Assembly: GCA_934647195.1 (NCBI GenBank)
Contig: CAKUFD010000004.1
Span: 1 to 64,000 of the forward strand
Origin: an uncultured Collinsella sp.
Lineage (GTDB): Bacteria; Actinomycetota; Coriobacteriia; Coriobacteriales; Coriobacteriaceae
Length of the DNA: 64,000 bases
Direction of reading: 5' to 3'
How positions within the stretch are numbered: the stretch's first letter is position 1; each line of letters starts with the position of its first letter. This document shows positions 1 through 64,000 of the stretch, piece by piece. The translations under genes were made by a program, and so were the position numbers. The notes below the pieces were generated by a model. It ran no database searches. It saw only the letters and a list, made by a program, of their open reading frames with translations, and was not told the origin of the DNA.

Positions 1-1064
1 CGGGCGGGCATGGCGCACTGGTGCGGACGGGAACGATCGATTGGTTGAATTGGGCAATTATCCATTGACGGTAACAGGCAGAGCCTGGCGGTGCAGTCGT
101 CGGCGCGCGCCCGTATCGCCGCGGGGACGTCCGCGCCGGGCGCCGGGGCCTTCGGGCGGGGCGTGCACATCGAGTAGTGCCACGCCGACTCTATCAGCGC
201 CGTCCGGGCGAGCCGGTCGCCCGCCTTGGTGATCCCGCCGCGCCGCTCGGTCTCGCCGCTCGAGCGCTCGGACGGAATGAGCCCGCACCAGCTCGCGAAT
301 GCCGGCGCCGAGCGGAACCTCGTGAAGGAGCCGGCCTCGGCGGCGAGCCTGAAGGCGGTCAGGGCGTCGATCCCCTTGATGCAGGAGAGCGCCTCGACGA
401 CCGGGCGCCAACGCTCCGAGCGCGCGAGGGCGAGGACTTTCTTCTCGAGCTGCCGGCGGTCCGATTCCGCGCACCTCGCGGCCGTGACGTAGTACTCGAA
501 CACGTCGCGCTGCGGGCCCTCGAGCCTGGTCTCGGATATCCACCTCCAGTGGGCGCGCGTCCAGGAGCCCTTCCGCGTGCCGTCGGCGTTGCGCCCGTCC
601 CAGACGCGCCCCAGCCTGATCAGGAACATGTTGAGGCGCTGCCTGGCGCGGCGGTACTCCACGGTGGCGTCGTCGAGGGCGCGGTCGAGGTCCCGGGCGG
701 CCTCGACGGCCGCGTCGGGCAGCGGGACCTCCACGATGTTGTGGGTGGCTAGCATGCGGGCGATGAACTCGGCGTCGCGGCGGTCGTTCTTGCGGCGCGA
801 GTCCGCCGCCGGCCTCTGCATCCTGGAGACGGCGGCGACGGCGCAGTCGAGGCCGAGCTCGCGCAGCTCGCGCGCCATGTGGAAGCCGGTGGGGCCGCTC
901 TCGAAGCAGGCCCTGGGCTCCTCGAACCCGAGGGCCCACTCCGCGATCTCGGAGGCGTCGGTGCCGAAGCTTCGGCGGACGACCTCGCCGGTGAAGGGGT
1001 TGAACGCCGCCGCGGCGACCGATCGCGCGTGGACGTCCAGGCCGATGGAGGTAACATGGGGCAT
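1..1064 (-). CDS. IS110-family transposase, 3' end cut by window edge
   Basis: This is a DEDD transposase of an IS110-type insertion sequence, which moves DNA guided by a structured RNA. The frame reads from ATG at 1064 (preceded by GGGGAGGAGG) and stays open to position 1. The N-terminal RuvC-like domain begins with IGLDVHARS, followed by CFESGPTG and KNDRRDAEFIARMLA. The C-terminal transposase domain shows PSERSSGETERRGGITKAGD near residues 262-282, which includes the expected serine region. After about residue 320 the sequence (LCLLPSMDN) no longer resembles the usual family tail, so the element may be altered there, or the end of the gene may simply lie outside the window. The family call is firm; intactness cannot be judged. 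Confidence 0.85.
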   Translation of the reverse strand, partial: MPHVTSIGLDVHARSVAAAAFNPFTGEVVRRSFGTDASEIAEWALGFEEPRACFESGPTGFHMARELRELGLDCAVAAVSRMQRPAADSRRKNDRRDAEFIARMLATHNIVEVPLPDAAVEAARDLDRALDDATVEYRRARQRLNMFLIRLGRVWDGRNADGTRKGSWTRAHWRWISETRLEGPQRDVFEYYVTAARCAESDRRQLEKKVLALARSERWRPVVEALSCIKGIDALTAFRLAAEAGSFTRFRSAPAFASWCGLIPSERSSGETERRGGITKAGDRLARTALIESAWHYSMCTPRPKAPAPGADVPAAIRARADDCTARLCLLPSMDNCPIQPIDRSRPHQCAMPA

Positions 1065-1200
1065 GGGAAGCCTCCTCCCCGCAGGTGCGGTAAGGGCTAC
1101 CGCACGGGCCGATACTCAAAGCCCATTGTGGCACCCCGAGCCCGCGGAAAGAAGCTGCGCCGCGGGGAGGCGACCTCAATGGCTTTCTCATATCGTCTTA
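1065..1200 (-). ncRNA. candidate IS110 bridge-RNA region (5' non-coding end of the IS)
   Basis: IS110-group elements encode a bridge RNA in the non-coding end upstream of the transposase. These 136 bases have no ORF and hold two strong hairpins. One is an 8-bp perfect stem at 1085-1092/1098-1105. The other is a 7-bp G+C stem at 1141-1147/1160-1166. The position and structure fit the family. The RNA and the left end of the element are inferred, since no target duplication or family alignment was available. Confidence 0.35.
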
Positions 1201-1222
1201 TTAGAATGACTCGTCCGGCTTT

Positions 1223-2254
1223 CTAGTAGAGCTCAAATGCCGAGTCGATGAACTCGTTAAAGCTCCGCTCTTTAAGATTGAAAGATTTTGAGTCACTGTC
1301 ATAATCAAATTCGAGCGACCCATAGGACGCATCGTCATCGTCGACGTCAATTTCGTCCAATGCATCGTTGTATATCTGGCGCACACGTTCTTTTTGAGCA
1401 TCGGTTAGTTCGCCATGGGCGCGAGCTAGCCCCTCGGTATCGAGATAGCCGTTAAGATCCTCGTACAGGGCCTCATCAAAATCATAGGCGCTTGGAACGA
1501 AGTAGTCGAAAAAGACTGAACCGCGGTTGTCGGCGGAGTCGTCATTGTCGGTAAAGGCAAAGACACTGTCCATCTGATAGGTAAAGGCGTATAGCAGCCT
1601 ATCTGCATAATCTGTAGGGTCGATGCCGAGCTCCTCGGCATCGTATCCGTAGGAGTTCTTGAGCTCCTGTGAAAAGTCGCTGCAGATGCGCTCCCGCACA
1701 TGTTCGTTATCTTTCAGGCCGGAAAGAGTTTGGTCGGCGGCATTGAAGACGGTGCGCTCGTCTTCATCTAGCTCGGAAATATCGAGTTCTGCTGCCCGGG
1801 AGGTAGTGGCGGAATCATCATCATGGATAAATGAAGAAAGGCTCGTGTCTTCTAGTTCGCTGCTGGGAAGGGCACAGGCATTGCCGACAATGAAGACCAG
1901 GAGAACGAGGAGGACGATCTTTTTGCCGTTTGTCGGCTTCTTGGGGGAAGGGCGATCTTGGGTTCGGCCGCTTGGCTGGGTGTACTTTTTTGCTTCGCTA
2001 CCGGTTGCTTCAAAGGTCTTCAACCAGGAAAAGGCGGCTCGCTTGGGGGCGGTGACAGAGCCGTTGCCAGGTGTGCGGCTGGAAGTGTCGTCGGTGGGGG
2101 CACGATACGCATCGGGGCGTTTTCTTGGCGCGGAGTAATCCTTGTCGGCAAATGAGCATGCATCGCCCGCGAAATCGTCGGGTAGCGTGTCTTCTGGCAT
2201 CACGGGCTCGCCGGCATTGAACGGGTCGATATTCGAATCGTGACGGGTTCTCAT
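1223..2254 (-). CDS. membrane-anchored hypothetical protein, acidic extracellular domain
   Basis: I do not recognise the family. The 343-residue protein starts at ATG 2254 because GGAG lies 6 nt upstream and a TATACT -10-like box sits at 2288-2293; the frame is open further upstream without a better start. Residues 1-110 are polar, proline-rich and probably disordered and cytoplasmic. One transmembrane segment ([17 protein letters not shown], about 113-129) follows a KK pair. The remaining 210 residues are very acidic ([18 protein letters not shown]) and would lie outside the cell. The gene is monocistronic and converges on the transposase region. Its function is unknown. Confidence 0.75.
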
Positions 2255-2392
2255 GGTGCACTCCAGGATCGCATTACCTTGGGGCTTAGTATACCGTGTG
2301 CCGCGCGTTTCGATGTAAGGCCGCTGATAGCAAAAAGGCCCAACGCGGGGAGCGGCAGGCCTTGTCATCATCGAAATTGGCGACGTGAATGT

Positions 2393-2557
2393 CTAGAGGT
2401 CCCAGTCGTCATCTTCGCTGGGGCCGCGGTCTACATACATCTTGCTCGTGCGCTTCTCGAGGATAAACGCAACCAGCCCGATGACGAGAATGCCGACAAC
2501 AAAGAGAATGCCCACGCCCTCACGCGTGCCGAACAAAAAGGAAAAAAACGTGTCCAT
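2393..2557 (-). CDS. 54-residue single-pass membrane protein
   Basis: This short ORF begins [10 protein letters not shown] and has one hydrophobic segment ([18 protein letters not shown], about residues 15-33), then a positively charged KR stretch and an acidic tail ending DDDWDL. GAAGGTGAG lies about 8 nt before the start, a good ribosome site. It sits alone between the membrane-anchored gene and serS, divergent from serS. No family is recognised. The coding call rests on the ribosome site, the sensible membrane topology and the basic residues after the hydrophobic segment. Confidence 0.6.
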
Positions 2558-2689
2558 CCAGCCATCTCACCTTCTGGGGGTCAAGTCAAACTGTCCATAA
2601 GTATATACTTGCGAGAGCAATGGTATATTGCCAACCTGAATACACATCGCGGTGCCGGCGCGGCGCCAGCGCGGTACAACGGAGGAAGT

Positions 2690-3973
2690 ATGCTCGATAT
2701 CAAATTCGTTCGGGAGAATCCCGATGCTATCGACGAGGCCATGGCCAATCGCCAGACTTCGTGGGATCGTCAGAAGTTCTTTGAGATGGATGACGAGCGT
2801 CGTCAGGTCATCGTCGAGGTCGAGGAGCTCCAGGCTACGCGCAACGCTGAGTCCAAGAAGATCGGCGCCCTGATGAAGGAGGGCAAGAAGGACGAGGCCG
2901 AGGCTGCCAAGGAGGCCGTGCGCGAGGTTAACGAGAAGATCGACGGCCTGGCCGACCGCCGCACCCAGATCGAGGCCGACCTGTACGATTTCATGGCGCA
3001 CCTCCCCAACATTCCGTGCGAGGCCACCCCGTATGGCAAGGATGAGGACGAGAACATCGAGCGCCGCCGCTGGGGCACCCCACGCGAGTTCGATTTTGAG
3101 TTCAAGGCGCACTGGGACCTGGGCACCGACCTCAACATCCTCGATTTCGATCGCGGCAATAAGCTTTCGGGCAGCCGTTTTACCGTTCTTGGCGGTGCTG
3201 GTGCTCGTCTTGAGCGTGCGCTCATCAACTTCTTTGTGGATACGCATACGAGCCGCGGTTTCAAAGAGTGGTGGCCGCCCATCGTTGTTAAGCGCCAGAC
3301 CATGTTCGGCACGGGCCAGCTGCCCAAGTTCGAGGATGACGCTTACCACGTCTCGGGCGACAATTTCTTGATCCCCACTGCCGAGGTTGTGCTCACCAAC
3401 CTGCACGCTGGCGAGGTGCTCGACGCCGACACACTGCCGCGTCGCTACACCGCCTTTACCCCGTGCTTCCGCGAGGAGGCCGGCTCTGCTGGTCGCGATA
3501 CCCGCGGCATCATTCGCCAGCATGAGTTCGACAAGGTCGAGATGGTCAAGTTCGCCAAGCCCGAGGAATCCGATGCTGAACTCGAGAGCATGACCGCCGA
3601 GGCCGAGTATCTGCTGCAGCAGCTGGGCCTTCCGTACCGCGTGATCAGCCTGTGCACGGGCGACCTGGGCTTTTCGGCCCGCCAGACCTATGACGTTGAG
3701 GTTTGGCTGCCCAGCTACAACGCTTACAAGGAGATTTCGTCCTGCTCTAACTGCGGAGACTTCCAGGCGCGTCGCGCCAACATCAAGTACCGCGACCCCG
3801 CCAACTTCAAGGGCTCGCGCTATCTGCACACTCTGAACGGCTCCGGCTTGCCGGCCGGCCGCACCATGGCGGCCATTCTGGAGAACTACCAGAACGAGGA
3901 CGGCACGGTTACGATTCCCGAGGTGCTGCGTCCCTACATGGGCGGCATGGAGAAGATCGTGCCCGAGGCATAA
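2690..3973 (+). CDS. serS: seryl-tRNA synthetase
   Basis: SerRS charges tRNA-Ser with serine in the cytosol. The 427-residue length is normal for the bacterial enzyme. I chose ATG 2690 because GGAGG at 2681-2685 precedes it and the protein then starts [14 protein letters not shown] as in the family; the frame is open further upstream but has no homologous sequence there. Residues 1-110 form the long antiparallel coiled-coil arm that grips the tRNA-Ser variable arm. Class II motif 2 is seen at [17 protein letters not shown] and motif 3 at [20 protein letters not shown] terminator follows at 4001, so the gene is monocistronic. Confidence 0.97.
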
Positions 3974-4000
3974 GGCTTCTTGCAAACATATCGCACGATT

Positions 4001-4034
4001 GGCGGCGGGGTCCTGTGGGACTCCGCCGCTTTTG
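4001..4034 (+). terminator. rho-independent terminator of serS
   Basis: A G+C stem with one arm at 4001-4013 (ggcggcggggtcc) and the other running to 4030, with a short loop, is followed by TTTT, 28 bases after the serS stop. Confidence 0.8.
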
Positions 4035-4160
4035 TCTGTCGTGCATTTTTGCGACGGTTCGGCGGGTGTTTAGCTGTAAGAAAAAGTAGCTCATCTGCGT
4101 GAGCGGCCCTGTATCGAACATGTTTCCCTTCCCATAAGCCGGGAAGGGCGGGGTCAAAAC

Positions 4161-4203
4161 AAAAAAGGCCCGATTCCCCCGGGGGAGGCGGGAATCGGGC
4201 TTT
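4161..4203 (-). terminator. terminator of the downstream lipoprotein gene
   Basis: A perfect 11-bp stem (4168-4178/4190-4200) is followed on the minus strand by a T-rich run (ttttttgtttt). It lies 64 bases past the stop of the 4267-4914 gene. On the plus strand it has only three T residues. Confidence 0.85.
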
Positions 4204-4266
4204 GCTCGCGCACTCAGGCTGCGCTGCGGGCTACTCTGTGTGCTGCATCATGCCGTGGGCGTGGCG

Positions 4267-4914
4267 TTACTCTCTCGCGCCGGAGATGACGAGTCCGTTC
4301 TCCTCGCAGAGGTCCTTGATGCTAATGTCTTTCGCCTCAAGCTTCTTTTCCTCAAGATCTTCCTCACAGAACTCGATGGACTCGAGGAATGCCTTGCAGG
4401 CGGGATCGTCGGTGGTCGCCATGAAGAGGGTGATCTCGACGCTTCTGCCGGAGTTGGGGATGTCGGTCACGAGGTGCATGCTCGGCGTCTTGTGCCAGGT
4501 GAAGTTGACGGTCTTCCAGGTGTACCTGCCAATGGTCACGTCTTCTCCGCGCTCATAGCCATCGCGCTCCGAGTCTCTGTTGGCAACCTCCTCAGCGTCC
4601 TTTGTGGAGCTTACGCCAAAGGAAATGACCTTGTTGCTGTCCTCGATGCCGTTGAAGAGAATCTCGGATACATTGCCGTCACTTCCGCTGCGCGCCCATA
4701 CGTCATAGCCCTCGGGTGCGTAGGCCTTGAACCACGTAAAATCGATGCGGTCGTCAGCGGGTTTCTCGGGCTCCTTCTTTTCGGTCGTCTTTGCTGCGGA
4801 GCTGCCGGCACTGCCGGCAGGCTTGGCGGCATTGCCACCGTTGCAGCCCATCAGGGCCATGCTCAGGGCAAGAGCCGCGACACATACCGCCAGTAACTTC
4901 TTGGTGATCTTCAT
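4267..4914 (-). CDS. lipoprotein, paralogue A
   Basis: This is a 215-residue secreted lipoprotein. The signal peptide MKITKKLLAVCVAALALSMA ends in the lipobox LMGC, so Cys24 would be lipidated. A Gly/Ala/Lys-rich linker leads to a conserved domain with DFTWFKAYAPEGYDVW, DVTIGRYTWKTVNFTW and SIKDLCEENGL near the C-terminus. The protein upstream at 5007-5639 is a clear paralogue with the same domain order and near-identical signal peptide, so the pair arose by tandem duplication. A terminator follows at 4161. The substrate is unknown; a cell-surface binding role is only a guess. Confidence 0.85.
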   Translation of the reverse strand: MKITKKLLAVCVAALALSMALMGCNGGNAAKPAGSAGSSAAKTTEKKEPEKPADDRIDFTWFKAYAPEGYDVWARSGSDGNVSEILFNGIEDSNKVISFGVSSTKDAEEVANRDSERDGYERGEDVTIGRYTWKTVNFTWHKTPSMHLVTDIPNSGRSVEITLFMATTDDPACKAFLESIEFCEEDLEEKKLEAKDISIKDLCEENGLVISGARE

Positions 4915-4956
4915 AGGTTCCCGTCCTTTCTTGCTCGTCCCTCTCCGCTTATCCTG

Positions 4957-4983
4957 CAGATCGTTGTGTGGGGCAACGATCTG
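4957..4983. promoter_or_regulatory. 10-bp perfect inverted repeat upstream of lipoprotein A
   Basis: Arms at 4957-4966 and 4974-4983 are perfectly complementary with a 7-nt loop. The element lies 43 bases upstream of the lipoprotein A start. A weaker version with the same tcgttgtgtgg core lies at 5687-5704, 48 bases upstream of lipoprotein B. No T run follows, so an operator or 5'UTR hairpin seems likelier than a terminator. Confidence 0.45.
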
Positions 4984-5006
4984 TCTTACCCAGAAGAACT
5001 ACGGGG

Positions 5007-5639
5007 CTACTTTCCCGGCTTGTACTCGGTGAGACCGTTTTCCTTGCACAGGTCTGTGATGCTGATGTTCTTGGCCTCGTTGTGCGCCTCTTCAAGGTTC
5101 TCGGGGAACTCGAGGGACTCGAGGAACGCCTTGACGGCCGGGTCGTCGGGGGTTGTCATGAACAGGTAGATAACAACGCTTTGGCCGGTGTCGGGAATCT
5201 CGGCGATCAGCTCGACGCTCGGCGTCTTGTTCCAGGTGAAGTTGACGGTCTTCCAGGTGTAGTTGCCAATGGTGATGTCCTCGCCTGCGGTATAGCCGTC
5301 GCTGTCGGTTTCGTCTGCAACGAGCGTCTCGGCGTCGTCGGATTCGACGTCAAAGGAGATGGATTTGTCGCTCTCTTCGACATTCTTGAAGCAGATGCTG
5401 CCAACGAAGCCGCCGTCACCGCTGTCGGACCAGATGTCATAGCCCTCGGGCACGCTGGCCTTGAACCAGGTAAAGTCGACGCGGTCGTCGGCGGGCTTGT
5501 TTGATCCCTTTTGCTCGGCGGTGCCTGTGGAGGCGCTTCCGCCGCCCGAAGAGCTGGTGCCGCTGTTGCAGCCCATCAGGGCCATGCTCAGGGTAAGGGC
5601 TGCGACACACACCGCCAGTAGCCTCTTGGAGATCTTCAT
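5007..5639 (-). CDS. lipoprotein, paralogue B
   Basis: This 210-residue lipoprotein has the signal peptide MKISKRLLAVCVAALTLSMA and lipobox LMGC (Cys24), then a Ser/Gly-rich linker. The mature domain shows DFTWFKASVPEGYDIW, DITIGNYTWKTVNFTW and SITDLCKENGL, aligning along its length with the downstream paralogue. The sequences differ most in the linker and the C-terminal tail. The 92-base gap to the next gene has the hairpin at 4957-4983 but no clear terminator, so the two could be co-transcribed. The function is unknown. Confidence 0.85.
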   Translation of the reverse strand: MKISKRLLAVCVAALTLSMALMGCNSGTSSSGGGSASTGTAEQKGSNKPADDRVDFTWFKASVPEGYDIWSDSGDGGFVGSICFKNVEESDKSISFDVESDDAETLVADETDSDGYTAGEDITIGNYTWKTVNFTWNKTPSVELIAEIPDTGQSVVIYLFMTTPDDPAVKAFLESLEFPENLEEAHNEAKNISITDLCKENGLTEYKPGK

Positions 5640-5978
5640 GGGTCCTTGTCCTTTCGTGCGCGTTCCATTTCATTTGGGACCATGGGTCGTTGTGTGGATC
5701 AACGGGTGCCGCCATGGGTCCTTCTCACTTACGAGCCTATCGGCCGGGGGCTATTTTGGAAGCGCCTTGGGTCCCGAATGCATCGTGCAAAGCGTCACTC
5801 ACGTCCCATTTGTGAAAATGAAGGCGTGATGCGAAATCAATTGGGGGACACGGTTAGATCGGATGCCTTATCTACCTGCGCTTTGCTCATCTTGTATGTG
5901 GGCAGCAAAAATTTTTTGACTTTTAGAAAAGTTTTTCTTGACGCGACCTGGGGGCGATGGCATTATAAATAGCGCGCT
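5640..5978. other. intergenic region with tRNA-Arg promoter
   Basis: I see no gene in these 339 bases. The left end carries the shared hairpin core at 5687-5704 upstream of lipoprotein B. The right end carries a promoter for tRNA-Arg: TTGACG at 5938-5943 and CATTATAAAT at 5961-5970, giving 17 bp spacing to CATTAT or 20 bp to TATAAA. An A+T-rich stretch (5907-5937) precedes it, like an UP element. Confidence 0.5.
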
Positions 5979-6055
5979 GCGGCATTAGCTCAGCTGGATA
6001 GAGCGTTTGACTACGAATCAAAAGGTCATAGGTTCGAATCCTATATGCCGCACCA
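5979..6055 (+). tRNA. tRNA-Arg (anticodon ACG), CCA encoded
   Basis: The acceptor stem pairs GCGGCAT with ATGCCGC (6045-6051). The anticodon arm is TTTGA-CTACGAA-TCAAA, giving ACG, whose A34 is normally edited to inosine to read CGN codons. The T arm contains GGTTCGAATCC. The discriminator is A and CCA is encoded (6053-6055). Confidence 0.97.
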
Positions 6056-6067
6056 ACCGAATGTTAG

Positions 6068-6094
6068 GCCTCCAGCAATGGGGGCTTTTCTTTT
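6068..6094 (+). terminator. terminator after tRNA-Arg
   Basis: A 6-bp stem (6068-6073/6080-6085) with a 6-nt loop is followed by TTTTCTTTT. Confidence 0.75.
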
Positions 6095-6222
6095 ATCGCG
6101 GTTCTTTGTTCTGCTTGAGATATGCCCGATGGCGTTGATTTCGTCTTACTCATGGCAACTTGAATGTGACGTGGGGCTCAAGCTCGGTTCCGGATTTTCT
6201 TGCATGGCAAGTCTTCCGAAAT

Positions 6223-6413
6223 GGTGGAAAAATCAAAATATGTACGATGACCCTGCTCGTTTTAGATATGCATAGCCTTCGGGGCGGATTGTAAGGCCCT
6301 CGTGACGATTATGAGCGCTGTTCTTGATCGCCACGAGGGCCATTGGGCCCTTGATAGCTTGAAAAAAGCTTGAAAACGTCCTTCCGAATCGTACATATTT
6401 TGATTTTTCCACC
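6223..6413. repeat. 191-bp element bounded by perfect 26-bp inverted repeats
   Basis: The 26 bases at 6223-6248 are the exact reverse complement of 6388-6413. Inside lies a second perfect 10-bp inverted repeat (6295-6304/6332-6341) and smaller AAGCTT-centred hairpins. No flanking duplication of target bases is obvious. No convincing gene occupies 6095-6652, and the remainder of that gap shows nothing else. The shape fits a palindromic mobile element (MITE-like) or a large regulatory RNA structure. An 87-codon minus-strand frame crosses the right arm but has no ribosome site and begins outside the element, so I do not call it a gene. Confidence 0.6.
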
Positions 6414-6652
6414 AGAACGGATGGGTCGACCTGCGGGAAAGCTAAAGTTGCTCGAGTGGACCATTTTTTATTCAAATCGACTACCGTTTTATACATTTAC
6501 GCTGTTCGCGAGGTGGGCGTCCCCGTCCCCCGTGCCCAAAGCCACCGACTGCCGGACGTCTTGCGACCGGGATTTGGCATCGAACGTATGATGAGTGTGG
6601 AACATTTCGCTGCCAGCACATTACCGGTGGCCTAAACAAGAAGGACGAGGCA

Positions 6653-9085
6653 ATGCAGGCAGCTCATTACAAACTGGGCCTACTGACAGGAAAAAAGCGT
6701 TTCACGCATATGCCCGAGCAGCTCGATGATGAAACGTACGGCACGATTTCCGGCGCGTTTGGCAAGGACGCTCAGGAGGCCTGTTACGTTGTTCGATTTG
6801 TTGGCCGGTCACAGGTCGAGATTTTGGGCTACGTCAACATGTCCGGCGAGGTGTACCGCACATGCGCTCCGGTGAAGGACGCAGCGCTTCCGGACGCTCC
6901 CGATCTGGTGATTCGAAAAAGCCCCGATGCAGAGTCGGGGTCGATTAGCGTGCTTGATGAGCATGGGCACTTGCGTCGCATTTCCCGCTTCAAAGGTGCC
7001 GTAGACGGCACGATGCGTGAGAGCGCCGACGAACCTACCTGGAATTCGAAGCGCAGCCTTCGCTATGGTGACTTCATGGCATCTCTCTACCTGCGCTATT
7101 GCATATTTGGCACGCCGGGTATCGGCGTCCTCGCCTCTGGAAGCTCGAATGCCGAGCACGAACGCTTTGATATCGAGATGCGGACGCTTGATGAGCCTGT
7201 CGAGCTCTTCCGTGGCTTCGCATCCGCCTCGCTGCCGGATGCCATCGATGCACTGCTGTATCGCATCGAGAGCAATCAAAATCCCTGCGGCCTGGAGCTG
7301 TACGCAAAGCGCCTGATGGGCGAGGTCGATCTTCCCTGCTTGCGCACATGCTCGGTAAAAACGACGCTCACGCTCGCGCGTATCGAGCGCACGCGCAGCT
7401 TCTTTATCAACTTCGAACGCTCGGGGTTGTCTCGTCACGAGGTGGAGACGGTGCTTTCCGTCGAGACGGTTCTGAACCGTCTTTCCCGCGTACTCGATCG
7501 CATGGGAGCAGGCATGGCTCCTGCCTCCATATCGCCAAGTGAAGAAGATTGCTCGAGGATCGACCGCCGCATCTTCGATGAGATGACGGGGCAGGTAGCG
7601 CAGCTACTGAAGCAGCTGTCGGAACCAAATCCATGGGCGAAGCCGGGAACAGTTCAATGCATGCCCGGGGGAGAATGGGATGTCCGCACGCGATTTGCGC
7701 GCCTCGCGGAGGGGATCAACATCGTCACACGCCTCGACTATCGGTTTGATGTCGACGTATCCCGCGGTGCCATGCGCGTACAGTTCATGCAGCCACCTTG
7801 TGCCGCCATGCCTCGTTCGTTCTATGACGAGCATGCGGGCAAGTGGGCAGAATACGATGAGAATGGAATTCGAGAGCTGCGCGCGGAGCTTCTATCGCGC
7901 GTAGTCCTGACGCTGGCGGCGGCCTGTTTTGTTGCGGGGCTCAACATTGAGCGCTGTCTTGTGCAGGTCGATCCACTGCCCGAAGACGAGCAGTCCGAGA
8001 AGATGTCCCCAGTGCGCATCTACGAGTTTATGCGCTCGGCGTATATGGCCAAGTGGCGTGAAGTCGCCAAACAGCTCGAGGCCAAGCCATTCGAAGGTTC
8101 TCCTTGCCGAGAGGCGTTGGAAGACTCGATATATGCTGGTGAGGAGGCTTGGCCTGCGGCCGATGAGCGCAAGGTGGCGCCGGTGGACGATACGCGCGTG
8201 CTTCCGGAATCGTTACGCTCATTGCTTTTAGCTGATACTGCTGCAGAACTTGAGGTGATGGAGGCTCCCGATGACCCTCATGTCAAGCGAGTGGTGGAGC
8301 TCCGGGCGCTTACGCATACCGACCCCGTTGCAGCGGCGGAGGGTTTTGCCAAGCTCGTCGATGAACTTGAGGCGGCATGTGCATTAAAGGAGCTTGCGGC
8401 AACGGGGCCGGTTGAGTCTCAGTTCTGTGAGAATTACCTTGCGCGTCTGGTGCTTCCCCTTACGGAGGAGGACAGCGATATTCGCGTGCTGCGCGTGCCG
8501 GATGCCCTTTACTTTGCCCAGTATGAGCTGTGCAATCTCTATACGCAGGCAGGAGATTTGGAAGCCTTGTTGCCACAGGCGCGCAAGCTCTACGATATGG
8601 CGAAGTCCTCCATGCAGGCGCATTTTTCGCTCATCAACGTTCTTGCCCAGCTTGAGCGCTTTGAAGAGGTCGTTGAGGTGGGGAAGCACGCGGCGCGCCT
8701 CGCGCACGACCGCGCTTCCATCGGTTACCTGTTCTATCGTATAGCGTTTGCGTATTGGAACCTGGGCGATAGGCAAATGGCGCTGGCGTGTTATCGGCTG
8801 ATTCCGCGCGGTGAGGAGATCGGACCTACGGCGCAGGAGGAAATGCAGGCGCTCATGTCCGAGATGAAGGTTTCGGAGCCGCCTGCGTTTGAGGATGCGG
8901 TTGCTACTATCGAGCGGGCGGGAATTGCCCTGCCGCCTACCGAAGAAGTTTCGAACTTCATTGCCGATTTGGCGGTCCTGCTGGTTGACAATGGCTTTTT
9001 CTTCTTGGGTACGCGCTGCGTGTACCAGATGTGGTACGCGCGCGGCAGCGACGACTTGAGCGTGCTGAGCAAGTCTTTGCAGTAG
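6653..9085 (+). CDS. large hypothetical protein with C-terminal TPR-like repeats
   Basis: The 810-residue protein starts at ATG 6653 after GGACGAGG. It has no signal peptide or transmembrane segment and so is probably cytosolic. The first 480 residues are a mixed alpha/beta region I do not recognise. Residues about 540-760 are helical and read like tetratricopeptide repeats (for example ALYFAQYELCNLYTQAGDLE, SIGYLFYRIAFAYWNLGDRQ), suggesting protein-protein contacts. It stands alone between two tRNA genes. Its codon use resembles the host genes, so it is probably ancestral. The role is unknown. Confidence 0.8.
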   Translation: MQAAHYKLGLLTGKKRFTHMPEQLDDETYGTISGAFGKDAQEACYVVRFVGRSQVEILGYVNMSGEVYRTCAPVKDAALPDAPDLVIRKSPDAESGSISVLDEHGHLRRISRFKGAVDGTMRESADEPTWNSKRSLRYGDFMASLYLRYCIFGTPGIGVLASGSSNAEHERFDIEMRTLDEPVELFRGFASASLPDAIDALLYRIESNQNPCGLELYAKRLMGEVDLPCLRTCSVKTTLTLARIERTRSFFINFERSGLSRHEVETVLSVETVLNRLSRVLDRMGAGMAPASISPSEEDCSRIDRRIFDEMTGQVAQLLKQLSEPNPWAKPGTVQCMPGGEWDVRTRFARLAEGINIVTRLDYRFDVDVSRGAMRVQFMQPPCAAMPRSFYDEHAGKWAEYDENGIRELRAELLSRVVLTLAAACFVAGLNIERCLVQVDPLPEDEQSEKMSPVRIYEFMRSAYMAKWREVAKQLEAKPFEGSPCREALEDSIYAGEEAWPAADERKVAPVDDTRVLPESLRSLLLADTAAELEVMEAPDDPHVKRVVELRALTHTDPVAAAEGFAKLVDELEAACALKELAATGPVESQFCENYLARLVLPLTEEDSDIRVLRVPDALYFAQYELCNLYTQAGDLEALLPQARKLYDMAKSSMQAHFSLINVLAQLERFEEVVEVGKHAARLAHDRASIGYLFYRIAFAYWNLGDRQMALACYRLIPRGEEIGPTAQEEMQALMSEMKVSEPPAFEDAVATIERAGIALPPTEEVSNFIADLAVLLVDNGFFFLGTRCVYQMWYARGSDDLSVLSKSLQ

Positions 9086-9144
9086 GTTGAGCATGGCGTC
9101 GCTGTGTATCTGCAGGGGAATTCTGAAGACTTGAATTTCTCTTC

Positions 9145-9174
9145 TTGTACTGTTGGGGTCGAGTAGGGTATGAT
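9145..9174 (+). promoter_or_regulatory. promoter of tRNA-Ser
   Basis: TTGTAC (9145-9150) and TATGAT (9169-9174) are separated by 18 bp and end 14 bases before the mature tRNA. Confidence 0.6.
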
Positions 9175-9188
9175 ATTACGGCTGTTAC

Positions 9189-9279
9189 GGAGAGCTGACC
9201 GAGAGGCCGAAGGTGCTCGCCTGCTAAGCGAGTATGCCCCAAAAGGGCATCTGGGGTTCGAATCCCCAGCTCTCCGCCA
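9189..9279 (+). tRNA. tRNA-Ser (anticodon GCT), prophage insertion site
   Basis: The acceptor stem is GGAGAGC/GCTCTCC (9269-9275) with discriminator G and encoded CCA (9277-9279). The anticodon loop CTGCTAA gives GCT for AGC/AGU codons. A long class II variable arm (TATGCCCCAAAAGGGCATC) is present as expected for serine. The T arm and acceptor 3' half lie within the 32-bp attL repeat, so integration regenerates an intact tRNA. Confidence 0.97.
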
Positions 9280-9282
9280 GTT
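9251..9282 (+). other. attL core
   Basis: These 32 bases, the 3' part of tRNA-Ser plus GCCAGTT, are identical to 44910-44941. The identity ends at T9250 on one side and G9283 on the other, which defines the crossover segment. Confidence 0.95.
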
Positions 9283-9291
9283 GAAATGATG

Positions 9292-9332
9292 CGTCCCCTG
9301 AGTTATCGCAGCTCAGGGGACGTTTTCTTTTT
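9292..9332 (+). terminator. phage-borne terminator after tRNA-Ser
   Basis: An 11-bp perfect stem (9292-9302/9312-9322) is followed by TTTTCTTTTT. It lies just inside attL, so it replaces the host terminator that integration moved to the attR side (44950-44977). Confidence 0.85.
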
Positions 9333-9360
9333 ACTGGGATGCCCTGAAACGCCCTGTATT

Positions 9361-9400
9361 TTTGGCAATTTTTGGCAAGAATGGCAATTATTTGGCAATC
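9361..9400. repeat. four 10-bp-phased repeats, candidate integrase arm sites (attL side)
   Basis: TTGGCAA occurs at 9362, 9372 and 9392 with ATGGCAA at 9381-9387, so the TGGCAA cores recur every 10 bp. The same phased decamer appears twice at 44854-44873 beside attR. Iterated sites near both att cores are typical of tyrosine-integrase arm binding; the exact one-turn phasing places all sites on one face of the helix. Confidence 0.6.
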
Positions 9401-9450
9401 GCCAGGTGGGGGAGAACTTCAGCAACTTAGGTACAAGATAGGTCCAGAAG

Positions 9451-9482
9451 AAACCCCTCCCCGCCGTAGCGGAGAGGGGTTT
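9451..9482 (-). terminator. terminator of the late (lysis) operon
   Basis: A 9-bp stem (9451-9459/9474-9482) with an internal G+C loop is followed on the minus strand by TTCTTCT, just past the endolysin stop. Confidence 0.65.
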
Positions 9483-9485
9483 CTG

Positions 9486-10355
9486 TTAGAAGCGTCCTTC
9501 ATTGAGCGCGCGCTGCATCGCCTTCACGGTGATGGACGGGCAGTCGATGCGGCCATCCAGCTCGGTCGCGCCGCTCGCTGCCTGGTAGTAGCGAATCAAG
9601 CGGTTCCATGTGTTCGGTCCTACGAAACCATCGGGCGTGGCACCGATGCGCTGCTGCATGAGCTTGATGGTCTGCGAGCCGGGTTCCTCGCCGCCCGCGA
9701 CCCACTCCCAGCCGGTGCCGCAGCCACGGCTGATGGACTTCCAGGCGGAGTTCTGGCGGCTGATCTCGCCGTCCCTGTACGGTGCGCCCAGCACTTCCTG
9801 GATGCGCAGCGTGGTCGCGCGGCCCCAGATGCCGTCCACTTGGAGCTTGACTGGCAGCGAATCGGAGCCGGAGCCGGTGTCTCCGTCGTACTCGGGGCGC
9901 ACCACGAGCTGAACCACGTCGAGGCTGCGCACGCGGCGCGCGACGCGGCCCCCGTTGGTGTTGAACTCGATGGTCTGGTAGGACTTGCCGAAATTGGCCT
10001 CCACGATGCCGATGTGGTCGGAGTACGAGAGGTCATCCGTGCGCTTGTCCCAGCGGAACAGTACGAGGTCACCGGGCTTCGCCGCAGCCTTGTTGACAAC
10101 GCGCTTCGCCGACAGCGCGGAGCGGCGCACGTCTCCGCAGCCAGCCGTGGGGAGACCCGGGGCCTTCTGGCCTACGGCATGGAAGCAATAGGACTGGCCC
10201 ATCGCGCAGAAGGCAACGCCGTTCGCGCCGAACCACGGGGAACCGACAAGCTCTGCGAACCATCGACCGTACTTCGTGCCCTGCTCGGGATCGTCCCAGC
10301 GGCTGTAGCCGATCTCGGCGGCCTCGCGGGCGAGGACCTGTTTTGCCGTCGCCAT
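9486..10355 (-). CDS. endolysin, CHAP-type amidase with C-terminal wall-binding region
   Basis: This 289-residue enzyme should cleave peptidoglycan to release virions. The N-terminal CHAP/NlpC-like domain has the likely catalytic Cys50 in NGVAFCAMGQSYCF and His114 in SDHIGIVE. From about residue 165 two peptidoglycan-binding-like segments follow (LQVDGIWGRATTLRIQEVL and TPDGFVGPNTWNRLIRYYQ), which would anchor it to the wall. There is no signal peptide, so export depends on the holin encoded just upstream. Its ATG overlaps the TGA of the preceding 44-residue ORF by one base. It is the last gene of the late operon. Confidence 0.9.
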   Translation of the reverse strand: MATAKQVLAREAAEIGYSRWDDPEQGTKYGRWFAELVGSPWFGANGVAFCAMGQSYCFHAVGQKAPGLPTAGCGDVRRSALSAKRVVNKAAAKPGDLVLFRWDKRTDDLSYSDHIGIVEANFGKSYQTIEFNTNGGRVARRVRSLDVVQLVVRPEYDGDTGSGSDSLPVKLQVDGIWGRATTLRIQEVLGAPYRDGEISRQNSAWKSISRGCGTGWEWVAGGEEPGSQTIKLMQQRIGATPDGFVGPNTWNRLIRYYQAASGATELDGRIDCPSITVKAMQRALNEGRF

Positions 10356-10489
10356 CAGTAATCCACCTCCACGGGTTCGAAATCATCGTCAGGGCCGTCC
10401 CCGTCGTAACCCTGGCCGCCGTTCCAGCTGAGCGCGCGCTTGAGCGCTTCGTACTGCTCTTGCGTCAGCTCCTGCGTCTCCTCTGCCAT
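10355..10489 (-). CDS. 44-residue acidic phage protein in lysis cassette
   Basis: The product MAEETQELTQEQYEALKRAL... is acidic with a helical N-terminus and a Gly/Asp-rich tail. GGAGG lies 7 bases before ATG 10489, and the stop overlaps the endolysin start (TGATG), so translation is coupled. The N-terminal pattern (LTQEQYEALKRALSWN) is typical of short phage proteins beside holins. No function is known. Confidence 0.65.
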   Translation of the reverse strand: MAEETQELTQEQYEALKRALSWNGGQGYDGDGPDDDFEPVEVDY

Positions 10490-10491
10490 GC

Positions 10492-10701
10492 CTAGACCTC
10501 CTTGGCTGTTGCAGCGCTGTACCCGATGAGCGCGCCGATGCACACGCCCGCAGCGTTGATGGTCGTGACGATCGCGTCGACGTTTGGCATGCCCCACACG
10601 GGGCCGACCACGCCGACGAAGGTTGCGACCGCTGGGCAGGCGATCAGGCCCGCCCACTTGAGCGCCTTGTAGGCCGTATCGGGAATCTTGTACTGCTTCA
10701 T
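10492..10701 (-). CDS. holin
   Basis: The 69-residue protein has two hydrophobic segments (AGLIACPAVATFVGVVG and IVTTINAAGVCIGALIGYSA) separated by a short WGMPNVDA turn, with a basic N-terminus (MKQYKIPDTAYKALK). This matches small two-pass phage holins that make the membrane hole through which the endolysin passes. GGAG precedes ATG 10701. It lies directly upstream of the 44-residue ORF and the endolysin. Confidence 0.8.
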   Translation of the reverse strand: MKQYKIPDTAYKALKWAGLIACPAVATFVGVVGPVWGMPNVDAIVTTINAAGVCIGALIGYSAATAKEV

Positions 10702-10714
10702 GCGTCTCTCCTTA

Positions 10715-11158
10715 CTAATCGGTTACCTCTCGGTGAGCGATGATGCCGTGCATCTCGTCCACCTGCCTTGCCATGTGTCGGCTGCGGTCCTTGCTCTCGG
10801 CCAAAAGCGCGTTGTTGACCTCCATCTGCGCCCTCATGCCCTCGATGACGAGGTTCGTCTGCTCCTGCAGCTTCTGCTGGTGGTCGGCCAGCTCAAGCCA
10901 GCGGCCCTCGGCCCTGCTGCGCTCCTGGTCGCGCTGGTCGAGCCGCTTGGCGTCATCGACCTTGCGCTGCTCGCGGGAGCGCTCAAGCTCCACCTGCGCG
11001 GCCTGCCGCTCGCGCTCAAGGTCGAGACGCGAGGTCTTGTACTCCTTGAGGGCGGGCACGACCTGCGTGACGATGAGCACGGCCACGATGATGAGCGCGG
11101 CCCACTCGGGACCGGCGTGGGCGATGGACTGCGCCAGCGCCTTCATGAGTTCGTCCAT
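10715..11158 (-). CDS. membrane-anchored coiled-coil phage protein
   Basis: This 147-residue protein has one transmembrane segment near residues 18-36 (EWAALIIVAVLIVTQVV) followed by about 100 residues of highly charged coiled coil (LDLERERQAAQVELERSREQ). AGGAGGTGATAC precedes ATG 11158. The layout resembles spanin-like or lysis-accessory membrane proteins, but a Gram-positive host does not need a spanin, so I leave the function open. It is the first gene of the lysis cassette after the tail fibre genes. Confidence 0.7.
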   Translation of the reverse strand: MDELMKALAQSIAHAGPEWAALIIVAVLIVTQVVPALKEYKTSRLDLERERQAAQVELERSREQRKVDDAKRLDQRDQERSRAEGRWLELADHQQKLQEQTNLVIEGMRAQMEVNNALLAESKDRSRHMARQVDEMHGIIAHREVTD

Positions 11159-11175
11159 GTATCACCTCCTCCCGG

Positions 11176-12009
11176 TCAGCGCACCGCGCGCGCGTTGCCG
11201 GATGCGTCGTAGGCGGTCAGCACTACGTGGCGCGCCGCCCCGGTGGAGTCGTAGGCCGTGACGAGACCCGTTCGCTTTGTTCCGGTGGCGTCGTAGACGG
11301 TGACCACGCCGCCGAGGACCTTCACCGTCACGGTCGCGCACGCCTCCGGGTAGGTCCCCCACCACTCGTGCACGCTCTTGACGGTGATTTCCAGGTCGCT
11401 GCCGACCGGCGCGTAGTCGCTCGGGACGATCGAGAAGGTCTCGCTGCGGTTGCTCGTGTGGTCGGTCGCGCCTTTCGCGACGAGCCTCCCGCCGCACCAG
11501 ACCTCGAAGTGGTCCATCTGCGCCATGCTGGCACCAAGCGAGTCCGTGACCGTCAGCGACACGGGCTCTCCAAACAAAACTGCGTCCTTGTCCGCCACGG
11601 CGCTCACTGAATGGACCGGGGAGGTCATGCGCGGGATCGTCACGGAGGCGTCGAGCCTGCCGTAATACTTCACCGGGTTGGAGTCGCTGTACCGGCACCA
11701 CACGGCGAGCGTCGTGTCCTCCCCCCAGGCGCGCGGCACGGTCACGGTGCGCCTGAGGCCCCCGCTCGGGACTTTGGTCGTCGTCGACCATCTGGGATGC
11801 GTCTTGCTCTCGCCGTTGATGCCGGATGCCCCTAGCACGGTGCCGTTCCCGACCCACAGGTCGAATCCCCACATGTCCACGATGTCCGACCACGAGTAGC
11901 CGGTGAGGCTCACCGTGGCCTGCATGTCGTTGACGTTCGTCACGGTGGCATCCAGGCTGCACACGGTTCTTCCCGTGCGCTGGCACACCCCGCCTTCCCA
12001 ATGAGCCAT
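11176..12009 (-). CDS. phage structural protein with C-terminal YDxTG repeats
   Basis: The 277-residue protein is beta-rich and resembles a tail-tip or appendage protein. It opens MAHWEGGVCQRTGRTV and contains ATVTNVNDMQATVSLTGYSW, whose ATVTNVN phrase echoes the DVTNVNTATSYAIE module of the fibronectin-type tail protein at 14092-16323. The last 42 residues are three 14-residue repeats (VTVYDATGTKRTG, LVTAYDSTGAARHV, VLTAYDASGNARAV). It sits between the tail fibre and lysis genes. A host-binding role is an inference from position. Confidence 0.65.
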   Translation of the reverse strand: MAHWEGGVCQRTGRTVCSLDATVTNVNDMQATVSLTGYSWSDIVDMWGFDLWVGNGTVLGASGINGESKTHPRWSTTTKVPSGGLRRTVTVPRAWGEDTTLAVWCRYSDSNPVKYYGRLDASVTIPRMTSPVHSVSAVADKDAVLFGEPVSLTVTDSLGASMAQMDHFEVWCGGRLVAKGATDHTSNRSETFSIVPSDYAPVGSDLEITVKSVHEWWGTYPEACATVTVKVLGGVVTVYDATGTKRTGLVTAYDSTGAARHVVLTAYDASGNARAVR

Positions 12010-12020
12010 GGCGCACCCCC

Positions 12021-12761
12021 CTAGAGCATCTTGATGTAGACCGAGCCGGGAGCGCCCGTCTCCGGCGCGTCGGCCTCGCCGACGGTCACGCCGAGCGCGG
12101 CGAGCGCTTCCGCCGCCGTGACCGCCCCGGTGCCGCCGTTGGCGACTGGCAGCGTGCCACTCGTGATGTCGGACGCGTCATGCTTGTGGCCGATGGCCGC
12201 GAAAGCTTCCTTGAGCTTCGCCCAGAGGTACGTGAGCGCAGAGCCGGTCAGCACCTTGTTGTTGGTCACGGTTCCTCCGCCCGCCACGGTGTCCACCTCG
12301 TCGGTGGTGAGCGGCTCCATGGCCGCGTCCGTGGTGCCCACGCGCTCCCATGAGTCGTTGAGCCACATCCACTCGTAGTAGCGGTTCTCGCTGCCGGACA
12401 GACCGGACGGCACCATGTACATCTTGCCGACCGCGCCCGCCACGGTGGGTTCTCGCGTGGCCGGGTCGTACTGGCCGTCCGTGAGCAGGACGGCGATGAG
12501 ACCTTGTGCCGCTTGATTGTTCGCGGCCTGGTCGGCGTTGTTCTTCGTCTGGTCTGCGTCGCGCTGCCGCTCGGCGCTCTCGCGCGCCTCCTCAGCCGAC
12601 ACCCTCGCCGCCTCCGCGTTGACGCGCTCGGTTTCCGCCGCCTTGCGCTCAGCCTCGGCCTGGCCGTCGGCACCGGCGATGCCGTAGACCACGCCGTCCA
12701 CCACGACGGCGTATACCTGCCCCTCCACGTCCTTGAGGAACTTCGCCTGGTTTCTCTCCAT
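12021..12761 (-). CDS. tail fibre / receptor-binding protein
   Basis: The 246-residue protein starts at ATG 12761 after GGGAGG. Residues about 30-85 are an Ala/Glu/Arg coiled coil (AEAERKAAETERVNAEAARV) as in trimeric fibres. The C-terminal half has GHKHDASDITSGTLPVANGG, a motif common in siphovirus tail fibres and upper-baseplate proteins. It follows the tail-hub genes and precedes the structural repeat protein. Receptor binding is inferred from this architecture. Confidence 0.75.
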   Translation of the reverse strand: MERNQAKFLKDVEGQVYAVVVDGVVYGIAGADGQAEAERKAAETERVNAEAARVSAEEARESAERQRDADQTKNNADQAANNQAAQGLIAVLLTDGQYDPATREPTVAGAVGKMYMVPSGLSGSENRYYEWMWLNDSWERVGTTDAAMEPLTTDEVDTVAGGGTVTNNKVLTGSALTYLWAKLKEAFAAIGHKHDASDITSGTLPVANGGTGAVTAAEALAALGVTVGEADAPETGAPGSVYIKML

Positions 12762-12771
12762 GTATACCTCC

Positions 12772-13029
12772 CTAGGCCAATATCCCGTCGACCACGGACT
12801 CCGCGCCGACCGTGACCACGCGCACGCGGTCACCTGCCGACGCGCCCGCGCAGTGCGCCATCATGGGCAGGCCGTCGAGCCTCGCCCCTCCGACGCGCAC
12901 GTCCATCGTCCTCGCCCCGACCGCCAGCACGTCGCCGTACCTGACCGTCGGGACGGGCACCGCGGGCCGCGCGGAGCCGTCAAAGATCATGTCGCCGGCG
13001 GCAATGGCCGCCGTGTCCAGGTCAATCAT
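12772..13029 (-). CDS. 85-residue phage tail-associated protein
   Basis: The product MIDLDTAAIAAGDMIFDGSA... is rich in short beta-like stretches and glycine (VGARTMDVRVGGARLDGLPM). Its ATG overlaps the stop of the upstream hub gene in an ATGA arrangement, so the two are translationally coupled. It lies between the tail hub and the fibre. The family is not recognised; a small baseplate or tip component is likely from position. Confidence 0.65.
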   Translation of the reverse strand: MIDLDTAAIAAGDMIFDGSARPAVPVPTVRYGDVLAVGARTMDVRVGGARLDGLPMMAHCAGASAGDRVRVVTVGAESVVDGILA

Positions 13030-14099
13030 CTGGCCGCCCTCTCGAATCTCCTGAGCTCGGCGCGGACCATGCAGCCCGCCCCCAGGCTCAGCTCCTGCGT
13101 GCGCACGGCGAACCTGCCGCCTATGTCGCGGTAGGCGAACGTCACCGCGTCGTAGCACGCCACCCCCGGGTCGTAAACGTGCGAGACGGTCACGCGGCGG
13201 GTCACGGACGCCTGCTCGGCCAGCATCCTCGCGGCCTCTGCGTCCGCCTCGGCCTGCGTCACCGCGTCGTCGTACCTGTACTCCTTCACGCGCCTGCGCC
13301 CGATGGAGGCGGTGGAGTACGGGCTTGAGGGGTCGTCGTCCACCGCCACGCCTATGACGGTCGCGTCGGTGGTCTCGTAGACGGCCCGCACGACGTTGGC
13401 CACGCCAGAAGCGTCGCGCTCGTCCGCGCACTCGTCCAGAAACCTCGCGTCGGCGCCCTCGCGCCACTCGGCGGCGAGCGGACGGGCCTCCGGCTCCGCG
13501 TACCTGCGCATGAGCACGGTGCCCATCGGGTCGGTGACGGCCGAGGCGAATCCCGCGATCCCCAGCAGGGCGTTGACGGCGCGGAGCTTGCTGCCGCCCT
13601 CGCCGTCGCTCGTCTCGGACAGGCCGAACGTCCACGCGGTGGAGAGCCTGTAGGCGCTCGCGTCCGCCGACACGGCCAGCCCGCACGCTCGGCATATCGC
13701 CGCAGCCTCCGCAACGGGGTCTGACCCCGCGGGAAGTGAGAACGGCGCGTCGAAGGCGTCCTCGGCCAGCTCGGACAGCCTGCCCTGCATCGACACGCTG
13801 GCGCGGTCAACCTCGCTCGACACGTCGCGCTTGGGCACGCTCGGGACGAAGGTGCCCAATGCCACGCGCTCAACCTCGCCGCCGAAGTCGGCGTCCAGGT
13901 AGACGCGAACGAGGTCGGCGCCCACGTCGAGGCCGCCCTCGCACGTCGCCGAAGCGCTCTCGTATACGTCGGTGTCGAGGTTGCGGGAGATGGAGCCGCC
14001 GCCCTCGAATCCCTCCAGCTCGGAGACCTCGGCGCCAGTGGCGCGGTCAACGCGCATGAAGCGGTACGAGGCGTCGAACTCCGCCAGCCAATCAGCCAT
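13026..14099 (-). CDS. phage tail hub / minor tail protein
   Basis: This 357-residue protein begins MADWLAEFDASYRFMRVDRA and has the beta-strand pattern of siphovirus tail-tip hub (Tal or gp27-like) N-terminal domains: an early rigid domain, then FVPSVPKRDVSSEVDRASVS and a long central domain with LSTAWTFGLSETSDG. It overlaps by eight bases with the upstream fibronectin-type gene and by four with the downstream gene. The role in the tail-tip complex is inferred from position after the tape measure and distal tail genes. Confidence 0.65.
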   Translation of the reverse strand: MADWLAEFDASYRFMRVDRATGAEVSELEGFEGGGSISRNLDTDVYESASATCEGGLDVGADLVRVYLDADFGGEVERVALGTFVPSVPKRDVSSEVDRASVSMQGRLSELAEDAFDAPFSLPAGSDPVAEAAAICRACGLAVSADASAYRLSTAWTFGLSETSDGEGGSKLRAVNALLGIAGFASAVTDPMGTVLMRRYAEPEARPLAAEWREGADARFLDECADERDASGVANVVRAVYETTDATVIGVAVDDDPSSPYSTASIGRRRVKEYRYDDAVTQAEADAEAARMLAEQASVTRRVTVSHVYDPGVACYDAVTFAYRDIGGRFAVRTQELSLGAGCMVRAELRRFERAAR

Positions 14100-16323
14100 T
14101 CGCGGCCTCCATCCACCTGACCTCCTCGGCGTCGATGGACACCGAGTGGAGGTCCCTCACGGTCATCGACGTGCCGACAGACACCCTCGCGCGGAGCCTG
14201 CGGCCCATCGGGTCGCGCAGCCACGCCACGGCGTGCTCGCGGAACATCGACTCGACCTCCGTGACCTCGGACGCGCTGAGCAGCTTGAAGCCGAGCGACA
14301 TCTTTGAGCTGACGCCGCCGTCGCCGTAGAACATCGGCAGCCCGCCGCCCGCGAAGCGTAGCAGCTCGCCCGTGCGGGACACGTCCACGCTGGACGACGG
14401 GGACAGCTCGAACAGCCGCCCGCCCTGCGCCGCCGGGCCGAAGTTGACGGCCCAGCAGCGGCTCTCGACCCTCATGGGGACGGTGAGCGTGGAGACGGCG
14501 CCCGACTGGGCGCGGGCAACGACGAGGTAGCTGTAGTCGGTGTTGATGGGCGGCAGCGGGTCGATGCACGACTCGCCGTCGGCCATGCCGTCGGCGACCA
14601 CCCACTGGGAGCCGTTGGGCATGACGCGCACCACGTCCACGCTCTCGGTGGCTGCGGTGTCGCCTATCTCGGCCGCGCCGTCTACCACCTCCGCGCCCGC
14701 GCTGATGGGGATCGCGTCATCCTCCACCTCGTACTCGGGCGAGACGAGGCCCGTGCCGACCACGCTCCACCCGTCGCCGCCGAAGCGCACGGTGACGGAC
14801 ACCGACAGCAGACCGCCCACGACCGCCTCGGCGGCCGGGACGGCAGGGGCTGCGTACTCCACGGAGCAGGTGCGCTCTGCGGTCGTGCGGAGCGTCGAGG
14901 TGCCCACGACCTCGAGCGCGACGGTCATGACCTCCCCGCTCGCCGGGAAGAGGCTGTCGCGCCCGATGGAGAGCGACCTGGCGCCTGCGGGCAGCTGGGC
15001 GCTGTACGACGCCGCGCCCGCCGTGACGCGCACCGTGGTGGAGGCGTCGGGGGTCTCGGGCGAGACCTGCCACTCGATGGAGAACGGCAGCTCGGACATC
15101 ACGTCGTCGTCCGACGCGGGGCGCGTGATGACGACCTGCGGAGGGACGGCGGTGGCGCAGAGCGCCGGTGCGGACCACGCGCCCCAGTCCTCGTGCGCGC
15201 CCTTGGTGCGGACGCGCACGGACCACGAGTGCGGAGTCCCGTCATCCGGGATGACGGCAGACGCCGCCGCGCCCTCCACGCCCAGCACGGCCTCGGTGCC
15301 GCCGTCGACCGTGTAGCCGACCTGCGCGGCCTCCTGCGCGGAGCCGTCGGGGTGGTTGGGCGTCCACGACACTCCCACTCCTCCGCCGACGGGCATGACC
15401 GCCGCCGCGAGCGCGACCTTGGGCGCAAGCGGGGGCGTGATGGCCGCTATCTGGTCGGATGCCGCCCATGCGCTCGCGAGCGCGCCGCGCATCGACTGCA
15501 CGCGGTAGGAGACCATGCCGGCCGCGCCCGCGTCATCGTAGGGGAATGACGCGACCTCGGAGACCTTCGCCCACTCCGCGCCGTCCACGCTCCGCTCGAT
15601 GGCATACGAGGTGGCGGTGTTGACGTTGGTCACGTCGGCGTCCACGCGCACGGTGCCGGCAGAGACGAGCGAGGCCGCGACCGACCTCGGCGCTGCGGGT
15701 GTGTTGTACACCGTGCCCGCCGTCACGTAATCGCTGTACTTGGTGTTCGCCGCGCGGAGCCTGTAGGCGTACGAATGGTTCGCGCTCACGCCGTTGTCGA
15801 TGTAGTTGGTGACGTCCCAATTCAGGGCGGCGATCTGCGAGTATCCGCCGCCATCCGTGGAGCGCTCGACGTAGACCTTGTGCCAGTGACGGCCGGAGGC
15901 GTTGTCGTAGTTGCTCCCCCACGTGACCTTCGCCTGGGTGTCCGAGACGCGCGCCGCGGCGGGGTTCTTCGGCGGGTAGGGCTTGTTGAACTCGGCTGCT
16001 GGCGTGTTCGCCGTGGCGTAGACGGGGTTGCCCGTGTTGGTGCCGTTGCTCGACCAGCTGAGGTCTGCCGACACGTGGCAGCTGAAGCTCCTGGCGTCGT
16101 AGGACGTGCCGACGGAGTAGTAGTCGCTGAAATCGTAGCTGCCGCCCCTGGTGCCGATGCTGGCGGTGTGGCCGCGCGAGCCGTAGCCGCTCACGCCAGT
16201 CTCGACGTGGAAGCCGTTGGCGTTGTAGGAATTCCGTCCGAGCTTCACGCGGCCGTTGACGCGGAAGCCCGTCGCGGATACCTCTGTGATCCAGATGGAA
16301 AGGTCGTGATTGTAGGAGGACAC
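14092..16323 (-). CDS. tail protein with fibronectin type III-like repeats and Dit-like C-terminus
   Basis: The 743-residue protein uses a GTG start at 16323, whose G overlaps the TAG of the tape measure gene; GGGGATGAGG supplies the ribosome site. Residues 1-110 are a Gly/Ser/Tyr-rich beta domain (LSIWITEVSATGFRVNGRV). Several fibronectin type III-like modules follow, each starting with a proline-rich join such as PAAPRSVAASLVSAGTVRV. The last 150 residues (FAGGGLPMFYGDGGVSSKMS, LHSVSIDAEEVRWMEA) resemble a distal tail protein. It probably joins the tube to the tip and exposes adhesion modules. Confidence 0.75.
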   Translation of the reverse strand: MSSYNHDLSIWITEVSATGFRVNGRVKLGRNSYNANGFHVETGVSGYGSRGHTASIGTRGGSYDFSDYYSVGTSYDARSFSCHVSADLSWSSNGTNTGNPVYATANTPAAEFNKPYPPKNPAAARVSDTQAKVTWGSNYDNASGRHWHKVYVERSTDGGGYSQIAALNWDVTNYIDNGVSANHSYAYRLRAANTKYSDYVTAGTVYNTPAAPRSVAASLVSAGTVRVDADVTNVNTATSYAIERSVDGAEWAKVSEVASFPYDDAGAAGMVSYRVQSMRGALASAWAASDQIAAITPPLAPKVALAAAVMPVGGGVGVSWTPNHPDGSAQEAAQVGYTVDGGTEAVLGVEGAAASAVIPDDGTPHSWSVRVRTKGAHEDWGAWSAPALCATAVPPQVVITRPASDDDVMSELPFSIEWQVSPETPDASTTVRVTAGAASYSAQLPAGARSLSIGRDSLFPASGEVMTVALEVVGTSTLRTTAERTCSVEYAAPAVPAAEAVVGGLLSVSVTVRFGGDGWSVVGTGLVSPEYEVEDDAIPISAGAEVVDGAAEIGDTAATESVDVVRVMPNGSQWVVADGMADGESCIDPLPPINTDYSYLVVARAQSGAVSTLTVPMRVESRCWAVNFGPAAQGGRLFELSPSSSVDVSRTGELLRFAGGGLPMFYGDGGVSSKMSLGFKLLSASEVTEVESMFREHAVAWLRDPMGRRLRARVSVGTSMTVRDLHSVSIDAEEVRWMEAANG

Positions 16324-19046
16324 TACCTCATCCCCTTCCTGGCCTTGACGCGCTCTGCGACCGCCATGAGCGCTGACGCGAGGCGCTCGTCGTCCGCGAC
16401 CTGCGCGCCGTCGATGTAGAAGGTGTAGGACGGGCCTGCCGCGACTGCGCGCGGGCTGGCCGTGATGCCGGGCGCCGCCATGGACGTGACGCCCGACAGG
16501 CGGGACATTCCCGCCTCGAAGTCGCCGACGGCGCCCGGTACGGCCCGCGCGAAGCCCTCGCCGAGCGCCTCGGCGATGGAGATGCCCGAGTAGAGCACCC
16601 AGCCGTGGCCCGAGAACGGCCCCTCCTTGGCGGGGGAGAACGGGAACAGGTCGCGGATGCCCTTGAGCGCACCCGAGATCGTGGACGTGACGGAGCCGAT
16701 GGCCCCCATGATGCCGTCCTTGAGGCCGTTCAGGATGGACTTGCCGGACTCGACCAGCCAGGAACCGGCCCCCGCGAAGAAGCCGAGAATCTTGTCCTTG
16801 ATGCCCGTCACCGTGTTGTAGACAGCGCTCACGCCATCCGAGGCCGCGCTCTTGATGTCGTTCCAGATGTCGCTGAAGAATGACTTGACGGAGCTCCACG
16901 CGCTGTCCCATGCCGATTTAATCGAGCTCGTGACGCTCGAGATGGTCGAGGAGACGGCGTTGATGGCGCCGGAGACCAGCGACTTGATTCCGTTCCAGAT
17001 GTCGGAGGCGAGCTGCTTGATGCCGTTCCAGACCCCGCTCCAGTCGCCGCTGATCGCGGCCATGACGATGTTGATGACGTCCTGGATGACGGTCATGGCG
17101 GTGCTGATGGCGGTACTTATCAGCGGCCAGACGGCGTCGATGACCGCCTTGATCGCCGGCCAGGCGGCGTTCCACACGGCCTGGATGACCCCGAGCGCCA
17201 AGGTTATCGCCAGCTGGATGGCGTTCATCACCGTGGTCACCACCTGCTGGATCAGAGGCATGTTCGCGTTGATAAAGGACAGGAGCTGCGTGATGATGGG
17301 CATGACGAATGACGCGATCTGGGTGTACACGCCGAGGACGGCGGTCATGATGGCGGCGATGATGGGCGCCACGCCGCCCAGAATCCCGGCCAGCTGCTGG
17401 ATTATGGGGAGCAGCATCGGCCCCACCGTGGAGGCGAAGTTGCCCAGCGCCTGCGCCACGGGCGCGAAGGCCGGGGCGAGCGTCCCGGTCACGAAGTCTA
17501 CGATTGACTGGAAGGCGCCGAGAATCTGCGAGGCGTCCACGCTGGGTAGCTGGATGCCAACGGAGGAAAGCGCCTGCGCGGCGATGTTCCAAGCCGCAGC
17601 AAGGGCCTCGGACACGATGGGCGCGAGGATGCTTGCAAGCCCGGAGAGGGCCGCTGGGAAGGCCGCGATGATGTTCGCGCCGATTGTCGCCACGCGCGGG
17701 GCCACGTTGGTCGCCACGGCTCCGATTGACTCCAGGAGCTGCGTGGTTACCTTCGAGAAGTCCACGTCGTCGCGGCCCAGGGCGGTGAGGAAGTTCCCCC
17801 ACGCGGCCTTTGCCATGCCGATGGAGCCGGAGATGGTAGAGGCCGCCTCCTTGGCGGTGGTGCCTGCGATACCCTGCGCCTGCTGCACGCGGGCGATGGC
17901 CTCCACCACGTCGGCGTAGGAGTCGATGGTGAGGTCGGAGCCATCGCGCATCACGCCGGGGAGCTTGTTGGCGTCCGCGATGAGGCGATGCATCTCGGAC
18001 TGCGTTCCGCCGTAGCCCAACTTCAAGTTGTCCAACATGGTGTAATTCTGCTTGGCAAAACCCTGGAAGGCGTTCTGCACGTCCCCCATGTTGGAGCCGA
18101 ATACGTTCACGTTGTCGCTCATGGTCGTCATGGCGAGGTTGGCGTAATCGGCCGCCTTCTCGGTGTCCCCGCCGAGGGACTGGATCAGGCTCGAGGAGAA
18201 GCTCGTGGCCTGCTCCATGTACTGGTTCGCACTTAGGCCGCTTGTGCGGTAGGCCTCCGCCGCGTAGGACTGGAGCTTACCGGACGCGCTGCCGAAGAGC
18301 TTGTCGACGCCGCCAACAAGTTGCTCGTAGTCGGCATAGTTGCCCAGCACCGCGCCCGTTACAGCTGTTACCGCCGCGACCACCGCCGCAGCGCCGACAC
18401 CCGCCGCCTTGGCTGCGGTTGCCAGCGCGTCGGTCACGTGGCCTGCTGCATTGGAGATTCCCTCCTTCAGCCTCGAAGCTGCCTCGGTACCGGCCTGCCC
18501 CAAGGCCGATGCCATGGGCGCGAGGGCGGCCTTGGCGGTGGAGGCTATAGGGGAAAGGATGGTGCCCACGGTGGATGCCATGGACTTCAACGGTGCGGGG
18601 ATCATCGACGCCGCCGTCGTCATGACGGTGCTGCCGATGCTTCCCACATTGGAGAGGCCAGCCTTCACCGCAGACCCCACCCCGGAGAGCTTGGAGGAAA
18701 TGCCCTCCTTGATTCCGGCGAAGGCGCTCTTGATGCCGTTCGATGCGCTGGTGGCGTAGCCCGTCAGGGTCTTCCACGCTCCGCTCTGCGTTATCGCGGC
18801 CTTGAGCCTCGCCCCCGACTCCTCGAAGGCGAGGCCCATGTAGCCCGCTTGGTCTTTGGCCGTTGCCGCGAGGTTAGAGAGGGAACTCTTCGACTTGGAG
18901 GTACCCTTCTCGGTGCCGCTGGACAGGCCGTCGCCGAAGGTCTTGCCGGCGGAGCTGCCCGCGCTGCCGAAGTCCTTGCATATCGCCTTCGCGAAGCCAT
19001 CCATGGACGGCATGATCGCCACGTATGCGGTTCCGACGTTAGCCAT
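16323..19046 (-). CDS. tail tape measure protein
   Basis: At 907 residues this is the longest gene of the prophage. The N-terminus MANVGTAYVAIMPSMDGFAK is the usual opening of tape measure proteins in phages of Gram-positive hosts. Long alpha-helical stretches alternate with hydrophobic segments (AAGVGAAAVVAAVTAVTGAVL, residues about 215-240, and GVAPIIAAIMTAVLGVYTQ). It contains DYEQLVGGVDKLFGSASGKL, a conserved tape measure motif. Length predicts a tail of roughly 130-140 nm. It directly follows the frameshifted chaperone gene, as in nearly all siphoviruses, overlapping it by eight bases. Confidence 0.95.
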   Translation of the reverse strand: MANVGTAYVAIMPSMDGFAKAICKDFGSAGSSAGKTFGDGLSSGTEKGTSKSKSSLSNLAATAKDQAGYMGLAFEESGARLKAAITQSGAWKTLTGYATSASNGIKSAFAGIKEGISSKLSGVGSAVKAGLSNVGSIGSTVMTTAASMIPAPLKSMASTVGTILSPIASTAKAALAPMASALGQAGTEAASRLKEGISNAAGHVTDALATAAKAAGVGAAAVVAAVTAVTGAVLGNYADYEQLVGGVDKLFGSASGKLQSYAAEAYRTSGLSANQYMEQATSFSSSLIQSLGGDTEKAADYANLAMTTMSDNVNVFGSNMGDVQNAFQGFAKQNYTMLDNLKLGYGGTQSEMHRLIADANKLPGVMRDGSDLTIDSYADVVEAIARVQQAQGIAGTTAKEAASTISGSIGMAKAAWGNFLTALGRDDVDFSKVTTQLLESIGAVATNVAPRVATIGANIIAAFPAALSGLASILAPIVSEALAAAWNIAAQALSSVGIQLPSVDASQILGAFQSIVDFVTGTLAPAFAPVAQALGNFASTVGPMLLPIIQQLAGILGGVAPIIAAIMTAVLGVYTQIASFVMPIITQLLSFINANMPLIQQVVTTVMNAIQLAITLALGVIQAVWNAAWPAIKAVIDAVWPLISTAISTAMTVIQDVINIVMAAISGDWSGVWNGIKQLASDIWNGIKSLVSGAINAVSSTISSVTSSIKSAWDSAWSSVKSFFSDIWNDIKSAASDGVSAVYNTVTGIKDKILGFFAGAGSWLVESGKSILNGLKDGIMGAIGSVTSTISGALKGIRDLFPFSPAKEGPFSGHGWVLYSGISIAEALGEGFARAVPGAVGDFEAGMSRLSGVTSMAAPGITASPRAVAAGPSYTFYIDGAQVADDERLASALMAVAERVKARKGMR

Positions 19047-19437
19047 CTACCATGCCCTCCAATCCCAAGAGCCTCGTAATCTCTTCCTTGTCGCGCAGGG
19101 CGTTGTCCCTGTGCGCCCTCGCCTCCGCCAGCTCCCCGGGCATCTTCACCGGCTCGGGCGGCTTGGGAGGCCTCTTCTTGGTGTCTGCCATGCCCCAAAC
19201 GAGCCCCGCCAGCTCGTTCTCGATCAATCGGAGCAGGTACGCCTCCACGCCCCACTCAAGCTCTGGACACTGCCTGCGGGCAGTCCTCGAATCGGCGGGG
19301 AGGTGCTTCCAGAGCAGTGCCATGCGCCTACAGTCCTGCGGCCCGCCCTCCAACGGGAGGGCGATGCCGTAGAACTGCTGGAAATCCGCTATTACTTCGC
19401 CTCTGTGGGCTTCGAGGTCTGAGGCGAAGCCGACGAG
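19039..19437 (-). CDS. tail assembly chaperone, -1 frameshift extension (gpT-like)
   Basis: This frame has no good start of its own but stays open from the slippery site at 19443-19437 to a stop at 19039. After a -1 slip the protein continues LVGFASDLEAHRGEVIADFQ and QFYGIALPLEGGPQDCRRMA, then an EAYLLRLIENELAGLVWGM helix and a charged tail. The fusion with the upstream frame would be 216 residues. In siphoviruses such fusions hold the tape measure protein during tail assembly. The in-frame TTG at 19353 has a weak context and is a less likely independent start. Confidence 0.8.
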   Translation of the reverse strand, partial: LVGFASDLEAHRGEVIADFQQFYGIALPLEGGPQDCRRMALLWKHLPADSRTARRQCPELEWGVEAYLLRLIENELAGLVWGMADTKKRPPKPPEPVKMPGELAEARAHRDNALRDKEEITRLLGLEGMVDG

Positions 19438-19688
19438 TTTTTTGCGTCCTCGCCAACCGCGTCGAGCGCAGCGGCCAGAAGGTCGTTCAGGCGGTCGACG
19501 CTGCCGCCAAGGCGCTCGATGTACTCCTCGTCGTTGCCCATGAACACGCGCTCCATCACGTCGAACGAGAAGGAGAAGTCCTCATCGGAGCGTGCCAGCT
19601 GCTTGGCGGTCTTGTAGCTCTTCAGCTCGTCCGCGTCGCAGACGAACTCGCCATCCACGCCGTCAACGGTGAAAGTGATTTCCTTCAT
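19392..19688 (-). CDS. tail assembly chaperone (gpG-like)
   Basis: The 98-residue product begins MKEITFTVDGVDGEFVCDAD after GGAGGGGAC and ends SPQTSKPTEAK. It lies between the major tail protein and the tape measure gene, the fixed position of the siphovirus tail chaperone. Codons 82-84 are GCA AAA AAC, forming the heptamer A AAA AAC, so a fraction of ribosomes should slip to -1 and make the longer gpGT-type fusion. The protein has an acidic helical centre (DFSFSFDVMERVFMGNDEEY). Confidence 0.85.
   Translation of the reverse strand: MKEITFTVDGVDGEFVCDADELKSYKTAKQLARSDEDFSFSFDVMERVFMGNDEEYIERLGGSVDRLNDLLAAALDAVGEDAKNSSASPQTSKPTEAK
19437..19443 (-). promoter_or_regulatory. -1 ribosomal frameshift slippery heptamer A AAA AAC
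   Basis: The heptamer is in phase with the upstream frame (GCA AAA AAC). Simultaneous slip re-pairs both tRNAs on AAA AAA. The zero frame stops 45 bases later, while the -1 frame is open and reads as protein typical of tail chaperone extensions. Confidence 0.85.
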
Positions 19689-19696
19689 GTCCCCTC

Positions 19697-20284
19697 CTAG
19701 GCGGCGTTGGTCTCGGTGGACTGGATGTAGTCGTAGCAGGTGTTGCCGTCCCCGTCGGTCAGGTACTTGGCCGTGAGGGCGCGGGCTGCAAGCTCTCCGA
19801 CCGCGAGCGTCAAATCGTCCAGCTCCGAGCACTGGAACAGCGGCACGACCTTGCGCCACTTGCGGTTGTTCTTCAGGAGCAGGTCGAGGACGACGACCCA
19901 CGTGCCGTTCGAGTTGCCGTTGTGCTTTACCGTGATGACGCCCGCCTTGTCGGTCACGTTCTCGTCGCCGTACATGAGCTTGAGCGTCATGGCCTTGATC
20001 TCGGCGAGGGTCAGCTGAGCCGACTCCACGCGGGAGGTCTGCGGGCTGTCCATCAGGTCGCCGTTCATATCGACGAGGTCCTCGGAATCGCTGTCGACCG
20101 TCTCGACGTAGCCGTCCTCAGAGATGAACCCGAGGCACTTGTAGGCGGTGGGCAGCGCCGTGCTGTAGTCGGTGGGGAGCGCGGTCCCCGTGGGGGCGAC
20201 GAAGATGTAGCCCCCGCGCACGCCCTTGGTGCTGGAGACGTTGTCCGTGCTGTTCGACGTGTACTCTTTGTTGGTTCCTGCCAT
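19697..20284 (-). CDS. major tail (tube) protein
   Basis: This 195-residue protein forms the repeating ring of the tail tube. It starts MAGTNKEYTSNSTDNVSSTK and contains GGYIFVAPTGTALPTDYSTA and LGFISEDGYVETVDSDSED, sequences typical of tail-tube proteins in actinobacterial siphoviruses. A good ribosome site precedes it. It lies between the tail-terminator gene and the tail chaperone, the canonical place. Strong expression would be expected. Confidence 0.9.
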   Translation of the reverse strand: MAGTNKEYTSNSTDNVSSTKGVRGGYIFVAPTGTALPTDYSTALPTAYKCLGFISEDGYVETVDSDSEDLVDMNGDLMDSPQTSRVESAQLTLAEIKAMTLKLMYGDENVTDKAGVITVKHNGNSNGTWVVVLDLLLKNNRKWRKVVPLFQCSELDDLTLAVGELAARALTAKYLTDGDGNTCYDYIQSTETNAA

Positions 20285-20294
20285 TTCCTTCTCC

Positions 20295-20639
20295 TTACTC
20301 GCAGATCGTCAGCTCTGCGTTCGTCTGGTATCTCTCCTGCCTCGAATCCGGGTCTGGCCATCGGTAGGTGCCGTCCGGGACGGCCCTGAAGACGTTCGGC
20401 TCCTCGGTCAGCCCGTAGATGGCGACCTCCACCAGCCCCGCGATCTCCGCCGCCCGCCTGCGGGTCTTGGCCCACGACTGGACGGCGAGCGAGCAGGTCT
20501 TCGGGTAAAGGCCGGTGCCGGTGCCCGTAAGCTCCACGGAGATGAACTCCTCCGGGCGCTTCTCGGGCACTTCGAGCACGGCCCTGATTCCGGTGGCATC
20601 CATAAGGCGCTTGGCCACCACGCGCTCAACGTCAATCAT
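20295..20639 (-). CDS. tail terminator / completion protein
   Basis: The 114-residue product starts MIDVERVVAKRLMDATGIRA at 20639, with ATGA overlap to the upstream stop. The pattern (N-terminal helix, then LEVPEKRPEEFISVELTGTG and later VEVAIYGLTEEPN) fits the tail-terminator fold seen in HK97 gp10/lambda U-like connector proteins, which caps the tube. Position just before the major tail protein supports this. Sequence similarity is too weak for certainty. Confidence 0.65.
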   Translation of the reverse strand: MIDVERVVAKRLMDATGIRAVLEVPEKRPEEFISVELTGTGTGLYPKTCSLAVQSWAKTRRRAAEIAGLVEVAIYGLTEEPNVFRAVPDGTYRWPDPDSRQERYQTNAELTICE

Positions 20640-20932
20640 TGCTTCCTCGAATCGAGCGCCGACTTGAGGCGGTTGTGGATAAGCTCGCTGCTGTAGGCGT
20701 GCGGGGTGCCCGTGGCCACGCCGCAGTAGTTCGCACGCTTGCCGCGAGACTTGAAGACACGGTAGCCGGTGCCAAGCTCGCCGGTGCCCTTGGTGAAGGT
20801 CGCGTTGCATTCGGCGGCGATGGCCCTAGCCGGTGCCTCGCACAGCGCCTGGACCGCGCCGCTGTCCATGATCTCGACGTATGCGGCCTTGTTGGACTTG
20901 TAGTCCTTCAGCCTCACGCTGCACTTAGCCAT
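20636..20932 (-). CDS. head-tail connector protein (HK97 gp10-like)
   Basis: The 98-residue protein has a helix-rich start with a basic patch (MAKCSVRLKDYKSNKAAYVE), the segment AIAAECNATFTKGTGELGTG and a C-terminal PHAYSSELIHNRLKSALDS. This composition matches the HK97 gp10 family of neck proteins. It overlaps its neighbours by eight and four bases in a compact connector operon. The role is to join the filled head to the tail. Confidence 0.65.
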   Translation of the reverse strand: MAKCSVRLKDYKSNKAAYVEIMDSGAVQALCEAPARAIAAECNATFTKGTGELGTGYRVFKSRGKRANYCGVATGTPHAYSSELIHNRLKSALDSRKQ

Positions 20933-21263
20933 CGGTGCGGGTCACCTCCACGGTTAGATTCCATGTGCCCGGCGTGTTCGCCTCGGTGTAGCGCTGCGGG
21001 TCTCCCACCACGCGGAAGCGCTCCCCGCGCACCTCCACCGCGCAGCCCTTCAGCTCGCCGGCGTAGGTCTTCGGGAAGCACAGCGTGTAGGCGACCGTCA
21101 CGCCTTCCGGGCGCGATGCGTCCAGGTCTGCGGTCGCGCCGGGGGCGACGACCACGCTCTCGACCTCTTCGCGGGCGTCCTCCCCGTAGGTCGGCTCGCC
21201 CAGCTCGTCCAGAACCCGCCCCGTGCGTATCACGGTCACGGCTTCGCCCTGAATCAGGTTCAT
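20925..21263 (-). CDS. head closure / head-tail joining protein
   Basis: The 112-residue product MNLIQGEAVTVIRTGRVLDE... is a small beta-barrel-like protein (AVEVRGERFRVVGDPQRYTE, GTWNLTVEVTRTDG), the usual look of SPP1 gp16-type head-closure proteins. It overlaps the upstream gene by four bases and the downstream gene by eight. Together with its neighbours it completes the neck. The assignment rests on gene order and beta pattern. Confidence 0.7.
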   Translation of the reverse strand: MNLIQGEAVTVIRTGRVLDELGEPTYGEDAREEVESVVVAPGATADLDASRPEGVTVAYTLCFPKTYAGELKGCAVEVRGERFRVVGDPQRYTEANTPGTWNLTVEVTRTDG

Positions 21264-21658
21264 TCCGTCACCTCGCCGCGCTCGATTGGGGTGAGGACGC
21301 GCATGCGCTGCACATCGAGGCCGAGGCGCTTCAGGTCCGACTTACCGAGGTACATCTCGCCGAGGGCCGAGCCGTAGGAGACGGAGGCGGTGTAGCCTCC
21401 GGCCCCCTGGCTGTACTGGGTCGCCCCGAGCATCGCGGCTGGCGCGGCAAGCACGCGGTTCACCACCATGCAGCACACGGCGCAAGCGCTGCGGTCGAAC
21501 GCCGCGTGCGCGCCCTCGGCATAGTCCTCGCCCCAGAAGCCCTCATAGGCAGAGAGCAGCAGGGCGGAGGCATCATCGAGCAGCGCCGTGGCGCGCCCCG
21601 AGTCCGCAGGCTCGCCGTAGCGGGCCGTGTAGTCCTCGATGGTGGCGAACGCGGTCAT
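21260..21658 (-). CDS. head-tail adaptor (Gp19/Gp15-like)
   Basis: The 132-residue protein begins MTAFATIEDYTARYGEPADS, matching the N-terminal LEDLxARYG-type motif of phage Gp19/Gp15/Gp42 adaptors that bind beneath the portal. A helical body (ASALLLSAYEGFWGEDYAEG) and VCCMVVNRVLAAPAAMLGAT follow. It ends with IERGEVTE, and its stop overlaps the next ATG. It is the first neck gene after the capsid and the 67-residue ORF. Confidence 0.75.
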   Translation of the reverse strand: MTAFATIEDYTARYGEPADSGRATALLDDASALLLSAYEGFWGEDYAEGAHAAFDRSACAVCCMVVNRVLAAPAAMLGATQYSQGAGGYTASVSYGSALGEMYLGKSDLKRLGLDVQRMRVLTPIERGEVTE

Positions 21659-21861
21659 TACTCCGCCCCCTCCTCGGCAAGCCCAGCGGCCACCAGCGCG
21701 TCAACGAGCGCGTTGTAGGCGGCCTGGAGCTGCGCCGTGGTCGGCTTGCCCTCCACCTTCGGCAGGGCGCCGAGCAGGGTGCCGTCCCCGCCGCCCACAG
21801 AGACGGTGGAGACGGCCTGCCCGGCAGGCGCCTTGCCCTTGGTGATGGTCACGCACTTCAT
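21658..21861 (-). CDS. 67-residue phage protein next to capsid
   Basis: The product MKCVTITKGKAPAGQAVSTV... has a short N-terminal beta segment, a Gly-rich middle and an Ala-rich C-terminal helix (AAYNALVDALVAAGLAEEGA). It lies between the major capsid protein and the head-tail adaptor, where small head-decoration or head-fibre proteins occur. GGGGGC precedes the ATG. The function is not known. Confidence 0.6.
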   Translation of the reverse strand: MKCVTITKGKAPAGQAVSTVSVGGGDGTLLGALPKVEGKPTTAQLQAAYNALVDALVAAGLAEEGAE

Positions 21862-21870
21862 GGCCGCCCC

Positions 21871-22827
21871 CTACGCCGCGACCGCAGCGGGCGTGATGAT
21901 GCCAGCCGGGTAGCGCTTGGTCTTGTTGGACTGGAGCGCGGTGACGGGGTTGGCGATCTGGAAGCCGGCGCGGAACACGCAGCGGAGCGCCACGCAATCC
22001 TGCTGCGCGAGGTTCAGTACCACCTTGCCGGTATCGTCGGTGATTACTGCCTGGTCGAGCAGCTTGAAGGTGATGTCCTTGCGGATGCCCACCACGAAGT
22101 TCGACCAATCGGCGAGGAGCATCACCGCCACGGACTCGTCCCAAGCGCCGTTGCTCACCTCGTTCAGCGGGTAGCCGTAGAGGTTGCCGGAGCCGGGGGT
22201 CTGCAGGTCGGGCGAGTAGACGGGGCGACCGTTTGAGTCGCGGAGCGCGGTGAGCTGCCAGTTGAGGCCGGGCTGGGCCGCGAAGCCGTTGACATTGAAG
22301 CCCTGCTTGGCCATCTTCTCCGCGAGGCTCGCCACGTCAACGCCGAGGTCTGTGCCGGTGCCCTGAGCAACGTAGTTGCCCTGCGCCTTGGCGGTGACGG
22401 CGATGCCGTCGGGGAAGGAGCTGGGCTTGTCGGTGCCGAAGAGGCACGACTGGTCGAACTTCAGGCCGACAGCTGCGGCGAGGCGCGGGCGAATCTCGCC
22501 CCAGAGGTCGATGCTTGTGTCCTCGATGATCGCCTCGGGGATGGGCACGATGGCCGCGATCTCCTCGGCGGTGATGGACAGGCCGGCCCACTTCTGCTTG
22601 GTGGTCTGCTTCAGGCCGGTGTCGCCGCCGACCCAGTAGGCGATGGGCAGGGAGTCGAGCACGGGCTGGGTGCGCGTGCGGGTGCTCATCTGAATCTGGC
22701 GGGCGCGGGTGAGCATGACGCTGGACTTGGCCGCGTCCTGGATCACCTCGGCGGCATACTCGGTGGGCAGGAGGCCACCGGTGCTGAGGTCATCAGCGGT
22801 AATCATCTGGTTGGTTACGGATGCCAT
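21871..22827 (-). CDS. major capsid protein, HK97 fold
   Basis: This 318-residue protein should form the icosahedral shell. The N-terminal MASVTNQMITADDLSTGGLL and the segments LPIAYWVGGDTGLKQTTKQK, WAGLSITAEEIAAIVPIPEA and LFGTDKPSSFPDGIAVTAKA are typical of HK97-type capsid proteins of phages from Gram-positive hosts. No N-terminal delta domain is present, consistent with the separate scaffold gene upstream. It lies between scaffold and neck genes, with a GGAG site before ATG 22827. Confidence 0.93.
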   Translation of the reverse strand: MASVTNQMITADDLSTGGLLPTEYAAEVIQDAAKSSVMLTRARQIQMSTRTRTQPVLDSLPIAYWVGGDTGLKQTTKQKWAGLSITAEEIAAIVPIPEAIIEDTSIDLWGEIRPRLAAAVGLKFDQSCLFGTDKPSSFPDGIAVTAKAQGNYVAQGTGTDLGVDVASLAEKMAKQGFNVNGFAAQPGLNWQLTALRDSNGRPVYSPDLQTPGSGNLYGYPLNEVSNGAWDESVAVMLLADWSNFVVGIRKDITFKLLDQAVITDDTGKVVLNLAQQDCVALRCVFRAGFQIANPVTALQSNKTKRYPAGIITPAAVAA

Positions 22828-22835
22828 TTCTTCTC

Positions 22836-23309
22836 CTATCTACGGTGCTTCATGAACTCTTCGCGGATGAAGTCGCGCTTCGGCGCGCTTCCCGGCGCGA
22901 ACGTCCCCGGTTTGTCCACAGTTGCTGCGGGCTTGGTCTTGAAGGCTTTGAGCAGCTTGTCCGCCCATGCCTCCATCTCTTCCTCGGTTTCGCCGACCAA
23001 GAGGTCGGCATCGACGCCCTTCTTATGCGCGACCTTGGCCTTGAGCTTGGCCAGCTCCTCGGCCCTCTCCTTCTCGCTCAGCTTGGATTCGAGGTCGGCG
23101 ATGCGCTCCTCGGCGGTCTTCTCCGCCTTGGCGCTCGCGACCTTGTTGGCCTTCGAACGGCCCTCCCACTTGCGCGATTCGGCGATGGCCTTCTCCTTGG
23201 CCTCCTTCTCCGCCTCGTAGAGCGCCTTGTAGTCGGGTTCTGCGGTGCCCTGCGGCTCTCCGCCCTCTACCTGCTGCGCCCCGCCATCGGCGGTCTGCCC
23301 GTCTGCCAT
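22836..23309 (-). CDS. capsid scaffold protein
   Basis: The 157-residue protein starts at ATG 23309 after GGAG. It is highly charged, with a long coiled coil from about residue 28 to 95 (DYKALYEAEKEAKEKAIAES, AEERIADLESKLSEKERAEE) and a basic C-terminal tail (PKRDFIREEFMKHRR), the part that would bind the capsid protein. Place and composition are those of phage scaffolds. A terminator and three hairpins lie upstream, so it may begin a separate transcript. Confidence 0.85.
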   Translation of the reverse strand: MADGQTADGGAQQVEGGEPQGTAEPDYKALYEAEKEAKEKAIAESRKWEGRSKANKVASAKAEKTAEERIADLESKLSEKERAEELAKLKAKVAHKKGVDADLLVGETEEEMEAWADKLLKAFKTKPAATVDKPGTFAPGSAPKRDFIREEFMKHRR

Positions 23310-23325
23310 GTCGCTGCTCCTTCCC

Positions 23326-23394
23326 GCGCCGTGCGGCGCGCCCCAAGGCCGTGCGGCCATTCCGGGGTCTGTGTGTATGTGTGCCGTGCGGCAC
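23326..23394. repeat. three GCCGTGCGGC-type hairpins upstream of scaffold gene
   Basis: Palindromic hairpins with the core gccgtgcggc occur at 23326-23339, 23347-23358 and 23381-23394, each with slightly different closing pairs that keep the stem. They fill the leader between the terminator at 23443 and the scaffold ribosome site. They could act in mRNA stability or as protein binding sites; this is inference. Confidence 0.5.
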
Positions 23395-23442
23395 GTCGTG
23401 AAGGAGTGTCCTATGCGCGTGAGATTTCGGGTTTTCGGCATG

Positions 23443-23466
23443 AAAAAAGCCGCCCTTTCGGGCGGC
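23443..23466 (-). terminator. terminator after the MuF-RelSpo / hydrolase genes
   Basis: A 7-bp G+C stem (gccgccc at 23449-23455, ggcgg arm to 23466) is followed on the minus strand by TTTTTT. It ends the transcript carrying the alarmone hydrolase 26 bases after its stop, separating it from the scaffold and capsid genes. Confidence 0.85.
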
Positions 23467-23491
23467 TCGGAAACCGTTCTATGGAATGCCT

Positions 23492-23932
23492 CTAGCGGGC
23501 CGCTTCGAGCACTGCGTATGCGTCTTCGTACTTGCCCCGCCTCAGCTTGTCGGCGAAGGTGATGCGCCCGTGGATGCGGCTCAAGTCCATGTTGTCGCGC
23601 AAGTCGGCCATCTTCACCGCGCGGGCGTCCGGGTCTTCGGCGACCTCGCGGATGTACGCCATGTACTCGTCGTACCTGAGGCCCCTGCCGTGGGTCAGCG
23701 CCTTGACGACTCTCACGACATCGGAACCCACCCCGGCAGCGAGCAGGTCCGCCTCCGTCGCGTCGGTGTCCTCCAAAACGTCGTGCAGGAGCGCCGCGCA
23801 CCTCCGAAGCTCGGTGTCGCAGCGCAGGGCAACCCTCATGGGGTGCTCAATGTAGGGCGCTCCGCCCTTGTCCACCTGCCCCGCGTGCGCCTCACTTGCC
23901 AACGACAGGCACAGTTCGATTCTCGATTGCAT
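23492..23932 (-). CDS. small HD-domain alarmone hydrolase (MESH1/SAH-like)
   Basis: The 146-residue protein is a stand-alone version of the RelA/SpoT hydrolase domain, which removes the 3' pyrophosphate from (p)ppGpp-type nucleotides using Mn2+. Seen in sequence: His16 in EAHAGQVDKGG, PYIEHP with His30, the HD pair at 50-51 in AALLHDVLEDT, and KMADLRDNMD at 107-116. These are the expected metal and substrate positions in order. I chose ATG 23932, where homology begins; it lies 41 bases inside the preceding 70-residue ORF. The upstream MuF gene ends in a synthetase-like domain, so this is the likely neutralising partner. A terminator follows directly. Confidence 0.85.
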   Translation of the reverse strand: MQSRIELCLSLASEAHAGQVDKGGAPYIEHPMRVALRCDTELRRCAALLHDVLEDTDATEADLLAAGVGSDVVRVVKALTHGRGLRYDEYMAYIREVAEDPDARAVKMADLRDNMDLSRIHGRITFADKLRRGKYEDAYAVLEAAR

Positions 23933-24104
23933 CCATGGCCTCCGATTCGGGCACCTCGTCCCACCAGCCGTTGCCGAGCTTGACTTTCCCCACCAGCTCA
24001 ACGTCGTAGACCCAATCCTCGGCAATCCAGTCCCACCGGTACATCAGGTGCCGCTCGTCCTCGCGGGCGACTGCCAACCTGCTCTCTTCAAGGTAATACC
24101 TCAT
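23892..24104 (-). CDS. 70-residue phage protein between MuF-RelSpo and hydrolase
   Basis: The product MRYYLEESRLAVAREDERHL... is rich in Trp and acidic residues (YRWDWIAEDWVYDVELVGKV, NGWWDEVPESEAMDAIENR). Its ATG overlaps the MuF stop as ATGA and its 3' end overlaps the hydrolase start by 41 bases, so all three genes are translationally coupled. The family is not recognised. It might be a neck or head component, a chaperone for the MuF effector domain, or a second immunity factor. Confidence 0.7.
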   Translation of the reverse strand: MRYYLEESRLAVAREDERHLMYRWDWIAEDWVYDVELVGKVKLGNGWWDEVPESEAMDAIENRTVPVVGK

Positions 24105-25447
24105 AGCCTGACCTTCTCGATGCCGGGAGGGATGGCGATGCCGCTTGCGTTGCTGGCCATCGTATCGGCCAGCTCGTCAAATCGCGCCTTACCATCCTCC
24201 GTGGACGTGTCGAGGACGCGCTGCTCCTCGTAGAGCCGGTGGTTCATTTCCTTTACCTCAAGACTCTCGGCTGTATGGAACTGAAGCTCGAACTCGTAAC
24301 CGTCCGGGGTCTTTACCTTGGTGTTGACGCCCCGGTAGGGCGCGGCCGCGTCGCCGAGGCTGTTCTTCACCTTGACCCAATCATACCCCAAGTCCTCCAG
24401 ATGCTCCCGGATCTCAAAGAAATCCGATGCCAGCGTGTCTGTGTCGCACTGGTAGGTGTAGCGCAACACGTCCGTGATGGCGTCCGCTGCCTCGGAAAGC
24501 CTCAAGCCCTTGTCCGCCGAATCGCTCAGAATCTTGCGTGCAAGGGAGCCCTCACCCTTGAGCCGGAAGTTCAGCCCTTCGAGGTGCCGCGTGTCGGATT
24601 CGAGCGATTGCAGGGCCTTGGTTACGTCCGTCTCCTGCCTGACCGCCTTGGCGATGGAACGCGCCGCAATCTCCGTGGCGCTCTGCTGCCGCGCAGCCTC
24701 CTTCGCCGCCTCTATCGCCTTGGCCGTGGGCGCTGCCCCCGAAAGCGCCTGCTTCGCCGCCTTACGCGCCTCCTCGGTCAAGCCCATGCCGTCGAGGTCT
24801 TGGTACGCGCCCCACCTCGCAAGCCACTCGTCGGGGTCGTACCCCTCGACCTCCATGCCGTCGAAACCGGGAATGACCTTGCAGCGGCAGTTCTCGTGGT
24901 AGTGGTTCCCCTCGCCCGCCATCTTTGCTGATTTGTAATAGAACCCATTGGAGGCGAGCATCGCGCAGAAAGTGCAGGTCTCGCCGCCCATGGGCACGCG
25001 GGCGTATCGCAGCCCGTCGCGCTTCGCGTTGATTCTCATGGTCTGGTTGGCACGGCGCTGGACCTGGTCCTTCGCCTTCTTGCCGCACGCCTCGGCGAAT
25101 CCCTCCGAGTCCCCGGCGAGCCACTTGCGCAGCTGGTAGCGCACCTCCCGCTCGACGTATCCGGACACGTCGGACGTGTCGATGAGGGCGCTTTTGACCC
25201 TTCTCCCAGCCGCCTCGGCCATGCCCTCGTAGAGTTCTGCGGCGATGCCCGATGCGCCGTCCCCGTAGGCCGACACCGCCGCGTCCACGGCCCCTATGGC
25301 GAACTCGCGCACCTGCTCCGCCGTGGCCTTGGGGAACTCGGCGAGGAAGGCCGACACGCGCCCGGATGCGTAGTCGTAGGCCGCGCCCTCCAAGGTCGCG
25401 AGGCGGCTGTCGTAGCTGCTAAGAAGCTTGCGCGTCAGCGTCGCCAT
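24101..25447 (-). CDS. MuF-type minor capsid protein with C-terminal RelA/SpoT-like synthetase domain
   Basis: The 448-residue protein combines two parts. Residues about 1-215 are a phage MuF/SPP1 gp7-like minor head protein with the Cys/His cluster CTFCAML (158-164) and NHYHENCRCKVIPG (181-194). After a helical linker, residues about 290-412 match RelA/SpoT-type pyrophosphokinases: FRLKGEGSLARKI (R295, K297, S301, K305), ITDVLRYTYQCD (D326, R329), then PYRGVNTKV and the E-x-Q motif in FELQFHT (E387, Q389). Such enzymes transfer pyrophosphate from ATP to a nucleotide. MuF proteins with toxin tails are known in temperate phages and may enter the host with DNA. The hydrolase gene downstream fits as protection. 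Synthetase activity is inferred. Confidence 0.8.
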   Translation of the reverse strand: MATLTRKLLSSYDSRLATLEGAAYDYASGRVSAFLAEFPKATAEQVREFAIGAVDAAVSAYGDGASGIAAELYEGMAEAAGRRVKSALIDTSDVSGYVEREVRYQLRKWLAGDSEGFAEACGKKAKDQVQRRANQTMRINAKRDGLRYARVPMGGETCTFCAMLASNGFYYKSAKMAGEGNHYHENCRCKVIPGFDGMEVEGYDPDEWLARWGAYQDLDGMGLTEEARKAAKQALSGAAPTAKAIEAAKEAARQQSATEIAARSIAKAVRQETDVTKALQSLESDTRHLEGLNFRLKGEGSLARKILSDSADKGLRLSEAADAITDVLRYTYQCDTDTLASDFFEIREHLEDLGYDWVKVKNSLGDAAAPYRGVNTKVKTPDGYEFELQFHTAESLEVKEMNHRLYEEQRVLDTSTEDGKARFDELADTMASNASGIAIPPGIEKVRL

Positions 25448-26837
25448 CAGAGGCCCCCATCATCTGCTCCACCATCTGCCGCGCCTCGGATCGCCGCGCG
25501 TCGCTGTTGATGCGCTGCATCTGCTCGTCGGTGTAGCCCAGCATCTCCAAGGCAACGTCCGAGGCGGCAATCTTCGGGAAAGCCTGCGCCTGCTTGAGCA
25601 TCGCGTCGCTCTGGGACACGACCGAGGGGTAGGCGGGGGACATGAAGCGCGCGTTCACGTTGTTCCCGGCGTCGCGCTCCGTGGCGAAGTCGGTGCCGTG
25701 GAGGACGGCCAAGGCCATGTATGCGACGTTTCGCAGGGCGTGCCCGTTCTCCGCGTTGAGGTTCTTCGCGTCAATCACAAGCGGCTCCAGGCTCGCGGCG
25801 ATGGCATCGCTAGAGGAGGGGTTGTCGTTCGAGACGCCGAAGAACGACACCGGCACGTCGGTAACGCTGCTCATCTGGCACGCGAGCGCCCTGAAGTACT
25901 CCGTGAGCGGTGCCATCTGCAGCTGCGAGGACTGCCAGACGGTCGGCACATCGCCGTCGGCGTCCTTCGTCACCTCGTTGATGGCGCCCATGGAGGCGCT
26001 GTACTTGTTCTGGTCGTTGGTGACGCGCTTGTCGGTACCGAGCAGCCACATCTGCGGGAGCGTGGCGGATTCCGATGCGACTTCCATGCGCGCCCGCTGC
26101 CTGATCGCATCGTCGGTGATGCTCATCACGGCGCGGGTGATGCGGGATGTGCCGAAGGGGCGCTCCAAGGTCGCGCCGTGGGCCATGGGCTCCATGAGGG
26201 CGCGGCCCATGGAGTGCTGACGGTACTCGGCAGTCCAGCCGGAGCCGCCGTTGCGAAGCACGATGATGCTGTCCTCAGTGAAGACGTTGACCACGGTGGG
26301 GATTCGGTCGTAGCCGTCGCTGGAAAGTTTTGATTCCGCCACAACAAGACCGGCCTTGATGGCCTTCTGCGCATCGTCCCAGATGGCGCTTGCGGAGGTG
26401 GCGGGATATGCGCTGATAACCGGGCCGTCCCCGCCGTCGGTGACGGTCCAGAAGCCGCAGCAGTGCTTCAGCTCGCATATGAGGTTCTTGCGGTAGAGCA
26501 GGTCGAGGCTGTTAGCCGTGTAGATGCCCCGAAGCTCCTCCGTGACCGCCTCGTCATCGCTCGTGAAGCCGTTGAGCACGCTGCGGTCGGCCAGCGCGTG
26601 GACCGCCTTGCGCGGCCAGTCGATGCGCGGGTCGATTTTCTGCGCGAGGCTTTGGGGCATGGCGATCCCCAGGTCCCGCACCCGGACGTGGCCGAGGTAG
26701 TACTTCTCCCTAAGCAAATTACGCCCGGTCTTCTGCCGCCACACCTGCATGAGCTTCACCGCCGTGTCGCGGTCCTCGTCGGCGAGGCCGTCCGCTCGTG
26801 AAATGCCCTCGACGATTTCCATCTCGATTTTCTCCAT
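25419..26837 (-). CDS. portal protein (SPP1 gp6-like)
   Basis: The 472-residue protein should form the dodecameric DNA gateway in the capsid vertex. It begins MEKIEMEIVEGISRADGLAD and has the portal landmarks LLREKYYLGHVRVRDLGIAM near residue 42, IDWPRKAVHALADRSVLNGF and, in the second half, SSVTDVPVSFFGVSNDNPSS, typical of actinobacterial siphovirus portals. It starts one base after the terminase stop (TAGATGG), with AGGAGG about 13 bases upstream, and overlaps the MuF gene by 29 bases. Confidence 0.92.
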   Translation of the reverse strand: MEKIEMEIVEGISRADGLADEDRDTAVKLMQVWRQKTGRNLLREKYYLGHVRVRDLGIAMPQSLAQKIDPRIDWPRKAVHALADRSVLNGFTSDDEAVTEELRGIYTANSLDLLYRKNLICELKHCCGFWTVTDGGDGPVISAYPATSASAIWDDAQKAIKAGLVVAESKLSSDGYDRIPTVVNVFTEDSIIVLRNGGSGWTAEYRQHSMGRALMEPMAHGATLERPFGTSRITRAVMSITDDAIRQRARMEVASESATLPQMWLLGTDKRVTNDQNKYSASMGAINEVTKDADGDVPTVWQSSQLQMAPLTEYFRALACQMSSVTDVPVSFFGVSNDNPSSSDAIAASLEPLVIDAKNLNAENGHALRNVAYMALAVLHGTDFATERDAGNNVNARFMSPAYPSVVSQSDAMLKQAQAFPKIAASDVALEMLGYTDEQMQRINSDARRSEARQMVEQMMGASDGDADAQAS

Positions 26838-28253
26838 CTAGAAGTTCGCCTCCTGTTGCCGTCTTGGTTCTCGCTTGGTCGTGCGGCCCGCGTACAGCGC
26901 ACCCGCCGCAGATTCAACCGGTATTGACATGCAGCCGTCACCATCGCCGAAGCCCCAACCGCCGTTGCCGCCGATATCGCGCTTCACGCTTCCAGTGGCG
27001 CTCGCGTCAAGTGCCGGTGACTCGATATGCGTCAACGTCCCCGCTTCAAGTTCGTCCTTGAACATCGCGGATGCGGCCTGCATGGTGGCCGGGGTGCCCG
27101 CCATGATCGCCTTGGCGGGGAAGTGCCCATCTTTGAGCCTCTGCACGAGCGTCTCCGTCTTGCCCTTGCCGTCGATGAACACGGCGGCGATCTCGTCGGC
27201 GTTGCGAATCAGCATGTCCGCTATCGGCCCGGTACTGGCGTCGGTGATGTCGTACAGCTCCACGTATGAGCCGCCGTTGCGCTCCGTCAGTGCCCACGAG
27301 ATGGCGGCCTTCTCCCCATCTGGGTCGAACTTCACGCCGAAGCTGAGCTTTCCGCCCTCCATGGGTTCCTCGCGCAGCGCCTTCGCCCAATCGTCCGGGT
27401 TCAATGCCAGCTTCGCGCCTGCGGTGGGTGCCCAGTAGCCCAGGCGCTCCCTTGCGAAGACCTCGGGCTGCATCTGGTTGCACTCGGATTCCACGGCCTT
27501 CACGCTGAGGACGGTGCCAAGGCTGGGGTTGTACTCGTACCAGCGGGCGCGGTCGTGCTTGTCACCCACTTCGGTAGCGCCCCACTCGACCCACGCCATG
27601 AGCGAATCGCCCTTGCGAATGTCGGTGCGGAGGCTCCTGAACACGGTGCCGGTGCATTTCGTGTCAGGCGGGGTGCCAAGGTAGATGGTCTGCGGGTTGT
27701 GCTTCGGCCCCGCGCTGATTGACGGCAGCAGGGCGGCCTGCTGCGAGTCGGTGAGCTCCTGCGCCTCGTCGAGGATGAGCACGTCGAACGACTTTCCGCG
27801 CCCGCCGGAGTCGGTGCGGGTGGTGAAGCGGATGAGTCCGCCGTTCTTCAGCACGATCGCCTGCTTGCCGTTGGTCTTGCGGACGTGCTTCAGCAGGTCG
27901 TGCAGTTCGTCGTTCTCCTCGTCCTCGAAGATGGCGGAGAGCTCCTGGAACATCTCGTCCGAGGTGTCCCCGTGGTGGCACGTGTATAGGATTTTCTCGC
28001 CGTTCAGCGCGCCGTAGAGGCAGCGGGCGCGCACGATGAAGCTCTTGCCGTTCTGGCGGGGGATGGAGATTCCCACCTCGGGCGCCGCGAACTTGTCGTG
28101 GCTGTCGCGGGCGAGCATCACATCCAGCAGGTGCGGTTGCCAGGGCATAGGCTCGCCGAAGTAAAGGGCGGCAAGCTCAGCGGCCATCGCGCCGTCACCG
28201 GTCAAGTCCTCCGGGATGTTCGCCTCGTATGTTGGCGTCTGGTTCGGCTCCAC
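26838..28253 (-). CDS. terminase large subunit
   Basis: This 471-residue motor packages DNA and cuts concatemers. The ATPase domain has an atypical Walker A SIPRQNGKS (63-71) and Walker B DVLILDEAQE (157-166), both usual for HK97-like and P27-associated large terminases. The nuclease half contains GVKFDPDGEKAAISWALTER and IADMLIRNADEIAAVFIDGK with acidic metal ligands. The GTG start at 28253 overlaps the TAG of the small subunit by one base. The gene is full length. Confidence 0.95.
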   Translation of the reverse strand: MEPNQTPTYEANIPEDLTGDGAMAAELAALYFGEPMPWQPHLLDVMLARDSHDKFAAPEVGISIPRQNGKSFIVRARCLYGALNGEKILYTCHHGDTSDEMFQELSAIFEDEENDELHDLLKHVRKTNGKQAIVLKNGGLIRFTTRTDSGGRGKSFDVLILDEAQELTDSQQAALLPSISAGPKHNPQTIYLGTPPDTKCTGTVFRSLRTDIRKGDSLMAWVEWGATEVGDKHDRARWYEYNPSLGTVLSVKAVESECNQMQPEVFARERLGYWAPTAGAKLALNPDDWAKALREEPMEGGKLSFGVKFDPDGEKAAISWALTERNGGSYVELYDITDASTGPIADMLIRNADEIAAVFIDGKGKTETLVQRLKDGHFPAKAIMAGTPATMQAASAMFKDELEAGTLTHIESPALDASATGSVKRDIGGNGGWGFGDGDGCMSIPVESAAGALYAGRTTKREPRRQQEANF

Positions 28254-28696
28254 TAGGCATCAGCCGCCTTGCGCTCCTTCTCGGCGCGGTCGCTGAACAT
28301 CAGCGTCAGGAACTCCGCCTTCGCGCCGTCGCGCTTTGGTCTGGACTCCGCGCCCATGCGGCTCCTGGCCGCAGGGGTCAGTCCGAGGGCGTCCGAGAGG
28401 GCGCGAATCTCGGCCGTGGCCTCCTTCAGCACCGCGAGGGCGGGGGACTTGCGCACCATGAACGGCGCCTTCCCGCTCGCGTCGGTGAAGGGCTTCAGGG
28501 CGATGGGGTCGAATATCGCCATCTTCCCGTTGTGGGTCATCTGCCGCTGGGCCTCCATGGCCACGGCGTGCCAGAAGCACAGCAGCCGCAGGGCGGGCAC
28601 GTCCTGCTCCGTGAATCGGCTGTCATCGGCCACCAGCTCGGACCATATCGCGGCCTGGGCTGCGTCCTGCGCTATGTCCTGCGGAATCTCTACCAT
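28253..28696 (-). CDS. terminase small subunit (P27-like)
   Basis: The 147-residue protein starts MVEIPQDIAQDAAQAAIWSE at 28696 with AAGGAGG upstream. Helical stretches with FTEQDVPALRLLCFWHAVAM and SPALAVLKEATAEIRALSDA, followed by GLTPAARSRMG, are the conserved pattern of P27-family small terminases, which recognise the packaging site. Its ribosome site lies in a small palindrome (CCTCCTGAAGGAGG) that could limit translation. The non-coding stretch upstream is a candidate cos site. Confidence 0.88.
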   Translation of the reverse strand: MVEIPQDIAQDAAQAAIWSELVADDSRFTEQDVPALRLLCFWHAVAMEAQRQMTHNGKMAIFDPIALKPFTDASGKAPFMVRKSPALAVLKEATAEIRALSDALGLTPAARSRMGAESRPKRDGAKAEFLTLMFSDRAEKERKAADA

Positions 28697-28921
28697 GCTT
28701 CCTCCTTCAGGAGGGATGGTAGGCGGGGCGTGAGATACCCCCCCTGTTGCTGGAAACCCTCGGGGGGATATTGGCATATCGCCGCGGGGTGCTGAGCGGC
28801 CCCTGGGGAGGGGTAACGCCCCCCCCGTCAATCCAGAAGCGCCGCCAAACGCCACAGAATCGCACCTGAGCCACGATATGCCCTTGTGCCTAGCCCCGTG
28901 CCGTGAAAGCCATTGCAAGGC
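28697..28921. other. non-coding region between HNH and terminase genes, candidate cos site
   Basis: These 225 bases have no ORF of merit and are rich in G/C runs and short palindromes (for example gatat-tggc-atatc near 28768). In HNH-containing HK97-like phages the cohesive-end site lies between the HNH nuclease and the small terminase, as here. The cut position cannot be read from sequence alone. Confidence 0.4.
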
Positions 28922-29212
28922 TTAAAACAGCCTCGTGCGCCTTATCTCGAACGCCTGCCCGTCGGTCGGCATCCTCTTGCCCTTGCGCTGGTTGCAGATG
29001 CGGTGCGAGGAGGCCGCGTTCGCGTAGTCCCACGGCGCGCCGCCCCTGGCTAACGGGACGATGTGGTCCAGCTCGAAGCTCCACGGGTCACCGCTCGGGA
29101 GGTCGTAGTCTATGGGCTGGCCGCACAGGTGGCACGGCCTGCCCTCCGCCCTCAGCCTGTTCCTCAGTTTTGTTCGCGCGTTGCCGTTGTTCGCGTACTT
29201 GGTTCCAGCCAT
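28922..29212 (-). CDS. HNH endonuclease (packaging-associated)
   Basis: The 96-residue protein starts MAGTKYANNGNARTKLRNRL after GGAAGGGG. It has the zinc-binding CHLCGQPI, the HNH core FELDHIVPLARGG and ANAASSHRICNQRKGKR, typical of the small HNH proteins beside terminase genes, which assist specific cutting during packaging. A terminator lies upstream at 29256-29281. The call is secure from the intact HNH motif. Confidence 0.92.
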   Translation of the reverse strand: MAGTKYANNGNARTKLRNRLRAEGRPCHLCGQPIDYDLPSGDPWSFELDHIVPLARGGAPWDYANAASSHRICNQRKGKRMPTDGQAFEIRRTRLF

Positions 29213-29255
29213 GTGTGCCCCTTCCTCTTGGCTGTAGGGTAGGCACGGCATGAGA

Positions 29256-29281
29256 AAGGCCCCCGGTTTCCCGAGGGCCTT
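29256..29281 (-). terminator. terminator between early and packaging genes
   Basis: A stem of aaggcccccgg with ccgagggcctt (one mismatch) ends on the minus strand in CTTTCTC. It lies 18 bases past the 40-residue ORF stop and before the HNH gene. It has few T residues and may be leaky. Confidence 0.6.
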
Positions 29282-29298
29282 GCTTCCTCATCCGGCCT

Positions 29299-29421
29299 CT
29301 AGAGCCTGACGGTGGCCTTGCCATCGCTGCGAGCAGCGCCCCCGCCAGCAGCGCCGTCGATAGACTCATCAAGCCCGCGAAGAGCTTGCGCAACCTCGCG
29401 CCGCTGCTTATCGGTAATCAT
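29299..29421 (-). CDS. 40-residue phage protein
   Basis: The product is MITDKQRREVAQALRGLDES followed by a Gly/Ala-rich tail ending KATVRL. Its ATG overlaps the stop of the upstream gene as ATGA, a sign of coupled translation. The helical N-terminus with alternating charges recalls short phage proteins in this class, but I cannot assign a function. A terminator follows. Confidence 0.5.
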   Translation of the reverse strand: MITDKQRREVAQALRGLDESIDGAAGGGAARSDGKATVRL

Positions 29422-29678
29422 CCGGCATCACCGTCTATCCATGCGTACTGCCTGAATATCTCTTCGGACGCATCGATAGTTACGGATTCAGCACTGACGG
29501 TCACGACCTCACCCGATTCGAGCAGCACGACCGCGACCGGGAACGCAACTTGTCCTGCTGGAAATCCACCGATCATAATCGATGCTCCATGCGTATATGC
29601 CTTTTGGTAGAAGCCGACAAGCAACGCCCTAGTCTTTTCTCCTGAATCATCGGAAATGAAGCAAGGTGTCATCTTCAT
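29418..29678 (-). CDS. 86-residue phage hypothetical protein
   Basis: The protein starts MKMTPCFISDDSGEKTRALL and has a beta-rich middle (ASIMIGGFPAGQVAFPVAVV, GEVVTVSAESVTIDASEEI). It overlaps the upstream gene by four bases and the downstream 40-residue ORF by four. The family is not recognised. It belongs to the string of small early genes between replication and packaging. Confidence 0.65.
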   Translation of the reverse strand: MKMTPCFISDDSGEKTRALLVGFYQKAYTHGASIMIGGFPAGQVAFPVAVVLLESGEVVTVSAESVTIDASEEIFRQYAWIDGDAG

Positions 29679-30136
29679 TCGCCCTCACCCCTCAGCCTTC
29701 GGATTCGCGCCGCGATGTCGGCAAAGACAAGGTATGAGCACTCGGGGCTATCGTCATCGTTCTTGAACAGCCCGCACCCATAGCATTGACTGCCCACTTC
29801 GACGCTCTCCCTTCGCGCATAGCAGCACTCGGCGTTGTCTCCGCCCTTGGCAGCGTTGTCCAAGTCCTCCAGCAGCTTCTCCCAGCTGTCAGGCGTGGTC
29901 GGCTTTTCGAGATATAAGTATCTTGGATAGCGTGCATCGAACCATATACTCGAATCTGCTTTGAGAGTGAATCTCCAATTCTCGTCAAAGGGGTCGAATT
30001 CGGCGCATTTAACGCGTAGTTCTTTTCCGTTCTTGTCGTACAGCACCTTGGTATCCAGCGGAATCTCCCGGCCCTCGGCGTCGCGGGGCAGGCCGACCAT
30101 CTTGCTACTCCCCATCGTCTTTTCCTCCATCGTCAT
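29675..30136 (-). CDS. 153-residue phage protein with C-terminal Cys cluster
   Basis: The protein has a beta-rich first half (GLPRDAEGREIPLDTKVLYD, NGKELRVKCAEFDPF) and a second half with CCYARRESVEVGSQCYGCGL and SPECSYL, a likely metal-binding cluster. The first ATG is at 30136; ATG 30130 or 30115 are alternatives. It overlaps both neighbours. It resembles small proteins widespread in phages of Eggerthella and Collinsella relatives. The function is unknown. Confidence 0.65.
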   Translation of the reverse strand: MTMEEKTMGSSKMVGLPRDAEGREIPLDTKVLYDKNGKELRVKCAEFDPFDENWRFTLKADSSIWFDARYPRYLYLEKPTTPDSWEKLLEDLDNAAKGGDNAECCYARRESVEVGSQCYGCGLFKNDDDSPECSYLVFADIAARIRRLRGEGE

Positions 30137-30305
30137 CGAATCCCTTCCATCTCTCGCACGTGCCGTGCGGCTCGACCCGGCGGGCGCGCATCAGATCCCT
30201 CCTGCACCAGACCAGGAGGTCGTACGCCTCGCATTCCGCGTCGGCGCGCCTCTTAGCCGTGAACATGCTCCTCGCGCACGTCCGGCATACCCTCTCGTCG
30301 GTCAT
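30105..30305 (-). CDS. 66-residue Cys-rich phage protein
   Basis: Starting MTDERVCRTCARSMFTAKRR, this protein has CRTC, ECEAYDLLVWC and HGTCERW, an arrangement suggesting one zinc site. The start overlaps the previous stop as ATGA. It is one of a series of small Cys-rich proteins in this block. The function is unknown; single-strand or protein binding is possible. Confidence 0.6.
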   Translation of the reverse strand: MTDERVCRTCARSMFTAKRRADAECEAYDLLVWCRRDLMRARRVEPHGTCERWKGFDDDGGKDDGE

Positions 30306-30415
30306 CGGGCTTCCGCCCCCTGCGCCACGGCGATGAGCGGCGGCACGGACACGACCGAGCGCATCGCCCACAGGCGAGCAGCGCTCCCGGGAGAAGCGCC
30401 GTCGCGGCTAGCCAT
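30302..30415 (-). CDS. possible 37-residue phage protein
   Basis: This short frame (MASRDGASPGSAARLWAMRS...) starts within the end of the 94-residue ORF, with GAGAGGTGCG upstream, and stops in an ATGA overlap with the next gene. It fits the coupled layout of the operon, but its composition (Ala/Ser/Arg-rich) could also be a chance frame. Confidence 0.35.
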   Translation of the reverse strand: MASRDGASPGSAARLWAMRSVVSVPPLIAVAQGAEAR

Positions 30416-30692
30416 CGCACCTCTCACACCAGTCCTCCCGCATGTCCTTGTAGTGGTCGACGATCCAGTCGCGAGCCCAGCACGCGGCCTCCCATGCCGC
30501 CAGGGGCTCGCGCGCCTCCTTCTCGTCGAAGGCCTCCTCGAACTCGAGCCCGCATATCCCGTAGTCGCAGCAGCCCTCCAGCAGGTTGTGGCAGTCCCCA
30601 CACGTCGGCACCCTGCCGAACTCCCGGTCGATGTCCTCGTCCCTGCAGCCTGGCGGGAGGTTCCGCCCGCTCGCCGGCTCATAGCTGGTCAT
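30408..30692 (-). CDS. 94-residue Cys-rich phage protein
   Basis: The protein starts MTSYEPASGRNLPPGCRDED at 30692 after GAAGGAGG. It has VPTCGDCHNLLEGCCDYGIC and a C-terminal DWCERCDG, a likely two-site metal-binding protein with a helical acidic middle (EEAFDEKEAREPLAAWEAAC). It overlaps the 68-residue zinc-ribbon gene by 14 bases. The function is unknown. Confidence 0.65.
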   Translation of the reverse strand: MTSYEPASGRNLPPGCRDEDIDREFGRVPTCGDCHNLLEGCCDYGICGLEFEEAFDEKEAREPLAAWEAACWARDWIVDHYKDMREDWCERCDG

Positions 30693-30885
30693 CGTCGAAC
30701 CTCCTTCCGCATACGGGGCAGAAGACGACATCCGCCCCCAGCATGTCGCTGAACGCCGAGTACTCGTAGACCACCCCGTGGAACCCGCACGCGGAGCACT
30801 CCACGAACCCCGGGGTGCGCCGGTACTCGCCCGTGAACGGGTCGACCTTCTTCATCACGAGGTTTCGCGCGGTGCCTTCACTCAT
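30679..30885 (-). CDS. 68-residue zinc-ribbon phage protein
   Basis: Starting MSEGTARNLVMKKVDPFTGE, the protein has two CxxC pairs, ECSACGF and FCPVCGRRF, the classic zinc-ribbon spacing of phage early proteins. It overlaps the upstream 88-residue gene by eight bases. It probably binds nucleic acid or another phage protein; the exact role is unknown. Confidence 0.7.
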   Translation of the reverse strand: MSEGTARNLVMKKVDPFTGEYRRTPGFVECSACGFHGVVYEYSAFSDMLGADVVFCPVCGRRFDDDQL

Positions 30886-31144
30886 CGTCGAGCACCCCCA
30901 TGATCCCCTCCGCGATGACCTTCGCGGTCTCCCTGGCAACCTCGGTGGCGTTCTCGGTGAGGCCCACGCGGTAGGCCCTGCGCACCATGTCCTCGCACGC
31001 GCACTGCATGGCCGTGTCGTCGCACCCGCGGGCCACACGGCGCTCCCTCAGGTAGTCGTGGGCGCGCTCCTGCGGCTTCCTCTCTTCGAACCTGAACACC
31101 GCCGCGCAATCGGCGACGACGTCGTCTATGCTCTCCACCATCAT
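30878..31144 (-). CDS. 88-residue phage hypothetical protein
   Basis: The product MMVESIDDVVADCAAVFRFE... is helical and acidic with a short Cys pair (MQCACEDMVRRAYRVGL). It overlaps the stop of the HNH gene upstream (ATGATGG; the second ATG at 31141 is an alternative start) and the zinc-ribbon gene downstream. No family is recognised. Confidence 0.6.
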   Translation of the reverse strand: MMVESIDDVVADCAAVFRFEERKPQERAHDYLRERRVARGCDDTAMQCACEDMVRRAYRVGLTENATEVARETAKVIAEGIMGVLDDE

Positions 31145-32121
31145 CCGTCCTTCCCTTTCTGCTTCCCGACGCCCCACGTCGGCCTCCTCGCGATGCACCC
31201 CGGGCACCGCCTCTGGTTCCTCTGCGTCGCGCCGAACTCGGCACCGCACACGGCGCACCGGGCGATGAACTTCACGGACCTGACTCCCCGCGCCTTCCTG
31301 CCCTTCGCCAGGCAGTCCGGGCACGTCCTGCAGTTGCGCCTCGCGTCGTTGCGGTAGCCAGCAGGCGGCGTGAACGTCCTGCCGCAGACACCGCATGTCC
31401 GCGGCAGCGAGTGCTCTGCGTCCGCGATGGCGGAGTGCAGCCTGCACCACGCCACGGCGGACTCGAGCGACTCGGCGTCGTCCCACTCCGGGCTGTCCGG
31501 GCTGTTGAGCCTCGCCACGAGGGCCTTCAGGACCGCGACGAGGTTGGCCGGGTCGTAGTTGCCGTGGTCGCCGTCGGCGAACACGATCACGTACCCTTCC
31601 GGGACCTTCCCGTGCTCGCGCTCGTAGACCAGCTCGTGCTTCATGCGCCAGTTGTCCTTGCTCATGGGCACGGTGGCCTCCTCGGCGACCTTGACGAGGA
31701 CGTAGCCCTTGCCGCTCTGGCGCTCTGCGCCTATGGGTCTGCGCTTCCTGCCGCCGCCGTGGCTCCTCGTGGCCTGCCTGCCGTTCGATGCCCGCCAGAG
31801 GTTTATCTGCGGGCGCGACAGCGGGAAGCCGAAGGCGTCGGCGAACTGCGAGGAGAGCACCGTGAGGGATTGCCCGGTGTCGTGCGCCTCCATCCACGCC
31901 TGCATCTCGGGCTCGCAGCGCCACCGGATCGGGCGCACGGCCCTGGCCGGCACCTCCCTGGGCCGCTTGCGCAGCCCGAGCTTGAAGCACTTCTGCTCCA
32001 TGGCGCGCTGCGTCGGCCTGCGACCGAACTCGCGCTCGAAGCCGTCTAGGAGCGCGCCGATGTGCTCCGTGGCGAACCTCCCGCGGAGCCACGCCTCCTC
32101 CTCTTCGGTCCAGCGCCTCAT
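31141..32121 (-). CDS. HNH homing-type endonuclease with zinc-finger C-terminus
   Basis: The 326-residue protein starts MRRWTEEEEAWLRGRFATEH at 32121, a SANT/HTH-like N-terminus for DNA binding. The HNH_3-type nuclease core lies near residues 165-220 (KHELVYEREHGKVPEGYVIV, FADGDHGNYDPANLVAV). The C-terminus has CGVCGRTFTPPAGYRNDARR, NCRTCPDC and CAVCGAEFG pairs for zinc. It overlaps both neighbours. It may be a selfish free-standing homing enzyme or act in phage DNA processing. Confidence 0.82.
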   Translation of the reverse strand: MRRWTEEEEAWLRGRFATEHIGALLDGFEREFGRRPTQRAMEQKCFKLGLRKRPREVPARAVRPIRWRCEPEMQAWMEAHDTGQSLTVLSSQFADAFGFPLSRPQINLWRASNGRQATRSHGGGRKRRPIGAERQSGKGYVLVKVAEEATVPMSKDNWRMKHELVYEREHGKVPEGYVIVFADGDHGNYDPANLVAVLKALVARLNSPDSPEWDDAESLESAVAWCRLHSAIADAEHSLPRTCGVCGRTFTPPAGYRNDARRNCRTCPDCLAKGRKARGVRSVKFIARCAVCGAEFGATQRNQRRCPGCIARRPTWGVGKQKGKDG

Positions 32122-32351
32122 TCGCCGAGCAGCCCCTTCGGAAGCCTGACCGCCTCGCCGACGTCCGTGCCGGCGCGGGCGATGTCGAGCACCAGCCTGC
32201 CGTTGGCGATGACCGTGGCCGCGATCCCCTCGACGGCCTTGGCGCGCTCGATCTCGCACCTCACGGCCTCGGGGTCTTCGAGCTTGACGGCCTCGAGTCG
32301 CTCAAGCTCGCGGAAGAGCGCGTCGTTCACCGCTCCTATTCCCTTGCTCAT
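32118..32351 (-). CDS. 77-residue phage hypothetical protein
   Basis: The helical protein MSKGIGAVNDALFRELERLE... overlaps neighbours by four bases at each end (ATGA). Its pattern (AVKLEDPEAVRCEIERAKAV, EGIAATVIANGRLVLDIARA) occurs widely in phages of Gram-positive hosts beside replication genes. The function is unknown. Confidence 0.65.
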   Translation of the reverse strand: MSKGIGAVNDALFRELERLEAVKLEDPEAVRCEIERAKAVEGIAATVIANGRLVLDIARAGTDVGEAVRLPKGLLGE

Positions 32352-32737
32352 TTCTTCTCCTTGTCGATTGATTCCGCGAACACGCGCATGTCGGTCACCT
32401 CGGCGCGCCCCGCGCCGAAGAACATGCCGAGCTCGCCCCTCTTGTGCCTGTCGCACCGGTACACCCGGCAGATCTCGGGCCGCGCGGCGTAGACCGCGCA
32501 CTCGCGCCCGTCCGTGAGGTACGGGCACAGCAGGTCGCAGTCGGCGCGCGGCGCGGTCGGCTCGATTCCATGCCTGCGGACGTAGGCCTCGAGCCGCGCC
32601 CGGTCGAACGGGCTCATGGGCAGGAAGCGCGAGCAGCACTCGCCGCACCCCCTGCAGTCGCCCGTGTACAGGTCGGTCACGTCGTCGCCCTGGAGCGCGG
32701 CGTGCAGCGTAGCAGCCATGAGCCTGTCGCCGTTCAT
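32348..32737 (-). CDS. YkgJ-type cysteine-cluster protein
   Basis: The 129-residue protein shows CRGCGECCSRFLPMSPFDRA, then CDLLCPYL, ECAVYAARPEICRVYRC, the signature of the YkgJ/Fe-S or zinc cysteine-cluster family. Proteins of this family are found in phages and in bacteria with unclear roles, perhaps as Fe-S proteins. Starts and stops overlap neighbours by four bases. An ATG at 32719 (MAATLHAALQGD) is an alternative start. Confidence 0.8.
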   Translation of the reverse strand: MNGDRLMAATLHAALQGDDVTDLYTGDCRGCGECCSRFLPMSPFDRARLEAYVRRHGIEPTAPRADCDLLCPYLTDGRECAVYAARPEICRVYRCDRHKRGELGMFFGAGRAEVTDMRVFAESIDKEKK

Positions 32738-33153
32738 CGCCCGCCGCCGCTCTCGCTTAAGGCGGCCGCCTTCTCGTCGTAGACGGCCTTGAGGTCGGCG
32801 CGCATGAACTCGATGATCTCCTCATCGCTGATGTCGCTAGGCAAGCGACTCAGCCTCATCGCCTCGCGGCACCATTCATCGAATCCGAGCACTTGCCCGG
32901 TGAGCGAATTCCTGACGCCGGTGACGTTTGCGTAGGAGAAGCGAACCAGCATCTCCTCCCGCATGACCTTGTCCGCGAGCGCCTCGATGGGCGTCTTCGG
33001 GCGGTCGATGGTCTCCTTGTAGCTCTTCGCCCTCTTGGTCATGGCGTCGAGCCGTTTCGCGAGGCGGTTGTTCTCGGCCTCGAGGCGCCCGTTGCGCCGC
33101 TGCTCGTAGTCCAGCTCGGCGAGCACGTACTGCTCGCATGTCTTGATCTCCAT
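32734..33153 (-). CDS. 139-residue coiled-coil phage protein
   Basis: The protein begins MEIKTCEQYVLAELDYEQRR and forms a coiled coil over about residues 15-50 (LEAENNRLAKRLDAMTKRAK). The C-terminal half (SDISDEEIIEFMRADLKAVY) is helical. It precedes the YkgJ-type gene with a four-base overlap. The family occurs in actinobacterial phages; the function is unknown. Confidence 0.6.
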   Translation of the reverse strand: MEIKTCEQYVLAELDYEQRRNGRLEAENNRLAKRLDAMTKRAKSYKETIDRPKTPIEALADKVMREEMLVRFSYANVTGVRNSLTGQVLGFDEWCREAMRLSRLPSDISDEEIIEFMRADLKAVYDEKAAALSESGGGR

Positions 33154-33156
33154 GGG

Positions 33157-33612
33157 TCACATCCCTTCCCGTATCATCTCGTTGCCGTCACGGTCCGTGA
33201 TCAGCCAGTATCCGTATTCGTAGAGGCCCGGATGGTGCGGCCCGTAGGCCTGCAGCAGCTCTCCAGACCACCACGCCTCCTCGTAGACCTTCGAGCGCCA
33301 CGCCCACTCGGCCTTGAGCCGCGCCCCGCCGTGGAACCCGTCGTGGCAGCCCGTGGTGCCGCTGCCGCAGAGGCAGAACAGCGGGCTCCGCAGGTCCCAG
33401 GTGCCGCACGGCGTCACCAGGCGGAAGGTCTCGCCCCAGGAGCGGCGCGCCACGTGGTGCACGCTTCCGGCGCGCCTGCCGCAGACGCAGCATCTGGGAG
33501 ACAGCGCCTCGTATGCCCTGCCGTGGGTGTAGCGCGCCCCCAGGTGCGGCTTGCCGTAGAGCTCGGCTCGCTCCTTCGGGTAGCCGCGCAAGATGCCTGC
33601 ATCGAGGATCAT
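33157..33612 (-). CDS. HNH-like / Cys-His metal-binding phage protein
   Basis: The 151-residue protein has CCVCGRRAGSVHHVARRSWG, then PCGTWDLRSPLFCLCGSG and TTGCHDGFHGGARLKAEWAW. Two Cys pairs and the HH...H spacing resemble an HNH nuclease with a zinc-stabilised core. The start overlaps the stop of the DnaC-like gene (ATGA). It may process DNA in replication or recombination. Sequence degeneracy keeps confidence moderate. Confidence 0.65.
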   Translation of the reverse strand: MILDAGILRGYPKERAELYGKPHLGARYTHGRAYEALSPRCCVCGRRAGSVHHVARRSWGETFRLVTPCGTWDLRSPLFCLCGSGTTGCHDGFHGGARLKAEWAWRSKVYEEAWWSGELLQAYGPHHPGLYEYGYWLITDRDGNEMIREGM

Positions 33613-34322
33613 CGCAGCCTCCCGTCCGGGCCGTCGAAGTGCACGACCCTGGCCCCGCCCCTGAGCCGCGACACGATGGCCTTGGCGGTGTCGGGGTCTC
33701 CCTGCTCGGCGAGCCTGCGCACGAGGTCGCTGGGCCTGTACTGCGTGGTCACCAGCGTGGGCAGCATCGCCGAGTAGCGCTGGTCGATCAGGCTGAACAG
33801 GCTGTCGAGCACGAAGCCCGTGGGCCTGCGCTTGCCCAGGTCGTCCACGATCAGGTAGCGCGCCTCGGCGTAGCGCCTGAGCGGGTCGCCGCCCTCGTGG
33901 AAGCTGCGCTGGATCTCGTCGAGGATGCGGTACATCGGGGCCATGAGCACCGGCCGCCCGCCTCCGGCCAGGCGCTTCGCCACGGCCGCGGCGCAGGCGG
34001 TCTTGCGCGTCCCCACGTCGCCCCAGAGGTAGACCCACTGGCCGCGCTCCAGGCCGTCGGCGATCTCTGCGGCCAGCGGGTGGTCGAGGCTCATGTAGCG
34101 CTCGGGCACGCCGGCGCGCTTCCAGTCGCGCATGGCCTTGTCCTGAACCGCCTTGCGTGCGGCCTCCGCCTCGGCCCGGCGCTCTTCCTCGCGCTCGGCT
34201 TCGGCGCCCGGGCACCCGCACTGCTCGTATCCGCAGAACAGGCGCCTGGTGCCCAGCTGCGTGTAGCGGGCCTTGAGCACGGCCCCGCAGTGCGGGCACT
34301 CAGTCGTAGGCCGAGAATCCAT
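33609..34322 (-). CDS. DnaC/IstB-like helicase loader ATPase
   Basis: The 237-residue AAA+ protein should load the host replicative helicase at the phage origin. An N-terminal zinc site is seen (CPHCGAVLKA near 9-18, then FCGYEQCGC). The ATPase core has WVYLWGDVGTRKTACAA (residues 96-112), Walker B YLIVDDLG (156-163) and a C-terminal VTTQYRPSDL with a sensor/arginine region. The Walker A reads GDVGTRKT rather than the usual GxxGxGKT; Arg replaces Gly just before the lysine. The ATG lies 23 bases inside the upstream gene. The upstream gene is the likely replisome organiser. Confidence 0.8.
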   Translation of the reverse strand: MDSRPTTECPHCGAVLKARYTQLGTRRLFCGYEQCGCPGAEAEREEERRAEAEAARKAVQDKAMRDWKRAGVPERYMSLDHPLAAEIADGLERGQWVYLWGDVGTRKTACAAAVAKRLAGGGRPVLMAPMYRILDEIQRSFHEGGDPLRRYAEARYLIVDDLGKRRPTGFVLDSLFSLIDQRYSAMLPTLVTTQYRPSDLVRRLAEQGDPDTAKAIVSRLRGGARVVHFDGPDGRLR

Positions 34323-34908
34323 CGTCCGGCACCTCCTTCGCGATTCCGTTCCTGGGCTTCGAGGTGCGCAGCCAGTTGCGCACCGTGGCCCTCCAGTCCC
34401 TCATGCGCGACCGGCCGACCATCCAGCCCTTCTGGGCGTAGAAGTCGACGAACCGCTCGGGGTCGAAGTCGAGGGCGGTGAGGTCGAGGCCCTTGTCCGC
34501 AGCGAACTGATGGGCGTATTCGGAGACCTCGGCGGGGGAGGGGGCGCGGAAACGCGCCGCTTTACCTCTCTCCCTGTCTCCTTCCTTATCTACTTCTCTA
34601 TCTCTTTCTCTCTCTGGGAGGGGTTCCGTAGGCGCGTCCGAAGCATCGTTCGCATGGTTGTTCGCATCGACGTTCGTAGGCCCGTTCGTAGGCTTCGAAT
34701 CGCTGTACCGATTGGCCACGTTTGCGGCGTTCGTCCGGCTCTTCGAAATGCGCCCCTCGCAGCCCTTGAAAACCTTCATCCCGCTCTCGCTCAAGCCCCT
34801 CGGTTCGATGCCTTCGAAGAAGTAATCGAGGAGGGCCGTGTTCACCTTCCTGCGCTCGGCCTCCGGCAGAAGCGTCGTGAGGTCGTAGAAGGTGCGGTAG
34901 AAGTTCAT
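34300..34908 (-). CDS. phage replisome organiser / DnaT-like protein
   Basis: The 202-residue protein starts MNFYRTFYDLTTLLPEAERR at 34908 (GAGGAAAAG upstream; a GTG at 34935 is possible but too close to its ribosome site). The N-terminal domain resembles small phage DUF6291-type replication proteins. A polar linker (ERERDREVDKEGDRERGKAA) leads to a C-terminal domain (FDPERFVDFYAQKGWMVGRS, RMRDWRATVRNWLRTS) like primosomal DnaT/DnaD-type regions. With the DnaC-like loader next door this is the likely initiator unit. Confidence 0.7.
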   Translation of the reverse strand: MNFYRTFYDLTTLLPEAERRKVNTALLDYFFEGIEPRGLSESGMKVFKGCEGRISKSRTNAANVANRYSDSKPTNGPTNVDANNHANDASDAPTEPLPERERDREVDKEGDRERGKAARFRAPSPAEVSEYAHQFAADKGLDLTALDFDPERFVDFYAQKGWMVGRSRMRDWRATVRNWLRTSKPRNGIAKEVPDDGFSAYD

Positions 34909-34962
34909 CCGCTTTTCCTCAGCGATCGTCCTCACCTCCGATTCCTGTTCGCATGACGGCTC

Positions 34963-35511
34963 CTAGAACGGGATGTCGCCGTCGTAGAGCTCCGGCTGGA
35001 CCGGCTGCGTCGCATAGGCCTGAGGGGCCGCCTGCGGGGCGGGGGCCGGCGCCTGGGGCCGCTGCGGGGTCGTCGCGGGCGGGTTCCGGTACGCCTCCTG
35101 CGCGGACCACTTGGGCGCGGGCTGCGGCGCATAGACCTGCGGGCGCTCAGTGACGTATGGCGGGTTGCCCTGCTCCGCGTGCTGGCGGCTGCTCATGAAC
35201 TCGATCTCGTCCACGATCACCTCAAGCTTGCTGCGGCGCTGGCCGTCCTTGTCCCAGCTCGAATAGCGCAGCTTGCCCTCGATCGCGACCTTCGTCCCCT
35301 TGGAGAGGTAGCGGCTCACGGCCTCGGCGCGGGTGCCGAACATCGTGCAGTCCACGAAGTTCGGGTAGTCCTCCCACTCGCCCGTCTGCTGGTTCTTGCG
35401 GCGGTCGTTCACGGCCACGCCGAACCCGAGCACCTGCATGCCGCCCTGGGTCGCCCGCAGCTCGGGGTCGCGGGTGAGGTTCCCGCTGATGTTCACTCGG
35501 TTGATCGACAT
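34963..35511 (-). CDS. ssb: single-stranded DNA-binding protein
   Basis: The 182-residue SSB has the OB fold from MSINRVNISGNLTRDPELRA through VDEIEFM (residue about 107), including SRYLSKGTKVAIEGKLRYSS. A Pro/Gln/Ala-rich linker leads to the acidic tip ELYDGDIPF, which recruits partner proteins. It should coat single-stranded phage DNA for replication and for the ERF-type annealase two genes upstream. Length and motifs are normal. Confidence 0.95.
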   Translation of the reverse strand: MSINRVNISGNLTRDPELRATQGGMQVLGFGVAVNDRRKNQQTGEWEDYPNFVDCTMFGTRAEAVSRYLSKGTKVAIEGKLRYSSWDKDGQRRSKLEVIVDEIEFMSSRQHAEQGNPPYVTERPQVYAPQPAPKWSAQEAYRNPPATTPQRPQAPAPAPQAAPQAYATQPVQPELYDGDIPF

Positions 35512-35859
35512 CTAGTAACTCCCTTCGCCCGTCCCGTTCGACCAGGTGCGCTTCATGTCCTCGTCGACGGTTCGGATCTTGAGCTTGAATACGTTTATCG
35601 CCTCTTGGCTCGCCTTGTAGAGCGCCTCGGAGCAGTCCCTGCGCTGCTTCAGCTCGGCTATGTCCTCCCGGCCTCGGCAGAGGTCGCTTATCACCGTCAC
35701 GGGCGTCCCCTTGGACCGCTCCTCAAGGATCGCGACGCGCAGCGCCTTGCGGTACTCGGCCTCGTTCTCGGCGTACTGGCTCCCGCTGTTGCGCAGCGCC
35801 TGGAGCTCGTCCATGAGCCTGTCGAACAGCTGCATGCGCTCGGCGTAGAGGTCCTGCAT
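35512..35859 (-). CDS. 115-residue helical phage protein
   Basis: The product MQDLYAERMQLFDRLMDELQ... is almost entirely helical and charged, probably a coiled coil (NEAEYRKALRVAILEERSKG, GREDIAELKQRRDCSEALYK). It abuts the ssb start and follows the ERF-like gene by three bases. It may assist the recombination proteins; no family is recognised. Confidence 0.65.
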   Translation of the reverse strand: MQDLYAERMQLFDRLMDELQALRNSGSQYAENEAEYRKALRVAILEERSKGTPVTVISDLCRGREDIAELKQRRDCSEALYKASQEAINVFKLKIRTVDEDMKRTWSNGTGEGSY

Positions 35860-35862
35860 GGC

Positions 35863-36423
35863 CTACACGACCTGCCATGCGGGGGACGGGCAGCAGCCGG
35901 GATTGGCCTTGAACTGCTCGTACTGCTGGCGGCTCTCGAACTGGTAGGAGGTGCCGCAGCTCTTGCACTTGGCGATGAACTGGCCGAACTCGGGCGGCTC
36001 CTTCTCGGGCTTGCCGCTCAGGCTGTCCGGGTCGCTCGTGCCGTCGATCGCGAAAGCGCCGCACAGGGCGTACTTGCGGGCGTAGCTCGATGCGCTGCCG
36101 GTGACCTGCGCCATGTTCATGCCCGTCTGCTGGTCAGGCTCGTGGGCGTAGCCGCAGACCTCAAGCGTCCCGTCCTCGCCGTCCACGAAGAACAGGCGGC
36201 ACGTGCTCTTGACGTAGTAGCGCTCGCCGATCTGCTCGATGCTGTCGTTCATCGTGTAGGCGATTCCAGCCTCCTTGCACGGCTCCTTGAGCGCCGCCAC
36301 GATGTCCTCCATGCTGCGGTAGTTGAACTTGCCGTGCGCGTTGTACCGCGCCTTCGGGACCACCACGGAAAGCTGCACCTTGGCTACCGCTTCCTCGATG
36401 GTCATGTGCTTTTCCTCTGCCAT
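35863..36423 (-). CDS. ERF-family single-strand annealing protein
   Basis: The 186-residue recombinase anneals complementary single strands, for example to circularise or repair phage DNA. The N-terminal region (MTIEEAVAKVQLSVVVPKAR, NAHGKFNYRSMEDIVAALKE) and EVCGYAHEPDQQTGMNMAQV, TGSASSYARKYALCGAFAID are the conserved ERF pattern. The C-terminus has a likely zinc site (CKSCGTSYQFESRQQYEQFK, CCPSP). It lies beside ssb and the DUF1351-type gene, the usual recombination cassette. Confidence 0.88.
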   Translation of the reverse strand: MAEEKHMTIEEAVAKVQLSVVVPKARYNAHGKFNYRSMEDIVAALKEPCKEAGIAYTMNDSIEQIGERYYVKSTCRLFFVDGEDGTLEVCGYAHEPDQQTGMNMAQVTGSASSYARKYALCGAFAIDGTSDPDSLSGKPEKEPPEFGQFIAKCKSCGTSYQFESRQQYEQFKANPGCCPSPAWQVV

Positions 36424-36426
36424 CGT

Positions 36427-37446
36427 CTACTCCGTCCTCGCTGCCACCTGGGCGGGCGTGCCCAGGCGGATGCTTCCGGTGATTCCCTGCGCCTTGAGCA
36501 GGGATGCGAGCGCCTGCATCTGCGAGCGCGTGGCGCTCGGCACGACGACCGTCCACGCCTCCAAAGGCTCCGCGACGGGAGCGGGCATAGGCGTCGGCAT
36601 GGGGGCGGGCATGGGAGCCGGCGCGGGCATCGGCTCAGGCTCCGCGACCGGCGCGGGCTCTGGTTCTGGTTCCGGCCCGGGTTCGGGCATCGGCCCGGGT
36701 TCGGGCATCGGCTCGGGTTCGGGCATCGGCTCAGGCTCGGGCGCCATGGCGGCCTTCAGCTCGGCGATGCGCCGGTCCTCCTCGTCGGCCGAGCGAGCCG
36801 CGCTCAAGGCAGCGCCCAGGTCGAGCGTGCGGAAGAACTCGCGTTCCGCGTCGGCGTAGTGGGCCATCGTCTCCTGCTGCGCCTTGAGCGTCTCCCAGTC
36901 GCGTGCCACGTCCGAGACCTTGGCCTCAAGCGCCTGCTGCGCCTTGATCTCGCCGAAGGTCTTGTTGAGCCACTGGGCCTCGTGCAGGCGCTCGTACGGC
37001 ACCACCGGAACCAGAAGCCCCGCGAACTCCTCGTAGTGCTGCTGGAGCCGCGAGTAGAGCGCGTCCTTGCGCGCCTGCTCGGCCTCGTCCAGCTGCGCCT
37101 TGATGGCATCCGAGGACTCGTCGATGATCGCGGTGATCTGCCTGCAGCGCCTCTCGAAGGCGTCGAGCGGCTTGCTGTACTCGCGCTTCACGGCCTTGCG
37201 GCGCTCCTCGATCTCCCTCTTGATGCCGTTGAGATAGCCGCGGTCGTGCTTGGCCTCCTTGACGGCCTGGGCGCTCGTGAGGTCGTATGTGGCCCCCTCG
37301 TAGTCGGCGACGACCTTCCTCACGTGGGCCTCAAGCGCGTCCATGTTCGACGCGATGGTGGCCTCGGTGTAGGTGACCTCGAGCGTGGTGGCCTCGGCCT
37401 CGATGACCTCCGCCTCGACCTGCTGCGGTTCGTCTTGCCTAGCCAT
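36427..37446 (-). CDS. DUF1351-like recombination-associated protein with proline-rich repeats
   Basis: The 339-residue protein has a coiled-coil N-terminal two-thirds ([40 protein letters not shown]) like the DUF1351 proteins found next to phage annealases. Residues about 230-290 are an irregular repeat of [12 protein letters not shown] units. The last 45 residues ([36 protein letters not shown]) form a small domain. It overlaps the 25-residue ORF upstream by eight bases. Its exact role with the annealase is unknown. Confidence 0.78.
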
Positions 37447-37516
37447 AGATCTCTCCCGCCTGGTCGTCGAAGCCGTGCCCCCCGTACCTGTTCTCCTCGA
37501 AGTATCTGACGTTCAT
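37439..37516 (-). CDS. possible 25-residue coupled peptide
   Basis: The frame [20 protein letters not shown] + GEIYG starts in ATGA overlap with the RusA stop and ends overlapping the next start by eight bases. Both junctions suggest translation; the peptide may serve mainly to couple the flanking genes. Confidence 0.45.
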
Positions 37517-37974
37517 TTCTTCTCCTTTACGTACTCCTCGACGAAGTACTCGATGTAGATGTCTATGTGCGGCTCGGTGCCGTAGGCAGTCCTCGGGCGC
37601 TTGGTCACGGCCCCCGTATCGACCTGCGAGTCGTCCTTGAAGGCGATCCCGTTGAGCGCGTCGCAGGCGAGCTTGCCAAGGTTGTCCCAGTCTGGCTTGC
37701 CGAGGTCGGCGCGGCCCTCCCAGTACTTGGGGTTGCTCTTGGCGAGCGGCCGGGTGGTGGAGATCCGCATGGCGACGGGGCCGTCGTGGCCGGCGAACGT
37801 ATCGCCGTATGCCGCCCTGAACGCGTCCTTGATGGCCTTCTCGGCCTTGAGCGTCTTGGTCGGCGTGTAGGTGCGGTGGTTGCGGTAGTCGGTCATGGGG
37901 CGCTGCTTGCCCACGAGCTCCGCGGGGCGCATGGTGATGTGCGCCGTGGCCGCGAGGGTTCGCCGCCAGCTCAT
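37513..37974 (-). CDS. rusA: RusA-like Holliday junction resolvase
   Basis: The 153-residue protein resolves recombination intermediates and branched phage DNA. It has KQRPMTDYRNHRTYTPTKTL, the RusA-type N-terminal motif, and the acidic core GKPDWDNLGKLACDALNGIA, where the Asp residues bind Mg2+. KDDSQVDTGAVTKRPRTAYG follows, another family motif. The ATG at 37974 overlaps the preceding stop (ATGA). It lies with ERF, DUF1351 and SSB genes in the recombination block. Confidence 0.9.
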   Translation of the reverse strand: MSWRRTLAATAHITMRPAELVGKQRPMTDYRNHRTYTPTKTLKAEKAIKDAFRAAYGDTFAGHDGPVAMRISTTRPLAKSNPKYWEGRADLGKPDWDNLGKLACDALNGIAFKDDSQVDTGAVTKRPRTAYGTEPHIDIYIEYFVEEYVKEKK

Positions 37975-38273
37975 TCGCTGAACCCATCGCTTTGCGAGCG
38001 GTGCTTGTTGAAGGCTCCGCGCAGCTCGGGGTAGCGCGCCTCCATGATGCGGGCCAGGGCGGGCGCTATGCCGTTCTTGCAGCCCACGTGCAGCTCGTTT
38101 CGCACCATGTTGACCAGGTAGTTGACAGACACGTAGCCCTTGCGGTTGAGGCGCACGGCCTGCTCGACCATGAAGCACCACGCGCCGTGGTTGTCGTCGA
38201 TCCACTTGCGAGCCTCGTTGAAGTCCTGCTCGCCAGCGGAACCGAGGCCGGATATCTCGAGCTGGTTGCTCAT
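37971..38273 (-). CDS. 100-residue phage early protein
   Basis: I start this gene at ATG 38273 (MSNQLEISGLGSAGEQDF) because it overlaps the stop of a 21-residue ORF that has a strong ribosome site, whereas the in-frame ATG at 38306 has none. The protein continues EARKWIDDNHGAWCFMVEQA and LNRKGYVSVNYLVNMVRNEL, helical with a conserved look. It resembles small phage proteins encoded before RusA. The function is unknown. Confidence 0.7.
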   Translation of the reverse strand: MSNQLEISGLGSAGEQDFNEARKWIDDNHGAWCFMVEQAVRLNRKGYVSVNYLVNMVRNELHVGCKNGIAPALARIMEARYPELRGAFNKHRSQSDGFSE

Positions 38274-38335
38274 CGGCCTTTGGCGGTACATCTCGTCGTT
38301 ACGCATTGAGCACCCGCTTTCTTTTTGCGTTGCAT
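38270..38335 (-). CDS. 21-residue leader-type ORF
   Basis: The frame MQRKKKAGAQCVTTRCTAKG + R has AAAGGAG 8 bases before its ATG, the best ribosome site in this stretch, and ends in TGA overlapping the next ATG (ATGA). It is strongly basic. It may be a translated leader that delivers ribosomes to the 100-residue gene. Confidence 0.5.
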   Translation of the reverse strand: MQRKKKAGAQCVTTRCTAKGR

Positions 38336-38369
38336 TTCCGTTCTCCTTTCGGTGTTTTCGCAGGTCAGG

Positions 38370-38744
38370 TTAACCGTGGCTTTTTCCGTGGCTATTTTTC
38401 TTCTTCTTGGCCCGGCTCTTCGCGCTGTAGAAGCACTGGCGCGTGCGGTTGTTCCTGGCCTCCCTTGAGGCCTCTTCCTTCATGGCCTCCGCTTGCTCGG
38501 CCAGGTCCGCCATGTGAAGCTCCTTCGTGCACTCGATGCACCAGCCGTTGACGCGGTTCAGCGGGCGGAACGTCCACCGGCCGCAATGCGGGCACTGCCT
38601 GCGCCTGCGCAGCGATATGCCGCACTTCCGCGCCTGCCACTCGACTGAATCGACCGACCGGCCCAGGGCCTTGGCAACTGCCGCCGCCCCTTCGCCCGAG
38701 TGCTCTTCGAGGTACCGAAGCTCACGTGTAGACCACTGCCTCAC
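38370..38744 (-). CDS. HTH and zinc-finger phage DNA-binding protein
   Basis: The 124-residue protein begins MRQWSTRELRYLEEHSGEGA, a SANT/HTH-like domain (AAAVAKALGRSVDSVEWQAR), followed by a zinc site CPHCGRWTFRPLNRVNGWCI and ECTK, then a helix and a very basic C-terminus (SAKSRAKKKKNSHGKSHG). It is likely to bind DNA, perhaps as an early transcription regulator. It lies between the small membrane ORFs and the RusA block. Confidence 0.7.
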   Translation of the reverse strand: MRQWSTRELRYLEEHSGEGAAAVAKALGRSVDSVEWQARKCGISLRRRRQCPHCGRWTFRPLNRVNGWCIECTKELHMADLAEQAEAMKEEASREARNNRTRQCFYSAKSRAKKKKNSHGKSHG

Positions 38745-38766
38745 GCCTTCCGCGCCTCCCTTCCCG

Positions 38767-38916
38767 TCACAGCCCCCACAGCACGGCCGCCGCGAGCGCC
38801 GCGGCCACGGCCAGCGCCGTGAGCGCGCCCCAGGCGAAGCCCGAGGCGAAGATGCGCCGCTCCCTCGCCAGCCTCACGTCCGAGGGCAGCGCGTAGTGCC
38901 TTCCCTGGTCTCTCAA
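38767..38916 (-). CDS. 49-residue small membrane protein (TTG start)
   Basis: The frame begins at TTG 38916, six bases after GGAGG, and reads MRDQGRHYALPSDVRLARER, then an Ala/Leu-rich membrane helix (ALTALAVAAALAAAVLWGL). The basic residues before the helix predict a cytoplasmic N-terminus. No family is recognised. Confidence 0.5.
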   Translation of the reverse strand: MRDQGRHYALPSDVRLARERRIFASGFAWGALTALAVAAALAAAVLWGL

Positions 38917-38926
38917 ACCGAACCTC

Positions 38927-39046
38927 CTAGCAGCGCCCCAGCGCCCTCGCGAAAGCGACGACGGCGACCTCGAACAGCCGGATGCCCGCCATCAGGAGGC
39001 TCGCCGAGCCGATGGCGATCAGGCCGCGCAGCACTCTCTCATCCAT
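38927..39046 (-). CDS. 39-residue small membrane protein
   Basis: The frame MDERVLRGLIAIGSASLLMA + GIRLFEVAVVAFARALGRC has GGAGG six bases before its ATG and a hydrophobic helical core. It lies between the excisionase-like gene and the TTG-start ORF. It could affect the membrane or superinfection; this is only a guess from size and position. Confidence 0.5.
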   Translation of the reverse strand: MDERVLRGLIAIGSASLLMAGIRLFEVAVVAFARALGRC

Positions 39047-39059
39047 CTGTCCACCTCCA

Positions 39060-39299
39060 TCACGCCGTCTCCCTTCTCCTCATGTATTCCGGTATCGCGG
39101 ACGTCCTTATGAGCGTCTTCGACCTCCCGACCCGCATCTGCGGGATGGGGTCGGCGCGGCTCCTCACGTACTCGTACATGAGGTCGCGCCCGATCCCCGC
39201 GAGCTTGGCGGCCCGCTCCACGCTCACGTAGAGCGGCAGCCCCGGCGGCACGGGCCAGGTGCCGGACGGGATGCCCGATGCGGGCTTCTGGTCTTCCAT
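39060..39299 (-). CDS. excisionase-like HTH protein
   Basis: The 79-residue protein has a winged-helix/MerR-type HTH: LPLYVSVERAAKLAGIGRDL, MYEYVRSRADPIPQMRVGRS, KTLIRTSAIPEYMRRR. This is the usual form of phage Xis and other helix_turn_helix_17 proteins. It is transcribed with the Cro-like gene, away from the integrase. It could direct excision by binding near attR or attL, or regulate early transcription. It is not adjacent to int, so the Xis role is tentative. Confidence 0.65.
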   Translation of the reverse strand: MEDQKPASGIPSGTWPVPPGLPLYVSVERAAKLAGIGRDLMYEYVRSRADPIPQMRVGRSKTLIRTSAIPEYMRRRETA

Positions 39300-39308
39300 G
39301 GCTCCTCC

Positions 39309-39518
39309 CTACAGCCGGTCGCTGGACGCGACGTCGCGCATGAGCGCGCGCAGCGAGTCGCCCGTCACGCACACCCGCGCGTCGTCGACGTCGACGAACT
39401 CCTCGCCACCGGCGCTGGAGTAGGCGAGCGGACGATCTCGCAGCCAGTCGTACCTGCCGCCGCCGAACTCGACGAGCGCCGCGCTCAGGGCGCGGACGAA
39501 TCCCTCTTTGTCTTCCAT
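39309..39518 (-). CDS. 69-residue phage hypothetical protein
   Basis: The protein MEDKEGFVRALSAALVEFGG... is mixed alpha/beta with an acidic middle (GGEEFVDVDDARVCVTGDSL). GGAGGAATC lies before the ATG. It sits between the Cro-like and the excisionase-like genes in the early operon. The function is unknown. Confidence 0.6.
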   Translation of the reverse strand: MEDKEGFVRALSAALVEFGGGRYDWLRDRPLAYSSAGGEEFVDVDDARVCVTGDSLRALMRDVASSDRL

Positions 39519-39543
39519 GGATTCCTCCTTGCGGACTATAGGT

Positions 39544-39738
39544 TTAACTATCGCTCAAAGGGAAAAAAATATCGCGCACATCAACCTTGAAAAGAGCGGC
39601 AAGCCGACGAGCATCATCAAGCGTGATGTCACCAGGGTTTTTCTCCATTTTCGCGTATGTGATTCGAGAAACACCAAGGTAATCAGCTACGTTCTGCTGT
39701 GTATAACGCTCTTTCTTTCGCGCTTCGATTAACTCCAT
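39544..39738 (-). CDS. Cro-like XRE-family regulator
   Basis: The 64-residue protein starts MELIEARKKERYTQQNVADY after GAGGAGGTG. Its HTH runs TQQNVADYLGVSRITYAKME, and it ends FKVDVRDIFFPLSDS as single-domain phage Cro proteins often do. It is divergent from the CI-like repressor and first in the leftward early operon. It should bind the shared operators between 39739 and 39843 to promote lytic growth. Confidence 0.85.
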   Translation of the reverse strand: MELIEARKKERYTQQNVADYLGVSRITYAKMEKNPGDITLDDARRLAALFKVDVRDIFFPLSDS

Positions 39739-39762
39739 CTGCACCTCCTCTCGATGTCTAGA

Positions 39763-39791
39763 ACTATAGTCAAACATATAGTGTATGTAAA
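39763..39791 (-). promoter_or_regulatory. leftward early promoter
   Basis: On the minus strand TTTACA (39786-39791) and TATAGT (39763-39768) are 17 bp apart, about 25 bases upstream of the Cro-like start. Confidence 0.75.
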
Positions 39792-39792
39792 G

Positions 39793-39822
39793 AAACTTTT
39801 TCTTATAATGTAGAAAAAGTTT
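39793..39822. promoter_or_regulatory. operator palindrome over the repressor promoter -10
   Basis: Perfect 11-bp arms (aaactttttct at 39793-39803, its complement at 39812-39822) flank TATAAT (39804-39809), the -10 box of the plus-strand repressor promoter. A bound regulator here would block repressor transcription; it ends only 2-7 bp from the leftward -35 as well. Confidence 0.7.
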
Positions 39823-39843
39823 AACAACTGAGAGGTTCACAAG

Positions 39844-40482
39844 ATGAGCATCGGTTCAAACATAAGACGCATCAGGGTTGCTCGCGACTTGACTCAGGAG
39901 GAGTTTGGCAAGATTGCTGGCGTCTCGGCGATGGCAGTATCTCAGTGGGAGAACGATCGAGCTGTGCCACGCATGGGCGCGGTCCAGGCCATCGCTGACC
40001 ATTTCGGTTTGAATAAAGGCGAAATCATAGATGATGAGCCGACCGACCTGCCCGACGGCGCCATGCCCGTGGTCCCGTCCTCCGCGACCGTCCCGCTGCT
40101 CGCCATCGGCCGCGTCCACGCCGGGGCCATGACGGACGAGGAGGAGGTCGCGCACCGCGTCGAGGTCCCCGCCTCGGTGTGCGAGAACCACCCGCGCGCC
40201 TTCGCGCTGGAGGTCGAGGGGGACTGCATGGACCGCGTCATACCGGAGGGCAGCCACGTGCTGGTCGACCCGGACCGCGAGCCGGGCAACGGCTCCATCG
40301 CGGTGGTCGAGACCGAGGCGTACCGCGCGGTCATGCGCCGCTGGTACCGGGGGAGCAGCACGCTGATGCTCACGGCCGACAGCCACGCCGAGCAGGAGGA
40401 CATGGTCTTCGGGCCGGAGGACGGCCCCGTGCGCGTCGTCGGCACGGTGGTGTGGTGGCAGGCCCCGGCGGAGATGGAGTAG
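39844..40482 (+). CDS. CI-like phage repressor, XRE HTH plus S24 domain lacking Ser-Lys dyad
   Basis: The 212-residue repressor keeps the prophage silent. The N-terminal HTH is [20 protein letters not shown] + [20 protein letters not shown]. The C-terminal LexA/CI-like domain has the cleavage-type dipeptide in GRVHAGAM (A93-G94). The nucleophile motif, normally GDSM, reads EGDCMDR (Cys128), and the lysine region, normally VKR, reads AVMRRW (Met164). The normal self-cleavage dyad is therefore missing, so RecA-stimulated cleavage is doubtful. The first part of the gene is richer in A+T than the second. It starts an operon with the DUF3800 gene. Confidence 0.85.
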
Positions 40483-40487
40483 AGGAT

Positions 40488-41246
40488 ATGAGACAGATTG
40501 ACTGGGCGAGCGTCGAGGAGTTCCCTCCCGCTTCATGGAATGAATCGCACCGCAGGGTCCAGAACGTGTATTGCGATGAGAGCAGGGTCACCTCAGACCG
40601 CAGTGATGAGTTCATGGTCGTCGGGGCGGTCATGTGCCCCGCCGATAAGAAGGCAGATGTGGTCAGGAGGCTCGACGGGCTACGGTTGCTTTATAACGTC
40701 CACGGCGAGTTCGGCTGGAAGACGGTGTGTAAATCGAGGCTTTCGTTCTTTGAGGCTATCGTCGATATGTTCTTCAGTGACCCTGATCTGAAGTTTCGCT
40801 GCGTTGTGGTAAGCAGAACCAGGACCGACTTTGAAGATGACGAGGAGCGGTTTCAGAAAATCTATTATCAGGTTTTCGCCAGATGGCTTGATGCCCAGGG
40901 CGAGTATCGGGTGTTCTTGGACTACAGGGTGGACAGGCGTGACAGGGTTCGCACCCTGAGGCGATGCCTGATAAATACCCGGCAATTCGGTAATGCCGTG
41001 AAGTTCGTTGAGGAGGTCGAGTCGAAGGAGTGCGACTTGGTGCAGGTTGCCGACCTCCTTATGGGGGCCGTCGGCTACGCTTGGAACGGCAGGGACGATA
41101 TGGAGGGCGCAAGTGAGGCGAAACGGGCTGTATGTAGGGCGATGTGCTCAAATCTTGGTATCCGTTCGCTTGGGCATTACGCGACCGGCCCCGGCGAGCC
41201 AAAGTTTAACGTCTTCCACTTTCTCGGCAGGAACAACATGTGGTGA
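40488..41246 (+). CDS. DUF3800 protein, putative RNase H-like nuclease
   Basis: The 252-residue protein starts [20 protein letters not shown] at 40488, six bases after the repressor stop. It has [20 protein letters not shown] (the D-E-S motif), later [20 protein letters not shown] and [20 protein letters not shown], the three conserved acidic blocks of DUF3800, which has an RNase H-like fold. Such genes often sit beside phage repressors. Its expression in the lysogen suggests a superinfection or defence role, which is inference. The stop overlaps the next start (TGATG). Confidence 0.78.
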
Positions 41247-41746
41247 TGTGGATGGCGTACGCGATTGATTGCGACGGTCATCTTGACCTCTCTCCGTGCT
41301 ATAGAGGCATGGGATGCGACATGATGCTTGCTTCCGAGATATCACACGAGTACTTCTTCTCTGAGCTTCAGGGTCTCATCGCATGGGATGGTGTACCTAT
41401 CAAGGGGCTAGAGTATGAGGGCACATGGGTGAAACTCGTGGCGCGACATAAGGCAAGGAGAAAGCCGTTCAACCCAGTTTGCGACCTCGACCTTAACCGA
41501 GTCGTGCGGCTTCCGGTGTTGAAGCGCGCACTCACCGGTATGGAGCGTGCTGACGTATACCGTCAGAACTACAAGGGAGATGAGTCGGCGATACAGGTTC
41601 TTGTTTCTGGAGCTGATAGAGATTATGTCGTTGTGCTTGGTATTGTAAAGGGGCTCTACGTTGTGCGCTCTGCGTATCTGGGCGACGAGGGGACTACGCG
41701 CAAAATCGTAGAGAGGGGACGCCTAGTTGGTCAGATTAGGCCGTGA
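41246..41746 (+). CDS. 166-residue lysogenic-operon protein of unknown function
   Basis: The protein starts [20 protein letters not shown] at 41246, overlapping the DUF3800 stop by one base (GTG codons at 41240 and 41243 are weaker choices). The C-terminal part (ERADVYRQNYKGDESAIQVL, YVVVLGIVKGLYVVRSAYLG) has a beta-strand pattern somewhat like small phage-borne nucleases, but no catalytic motif is clear. Being coupled to the DUF3800 gene, it is likely its partner. I cannot name a family. Confidence 0.7.
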   Translation: MWMAYAIDCDGHLDLSPCYRGMGCDMMLASEISHEYFFSELQGLIAWDGVPIKGLEYEGTWVKLVARHKARRKPFNPVCDLDLNRVVRLPVLKRALTGMERADVYRQNYKGDESAIQVLVSGADRDYVVVLGIVKGLYVVRSAYLGDEGTTRKIVERGRLVGQIRP

Positions 41747-42053
41747 GACACGAATGCCCCGGATTTCGGCTCCGAGGCAGGCCACGTCCAAAGCTATAAG
41801 CAAAGGGCTACTGACAATATACCCAACAGTGGACCTGCAGTCCATCGAACATATTATGGAGATTGACGAGCGGTGAATAGCGACAAACAAAAATAGGCCC
41901 CGCGCATACGGGCGGCAACCCTGTGCGAGGCCATGAGGATGCCCACCGCGTGAACGGAAGGCGGCGGTCAGGACGAGGCGGTTGATGCTGGAGCGTTCAC
42001 CGGGGTGCCGTTGGATTACTCATTCGTTTTGTACAGAATTTGGAGGCTGATAG
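41747..42053. other. intergenic region with hairpin and first copy of a 42-bp repeat
   Basis: I see no gene in these 307 bases. A 9-bp hairpin with one mismatch (tgccccgga / tccgaggca, about 41755-41779) follows the operon stop and may end transcription. The 42-bp structured repeat is at 41896-41937. A ribosome site (TTTGGAGG) precedes dinD. Confidence 0.55.
41896..41937 (+). repeat. 42-bp structured repeat, copy 1
   Basis: This copy matches 42919-42960 at 41 of 42 positions. It folds as GGCC/GGCC, a C-A mismatch, CGCGC/GTGCG, and an inner GGG/CCC hairpin with loop CGGCAA. The one difference (T here, C in copy 2) changes a G-C pair to G-U and so keeps the stem. Confidence 0.7.
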
Positions 42054-42908
42054 ATGGAGAGTGGCGAGATCGAGAGGCGCAGCTCGATGTTCGACGAGTA
42101 CGCGCACGATGATGATGGGGTCGAGTTCTGGTACGCGCGCGACCTCATGAAACCGCTGGGGTATGCGCAGTGGAGGAATTTCGAGGTCGCGATCAAACGC
42201 ACCATTGCTTCCATGGACTCGGCCGAAACCCCTGTTCAGGACCATTTTGCCGAGGTGCGCAAAATGGTCCGGCTCGGGTCTGGGGCGGAGCGCGAGGTGA
42301 CCGACTACAAGCTGACGCGCTACGCCTGCTACCTCATCGCGATGAATGGCGACACGCGCAAGCAGGAGATAGCCTTCGCGCAGGCATACTTCGCCGTGCA
42401 GACGCGCAAGCAGGAGGTTATAGAGCGGAAAATCGCCGAGATACAGCGCGTGCAGTCAAGGAGGGCGCTCGCTGAATCGGAGAAGCAGCTGTCCGCCATC
42501 GTGTACGAGCGCGGCATGAGCGACCGGGGGTTCGGGATAATGAGGTCGCGCGGGGACGCCGCCCTGTTCGGCGGGCTCACGACGGCCGACATGAAGGAAC
42601 ATCTCGGCGTGGCGAAGAGCAAGCCCTTGGCGGACAAGCTGGCCGATGTGGCGGTCAACGCGAAGGCGCTTGCGAACTCCATGACCTCCTACAACGTCGA
42701 GGACAAGGACCTCCACGGGGACACGCCCATCATCAACGAGCACGTCGGAAACAACCAGAGCGTCAGGAGCACGCTCGTCGAGCGCGGCATCTACCCAGAA
42801 AGCCTTCCGCCCGCCGAGGACACGAAGAAGCTCGAGCGGCGCCTGAAGGCAGACGAGCGGAAGCTCAAGAAGGGGTCGCAGAGATTCGGCGACGCCCCAA
42901 ACCCCTGA
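42054..42908 (+). CDS. dinD: DinD-like DNA-damage-inducible protein
   Basis: The 284-residue protein starts after TTTGGAGG. Its N-terminal BRO-like domain reads FWYARDLMKPLGYAQWRNFE, and EVTDYKLTRYACYLIAMNGD, RKQEIAFAQAYFAVQTRKQE follow, as in DinD/antirepressor proteins. The C-terminal half (SAIVYERGMSDRGFGIMRSR, GDAALFGGLTTADMKEHLGV) is the DinD-specific region. E. coli DinD inhibits RecA-mediated strand exchange, so in a prophage it may modulate induction or recombination. No LexA box is evident. It is flanked by the 42-bp repeats. Confidence 0.88.
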   Translation: MESGEIERRSSMFDEYAHDDDGVEFWYARDLMKPLGYAQWRNFEVAIKRTIASMDSAETPVQDHFAEVRKMVRLGSGAEREVTDYKLTRYACYLIAMNGDTRKQEIAFAQAYFAVQTRKQEVIERKIAEIQRVQSRRALAESEKQLSAIVYERGMSDRGFGIMRSRGDAALFGGLTTADMKEHLGVAKSKPLADKLADVAVNAKALANSMTSYNVEDKDLHGDTPIINEHVGNNQSVRSTLVERGIYPESLPPAEDTKKLERRLKADERKLKKGSQRFGDAPNP

Positions 42909-42918
42909 TTGGCAGAAA

Positions 42919-42960
42919 GGCCCCGCGCATACGGGCGGCAACCCTGCGCGAGGCCATGAG
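42919..42960 (+). repeat. 42-bp structured repeat, copy 2
   Basis: This near-identical copy of 41896-41937 begins 11 bases after the dinD stop. Its stem pairs CGCGC with GCGCG perfectly. No U run follows, so a simple terminator is unlikely. Confidence 0.7.
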
Positions 42961-43002
42961 TCAAACCAACCGAATACACGGAAGGCAAGGTGATTGTACA
43001 TC

Positions 43003-44115
43003 ATGGCGGTCCGGAAGCTGAAGAGCGGCAAGTGGGCGGCCGACGTCACGGTCGGCGTCAAGTGGGACGGATCGCGCGACAGGCGCGTGGAGACGTACCC
43101 GACCAAGGGGCAGGCCCGCAAGGCGGAGACCCGCCTGCTCATGGAGAAGGAGCGACTGCGCGGGCGCGTCACGGCGCGCATCACGCTGGCGGAGTTCGTC
43201 GACGAGGTGTACTGGCCCCAGAAGGCGGGCCTGCGCGCGAACACGCGGCAGGGCTACGAGCGCGACCTGAGGCTGCGCATCCTGCCCGCGCTGGGCAACA
43301 TGGAGATCGAGCAGATAAACAAGCTGAACATACAGCGCATGATATCGGTGTGCCCCACGCGCAAGACGGCGACCAACGCCCGCGAGACGCTGTCCTCGGT
43401 GCTGGGGTGCGCCGTCGAGATGGGCATGATTCCCGTGAACCCCGCGTCGTTCCGCTACACGTACCCCGGCGACGGCGCGGCCGACCCCGAGCGCGGCGGC
43501 GTGTGGCTCACCACCTTCGCCGAGCACATGCGCCTGCTGGGCCTCCTGCGCGAGACGCAGCCGGGCTCGTGCGTCGAGCGCATCTGCGTGATCGGGCTGT
43601 GCGAGGGGCTGCGCAAGGGCGAGGTGCTCGCCCTGCGCTGGGAGGACGTCGACCTCGCGCGGCGCGAGCTCACGGTGCGCGGGACCTACACCCAGGGCAT
43701 CGGCGGCGCCCACGAGACCGGCCCGAAGAACCGCAACGCCCGGCGCACCATCCCGCTGCGCGCCTACGCGGCGGAGCGCATGGCGGCGTGGGGGCCAGGC
43801 GAGGGGCCGATCGTCTCCGGGACGGGCGGCGGGCTGCTGAGCCCCGTCACGGCGGGGGAGCGCATGCGCCGCTTCACGGCGGGGAGCTACCCCGACGGGG
43901 AGCCGCTGCCGCGCGTGACCATGGCGAGCCTGCGCCACAGCTTCGCGACGGCGTGCGTGAACGAGGGCATGGAGGTCTCCAAGCTGTCGCGCATCATGGG
44001 GCACGCGGACATCAAGACCACGATGCGCTACTACGTGCGCCAGAAGCTCGGCGACCTCAAGGCGGCGGTCGACGCCATGGACGGTGCGCGCGATAAAACC
44101 GACAAGTCTTTATAA
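43003..44115 (+). CDS. int: tyrosine-recombinase integrase
   Basis: The 370-residue enzyme integrates the phage into tRNA-Ser. I chose ATG 43003 (AAGGTGA nine bases upstream; TTG 42994 is possible). The N-terminal arm-binding domain is MAVRKLKSGKWAADVTVGVK. A SAM-like core domain follows (TLAEFVDEVYWPQKAGLRAN). The catalytic domain has Arg in GLCEGLRKGEVLALR, Lys in the KNRNARRTIPL region, H-x-x-R in SLRHSFATAC, then GHADIKTTMRYYVR with the Tyr nucleophile. It reads toward attR 0.8 kb away. Confidence 0.95.
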   Translation: MAVRKLKSGKWAADVTVGVKWDGSRDRRVETYPTKGQARKAETRLLMEKERLRGRVTARITLAEFVDEVYWPQKAGLRANTRQGYERDLRLRILPALGNMEIEQINKLNIQRMISVCPTRKTATNARETLSSVLGCAVEMGMIPVNPASFRYTYPGDGAADPERGGVWLTTFAEHMRLLGLLRETQPGSCVERICVIGLCEGLRKGEVLALRWEDVDLARRELTVRGTYTQGIGGAHETGPKNRNARRTIPLRAYAAERMAAWGPGEGPIVSGTGGGLLSPVTAGERMRRFTAGSYPDGEPLPRVTMASLRHSFATACVNEGMEVSKLSRIMGHADIKTTMRYYVRQKLGDLKAAVDAMDGARDKTDKSL

Positions 44116-44151
44116 TTATGTTGCATTTTATTGGCAAGTGTTTATAATTTA
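44104..44151 (+). promoter_or_regulatory. hicAB promoter with direct-repeat operator
   Basis: TTGCAT (44121-44126) and TATAAT (44143-44148) are 16 bp apart. The motif aagt-tttataatta occurs at 44104-44118 and again at 44136-44151, a 32-bp period that overlaps the -10. This is where the HicB antitoxin would bind. A TTGGCAA like the integrase arm motif lies between -35 and -10 (44131-44137). Confidence 0.65.
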
Positions 44152-44169
44152 TAGGCGAAGGGAGGAACG

Positions 44170-44358
44170 ATGCCCACGGAACAGGAAGTCAGGCACGTGC
44201 TCAAGCGCCTGAAAAAGGAGGGATGGGAGCTCGAGAGCGGAAAGGGGAGCCACGTGGTCGCCAGGAAAGACGGCAAGATGGTGACGGTACCCACTGCAAA
44301 GCGCGAGATACCCATCGGGACGTACAGGAACATAGCCAAGGGCGCGGGCTGGAAGTAG
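44170..44358 (+). CDS. hicA: HicA toxin (mRNA interferase)
   Basis: The 62-residue toxin cleaves mRNA. It has the double-stranded RNA-binding-like fold, the catalytic His in GKGSHVVARKDGKMVTVP, and EIPIGTYRNIAKGAGW at the C-terminus, the family signature. The ribosome site GGGAGG lies before the ATG. HicB follows 29 bases later. It is full length with no missing residue. Its place between int and attR suggests it stabilises the prophage. Confidence 0.95.
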   Translation: MPTEQEVRHVLKRLKKEGWELESGKGSHVVARKDGKMVTVPTAKREIPIGTYRNIAKGAGWK

Positions 44359-44387
44359 GCCCGCCCCGAAAGGGGCATCGAACAGAT

Positions 44388-44837
44388 ATGGGAAAGTACA
44401 TCTACCAGGTGCTGCTGACGCCCGAGGAAGATGGCGGGTACAGCGTCGAGGTCCCGGACCTGCCCGGGTGCTTCACCTACGGGGACACCTACGAGGAGGC
44501 CGCGCTCATGGCGGCTGACGCGGCGCGGACCTATGTCGCGTCGCTCCTGAAGCACGGCGACGAGGTTCCCGCACCGACCGTGCGCGACGCGGGCGGCCAG
44601 ACCCTCATGGTGTTCTTCGAGGCGGAGGAGAGCTACATCGTGGACGGCGAAACGGTCTCGGCCGCCAAGGCGTCCCGCATGCTCGGGGTGAGCGCCGGGC
44701 GCGTGACGCACATGCTCGACTCGGGCATCCTGGACGGGTTTCGCAGGGGCCGCAGGACGTACGTCTCCGTGAAGTCCATCGAGAAAAGGCTGGCATCCAA
44801 CCCCGGCGCAGGGAGGCCCAAGGCGGCCGTCGCATAG
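44388..44837 (+). CDS. hicB: HicB antitoxin
   Basis: The 149-residue antitoxin starts MGKYIYQVLLTPEEDGGYSV. The degenerate RNase H-like HicB fold includes VEVPDLPGCFTYGDTYEEAA. The C-terminal DNA-binding part is an excisionase/MerR-type HTH (AAKASRMLGVSAGRVTHMLD, GFRRGRRTYVSVKSIEKRL) rather than the more common ribbon-helix-helix. It binds HicA and probably represses the promoter at 44104-44151. Confidence 0.92.
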   Translation: MGKYIYQVLLTPEEDGGYSVEVPDLPGCFTYGDTYEEAALMAADAARTYVASLLKHGDEVPAPTVRDAGGQTLMVFFEAEESYIVDGETVSAAKASRMLGVSAGRVTHMLDSGILDGFRRGRRTYVSVKSIEKRLASNPGAGRPKAAVA

Positions 44838-44853
44838 CACGCAATCGGCCGTG

Positions 44854-44873
44854 TTTGGCAATCGATGGCAATC
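44854..44873. repeat. two phased decamer repeats, candidate integrase arm sites (attR side)
   Basis: TTTGGCAATC (44854-44863) is followed directly by GATGGCAATC (44864-44873). The 10-bp phasing and core match the four repeats at 9361-9400 inside attL. Confidence 0.6.
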
Positions 44874-44909
44874 GTTTTAGATGTAACCGCAGGTAGACGG
44901 CTTGTCATA

Positions 44910-44941
44910 CTGGGGTTCGAATCCCCAGCTCTCCGCCAGTT
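44910..44941 (+). other. attR core
   Basis: These 32 bases repeat the tRNA-Ser 3' end exactly as at 9251-9282. Beyond them lies the original host sequence downstream of the tRNA. Confidence 0.95.
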
Positions 44942-44949
44942 TGACTTGG

Positions 44950-44977
44950 AAAGGACGTCCACCCGGGCGTCCTTTTT
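44950..44977 (+). terminator. original host terminator of tRNA-Ser, copy 1
   Basis: The stem aaaggacg/cgtccttt (44950-44957/44968-44975) is followed by T residues. It would lie 9 bases past the att core in the uninfected chromosome. Confidence 0.75.
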
Positions 44978-45135
44978 CCGTTTTGAAGGAGACAGGGGAT
45001 TCGAACCCGAGAGAGTGCGGAGCTGAGGCAACGCGTAAGCGTTGTCCAGCGCAGCACGCAAGGCGCGCGAGCGCCGCAGCGGTGCGGCATGCGCATGCAT
45101 GCCGGAATCCCCAGCTCTCCGCCAGTTTGACTTGG

Positions 45136-45163
45136 AAAGGACGTCCACCCGGGCGTCCTTTTT
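45136..45163 (+). terminator. tRNA-Ser-type terminator, copy 2
   Basis: This is the same stem and T run, repeated 186 bases further on inside the duplicated unit. On the minus strand it may also end gluQ transcripts, as the stem is flanked by A residues. Confidence 0.65.
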
Positions 45164-45229
45164 CCGTTTTGAAGGAGACAGGGGATTCGAACCCGAGAGA
45201 GTGCGGAGCTGAGGCAACGCGCCCGTTTG

Positions 45230-46210
45230 CTACGATGCAATGACGATATCGTCGCGATGCGCTCGGATGGCATCCCAGGAAAACAGCTCGACCAACTCTG
45301 CCGCGCTGCGTGGCTCGGCGTTCGGAGCGATGCCGGCGAGGTGCGCGATATATCCCAAAAGCGCCTCAGGCGAGCCAAATCGATCGCGAAGCTCATCCAT
45401 GCCGCAGTCGTGGTCGCGCTTGGAAAGGCGACGCCCGTCGGCGGCGACGAGCAGCGGCACGTGGGCATAGTGCGGGTGAGGATAGCCCAGTAGATTCTGC
45501 AGATACATCTGGCGTGGAGTAGAAGAGAGCAAGTCGTTTCCACGCACAACCTCGGTGACGCCCATGGCGGCATCGTCTACTACAACGGCAAGCTGGTAAG
45601 CAAATACGCCGTCGCTGCGTCGGATGAGAAAATCGCCGCATTCGGAAGCAAGCGCCTCGCACTGCGCGCCGTAAACACGATCGACAAACTCGACAACATC
45701 GGAATAGTCGTCTACTCCGGGGACGCGCAGGCGTGTCGCCGGTGGCCGCATGGCTGCGCGCCGCGCCACCTCATCAGGCGAGAGGTCGCGGCATGTGCCT
45801 GCATAGATGGGGGTGCCATCGCTCGCATGCGGAGCGCTTGCCGCATGGAGCTCGGCCCTTGTGCAAAAACAGGGATACGTGAGGCCACGCGCGACAAGCC
45901 TCTCAAGGGCGTCTTCGTAAAGATCTGTGCGGTCTCGTTGATAGAAGGGACCCTCGTCCCAGTCCAGACCAAGCCAGCAGAGGTCCTCGATAAAAAGATC
46001 GGACCACAAGGGATTGTGGCAGCGGGCATCGAGATCCTCGATGCGCAAGATCATGCGTCCGCCCTGGCTGCGCACGGAGAGCCATGCCATGAGGGCCGAG
46101 AAGATATTGCCCAGATGCATGCGGCCGGAGGGCGACGGCGCAAAGCGCCCCACGACGGGGGTGTTGCGAGGTTCGCCTGCACAGTCGTTATGTCCTTCGT
46201 TGAATTCCAT
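45230..46210 (-). CDS. gluQ: glutamyl-queuosine tRNA(Asp) synthetase
   Basis: GluQ activates glutamate with ATP and attaches it to queuosine at position 34 of tRNA-Asp. The 326-residue protein starts MEFNEGHNDCAGEPRNTPVV at 46210; the HIGH-type motif is FAPSPSGRMHLGN and the KMSKS equivalent is RRLSKRDHD. Zinc ligands are seen in PCFCTRAEL and YAGTCR. It lacks the anticodon-binding domain of GluRS, as expected. Its stop lies eight bases from the duplicated attR sequence. Confidence 0.93.
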   Translation of the reverse strand: MEFNEGHNDCAGEPRNTPVVGRFAPSPSGRMHLGNIFSALMAWLSVRSQGGRMILRIEDLDARCHNPLWSDLFIEDLCWLGLDWDEGPFYQRDRTDLYEDALERLVARGLTYPCFCTRAELHAASAPHASDGTPIYAGTCRDLSPDEVARRAAMRPPATRLRVPGVDDYSDVVEFVDRVYGAQCEALASECGDFLIRRSDGVFAYQLAVVVDDAAMGVTEVVRGNDLLSSTPRQMYLQNLLGYPHPHYAHVPLLVAADGRRLSKRDHDCGMDELRDRFGSPEALLGYIAHLAGIAPNAEPRSAAELVELFSWDAIRAHRDDIVIAS

Positions 46211-46363
46211 GCCGCTCAGTATAGAGGTTGAAGCGTGTTCGCGCTCGCTCGGCACCATTTGATGTCTCGATGCCGAGTTTGACTTTCGCTGCAATCCGGG
46301 TGAAAACGTGGCGGCACGTGCGGGTATACTGGGCTTTCGATGCTAAATGGAGGTGCATGCGCG

Positions 46364-47566
46364 ATGATAAACTGGCTGATACGTCGCTTGGTGGCGCAGC
46401 CGGAGGGCGAGCCTTTGGACGCTTCTGCGCGTACGCGTGCCGGACTGGCCGCAAGTGTCATTTGCATTTGCTGCAATGTCGTGTTGTGCGTGAGCAAGGG
46501 TATTATCGGATTGCTCACGGGCGCTGTGTCGCTTGTTGCGGATGCTATCAATAACCTGTCCGATGCTTCGAGCAATATCGTGAGCTTGCTGGGCTTTCGC
46601 TTGGCGGCGCGCCCTGCCGATGCGGGCCACCCCTATGGGCACGGGCGTTTTGAGTACCTGGCAGGCCTCAGCGTAGCCGTGATTGTGTGCGCCGTGGGCC
46701 TCAACTTGGTAATCGAATCGGTGAACAAGCTGCTCCATCCATCGCCTACCGAATACGGCGCGGCATCGATGGCGGTGCTCGTTCTTTCCATGCTGGTCAA
46801 AACGTGGATGACTCTGTTCAATAAGCGTCTAGGGCACCGCATTGACTCGGGGACGCTTCTTGCCACTTCCGTGGACTCTCGGAATGACGTCATCACCTCC
46901 GGCGCGGTCTTGGCCGCCGTGCTCATCTCCCGCGCCACGGGCATTGACCTCGATGGCTGGGCGGGATTGGGCGTGGGCCTTTTCGTGTGCGCCGGCGGCA
47001 TCGATTTGGTGCGCGACACGGCGAGTCCCCTTTTGGGTCAGGCCCCGGACGAGGGGCTTGTGGAGCGCATCCATGCCAAGATCATGTCGTATCCCGGGGT
47101 CCTGGGCACGCACGACCTCATGGTGCACGATTACGGCCCAGGCCGTCAGTTCGCAAGCGCGCATGTCGAGATGCCGGGCGAGCGCGACGCCTTTGCCAAC
47201 CATGAGGTGCTCGATACCATCGAGCACGATATCGAACGAGAGCTTGGCGTCGAAATAACTTTGCACTGCGATCCTGTTGTGACCGATGCTCCCGATGGCC
47301 TCGATTTGCGTTCGTGGCTCAACGACCACGTGGTGGATATCGACCCGCGACTTTCGGTCCACGATGTGCGACAAAAGCGTGGCTTTGTGGCGTTTGACCT
47401 GGTACGTCCCGCCGATTTTGACATGAATGACGATGAACTTCTTTCCCGCGTGAGCGCGCTTGTGGGCGAAAAATGCCCCGGTGTTCCCTGCGTGGTGACC
47501 TTCGATACCGGTTACGTCTCGCCGGTGAGCGACGGCAGCGTTTTGTCGGATGACGCGAAGGACTGA
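46364..47566 (+). CDS. cation diffusion facilitator transporter
   Basis: The 400-residue membrane protein exports divalent metal ions in exchange for protons. I start at ATG 46364 (MINWLIRRLV; GGAGG 10 bases upstream). Six transmembrane segments are visible. The metal site residues lie in SLVADAINNLSDASSN (segment 2) and SVDSRNDVITSG (segment 5). HPYGHGRFEYLAGL between segments 2 and 3 is the family motif. A long cytoplasmic C-terminus has two ferredoxin-like parts. The N/D substitutions suggest Mn or Fe as well as Zn as substrates. Confidence 0.88.
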   Translation: MINWLIRRLVAQPEGEPLDASARTRAGLAASVICICCNVVLCVSKGIIGLLTGAVSLVADAINNLSDASSNIVSLLGFRLAARPADAGHPYGHGRFEYLAGLSVAVIVCAVGLNLVIESVNKLLHPSPTEYGAASMAVLVLSMLVKTWMTLFNKRLGHRIDSGTLLATSVDSRNDVITSGAVLAAVLISRATGIDLDGWAGLGVGLFVCAGGIDLVRDTASPLLGQAPDEGLVERIHAKIMSYPGVLGTHDLMVHDYGPGRQFASAHVEMPGERDAFANHEVLDTIEHDIERELGVEITLHCDPVVTDAPDGLDLRSWLNDHVVDIDPRLSVHDVRQKRGFVAFDLVRPADFDMNDDELLSRVSALVGEKCPGVPCVVTFDTGYVSPVSDGSVLSDDAKD

Positions 47567-47677
47567 CGCCTGGCCTTGCTGGAGGATATCTGCCTCGAAT
47601 GCAGGCGCGCACGGGCGCGAATCATCCTCATGCGGCTACAATAAGGGCCACGGATAACGCCGACGTTGGGATGTGCC

Positions 47678-49573
47678 ATGCGTACCCGTTTTCGCGCAAT
47701 TATCGCCTTGGCCTTGGTGCTGATGGCGTCTTTGGTTCCCGCTGTTGCCTACGCGAGCAGCTATCAGACATCGCAAGTGGACATGCAGGCGCACGTGGCG
47801 TCCAACGGCTCCCTGCAGGTGAGCGAGGAGCGAACGTTCGAGTTCACCGACGATGTCAACGGCGTGTACTGGAAAATCCCCTTGGGCGAAAACCAGCAGG
47901 GTGGGAATGTAAGCCTGAGCGTCGACTCCGTTTCTGTTGACGGGGACGAGTTCGAAGAGACGGATTACGCCTCTTCGGGCGATTATGGCGTCTATACCGT
48001 GGACACGAGCGGCTCGTATGTGACCATCAAGATTTTCATGCCCTCGTCCGGTGGCTCGAGCTCGGACGTCGAGATTTCCTACACGATGAACGGCGCGGTC
48101 ATGCTTTGGCAGGATACCGCCGAACTCTACTGGAAGTATGTGGGCGATGAATGGGAAGAGGATTCGAACGACGTGACGCTCAATGTCTCGTTCGACAGTT
48201 CTCTGGTACGCCAAAACCCTGCTACCACGGGTGATACGCTGCGCGCTTGGGGCCATGGCCCGCTGACGGCGACGGTCTCGCCCGATGACGGGGACGGGGA
48301 GGTTGACTATGACGTTCCCCGCGTGAGGAGCGGTGAGTTTGCCGAGGCGCGCATAGCGTTCCCCGCCTCCTGGGTGCCCAATATGGTGCCGGCCTCTCGA
48401 TCGGATGAAGAACGCCTTCCGGACATTTTGGATGAAGAGGAGAAATGGGCTGAGGAGGCGAATGCTCGTCGTGAACATGCGCGACTTCTCTCCTATGGTT
48501 TGGCAGCGTTGACGGTCGTTGTCTCTGTAGCGTTGCTGGCAGCGACGGTGATACAGAAATTGCGCCACAAACGCCCTGTTCCCACGTTTAACGAGACATA
48601 CTTCCGCGACGTTCCGAGCGATGATCACCCCGCTGTGCTTGCGACGTTTATGAACAAAGGTACAGTGCCCGATCGCGCGTTTGTTGCCACGCTTATGAAG
48701 CTCACCGACGACCGCTTGATCAAGCTGCAAAGTGTCGCTACGCCCGGCCAAAAAGCCGCGAGCGACTACTGCATCTCAATGGATAACGGAGGCTTCACAA
48801 GGTCGAAGAATACGATCGACCGCGCTGTGCTCGAGCTGTACTTCTTGGGCGTCGATCGTCGGGGAACCACCCTCTCGCGCACATTCCAGTCGTTCAAGCA
48901 ATACGCCAGGAAGCACACGAGCACGTACTGCAGGAGGTTTGAAAGCTACGACTCCAGGGTGAGGGGCGCCATGGAATCTAGGAATCTCGTCGCTTCCGAT
49001 GGCACGGCGGCCGTGGCGCTCACGATTCTCGGCGGTACGTTTGTCATAGGGGGAGGACTCCTCCAGATGTTCTTCCTGGACGCTCCCGTGCCCAATATCA
49101 TCGCGTTTGGTGTTTCCGTTGTTTGCTCGGTGATCGCCATTCTGCTGGGCTTGACCTTCCGCTGCCTGACGCAGGAGGGTGCCGATCTGGAGAACAAGTG
49201 CCGCGCGCTCAAGAAGTGGCTCGAGGACTTCACGCGCCTGGGCGAGGCCGTGCCGGGCGACCTTGTCTTGTGGAACAAGCTCATGGTGATGGGCGTGGCC
49301 CTGGGCGTCTCCAAGAAGACGCTGCGCGAGCTCGCCGATGCCGTGCCGCCTGCGGTTCGTAACGCGGAGGGCTTCTACGATTACTACCCCGTGTACTGGT
49401 GGTGCTACAGTGATCCTGCTCTCGCCGCTCCTACCGATTCGATTGGCAAGGTCTACCACGATTCCGTATCTGCGGTGGCGGCCTCGGGTTCCAGTTCCGG
49501 CGGCGGCGGAGGTGGCGGCTTCTCCGGCGGCGGAGGTGGCGGCTGCGGCGGCGGAGGCGGCGGCACGTTTTAA
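47678..49573 (+). CDS. DUF2207 membrane protein with Gly-rich tail
   Basis: The 631-residue protein starts MRTRFRAIIALALVLMASLV, a signal peptide cleaved after AYA. The outer DUF2207 domain (residues about 28-230) has YQTSQVDMQAHVASNGSLQV and NGVYWKIPLGENQQGGNV. A transmembrane segment lies near 270-290, a second pair near 440-500 (TILGGTFVIGGGLLQMFFLD). The C-terminus is a run of Gly with one Cys (GFSGGGGGGCGGGGGGTF). The family is common in Gram-positive bacteria and its role is unknown. Confidence 0.88.
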   Translation: MRTRFRAIIALALVLMASLVPAVAYASSYQTSQVDMQAHVASNGSLQVSEERTFEFTDDVNGVYWKIPLGENQQGGNVSLSVDSVSVDGDEFEETDYASSGDYGVYTVDTSGSYVTIKIFMPSSGGSSSDVEISYTMNGAVMLWQDTAELYWKYVGDEWEEDSNDVTLNVSFDSSLVRQNPATTGDTLRAWGHGPLTATVSPDDGDGEVDYDVPRVRSGEFAEARIAFPASWVPNMVPASRSDEERLPDILDEEEKWAEEANARREHARLLSYGLAALTVVVSVALLAATVIQKLRHKRPVPTFNETYFRDVPSDDHPAVLATFMNKGTVPDRAFVATLMKLTDDRLIKLQSVATPGQKAASDYCISMDNGGFTRSKNTIDRAVLELYFLGVDRRGTTLSRTFQSFKQYARKHTSTYCRRFESYDSRVRGAMESRNLVASDGTAAVALTILGGTFVIGGGLLQMFFLDAPVPNIIAFGVSVVCSVIAILLGLTFRCLTQEGADLENKCRALKKWLEDFTRLGEAVPGDLVLWNKLMVMGVALGVSKKTLRELADAVPPAVRNAEGFYDYYPVYWWCYSDPALAAPTDSIGKVYHDSVSAVAASGSSSGGGGGGGFSGGGGGGCGGGGGGTF

Positions 49574-49592
49574 CACGCGAGTTTCGACAGTC

Positions 49593-49634
49593 CATGCAAA
49601 AGGGTCCGACGGAATGTTTCCGCCGGACCCTTTC
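49593..49634 (+). terminator. bidirectional terminator
   Basis: The stem aaagggtccg/cggaccctttc, with further pairing inside, lies 20 bases past the DUF2207 stop and ends in a T-containing tract. The rest of the gap to 49766 shows nothing further. Confidence 0.75.
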
Positions 49635-49766
49635 ATATCTGGACGCCGCCGCGGAGAGAGCTGCGGTTGCATCCAGGCACGGGTTTGTGCCCATGCCTGC
49701 CTATGTGTTCTTCCCTGTGAGCGCGCCGGGCGTCAAGCTGCCCTCAAGACGCAAGCGTCTCACAAG

Positions 49767-50405
49767 TCAGGCACTGAGGTCTAAGCCGTAAAGATACATC
49801 TCGCGCGGCAGCAAAGAGCGCTCTTCGCGCGTTGATTTATATCTCCCCAAACGCTTCATGCCATGGAGTTCGTAGAACGACCATTTGCAATCGCTGTCGG
49901 TATACAGATACGCTTTAAGGTCGCCGAGCGCAGCGTAGTACGAAGACGCGGCGTCGAACAGTACCGTTCCGATGCCGAGCCCCTGTACCGAGGGGTCTAC
50001 CGCAAGCAGTGTGATCTCGTTATCGAGCGCAAGGCCGCTCGACGCGAGGAGGCGTTCGTCTACTTCACGTATGCCGCCGTACCACGTTTGGAACGTGCGG
50101 GCGGCTTCGGCGTTGCGGGAATCCATGGCGCAAGCCGAATCCGCTTCAATGGTTGCCCAGTGGGCTAAATCTTGGTTGTCGTCGTTTTCCGAGCGGGCGA
50201 GGATGATGCCGCGCGGTGTCCCATCGATAAGCGCCACCTGCGAGAAGGTGGATACCGAGAGGCAATGCGCAAGATCGCATGTCGCTTCGAGAGTGCCGAA
50301 GGTGGCGTCGGGAACGACACCTTCGTCGTGCCATAGCGTACGGACGATCTCGGCAAGCGGTTCGAAATCCTCATCTTCAAATGGTCTGTACAGCACGGTT
50401 GACAC
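49767..50405 (-). CDS. GNAT-family N-acetyltransferase
   Basis: The protein transfers an acetyl group from acetyl-CoA to an unknown amine. The acetyl-CoA loop is LAVDPSVQGLGIGTVLFDAA, with the Q-x-x-G-x-G/A pattern. LKAYLYTDSDCKWSFYELHG and LGRYKS end the fold. I prefer GTG 50405 (VSTVLYRPFEDEDFEPLAEI; AAAGGTGC upstream, 212 residues); an ATG at 50492 would add 29 residues with no family likeness. It is monocistronic. Confidence 0.82.
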   Translation of the reverse strand: MSTVLYRPFEDEDFEPLAEIVRTLWHDEGVVPDATFGTLEATCDLAHCLSVSTFSQVALIDGTPRGIILARSENDDNQDLAHWATIEADSACAMDSRNAEAARTFQTWYGGIREVDERLLASSGLALDNEITLLAVDPSVQGLGIGTVLFDAASSYYAALGDLKAYLYTDSDCKWSFYELHGMKRLGRYKSTREERSLLPREMYLYGLDLSA

Positions 50406-50655
50406 GCAGCGCACCTTTCTCTCGGCAGATTTAATACCACCGTTTGGGGTGCGGAATATGGTGCCTTCATGTTCACACGTCAACTGCGTCATTTCTACGC
50501 GAAAGCGTCATCGCCTCTCGGTTTTTTCTTCAAATAACACGCGTATCGCCTGCGAGTTGACGCGTCGATGCGCTACATTAGTGATGTATGTGGAAGAGGG
50601 GGTCGATGCCGTAGCCCTGCGGCATTAAGGCCCCTTTCGCGACAAGGAGGAAGGC

Positions 50656-52290
50656 ATGGCCGCTGATGTGAAGATCGGGCGCGCGCTGATCTCGGTCACC
50701 GACAAGACCGGCGTCGTCGATTTCGCACGAGCACTGGTTGACGATTTTGACGTTGAGATTATCTCGACGGGCGGAACCGCCAAGGCGATTGAGGCTGCGG
50801 GCGTGCCCGTTACCCCGATCGAGGAGTTTACCGGCTACCCTGAGATGATGGATGGCCGCGTGAAGACACTGCACCCCAAGGTGCACGGCGCCCTGCTGTG
50901 CCGTCGTGACTCCGAGGAGCATATGGCCCAGGCCCGCGAGCACGATATCAAGATGATCGACCTCGTGGTGGTTAACCTTTACGAGTTTGAGAAGACCGTT
51001 GCCGCCCCCGACGTGACCTTTGCCGACGCTATCGAGCATATCGACATCGGTGGCCCCTCCATGCTGCGCTCCGCCGCCAAGAACAACGACTCGGTGACCG
51101 TGGTGTGCGACCCGTCCGACTACGCGATGGTTCTCGACGAGATGCATCGCCACAAGGGCGCAACCACCCTGGGCACGCGTCGTCGCTTGGCCGCCAAGAC
51201 CTACACGCGCACCGCTGCCTACGATACCGCCATCTCCGCGTGGCTCAACAGCTACCTGGCAGAGGAGGCCCCTGAGGCTCCCGCTTCCGCCGGCTTTGTT
51301 CCGCCTGCGGCAATCGACCTGCATCTCGAGAAGGTCGAAGACCTTCGCTATGGCGAGAACCCGCACCAGGCTGCTGCCGTCTACCGTTTTGCCGATGAGT
51401 TTGGCAACTTCGCCTCTTCGGCAAATCCACTCGTTGGCGCCAAACAGATTCAGGGCAAGCCACTCTCCTACAACAACCTGCTCGATGCCGATGCCGCCTG
51501 GAATGCCGTGCGCGAGTTCGATGAGCCTGCGGCCATCATCCTCAAGCATCAGAACCCCTGTGGTTCGGCTGTCGCCAAGACCGTGACCGAGGCCTACGAC
51601 CGCGCCTTCGCGTGCGACCCCAAGAGCGCTTACGGCGGCATCATCGCTCTCAATCGTGAGGTACCCCTCGAGCTCGTGGAGCATTTTGCCGATCGCGATA
51701 AGCTCTTTGTCGAGGTGCTCATCGCCCCGTCCTTTACCGAGGAGGCTCTGGAGCGCCTGAGCCGCCGCAAGAACCTGCGCGTTTTGGAGACCGGCGGCGC
51801 CGATGGCCATGCTCGCCTTGAGGCTCGCACCGTTGATGGCGGCATGCTCATTCAGGCCGTGGATACCGTCTCCGAGGATCCTTCGACCTTTACCTTCCCC
51901 ACGACTCGCAAGCCTACGGATAAGGAGATGGACGACCTCCTGTTTGCCTGGCGCGTGGTGAAGACCGTTAAGTCCAACGCCATTTTGATCGCCAAGGATC
52001 AGTCTGGTATCGGCATGGGCCCTGGCCAGCCCAACCGCGTCGACTCCGCGCTCTTTGCGTGCGAGCGCGCCGAGGAGACCTGCAAGCGCATGGGTGTCGA
52101 GGCGGGTGGCTTTGCTGCCGCAAGCGATGCGTTCTTCCCGTTCCGCGACAATGTGGACGTGCTTGCCGCTCATGGCGTGACTGCGATCATCCAGCCCGGT
52201 GGATCGATGCGCGACGAGGAGTCCATCCAGGCTTGTGACGATCACGGCATCGCCATGGTGTTCACGGGCGCTCGCCACTTCCGCCACTAG
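50656..52290 (+). CDS. purH: bifunctional AICAR transformylase / IMP cyclohydrolase
   Basis: PurH carries out the last two steps of IMP synthesis. The 544-residue protein starts after AAGGAGGAAGGC. The N-terminal MGS-like cyclohydrolase domain has ISTGGTAKAIEAAG and DGRVKTLHPKVHGALL. The transformylase domain has DLRYGENPHQAAA, IILKHQNPCGSA (Lys-His catalytic pair), SGIGMGPGQPNRVDS and DAFFPFRDNVD. It is followed by a strong terminator, so it is monocistronic here. Confidence 0.97.
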   Translation: MAADVKIGRALISVTDKTGVVDFARALVDDFDVEIISTGGTAKAIEAAGVPVTPIEEFTGYPEMMDGRVKTLHPKVHGALLCRRDSEEHMAQAREHDIKMIDLVVVNLYEFEKTVAAPDVTFADAIEHIDIGGPSMLRSAAKNNDSVTVVCDPSDYAMVLDEMHRHKGATTLGTRRRLAAKTYTRTAAYDTAISAWLNSYLAEEAPEAPASAGFVPPAAIDLHLEKVEDLRYGENPHQAAAVYRFADEFGNFASSANPLVGAKQIQGKPLSYNNLLDADAAWNAVREFDEPAAIILKHQNPCGSAVAKTVTEAYDRAFACDPKSAYGGIIALNREVPLELVEHFADRDKLFVEVLIAPSFTEEALERLSRRKNLRVLETGGADGHARLEARTVDGGMLIQAVDTVSEDPSTFTFPTTRKPTDKEMDDLLFAWRVVKTVKSNAILIAKDQSGIGMGPGQPNRVDSALFACERAEETCKRMGVEAGGFAAASDAFFPFRDNVDVLAAHGVTAIIQPGGSMRDEESIQACDDHGIAMVFTGARHFRH

Positions 52291-52298
52291 GAGTTTTT

Positions 52299-52342
52299 GC
52301 CGGACCTCGCTGTTCGCTTGAGCGCAGGGGTCCGGCTTTTGC
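52299..52342 (+). terminator. terminator of purH
   Basis: The stem gccggacc/ggtccggc with a partly paired interior is followed by TTTT, about 10-50 bases after the purH stop. Confidence 0.8.
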
Positions 52343-52487
52343 TAAAGGCGTCCCAGCTGGGCAATCTGCTGCATGAGCGTGCTGCATCTTGCTTTGGCTG
52401 GGGCGTTTTCGCTATCAAGAGTTTGGTCCCGTGCGGCTTTTTGAAGCCTGCGGGGCGTGCTTAGATGAAAAAGGAGCCGTGTCTGCC

Positions 52488-53216
52488 ATGACGGTACGTG
52501 ACGAGGATCTTTTCTCCAATCCCGATGACCTTCGTGCCTACAGGGAGTTCTGTGAAACGCAGCAGGCTGTGCCGGACTTTCAGCTTGACAAGCCCGCACT
52601 CGTATGCCGTTGGCGCATGGCGCGCAGGCAGGTTCCTTTGCTCAACAGGCATATCCGTGCTCTTTCGCAGCGCCTGGTGCAGGGCCGCCCCCTTACCACC
52701 AACGTGCTCTCTTGGGCAAAGCAGCACGTGGAATGGTCTTTGGCCGAGGGCACCTATGCGGACCCCAACGGCGTGCTCATGTTGGTGATCGACGTGAACG
52801 GCAACGCCGCCATGACCGTGGGCGCCTACGAGCCCCTGGCTTCGACCTCGCACGACGCACTGTATGCGCGCGCCGAGCTTGCCCATGCCGAGCAGGCCGA
52901 GACCGGCGTGGCTCCGGAGGCTCTTTGCTGTGTGAAGGCGGGTACGCTTTATGTGGCTGCCGCGGAAGGGGAGCATCTGTGCGGCTCCATGACGTTGGTC
53001 GAGCAGCTGGCAGAAACGCGTGGCTATCGTGTGCTGCGCGCGACGCCTGGGGCCGAGGACGACATCGTCCTTTCGCTCAACGACCTTAGCGGTGCGCATC
53101 TGCTTGTCTCCGATGAGCATGGCGTGGTTGTGGAGGATGCCGTGCAGGGGGATTCGGCAGAGGATCGCTCTGTTGCCGAGTTCTTGGCCACAGGTGTGTC
53201 GAAGCTCTTCTCTTAG
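52488..53216 (+). CDS. hypothetical protein, 242 residues
   Basis: I start at ATG 52488 (MTVRDEDLFSNPDDLRAYRE) with AAAAAGGAG 11 bases upstream. The protein is cytosolic, with ARRQVPLLNRHIRALSQRLV and GVLMLVIDVNGNAAMTVGAY in the middle and a C-terminal region of LVEQLAETRGYRVLRATPGA. The middle is faintly like class IV aminotransferases, but no lysine motif is clear, so I do not assign it. It precedes the two-component operon by 86 bases. Confidence 0.65.
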   Translation: MTVRDEDLFSNPDDLRAYREFCETQQAVPDFQLDKPALVCRWRMARRQVPLLNRHIRALSQRLVQGRPLTTNVLSWAKQHVEWSLAEGTYADPNGVLMLVIDVNGNAAMTVGAYEPLASTSHDALYARAELAHAEQAETGVAPEALCCVKAGTLYVAAAEGEHLCGSMTLVEQLAETRGYRVLRATPGAEDDIVLSLNDLSGAHLLVSDEHGVVVEDAVQGDSAEDRSVAEFLATGVSKLFS

Positions 53217-53302
53217 CGGGGCGCTTGCTTACATTGTTGCCACATGCGGTGGCAGCGCCTTTGCCTCGTCCATAATGGAGGGCGACCGAAAGGGGCTTTT
53301 CC

Positions 53303-53968
53303 ATGTCGAAGATTTACATCGTTGAAGATGATGACGCCATCCGTGCAGAGCTTGCCTTGGCGCTTGAGCGCAACGGCTACGAGCCGCTTGCCTGCACGAC
53401 GTTTGACCATGTGGTCGATGATGTGCTGGAGGCGTCCCCCGATCTTGTGCTTCTTGACCTGAGTTTGCCTCAGACGGACGGGCAATTTATCTGTCGCGAG
53501 CTGCGTTCTCATTCGGACGTGCCCATCATCGTGCTCACCTCTCGCACAACGGAGGTCGATGAGGTCATGAGCATGACGCTTGGCGCCGACGACTTTATCC
53601 CTAAGCCCTACAGCCTGCGCGTTCTCATTGCACGCATGCAAGCGCTTTTGCGTCGCAGTACTTCCGCGCAGGCCAAGACCGTGCTGAGGCATAACGGGCT
53701 CAAATTGGATATGGGCCGCTCCCGCGCGCTATTTGAGGGTGCAGAGGTCGAGCTGACCAAAAACGAGCTGAGGATTTTGAGCTTGCTCATGCGTCATGCG
53801 GGAACAATCGTCTCGCGCGAGGCCATCATGCGCGACCTTTGGAATTCCGATACGTTTATCGACGACAACACCTTGACGGTCAACATCAATCGCTTGCGTT
53901 CCACGCTCGACAAGATCGGGGTGCATGGGTATCTGACCACGCATCGCGGTCAAGGCTATTCGGTGTAG
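53303..53968 (+). CDS. OmpR-family response regulator
   Basis: The 221-residue regulator has a receiver domain (YIVEDDDAIRAELALALERN; phosphoacceptor Asp52 in LVLLDLSLPQTDG; switch VLTSR; Lys in IPKPYS) and a winged-helix DNA-binding domain (ELTKNELRILSLLMRHAGTI, VNINRLRSTLDKIGVHGYLT). GGCGACCGAAAGG lies upstream. The kinase gene begins six bases after the stop, so they are one operon. Confidence 0.95.
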   Translation: MSKIYIVEDDDAIRAELALALERNGYEPLACTTFDHVVDDVLEASPDLVLLDLSLPQTDGQFICRELRSHSDVPIIVLTSRTTEVDEVMSMTLGADDFIPKPYSLRVLIARMQALLRRSTSAQAKTVLRHNGLKLDMGRSRALFEGAEVELTKNELRILSLLMRHAGTIVSREAIMRDLWNSDTFIDDNTLTVNINRLRSTLDKIGVHGYLTTHRGQGYSV

Positions 53969-53974
53969 CGGCTT

Positions 53975-55036
53975 ATGGGCAAGTATCTGAGGTCGCATAG
54001 CACTGCGGTGCTGTTGCCGCTGCTTGCCACGGGGCTTGTCTGCGGCGTCTTGCTGACCACGAGCGTGCGCGCACAGATCGTGCTTCTTGTTGCTCTTATC
54101 GGAGTTGCGGGCACGTTGCTTGGAGCCGTGTCGGACTGGCTTCGTCATCGAAGGTTCTATCGCAGCCTTGAGCGTTGTGCGGACCATCTCGAGAACGTTT
54201 CGTGGACGATGGAGATGGTTGAGTATCCGGAGGATGCCGAGGGCGAGGCGGTGTACGACGTCATCCGCGCCATCGCTAAGACTGCAAACGATGAGGTTGC
54301 GGGCTATCGTCGGCAGACTGCGAACTACCGCGAGTACGTTGAAACGTGGGTGCACGAGGCGAAAACGCCGTTGGTCGCAGCCCATCTGATGCTTGAGAAC
54401 TTGGACGATGCCCTTGCGGATGGCGTCCAATCCCAGGAGGCGCGCGAAAAGGTCGATGCTCTGGCGGAGGAGGTCGACCGCGTTGAGGGATACATCGAGC
54501 AGGCGCTGTTCTACGCTCGCTCGGAATCGCTCGATCGCGATTATGTGGTTCGAAATGCGTCTTTGCAGTCCATCGTCTCTTCGGCGCTTAGGCGCAATGC
54601 GCGCACGATGATTTCCGCTCATGTGGCGCCTATTTGTCGCGGCCTTGAGCTCGAGGTGTTTGCCGACGAAAAATGGGTTGAGTTCATTTTGGGGCAGCTT
54701 ATCCAAAACAGCGTGAAGTATGCGCGCGAAGAAGGCGCCCAGCTGCTCTTTTCGGCGTCTCGTGTGAATGTGGGCAGGGCGGACGACTGCGTGAAGCTCG
54801 TGGTGCGTGATAACGGCTGCGGCGTTCCTGCTGCAGATTTGGACCGCGTGTTTGATCGTGGTTTTACCGGCGAGAATGGCAGGAGCGGCAAGCGCTCTAC
54901 GGGCATTGGGCTGTACCTGGTTCGGCGCCTGTGCGACAAGATGGGGTTGGGGGTTGTGGCCCGCTCGGAGCGCGGGGAATTCTTTGAGGTCGAGATCACG
55001 TTTCCAACCAATCGCATGCACTATTTTGAGTCGTAG
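53975..55036 (+). CDS. BceS-like intramembrane-sensing histidine kinase
   Basis: The 353-residue kinase has two transmembrane helices (VLLPLLATGLVCGVLLTT and IVLLVALIGVAGTLLGAV) joined by only a few residues, with no outer sensor domain, as in BceS/VraS-type kinases that sense cell-envelope stress through a partner. The H box is ETWVHEAKTPLVAAH, the N box LIQNSVKYAREEG, the G boxes DNGCGVPAADLDRVFDRGFT and RSTGIGLYLVRRLCDKM. The family usually works with an ABC transporter; none is encoded here. Confidence 0.9.
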   Translation: MGKYLRSHSTAVLLPLLATGLVCGVLLTTSVRAQIVLLVALIGVAGTLLGAVSDWLRHRRFYRSLERCADHLENVSWTMEMVEYPEDAEGEAVYDVIRAIAKTANDEVAGYRRQTANYREYVETWVHEAKTPLVAAHLMLENLDDALADGVQSQEAREKVDALAEEVDRVEGYIEQALFYARSESLDRDYVVRNASLQSIVSSALRRNARTMISAHVAPICRGLELEVFADEKWVEFILGQLIQNSVKYAREEGAQLLFSASRVNVGRADDCVKLVVRDNGCGVPAADLDRVFDRGFTGENGRSGKRSTGIGLYLVRRLCDKMGLGVVARSERGEFFEVEITFPTNRMHYFES

Positions 55037-55080
55037 GGCGGGCTCGGCGGCGAGCGTCTGCTTTTGGGTGCTTGCATAAA

Positions 55081-55110
55081 GAAAGCCCCGGCCTTGTGGC
55101 CAGGGCTTTA
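55081..55110. terminator. bidirectional terminator
   Basis: The stem aaagccc-cggcc/ggcc-agggcttt with a TTGT loop lies between the convergent kinase and universal stress protein genes. Confidence 0.75.
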
Positions 55111-55147
55111 TCGAACGCGTTTAATGGCGATTGGGCGGAGCGGAGGT

Positions 55148-55585
55148 CTACTTCACGACCAGAATGTCGCACTCGGTGTTCCTGAGCAGGAACGTGGAGA
55201 TGGAGCCGAGCAGGGCGTACTTGATCGAAGAGAGGCCGCGGGCGCCGCAGAGCACCAGGTCGGGCTGAATGACGTCGAGCATCTCGTCCTTGAGGGTCTC
55301 GCGAATGCGACCGGCGCGGATGATAACTTCGACTTCAGGGATATCGGGGTTGGCTTTGGCCTCCTCAACCTGCTTTTCGATCGAGTTCTTGAACGCCTCT
55401 TCAAGGCCGTTTACCAAATCAACGGGGTAGGAACCGGCGGACTCGAGTGCTGTCGAGTCGATTACATGGCCGATGATGAGCTTGGCTCCGTTGTTCGCGG
55501 CGACCTTGATAGCGCGCGCGAGAACAAAATCCTGCTGTTCAGTGCCGTCGAGCGCGACGAATACTTTTGAATAACCCTCGTTCAT
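55148..55585 (-). CDS. universal stress protein (UspA family)
   Basis: The 145-residue protein has the UspA alpha/beta fold from MNEGYSKVFVALDGTEQQDF through VEVIIRAGRIRETL. The C-terminal motif CGARGLSSIKYALLGSIS keeps the G-x2-G-x9-G(S/T) nucleotide-binding pattern, so it probably binds ATP. It is a single gene convergent with the two-component operon. The role is in stress survival; the exact client is unknown. Confidence 0.92.
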   Translation of the reverse strand: MNEGYSKVFVALDGTEQQDFVLARAIKVAANNGAKLIIGHVIDSTALESAGSYPVDLVNGLEEAFKNSIEKQVEEAKANPDIPEVEVIIRAGRIRETLKDEMLDVIQPDLVLCGARGLSSIKYALLGSISTFLLRNTECDILVVK

Positions 55586-55776
55586 GTTTGCCTCCTCAAT
55601 GGCTCTGCAGCTCCTTTGGCCGCGTTGCCTTACAGCGGTTATACCCGGCTTTAATCACCCGGTGCCTCTAAATTCTGTAAATGACGCTGCTTTTTTCGAG
55701 CATGTCCGCAACGTGGGATAATGGTGCGCAGAGTTGCTGCGAGACCACATGTCGCGGCTCAGGCGAAAGGCTTCTT

Positions 55777-56712
55777 TTGGATATCATCGAACTGCTTAAA
55801 TCGGCTTTCTTGGGTTTGGTCGAGGGCATTACGGAGTGGCTGCCCATCTCGTCCACCGGCCACATGATCTTGGTCGATGAGTTTATCAAGCTCAATGTAA
55901 GCAAGACGTTTCTCAATATGTTCCTGGTGGTTATTCAGCTGGGTGCAATCCTTGCCGTTTGCGTACTGTTCTTCCATGAGCTCAATCCGTTTTCGCCCAG
56001 CAAGGGCAAAGAGGGGCGCCGCGACACGTGGAAGCTATGGGGCAAGATCGTGCTCGGGTGCATCCCTGCGGCGGCTATTGGCTTGCCGTTGAACGACTGG
56101 ATGGAAGATCATTTTTACAATGCTCCCGTGGTCGCTGTCGCGCTGATCGTCTACGGAATCGCTTTTATCGTTATCGAGACGCGTCGTGCGCGCATGCGTG
56201 AAACCGTGGATGTACTTCCTGGCGCCCGTCCGGCCGGCGCCCATTTTGCAGCGCCCACTGTGAGCGAGGATGATGGCGGAGACTTTGGCTCCATTGTCAC
56301 ACTGGACGACCTGTCCTGGAAGACCGCCCTGGGAATCGGCTTGTTCCAGGTGCTCTCGCTGGTACCGGGCACATCGCGCTCGGGTTCGACCATCATCGGC
56401 GGCTTGCTTTTGGGCTGCACGCGCGCGGTGGCGAGCAAGTTCACGTTCTTCCTGGCAATCCCCGTCATGTTTGGCGCGAGCGCGCTCAAGCTCGTCAAGT
56501 TCTTCCTCAAGGGTGGTACGTTCGGTGCCTCCGAGGCGGCGATTCTGGGCGTGGGCTGCGTGGTCGCGTTTGTTGTCTCGCTTGTGGCTATCAAGTGGCT
56601 CATGGGTTTCGTGAAGCGCCACGACTTCAAGGTTTTCGGTGTCTACCGCATCGTTTTGGGCATCATCGTGCTTGCATATTTCTTCGTCGCTGTCCCTATG
56701 CTGGGGCTTTAG
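55777..56712 (+). CDS. uppP: undecaprenyl-diphosphatase (UppP/BacA)
   Basis: This integral membrane enzyme turns undecaprenyl diphosphate into the monophosphate for reuse in wall synthesis and confers bacitracin tolerance. I prefer TTG 55777 ([25 protein letters not shown] upstream), which gives 311 residues; the frame is open upstream but does not look homologous. The catalytic region is [20 protein letters not shown] (Glu-rich motif 1) and [14 protein letters not shown] (motif 2). A cytoplasmic insertion near residues 140-190 ([20 protein letters not shown]) is longer than usual. Confidence 0.9.
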
Positions 56713-56773
56713 CGTTCTTATTGTTGCTTGCGGTGACGGAGCGCCGTTCGGCTTGGGCCGGGCGGCGCTTTTG

Positions 56774-57772
56774 CTATGCCGAGACGACGTGCTCGGGCAT
56801 GATGTCGCGAACGAGGTGGTCGACTTGCGCTTTGAGCGTCATGCGTCGCAAGGCGTCATTTGCCTCTTCAGTGCAGTAGGCGGCGTGTGGCGTGACGATG
56901 CAGCGGGGGTGCTCGATAAGGGCTCGGTTGGGGGCGCTTTCATCGGCAAGGACGTCGAGGGCCGCAGCCTGGATGCCGTGCGTTCCGTTGCTGGCGATAT
57001 TCTCGTCCAACGCGGCGAGCAGCGCTTCCTCGTCGACGACGGGGCCGCGGGCGGTATTGACCAGGAAGGCGCTGGGCTTCATGATTTCAAGCTCGTGGGC
57101 GCCTATGAGATGTTCGGTTTGCGGGATAAGCGGGCAATGCAGGCTTACCACGTCGGAGGCGGCGAGCAGCTCATCGAGAGTTTCGGCTTTGGTGCAGCCC
57201 GCCTGAGCAAGCTCCTCGCGGGTTTTAGTGGGTGCCCATACTATGACGTTCATGCCGAGCGTTTGCGCGATGCTCGCCATGGCATGGGCGATGTTGCCAA
57301 AGAACACAAGACCGATCGTCTGCCCTTGCGTGCGGTGCGCGGCATAGCCTCCGGTGGGCGCCCATGCGCCGTTGAGCACGTCTCGGTTGGAGAAGGTGAT
57401 TTTGCGCATAAGGTCGAGCATGAGGCCCGTGGCGTGCTGGGCAACGTCGAGGGAGCAATAGCCGGGACAATTGGTGGTGATGATGCCATGCTGCGCGAGG
57501 GCAGCCACATCGACGTGATTGACCCCGATGGACATGCTCGAGACGATACGGATGCCCGCGTGTGCCATGGCCTTTGCAGTCTTGGCCGATACAGGGCCGA
57601 ACTCGCCAATGAAGCCCTCACAGCCGGTCATCTGATCAGGGGTTGGATCGGCGAGCGGCTCGTGGGGGCACCCTACGAGCTCAATCTGTCCGTCCATGTT
57701 CCACTCTTGCAGGATTTGTTGGGCTTTTGCGGTCGAGCCGTCCACCATGTAGTACAAGATGCGATGCGTCAT
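56774..57772 (-). CDS. D-isomer-specific 2-hydroxyacid dehydrogenase family protein
   Basis: The 332-residue enzyme should reduce or oxidise a 2-oxo/2-hydroxy acid with NAD(P). The catalytic Arg lies in VNTARGPVVDEEAL and the His in CIVTPHAAYCTEEA, with the acid residue between them in ALDVLADESAPNR. The nucleotide-binding loop, normally GxGxxG, reads LVFFGNIAHAMAS, so two of the three glycines are replaced; cofactor binding may be altered. The gene stands alone on the minus strand. Confidence 0.82.
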   Translation of the reverse strand: MTHRILYYMVDGSTAKAQQILQEWNMDGQIELVGCPHEPLADPTPDQMTGCEGFIGEFGPVSAKTAKAMAHAGIRIVSSMSIGVNHVDVAALAQHGIITTNCPGYCSLDVAQHATGLMLDLMRKITFSNRDVLNGAWAPTGGYAAHRTQGQTIGLVFFGNIAHAMASIAQTLGMNVIVWAPTKTREELAQAGCTKAETLDELLAASDVVSLHCPLIPQTEHLIGAHELEIMKPSAFLVNTARGPVVDEEALLAALDENIASNGTHGIQAAALDVLADESAPNRALIEHPRCIVTPHAAYCTEEANDALRRMTLKAQVDHLVRDIMPEHVVSA

Positions 57773-57923
57773 TGGGTTTTCTCCTTCGTTTATTCGCCCC
57801 CCCCATTATGCGACGGTGCGCGCGGTTTTGCGGGGAGGGGAGGATAACGTAACGCCCGCGCCACAATTAACGTTGCGGGCGCGGCTGTTACGTCATGTGA
57901 AGGAGCTGTGAAAATGTGACAAA
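57773..57923. other. non-coding region with hairpin
   Basis: An interrupted hairpin (gtaa-cgcccgc / gcgggcg...ttac, 57850-57893) lies upstream of the dehydrogenase start. The following tgtgacaaa...ttgacaca stretch (57916-57949) is a near-palindrome that overlaps the end of the pseudogene. I see no gene in this part. Confidence 0.45.
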
Positions 57924-58135
57924 TTAAACCTGTCGACTTTTTGACACATTGAGGAGGCGGGGGAGGAAGCTGGTGCCTTCGCCGTTGCCGGGGACATTGA
58001 AATTGTAGTGCGTTCCGCTGGTGCTGTCGGCGCACAGCGGTGCCGCTCTAGCGGTGAATGTGGAATAGAGAGGGCGTAGGCATGCTCGCGTGTCACCAGC
58101 GCTTGGCGCACAAGGCCCTGCGCATCAAAAGACAT
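57924..58135 (-). pseudogene. cytidine deaminase remnant, frameshifted and truncated
   Basis: From ATG 58135 (AGGAGCAGGC upstream) the frame reads MSFDAQGLVRQALVTREHAY, the usual N-terminus of bacterial cytidine deaminases (LVxAAxxxREHAYAPYS). A TC dinucleotide too many (the agagag run near 58068) then shifts the frame. Reading on two bases later gives YSTFTARAAPLCADST and the frame closes at 57924. The catalytic H-A-E and zinc CxxC regions are absent. It directly follows deoD on the same strand, where a deaminase of nucleoside salvage would fit. Confidence 0.55.
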
Positions 58136-58194
58136 GCCTGCTCCTATTGGGTTGCGAAGGCAAGGTCGCCTTCTGGGCGGGTCGATGGACGAAC

Positions 58195-58920
58195 TCATGC
58201 GCCCGCATCGCAGACGCAGTCCAGGGCGATTTCCATCATCTGATGGAAACCCATCTGGCGTTCCTCGGCAGAAAGGGCTTCTCCGGTAACAAGGCTATCG
58301 GAGATGCTGAGCAGGCACAGGGCCTGCTTTCCGGCGCGTGCGGCGTTCATGTAGAGGGCAGCCGCTTCCATCTCGACGGCAAGAACGCCCATCTTTTGCC
58401 AACGCAGGTTGCAGTTGGGGGCGTCGGTGTAGAAGGCATCGCTCGAAAGGATGTTGCCCACCTGTATGGGAATGCTCCTGGTGTGGCCGGTGTTCACGGC
58501 GCGCTCTAGCAGGTCGAAGCTTGCGATGGGGGCAAAGCTTCCGGGGAGCTCGAATTGCGCGGCATAGTTCGAGTCGGTGCAGGCACCCATGCCGATGACA
58601 ACATCCTTGAGCTGCAGCTGGGGAGAGATGGCTCCTGCCGAGCCCACGCGGATGATGGCGTCGACGCCGTAGAAGTTGAAAAGCTCATACGAGTAGATGC
58701 CCATCGACGGCATGCCCATACCGCTGCCCATGACCGACACGCGGGACCCTCGATACGTTCCCGTGAAGCCAAGCATGTTACGAACGGTGTTGAAGCACGT
58801 GACGTCTTCCAGATAGTTATCGGCGATGTAGCGCGCTCGCAGGGGATCGCCAGGCATGAGTACGGTTTTGGCGATGTCTTTGGGCTGGGCGGCGTTGTGG
58901 GGCGTTGGGGTATTTGCCAT
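58195..58920 (-). CDS. deoD: purine nucleoside phosphorylase, DeoD type
   Basis: The 241-residue enzyme cleaves purine (deoxy)nucleosides with phosphate for base salvage. Motifs: VLMPGDPLRARYIADN (phosphate site), VSVMGSGMGMPSMGIYSYEL, IIRVGSAGAISPQL and LAVEMEAAALYMNA (ribose site), ISDSLVTGEALSAEER (purine site Asp). Length is normal. A broken cytidine deaminase follows, so the operon was probably a nucleoside-salvage pair. Confidence 0.96.
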   Translation of the reverse strand: MANTPTPHNAAQPKDIAKTVLMPGDPLRARYIADNYLEDVTCFNTVRNMLGFTGTYRGSRVSVMGSGMGMPSMGIYSYELFNFYGVDAIIRVGSAGAISPQLQLKDVVIGMGACTDSNYAAQFELPGSFAPIASFDLLERAVNTGHTRSIPIQVGNILSSDAFYTDAPNCNLRWQKMGVLAVEMEAAALYMNAARAGKQALCLLSISDSLVTGEALSAEERQMGFHQMMEIALDCVCDAGA

Positions 58921-59100
58921 GGTGGAGGCGGCCTCCTTACGTTATGCATGCATGTGCCGTGCGGTTTTTGTACCCCCGCTGCCCTCTCGTGAACCCCTGA
59001 TGGTCGCGGGGTTGCTTGGCCCGTGCGTCCGTGCGGGCGGCTATACTGATACGGCTCATATGTCTGGCGCCATCGCGCCATCTTGAATGGAGTTTTGTTC

Positions 59101-61659
59101 ATGGCGTACGCCGTCGATATCGATTCGCTCAATCCCGCCCAGCGCGAGGCCGTGCTCACCACCGAGGGACCGCTTCTGGTACTCGCCGGCGCCGGTTCCG
59201 GCAAGACCCGTGTGCTCACCTTCCGTATCGCTCACATGATCGCCGATTTGGGCGTGCGCCCGTGGCAGCTTCTCGCCATTACCTTTACCAACAAGGCGGC
59301 GGCCGAGATGCGCGAGCGTCTGAGCTCCCTTTTGCCGGGGGGTACGCGCGGCATGTGGGTATGCACGTTCCACGCCATGTGCGTGCGCATGCTTCGCGAG
59401 GACGCCGACCTTTTGGGTTATACCGGCCAGTTTTCCATCTACGACGATGACGATTCGCGCCGCATGGTGCGCGATATCATGCAGGCGCTTTCCATCGAGC
59501 AAAAGCAATACCCCATCAACATGATCCGTTCCAAGATCTCGGCGGCGAAAAACGCCATGATCGGACCGGACGAGATGAGCGCTCGCGCGTCGAGCCCCCA
59601 GGAGGAGAAGGCTGCGCGCGTTTACGCGGAACTGGAGCGCCGCCTGCGCGCTGCGAACGCGATGGATTTCGATGACCTGCTGGTGCGCACGCTTGAGCTT
59701 TTGCGCAGCCGTCCTGAGGTGCTCGAAAAGTACCAGGAGCGCTTCCGCTACATCAGCGTGGACGAGTATCAGGATACGAACCACGTGCAGTACGAAATCG
59801 CGAATCTGCTCGCCGCCAAGTACAAGAACCTGATGGTTGTGGGCGACGACGACCAGTCGATTTACTCCTGGCGCGGTGCCGATATCTCCAACATCCTCGA
59901 CTTCGAGCAGGATTTTGCCGACGCCAAGGTGGTCAAGCTCGAGCAGAATTACCGTTCGACCGGCCATATCCTCTCGGCGGCAAACGCCGTGGTGCGCCAT
60001 AACTCGCAGCGCAAGGATAAGCGCCTGTTCACCGCTGCGGGCGACGGCGAGAAGATCCAGGCCTACCAGGCGAGCGACGAGCGCGATGAGGGTCGCTGGA
60101 TCGCCTCGGAGATCGACAAGCTTCACGATGGCGGCACGCCGTACGACGACATCGCCGTGTTCTACCGCACCAACGCGCAGTCGCGTATCTTGGAAGATAT
60201 GTTCCTGCGCGCGGGCGTGCCCTACAAGATTGTGGGCGGCACGAGGTTCTTCGACCGCGCCGAGGTACGCGACGTGATGGCCTACCTCAAGATGGTGGTG
60301 AACCCTGCCGACGAGATGAGTGTTAAGCGCGTGATCAATACGCCGCGCCGCGGCATCGGCTCCACGTCCATCCAAAAGATCGAGATGCTGGCCGCGTCCA
60401 ATCGTTGCTCGTTTTTTCAGGCATGTGAGCTCGCTTGCGCCGAGACGGGCATGTTCTCGGCCAAGGTTCGCAACGGCCTAGCCGATTTCGTCAACATCGT
60501 ACGCCGCGGTCGCCGCATGGACGGTGAGCTCAAAGACGTGGTCGAGGCTATCGTGGAGAGCGCGGGCCTCATCCAGGCGTATCGCAGCGAGGGCACGATG
60601 GAGGCGGAGGGTCGCGCCGAGAACATCCAGGAATTCATGGGCGTAGCAGCCGAATTCGAAGAGAGCCACGAGGATATCGAGGGCACTTTGGAGAGCTTGG
60701 AGGAGCTGCGCGCTGCCGGCGTCGGTGACGTGCCGCAGGCCACCTCGGTCTCTTTGCCCGCAAACGCGCCTCTCGTGCCGAGCGCGGCGCAGGCTGCTTC
60801 GGAGATCGAGCGCACCTATGGTCCGCTGGCGTGCAAGGCGCTGCCCGCATTGATGGAATGGCTTGCCCTTCGCTCGGACCTCGACGCGCTCTCGGGCCAG
60901 TCGAGCGCCATCACCATGATGACTATCCACTCGGCAAAGGGCCTGGAGTTTCCTGCCGTATTCGTCGCCGGCATGGAAGAGGGCATCTTCCCGCATGTCG
61001 CCGGCTTTGGCGGTGAAGATGCGGCGAAGCTCGAGGAAGAGCGTCGTCTGGCATACGTTGCCATCACGCGCGCTCGCAAGCGCCTGTTCCTCACCTATGC
61101 GGCTACGCGTCGCACCTATGGCTCTACGCAGGCCAATCCTCGTTCGCGCTTTGTGAACGAGATCCCCGACGAGGATATCGAGTTTTCCGGCATCGGGTCG
61201 TCCGGTTTCTCCGGCACGGGCTGGGAGAAGCGAGGCGATCGTCGCGGGACCTTTGGGTCTGGCCAGGGTTCGGATATGTACGGCGGACGCGTGTTTGGAT
61301 CGTATACGCGCTCGACGGGGGGCTCGGGTGCCTCTGCCGGGTCGTATGACAGCTTCTTTGGTGTGGCGGGAACCGAGCGCCATCGCGGTGTGAGCCCCGA
61401 TGCCGGTCGTAAGCCGGCCACGTTTGGCAGCGGTGCCGCGCGCCCGCGCCAACAGAAGGCGCCCGCTCCGGTTGAGCAGCGTCGCCCCGATGCGGCACGT
61501 GCTGCCGAGGTCTTTGCCGTGGGCGATGCCGTGAGTCATAAGACGTTTGGCGCCGGTACGGTTATCTCGGTCGATGGCGACATGATCGAGGTCCAGTTCG
61601 AGAAGAGCGGAAAGACTAAGAAGCTCATGAAGGGCTTTGCCCCCATCGTCAAGCTGTAG
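59101..61659 (+). CDS. pcrA: UvrD/PcrA-type ATP-dependent DNA helicase
   Basis: The 852-residue superfamily 1 helicase works in nucleotide excision repair and removal of stalled polymerase. I start at ATG 59101 (MAYAVDIDSLN; GGAG eight bases upstream). Motifs in order: Q motif LNPAQREAV, Walker A AGAGSGKTR, TFTNKAAAEMRER, DEYQDTN, VGDDDQSIYSWRGA, LEQNYRS, TIHSAKGLEF, YVAITRARK. After a Gly/Ser-rich linker (about 700-800) the C-terminal domain GDAVSHKTFGAGTVISVDGD binds RNA polymerase in relatives. Confidence 0.95.
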   Translation: MAYAVDIDSLNPAQREAVLTTEGPLLVLAGAGSGKTRVLTFRIAHMIADLGVRPWQLLAITFTNKAAAEMRERLSSLLPGGTRGMWVCTFHAMCVRMLREDADLLGYTGQFSIYDDDDSRRMVRDIMQALSIEQKQYPINMIRSKISAAKNAMIGPDEMSARASSPQEEKAARVYAELERRLRAANAMDFDDLLVRTLELLRSRPEVLEKYQERFRYISVDEYQDTNHVQYEIANLLAAKYKNLMVVGDDDQSIYSWRGADISNILDFEQDFADAKVVKLEQNYRSTGHILSAANAVVRHNSQRKDKRLFTAAGDGEKIQAYQASDERDEGRWIASEIDKLHDGGTPYDDIAVFYRTNAQSRILEDMFLRAGVPYKIVGGTRFFDRAEVRDVMAYLKMVVNPADEMSVKRVINTPRRGIGSTSIQKIEMLAASNRCSFFQACELACAETGMFSAKVRNGLADFVNIVRRGRRMDGELKDVVEAIVESAGLIQAYRSEGTMEAEGRAENIQEFMGVAAEFEESHEDIEGTLESLEELRAAGVGDVPQATSVSLPANAPLVPSAAQAASEIERTYGPLACKALPALMEWLALRSDLDALSGQSSAITMMTIHSAKGLEFPAVFVAGMEEGIFPHVAGFGGEDAAKLEEERRLAYVAITRARKRLFLTYAATRRTYGSTQANPRSRFVNEIPDEDIEFSGIGSSGFSGTGWEKRGDRRGTFGSGQGSDMYGGRVFGSYTRSTGGSGASAGSYDSFFGVAGTERHRGVSPDAGRKPATFGSGAARPRQQKAPAPVEQRRPDAARAAEVFAVGDAVSHKTFGAGTVISVDGDMIEVQFEKSGKTKKLMKGFAPIVKL

Positions 61660-62008
61660 CCCCATCGGCGGGCTGTAGCACCGCACCTTGCCCTTCAATC
61701 GTCGGGCGCCGCACGCTAGGCGTGCGCCCTCCTCTTTCAGGGCAATCTGCGGCACTACAGCCCGTCGATGGCCTCCGTCCCGTGGGGGGCGGGCTGCCGG
61801 GGCGCCGCACGCTAGGAGTGGTACCCTCCTCTTTCGGGCCAATCTGCGGCACTACAGCCGCCGATGGCCTGATTCCGTGCGGAGTGCCGGATACATGCGT
61901 GGTTGTAACCACTCCGCGATGCCTGGGTCATGTTCGGCGCATGTCGCGTTATCATCCGGAGATAGCGACAATTACGGGCGATGAATGCTCGCGAGGAAGG
62001 GGAAGAAC
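61660..62008. other. intergenic region with imperfect tandem repeat
   Basis: I see no gene in these 349 bases. Units of about 70 bp at 61704-61774 and 61800-61870 share gggcgccgcacgctagg, ccctcctctttc and aatctgcggcactacagc with a period near 96 bp. Each contains a ggcgccgcac-type palindrome. Terminator-like U runs are absent. Confidence 0.6.
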
Positions 62009-62953
62009 ATGGCAGATGAACTCTATGTCGGCATCGACGTGGGCGGCACTTCGGTCAAGATCGGCGTCGTGACCAAGGAGGGCGACGTCGTCACCAAGGC
62101 GAGCGTCCCCACTCCTCCGCTGGTGGACGAAGCCGGCTATACGGCTGTTACGGATGGCGTTACGTCTGTGCTCGAGAATGCCAGCGTCGACGTATCCCTG
62201 CTCAAGGGTATCGGCCTTGCGGTTCCCTGTCCCGTTCCCGCCGACGGCAACATCTCCATCATCGCCAATCTGAGTCTCAACTTGCTGGGTGTGCGCGATG
62301 CGCTCCAGGCTTCCTTCCCGGGTGTATACGTTGGCTTCCTCAACGACGCCAACGCAGCTGCCATGGGCGAGCTGTGGAAGGGCGCGGGTGCTGGCTACAG
62401 CAGCCTCGTGCTCGTGACGCTCGGTACCGGTATCGGTGCGGGTGTCGTGCTCGATGGCAAGGTCCTTGCGGGCGCCAGCGGCGCAGCGGGCGAACTGGGC
62501 CACGTGATCGTCAATCCTGCCGAGACGCGTCAGTGCGGCTGCGGCCGCCATGGCTGCTTGGAGCAGTATGCTTCGGCCACGGGCATCGTCAACAGCTACC
62601 GCCTGGAGTGCGAGAAGCGCGGCTGCGAGCCTGTCGAGCTTTCCGGTCCCTCTGATTCGCGTAGTGTTTTTGAGGCTCTCGCCGCGGGCGATGAGGCCGC
62701 GCGCGCCGCCGTCGATACCATGGCGGGCGCGTTGGGCTTCGAGCTCGCTAACGCTGCTTGCTCCTTCGACCCCGAGGTCTTCGTGCTTGGCGGTGGCGTT
62801 TCTGCCGGTGCCGAGCATTATCTTGATCGCGTGACCGAGGTGTTCAAGAAGATGACGCTGTCCTGCTGCGCGGGTACGCCCATTACCATTGCTTCGCTTG
62901 GCAACGACGCCGGCATGCTCGGCGCCGCCTACTACGCGGTGACCAACGCATAG
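62009..62953 (+). CDS. ROK-family glucokinase
   Basis: The 314-residue kinase phosphorylates glucose or a related sugar with ATP. It starts MADELYVGIDVGGTSVKIGV (phosphate motif) after GAGGAAGGGG. The catalytic region is FLNDANAAAMGELWKGAG (Asp base), followed by LVTLGTGIGAGVVLDGKV, GAAGELGHVIV and the zinc/ROK signature CGCGRHGCLEQYAS. FVLGGGVSAG closes the fold. It has no HTH, so it is an enzyme rather than a NagC-like repressor. A terminator follows. Confidence 0.92.
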   Translation: MADELYVGIDVGGTSVKIGVVTKEGDVVTKASVPTPPLVDEAGYTAVTDGVTSVLENASVDVSLLKGIGLAVPCPVPADGNISIIANLSLNLLGVRDALQASFPGVYVGFLNDANAAAMGELWKGAGAGYSSLVLVTLGTGIGAGVVLDGKVLAGASGAAGELGHVIVNPAETRQCGCGRHGCLEQYASATGIVNSYRLECEKRGCEPVELSGPSDSRSVFEALAAGDEAARAAVDTMAGALGFELANAACSFDPEVFVLGGGVSAGAEHYLDRVTEVFKKMTLSCCAGTPITIASLGNDAGMLGAAYYAVTNA

Positions 62954-62980
62954 CGCTCTTTGACATATCGACCAAAACGG

Positions 62981-63014
62981 AAAAAGGGGCACCTCGCGCT
63001 GAGGTGCCCCTTTT
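62981..63014. terminator. bidirectional terminator
   Basis: A perfect stem (aaaaggggcacctc with gaggtgcccctttt, 5-nt loop) lies between the convergent glucokinase and transglutaminase-like genes. Confidence 0.9.
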
Positions 63015-63044
63015 GCTGGGCTAGGTAATCTGGCCCGTCTTACG

Positions 63045-64000
63045 TTAGACGAGGGTAATGAGCTTCATCAGCAAATCGACAGTGCCCACGTTGTAGCCGG
63101 CGGTTGCATAGACGCCGCGCAGGCTGCCATCGGGCTGCTTGCAAGCGAGCACCGTGAGCGGCAGCTTCTCGGGGTTCGCGAACATGCGGCGCGCGAGCTT
63201 TTCGGGCAGCTCGGTAAAGTCGTCGTAGGCGATGGTCACGTTGGCGAGGGTCGGCAGCGTGCGGGCGAGCGTGGGGTCCTCGAGCTGAGCGGGATCGCTG
63301 ATCACGAAGACGAGCGGCAGGCTCGCCTCGGCGACACGCTCTGCCTGTTCACGAAGCTCGTTGAGCAGGTGCTCGGTGGGCTCCATCCCGGGCTCCAGGA
63401 ACGAGACGGCAACCGGGTGCGAATCCGTTCCGTGCTCTCCGGCGATCTTTGCGGCGTCGACGGTATTGCCCTCGGCATCGCGCAAGGTGAACGCTTCGAG
63501 TGCGATGTCCTCGAGCATCTGCGATGCCTCGGGCTCGCGCAGAACGAGCTCGATGGGCTCGTCGGTGCCCGTGTCGCTTACATGGAAGGTGCGCTCGGCT
63601 GCCTGCGTATCGCCGTTGGGCAGGCGCGTGCTGCACACCAGGCGGTAGTCGCCAGCGGGAAGCGGCAGCGTGCACGAGCCGTCTTGGACCGAGGAGCCCC
63701 AGAAGTCAAGGGCCTCGAAGCCCAGGGCGCGGGTGCCGGCAACGGTGATGGTCGTCTCCAAGCGGGCGACACTCCAGGCCTGGAAATATCCGGGACCGGG
63801 CTCAACAGCGGAAGTGAAGGTGACATCGGCGGTGTGCTCGGCGCGCTCGACGGCCACAAATGCGCCCTGATGATAGTACTCGATGGCTCGGTCGTGCGGA
63901 TTTTGACGAGCGGCGATACCAAAGGTGCGGCAGATGGCCACGAACAGCGCATGGCACGTGACGGGGCTGCCCTGGCGGGAGAGCCAGGCGCCGCGCGGGC
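63045..64000 (-). CDS. transglutaminase-like domain protein, 5' end cut by window edge
   Basis: The frame is open from the right edge to a stop at 63045, at least 318 residues. Near the edge it reads WLSRQGSPVTCHALFVAICR + TFGIAARQNPHDRA, which fits a transglutaminase core with the likely catalytic Cys in TCHALF. Next come beta-sandwich-like segments (AVERAEHTADVTFTSAVEPG, LPAGDYRLVCSTRLPNGDTQ) and a C-terminal redoxin-like part (ASLPLVFVISDPAQLEDP). It may act on peptides; the function is not known. The N-terminus lies outside the window. Confidence 0.7.
   Translation of the reverse strand, partial: PRGAWLSRQGSPVTCHALFVAICRTFGIAARQNPHDRAIEYYHQGAFVAVERAEHTADVTFTSAVEPGPGYFQAWSVARLETTITVAGTRALGFEALDFWGSSVQDGSCTLPLPAGDYRLVCSTRLPNGDTQAAERTFHVSDTGTDEPIELVLREPEASQMLEDIALEAFTLRDAEGNTVDAAKIAGEHGTDSHPVAVSFLEPGMEPTEHLLNELREQAERVAEASLPLVFVISDPAQLEDPTLARTLPTLANVTIAYDDFTELPEKLARRMFANPEKLPLTVLACKQPDGSLRGVYATAGYNVGTVDLLMKLITLV

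What the first reader, a model, noticed from the sequence alone, without database searches (positions are those of the whole stretch)
23492..25447. Phage MuF minor-capsid protein fused to a RelA/SpoT-like synthetase domain, paired with a small alarmone hydrolase
Seen: the C-terminus of the MuF protein carries the ordered motifs of RelA/SpoT-type pyrophosphokinases (R-x-K...S...K at 295-305, D326/R329, YRGVN at 371, E-x-Q at 387-389). Known: MuF proteins of temperate phages can carry toxin domains, and alarmone-synthesising toxins can be neutralised by stand-alone HD hydrolases. The 146-residue hydrolase here has all HD motifs and lies in the same overlapping gene string, which ends at a terminator before the scaffold gene. 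Inference: a capsid-borne enzyme makes an alarmone or pyrophosphorylates nucleotides or tRNA in a newly infected or competing cell, and the hydrolase protects the lysogen or producer. I do not know of a described MuF-RelSpo/hydrolase pair.
Basis: partly seen in the sequence, partly recalled or inferred. Interest (0 to 1): 0.93.

Follow-up and report, generated by a model that had tools for sequence, protein, structure and literature searches.

The report
Capsid-borne Apk2-type toxin with immunity pair
A prophage in what is likely a Collinsella gut bacterium encodes a phage-head protein whose tail is related to known phage toxins and is predicted to make the growth-blocking nucleotide (p)ppApp, followed by two genes that likely protect the producer; this is a new member of a toxin family described in 2023-2025, not a new system.

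Summary
Window 24101-25447 (-) encodes a 448-aa MuF-like (Pfam VG15) head protein with a C-terminal RelA/SpoT-fold synthetase that keeps the motifs listed; a 146-aa HD hydrolase follows (23492-23932). The arrangement is already published as the Apk2-IapK-Aph1 module of temperate phages (PMC12226406 and papers it cites); S. pneumoniae, Pasteurella and Mannheimia phages have the same gene order. The HD protein is closest to the solved (p)ppApp hydrolase 7smg and carries a D-K motif seen in 12 of 12 cassette hydrolases, the window's included. Collinsella-genus relatives show exchange of tail and immunity genes. Likely mechanism: a packaged toxin makes (p)ppApp in the recipient; IapK blocks the enzyme and Aph1 destroys the product in the producer. 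Product, packaging, delivery and protection are inferred. Not seen in the papers searched: a Collinsella host or a VG15-type carrier. New member of a known kind; modest interest.

The parts
24101..25447 (-). 448-aa MuF-like head protein fused to a RelA/SpoT-type synthetase (Apk2-like toxin)
   Evidence: ORF; Pfam VG15 3.1e-50 at residues 19-212; C-terminal homology to phage MuF toxins
24812..25393 (-). N-terminal VG15 / actinobacteriophage MuF-like minor capsid domain (carrier)
   Evidence: relatives in actinobacterial phages often annotated MuF-like minor capsid protein or head/capsid maturation protease
24101..24604 (-). C-terminal synthetase (Apk2tox-like) domain with motifs R-x-K...S...RK, DVLRYT, YRGVN, ELQFHT
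23892..24104 (-). 70-aa IapK/Tis1-like immunity protein (predicted active-site blocker); its start overlaps the toxin stop (ATGA)
23492..23932 (-). 146-aa HD hydrolase, Aph1-type ((p)ppApp 3'-pyrophosphohydrolase predicted)
   Evidence: 7smg '(p)ppApp hydrolase' 5.9e-27 vs 5.5e-11 for the next solved protein; D-K motif; phage gene order
23447..23468 (-). intrinsic-terminator-like hairpin closing the cassette
25419..26837 (-). portal protein gene (overlaps the toxin gene by 29 bases)
   Evidence: phrog_104 4.6e-88
26838..28253 (-). terminase large subunit
   Evidence: phrog_9 2e-49
22836..23320 (-). scaffold protein (start approximate; inside the longer ORF 22836-23801)
   Evidence: phrog_9857 3.1e-16
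21871..22827 (-). major capsid protein
   Evidence: Pfam Phage_capsid 1.1e-33
39844..40482 (+). CI-like repressor (HTH_3 + Peptidase_S24), sign of a temperate phage
42994..44115 (+). tyrosine integrase, sign of a temperate phage
   Evidence: Pfam Phage_integrase 8.1e-16

Best explanation
The three genes match, in homology and order, the Apk2-IapK-Aph1 toxin-immunity cassette of temperate phages, and the head protein's C-terminal domain is predicted to transfer pyrophosphate from ATP to the 3'-OH of ATP or ADP, making (p)ppApp that would drain the adenine nucleotides of a cell that receives it. The VG15/MuF-like N-terminus would hold the toxin in the head so that it enters a recipient with the phage DNA. 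In the producing cell the 70-aa IapK-like protein likely plugs the acceptor site of the toxin, and the Aph1-type HD protein likely converts (p)ppApp back to ATP/ADP. Shown here: sequence homology, motifs, predicted fold, gene order, exchange of tails and immunity genes between relatives. Inferred: product, packaging, delivery, protection.
For: Toxin domain: relatives in 42 phage records, all of Streptococcus, Pasteurella, Mannheimia, Haemophilus or Aggregatibacter phages; the 40 listed are 32.7-43.5% identical over 94-96% of the domain, and they include phages of the three species whose Apk2 was characterised (PMC12226406). Same order of toxin, ~70-aa ORF, HD gene in 4 of the 5 annotated phage regions opened; Aaphi23 lacks the HD gene. 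The published adenosine-type Syn2 (RYT) and Syn3 (GxN) signatures are present. The HD protein best matches the solved (p)ppApp hydrolase and shares its D-K motif with 12 of 12 cassette hydrolases, itself included, where RelSeq, SpoT and Lmo0812 have R-K. Middle ORF: profile homology; Tis1 the top-ranked structural match; the B. caccae Apk2 is reported to be bound at its active site by BcTis1 (PMC11699363, passage). Exchange: G006 has a similar portal and carrier N-terminus but another tail and neither immunity gene nearby; G012 and G031 have the same tail on a different MuF protein. Integrase and CI-like repressor present.
Against: No activity was measured. The Syn4 residue pair is FH, not the YH quoted for Apk2. 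[quoted passage not shown] A profile of only the five published-type phage small ORFs does not find the window ORF; the link runs through intermediates. The Tis1 match has low Z (4.4), and Foldseek had no match at E 0.001 or better for that model. PF04233 (MuF) is not hit by the carrier. Packaging is unproven for this protein.
Confidence: 0.82

Rival explanations
1. The domain is a mixed or guanosine-type synthetase, like the exported SaEAS, so the toxic product is mainly (p)ppGpp (or both), and the HD protein is a general alarmone hydrolase.
For: Nearest solved structure is SaEAS/SaSAS 8vx3, with the same RYT/GxN/QFHT residues; SaEAS prefers guanylate acceptors (PMC12691689, passages).
Against: Nearest phage relatives are of the type shown to make only (p)ppApp in the two cases assayed in PMC12226406 (homology). 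The hydrolase is of the (p)ppApp type: the 7smg match is 16 orders of magnitude better than the next solved hydrolase.
Confidence: 0.15
2. The domain pyrophosphorylates tRNA CCA ends like FaRel2, PhRel2 or CapRel.
Confidence: 0.04
3. The tail is a structural or regulatory part of the head with no toxin role, and the downstream genes are unrelated morons.
For: MuF proteins are head components; in the passages read I saw no demonstration that a MuF toxin is delivered.
Against: The catalytic residues are conserved in 33 aligned sequences; a carrier 60-92% identical over residues 1-225 lacks the tail in G006, so the head does not need it; both immunity genes are missing there too.
Confidence: 0.04

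Closest known systems
Apk2-IapK-Aph1 module of S. pneumoniae, M. haemolytica and P. multocida prophages (PMC12226406; Bartoli 2023 and Ahmad 2023 known from citing papers only)
   Same: Head-gene position after the portal, toxin tail, ~70-aa ORF, HD hydrolase, catalytic motifs
   Different: Carrier is VG15-type, not PF04233; the IapK-like protein is only 14-38% identical to the 25 relatives aligned; Syn4 is FH; host is Collinsella-like
Apk2/Aph1/BcTis1 of Bacteroides caccae (PMC11699363 passages; 7smg is named (p)ppApp hydrolase in the PDB, its B. caccae origin is recalled)
   Same: Two-layer immunity: hydrolase plus active-site binder; hydrolase match 5.9e-27
   Different: Different phage lineage and carrier
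Tas1/Apk1-Tis1 (T6SS, 6ox6)
   Different: PAAR/T6SS delivery; no single-sequence match to the toxin at E 1 or better
SaEAS/SaSAS (8vx3), exported alarmone synthetase
   Same: Closest solved structure of the catalytic domain
   Different: Sec-exported, no immunity genes, dual product (PMC12691689 passages)
Bxa MuF toxin of Bacteroides stercoris (PMC11699363 passages)
   Same: MuF carrier, enzymatic plus binding immunity
   Different: ADP-ribosyltransferase toxin

Membership tests
Apk2 toxins | C-terminal RelA/SpoT-fold synthetase homologous to characterised Apk2tox | tested here: met
   32.7-43.5% identity to Streptococcus/Pasteurella/Mannheimia/Haemophilus/Aggregatibacter phage tails; fold. 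The characterised proteins themselves were not fetched, only phages of the same species
Apk2 toxins | N-terminal MuF domain | tested here: inconclusive
   No PF04233 hit; VG15 3.1e-50. Homologues are often annotated MuF-like minor capsid protein; position after portal as in the MuF superfamily definition. Whether VG15 equals MuF3 or MuF4 of that paper was not tested
Apk2 toxins | Adenosine-type Syn motifs RYT, GxN, YH | tested here: inconclusive
   RYT and GVN present; FH instead of YH. FH occurs in 21 of 34 clusters
Apk2 toxins | Exclusive (p)ppApp synthesis and toxicity | not testable with these tools
   needs biochemistry
MuF polymorphic toxins | Conserved carrier with exchangeable toxin tails and immunity genes | tested here: met
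   G006 carrier with another tail and no immunity pair nearby; G012/G031 same tail on another MuF
MuF polymorphic toxins | Temperate phage | tested here: met
   integrase and CI-like repressor genes
IapK/Tis1 immunity proteins | Homology to the ORF after apk2 | tested here: met
   2e-9 among 867 window entries, 1.8e-4 without the three nearest members, not found with the five published-type phage ORFs only; leave-one-out 2e-8
IapK/Tis1 immunity proteins | Tis1-like fold | tested here: inconclusive
IapK/Tis1 immunity proteins | Binds and blocks the cognate toxin | not testable with these tools
   needs two-hybrid or neutralisation assay
Aph1 (p)ppApp hydrolases | HD-type 3'-pyrophosphohydrolase closest to 7smg with intact HD residues | tested here: met
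Aph1 (p)ppApp hydrolases | Hydrolyses (p)ppApp | not testable with these tools
   needs assay
tRNA-modifying toxSAS (FaRel2, PhRel2, CapRel) | Closest homology to those enzymes | tested here: inconclusive
   They rank below SaEAS and most SAS enzymes in the fold list, CapRel tied with Tas1; none reached E 0.01 in the sequence-profile search

The most novel reading that the evidence does not exclude
The (p)ppApp synthetase is a general phage warhead that has been fitted to several different parts of the head: MuF1, MuF2 (Phage_min_cap2), the actinobacterial VG15 protein, an XkdF-type head protease and even the portal itself, with an IapK/Tis1 plug as the usual guard and Aph1 as an optional second layer, so that whatever sits near the DNA exit is used to carry the toxin into the next cell.
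Probability: 0.45. Interest if true: 0.5.

Novelty: new member of a known kind. Interest (0 to 1): 0.3.

Why it matters
The system itself is published, so the main value is to place it: it puts the Apk2-type cassette in a Collinsella-like gut host on an actinobacteriophage carrier, and it predicts the identity and role of the overlooked 70-aa gene. The wider comparison (34 toxin clusters) suggests that the binding immunity gene is more constant than the hydrolase, and homologues show the same catalytic domain on several different head proteins. The physiological role of phage-carried (p)ppApp toxins is still open (PMC12226406, conclusions); related Collinsella-genus prophages with swapped tails would make natural test pairs.

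Tried and rejected
Considered: a guanosine-type or mixed product, tRNA pyrophosphorylation and a purely structural tail (see rivals). The PADLOC library gave no match for the three proteins. NCBIfam gave only partial matches of the tail to the C-terminal regions of very long XopAD/PRK09169-type proteins, far below their cut-offs; taken as the shared synthetase domain and not followed. Pfam's RelA_SpoT model matched only 1 of 33 proteins scanned. PDB profile search with the IapK-like alignment gave Kelch-type matches (E down to 9e-7 for the whole chain) covering 13-18 residues with no stretch passing on its own, and weaker Annexin and kinase matches, taken as chance; Foldseek for its model gave nothing with E below 0.001. 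I tested whether the Syn4 YH/FH difference goes with Aph1: 7 of 13 YH and 5 of 21 FH clusters have it, Fisher p 0.14, not significant. The genome-contig scan with a single sequence gave only 2 loci; the alignment query on viral contigs gave 199 confirmed, of which the best 80 were kept. Ahmad 2023 is not held; Bartoli 2023 I did not look up; both are known only through citing papers.

Limits of the survey: 89 loci (80 viral, 1 genome contig, 5 annotated phages, 2 unnamed Collinsella-genus genomes, the window) were collapsed to 34 clusters at 85% identity of the toxin domain; L016's cluster alone holds 42. L003, L004, L089, L091 and L097 end 569-2072 bases after the toxin, so an Aph1 could be missed further on (for L003 and L004 wider stretches and the whole genomes were searched later). 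In the leave-one-out test I left four candidate ORFs (L037, L084, L089, L091) out of the profile by eye; they also failed the test. 26 of 30 candidates, the window's among them, passed E 1e-3; of the four clusters without a candidate by position (L029, L031, L055, L092) L031 had a second ORF that scored 1.7e-13; hence 27 of 34.

Full report
What is there. On the minus strand of the window a packaging and head region reads: terminase large subunit (26838-28253), portal (25419-26837), a 448-aa protein (24101-25447), a 70-aa ORF (23892-24104), a 146-aa HD protein (23492-23932), a terminator-like hairpin (23468-23447), scaffold (about 22836-23320) and major capsid protein (21871-22827). The genes from the portal to the HD protein overlap at each step. 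An integrase (42994-44115) and a CI-like repressor (39844-40482) lie further along on the plus strand, so the phage is of the temperate type.

Where it comes from. The window's own assembly is not held. The nearest held genome (G001) shares 21% of the window's sampled words, and its contig of 487,726 bases matches in length and position NZ_LT699743.1, Collinsella bouchesdurhonensis. That locus (L021) is 96.3% identical to window 23301-28601, does not align over the scaffold/capsid stretch and is again 94.7% identical over window 20052-21639. A Collinsella-like host is therefore inferred.

The head protein. Residues 19-212 match Pfam VG15 (3.1e-50). Relatives of residues 1-240 are found in 157 phage records, at least 149 of them of actinobacterial phages by organism name, often annotated MuF-like minor capsid protein or head/capsid maturation protease, others hypothetical. 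One listed is a Rhodococcus phage protein labelled ADP-ribosyltransferase, MuF-like minor capsid protein. The MuF superfamily paper uses homology and the position right after the portal gene (PMC5576092, section 6); the position is met here, PF04233 itself is not hit. That paper's MuF4 family includes a mycobacteriophage protein; whether VG15 is the same family I did not test.

The published system. PMC12226406 (read in full) describes Apk2: a MuF N-terminus with a C-terminal (p)ppApp synthetase, toxic in E. coli, followed by iapK (binds the toxin) and aph1 (hydrolyses the product), in S. pneumoniae, M. haemolytica and P. multocida prophages; (p)ppApp synthesis was shown in vitro for the first two. 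It cites 89 Apk2 homologues across phyla including Actinomycetota. PMC11699363 (passages) adds the B. caccae system, whose binder is called BcTis1. PMC3482391 and PMC5512222 (passages) noted MuF-RelA/SpoT fusions in 2012 and 2017, and PMC5576092 (passages) counted RelA-like domains among MuF toxins. I opened five annotated phage regions: four have the window's order toxin, ~70-aa ORF, HD gene (HD confirmed by profile) and Aaphi23 has the small ORF but no HD gene. The Mannheimia record also annotates a terminator right after that HD gene.

The hydrolase. Its best solved relative is 7smg, named (p)ppApp hydrolase (5.9e-27), far ahead of Lmo0812 (5.5e-11) and RelSeq (1.7e-8). Where RelSeq, SpoT and Lmo0812 read R-K in the first HD motif, 7smg and 12 of 12 cassette hydrolases, the window's included, read D-K (L028's read by eye from the printed sequence). 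I recall that this motif contacts the base in RSH hydrolases; the switch fits a changed nucleotide preference but does not prove it.

Distribution and exchange. Over 34 toxin clusters an Aph1 lies within 3.5 kb in 12, and in all 12 an IapK-like ORF lies between it and the toxin; an IapK-like ORF is recognised in 27 of the 34. In 65 genomes of the family, 3 carry the toxin domain. G012 and G031 carry it on another MuF protein (a near-identical homologue of G012's, P0007, hits PF04233) with an IapK-like ORF; no Aph1 is found nearby, and their only HD match in the genome is inside a 791-aa frame, probably the host Rel. G006 carries a VG15 protein 60-92% identical to the window's in 25-residue blocks over residues 1-225, then sequence at background identity with a weak CdiA_C match below the cut-off, and no IapK-like or Aph1 match nearby, between a similar portal and scaffold. 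This is the pattern of an exchangeable toxin-immunity cassette.

Mechanism. Most likely the domain makes (p)ppApp, the IapK-like protein blocks it and Aph1 removes its product, with the head protein as carrier. The product is the weakest enzymatic step: Syn2 and Syn3 are of the adenosine type but Syn4 reads FH, and the dual-specific SaEAS has the same residues. Delivery is inferred: PMC5576092 (section 11) reports that the MuF toxin of phage StB12 was detected in a proteomic analysis, which supports packaging in general. Since the immunity genes sit in the head-gene string with no promoter-like site in a simple scan, protection of the producing cell is easier to argue than protection of a quiet lysogen.

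Novelty. New member of a known kind. What I did not see in the papers searched is an Apk2-type toxin in Collinsella or on a VG15 carrier; the words VG15 and Collinsella do not occur in the main text of PMC5576092 or PMC12691689; supplements were not searched. The toxin domain is also found on an XkdF-type protease and on a portal protein, which deserves a look of its own.

Noticed in passing
P0020 and P0027 (proteins): The same synthetase domain is fused to a Peptidase_S78_2 (XkdF-type) head protease domain (PF14550, 4.3e-21 for P0020; precomputed for P0027); genomic context not seen.
   Followed up: partly
L092:2408-4480: A 690-aa single ORF joins a portal protein (PF04860, 9.8e-37) to the synthetase domain, with no IapK-like ORF or Aph1 found downstream.
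   Followed up: partly
L002:1486-2781 (G006): A VG15 carrier close to the window's bears a different tail with a weak CdiA_C match (0.0095, below cut-off) and no recognised immunity ORF before the scaffold gene.
   Followed up: partly
P0005, P0043, P0064: The synthetase domain also occurs on proteins with a hydrophobic, signal-like N-terminus, one with LysM (P0043) and one with PF00800 (P0064), resembling exported synthetases; P0005's domain is 62% identical to the window's.
   Followed up: no
L019:2072-4474 (Aaphi23): The 800-aa head protein carrying the domain is unusually long; one of the 33 proteins scanned matched Intein_splicing (1.6e-6), possibly this one, but the call does not name it.
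   Followed up: no
window 40179-41246 +, 44223-44837 +: DUF3800 protein and a HicB-like antitoxin with HTH near the repressor/integrase end of the prophage.
   Followed up: no
window 21640-23300 vs L021: The scaffold/capsid stretch does not align with the otherwise 94.7-96.3% identical C. bouchesdurhonensis prophage stretch, pointing to recombination just after the cassette's terminator.
   Followed up: no
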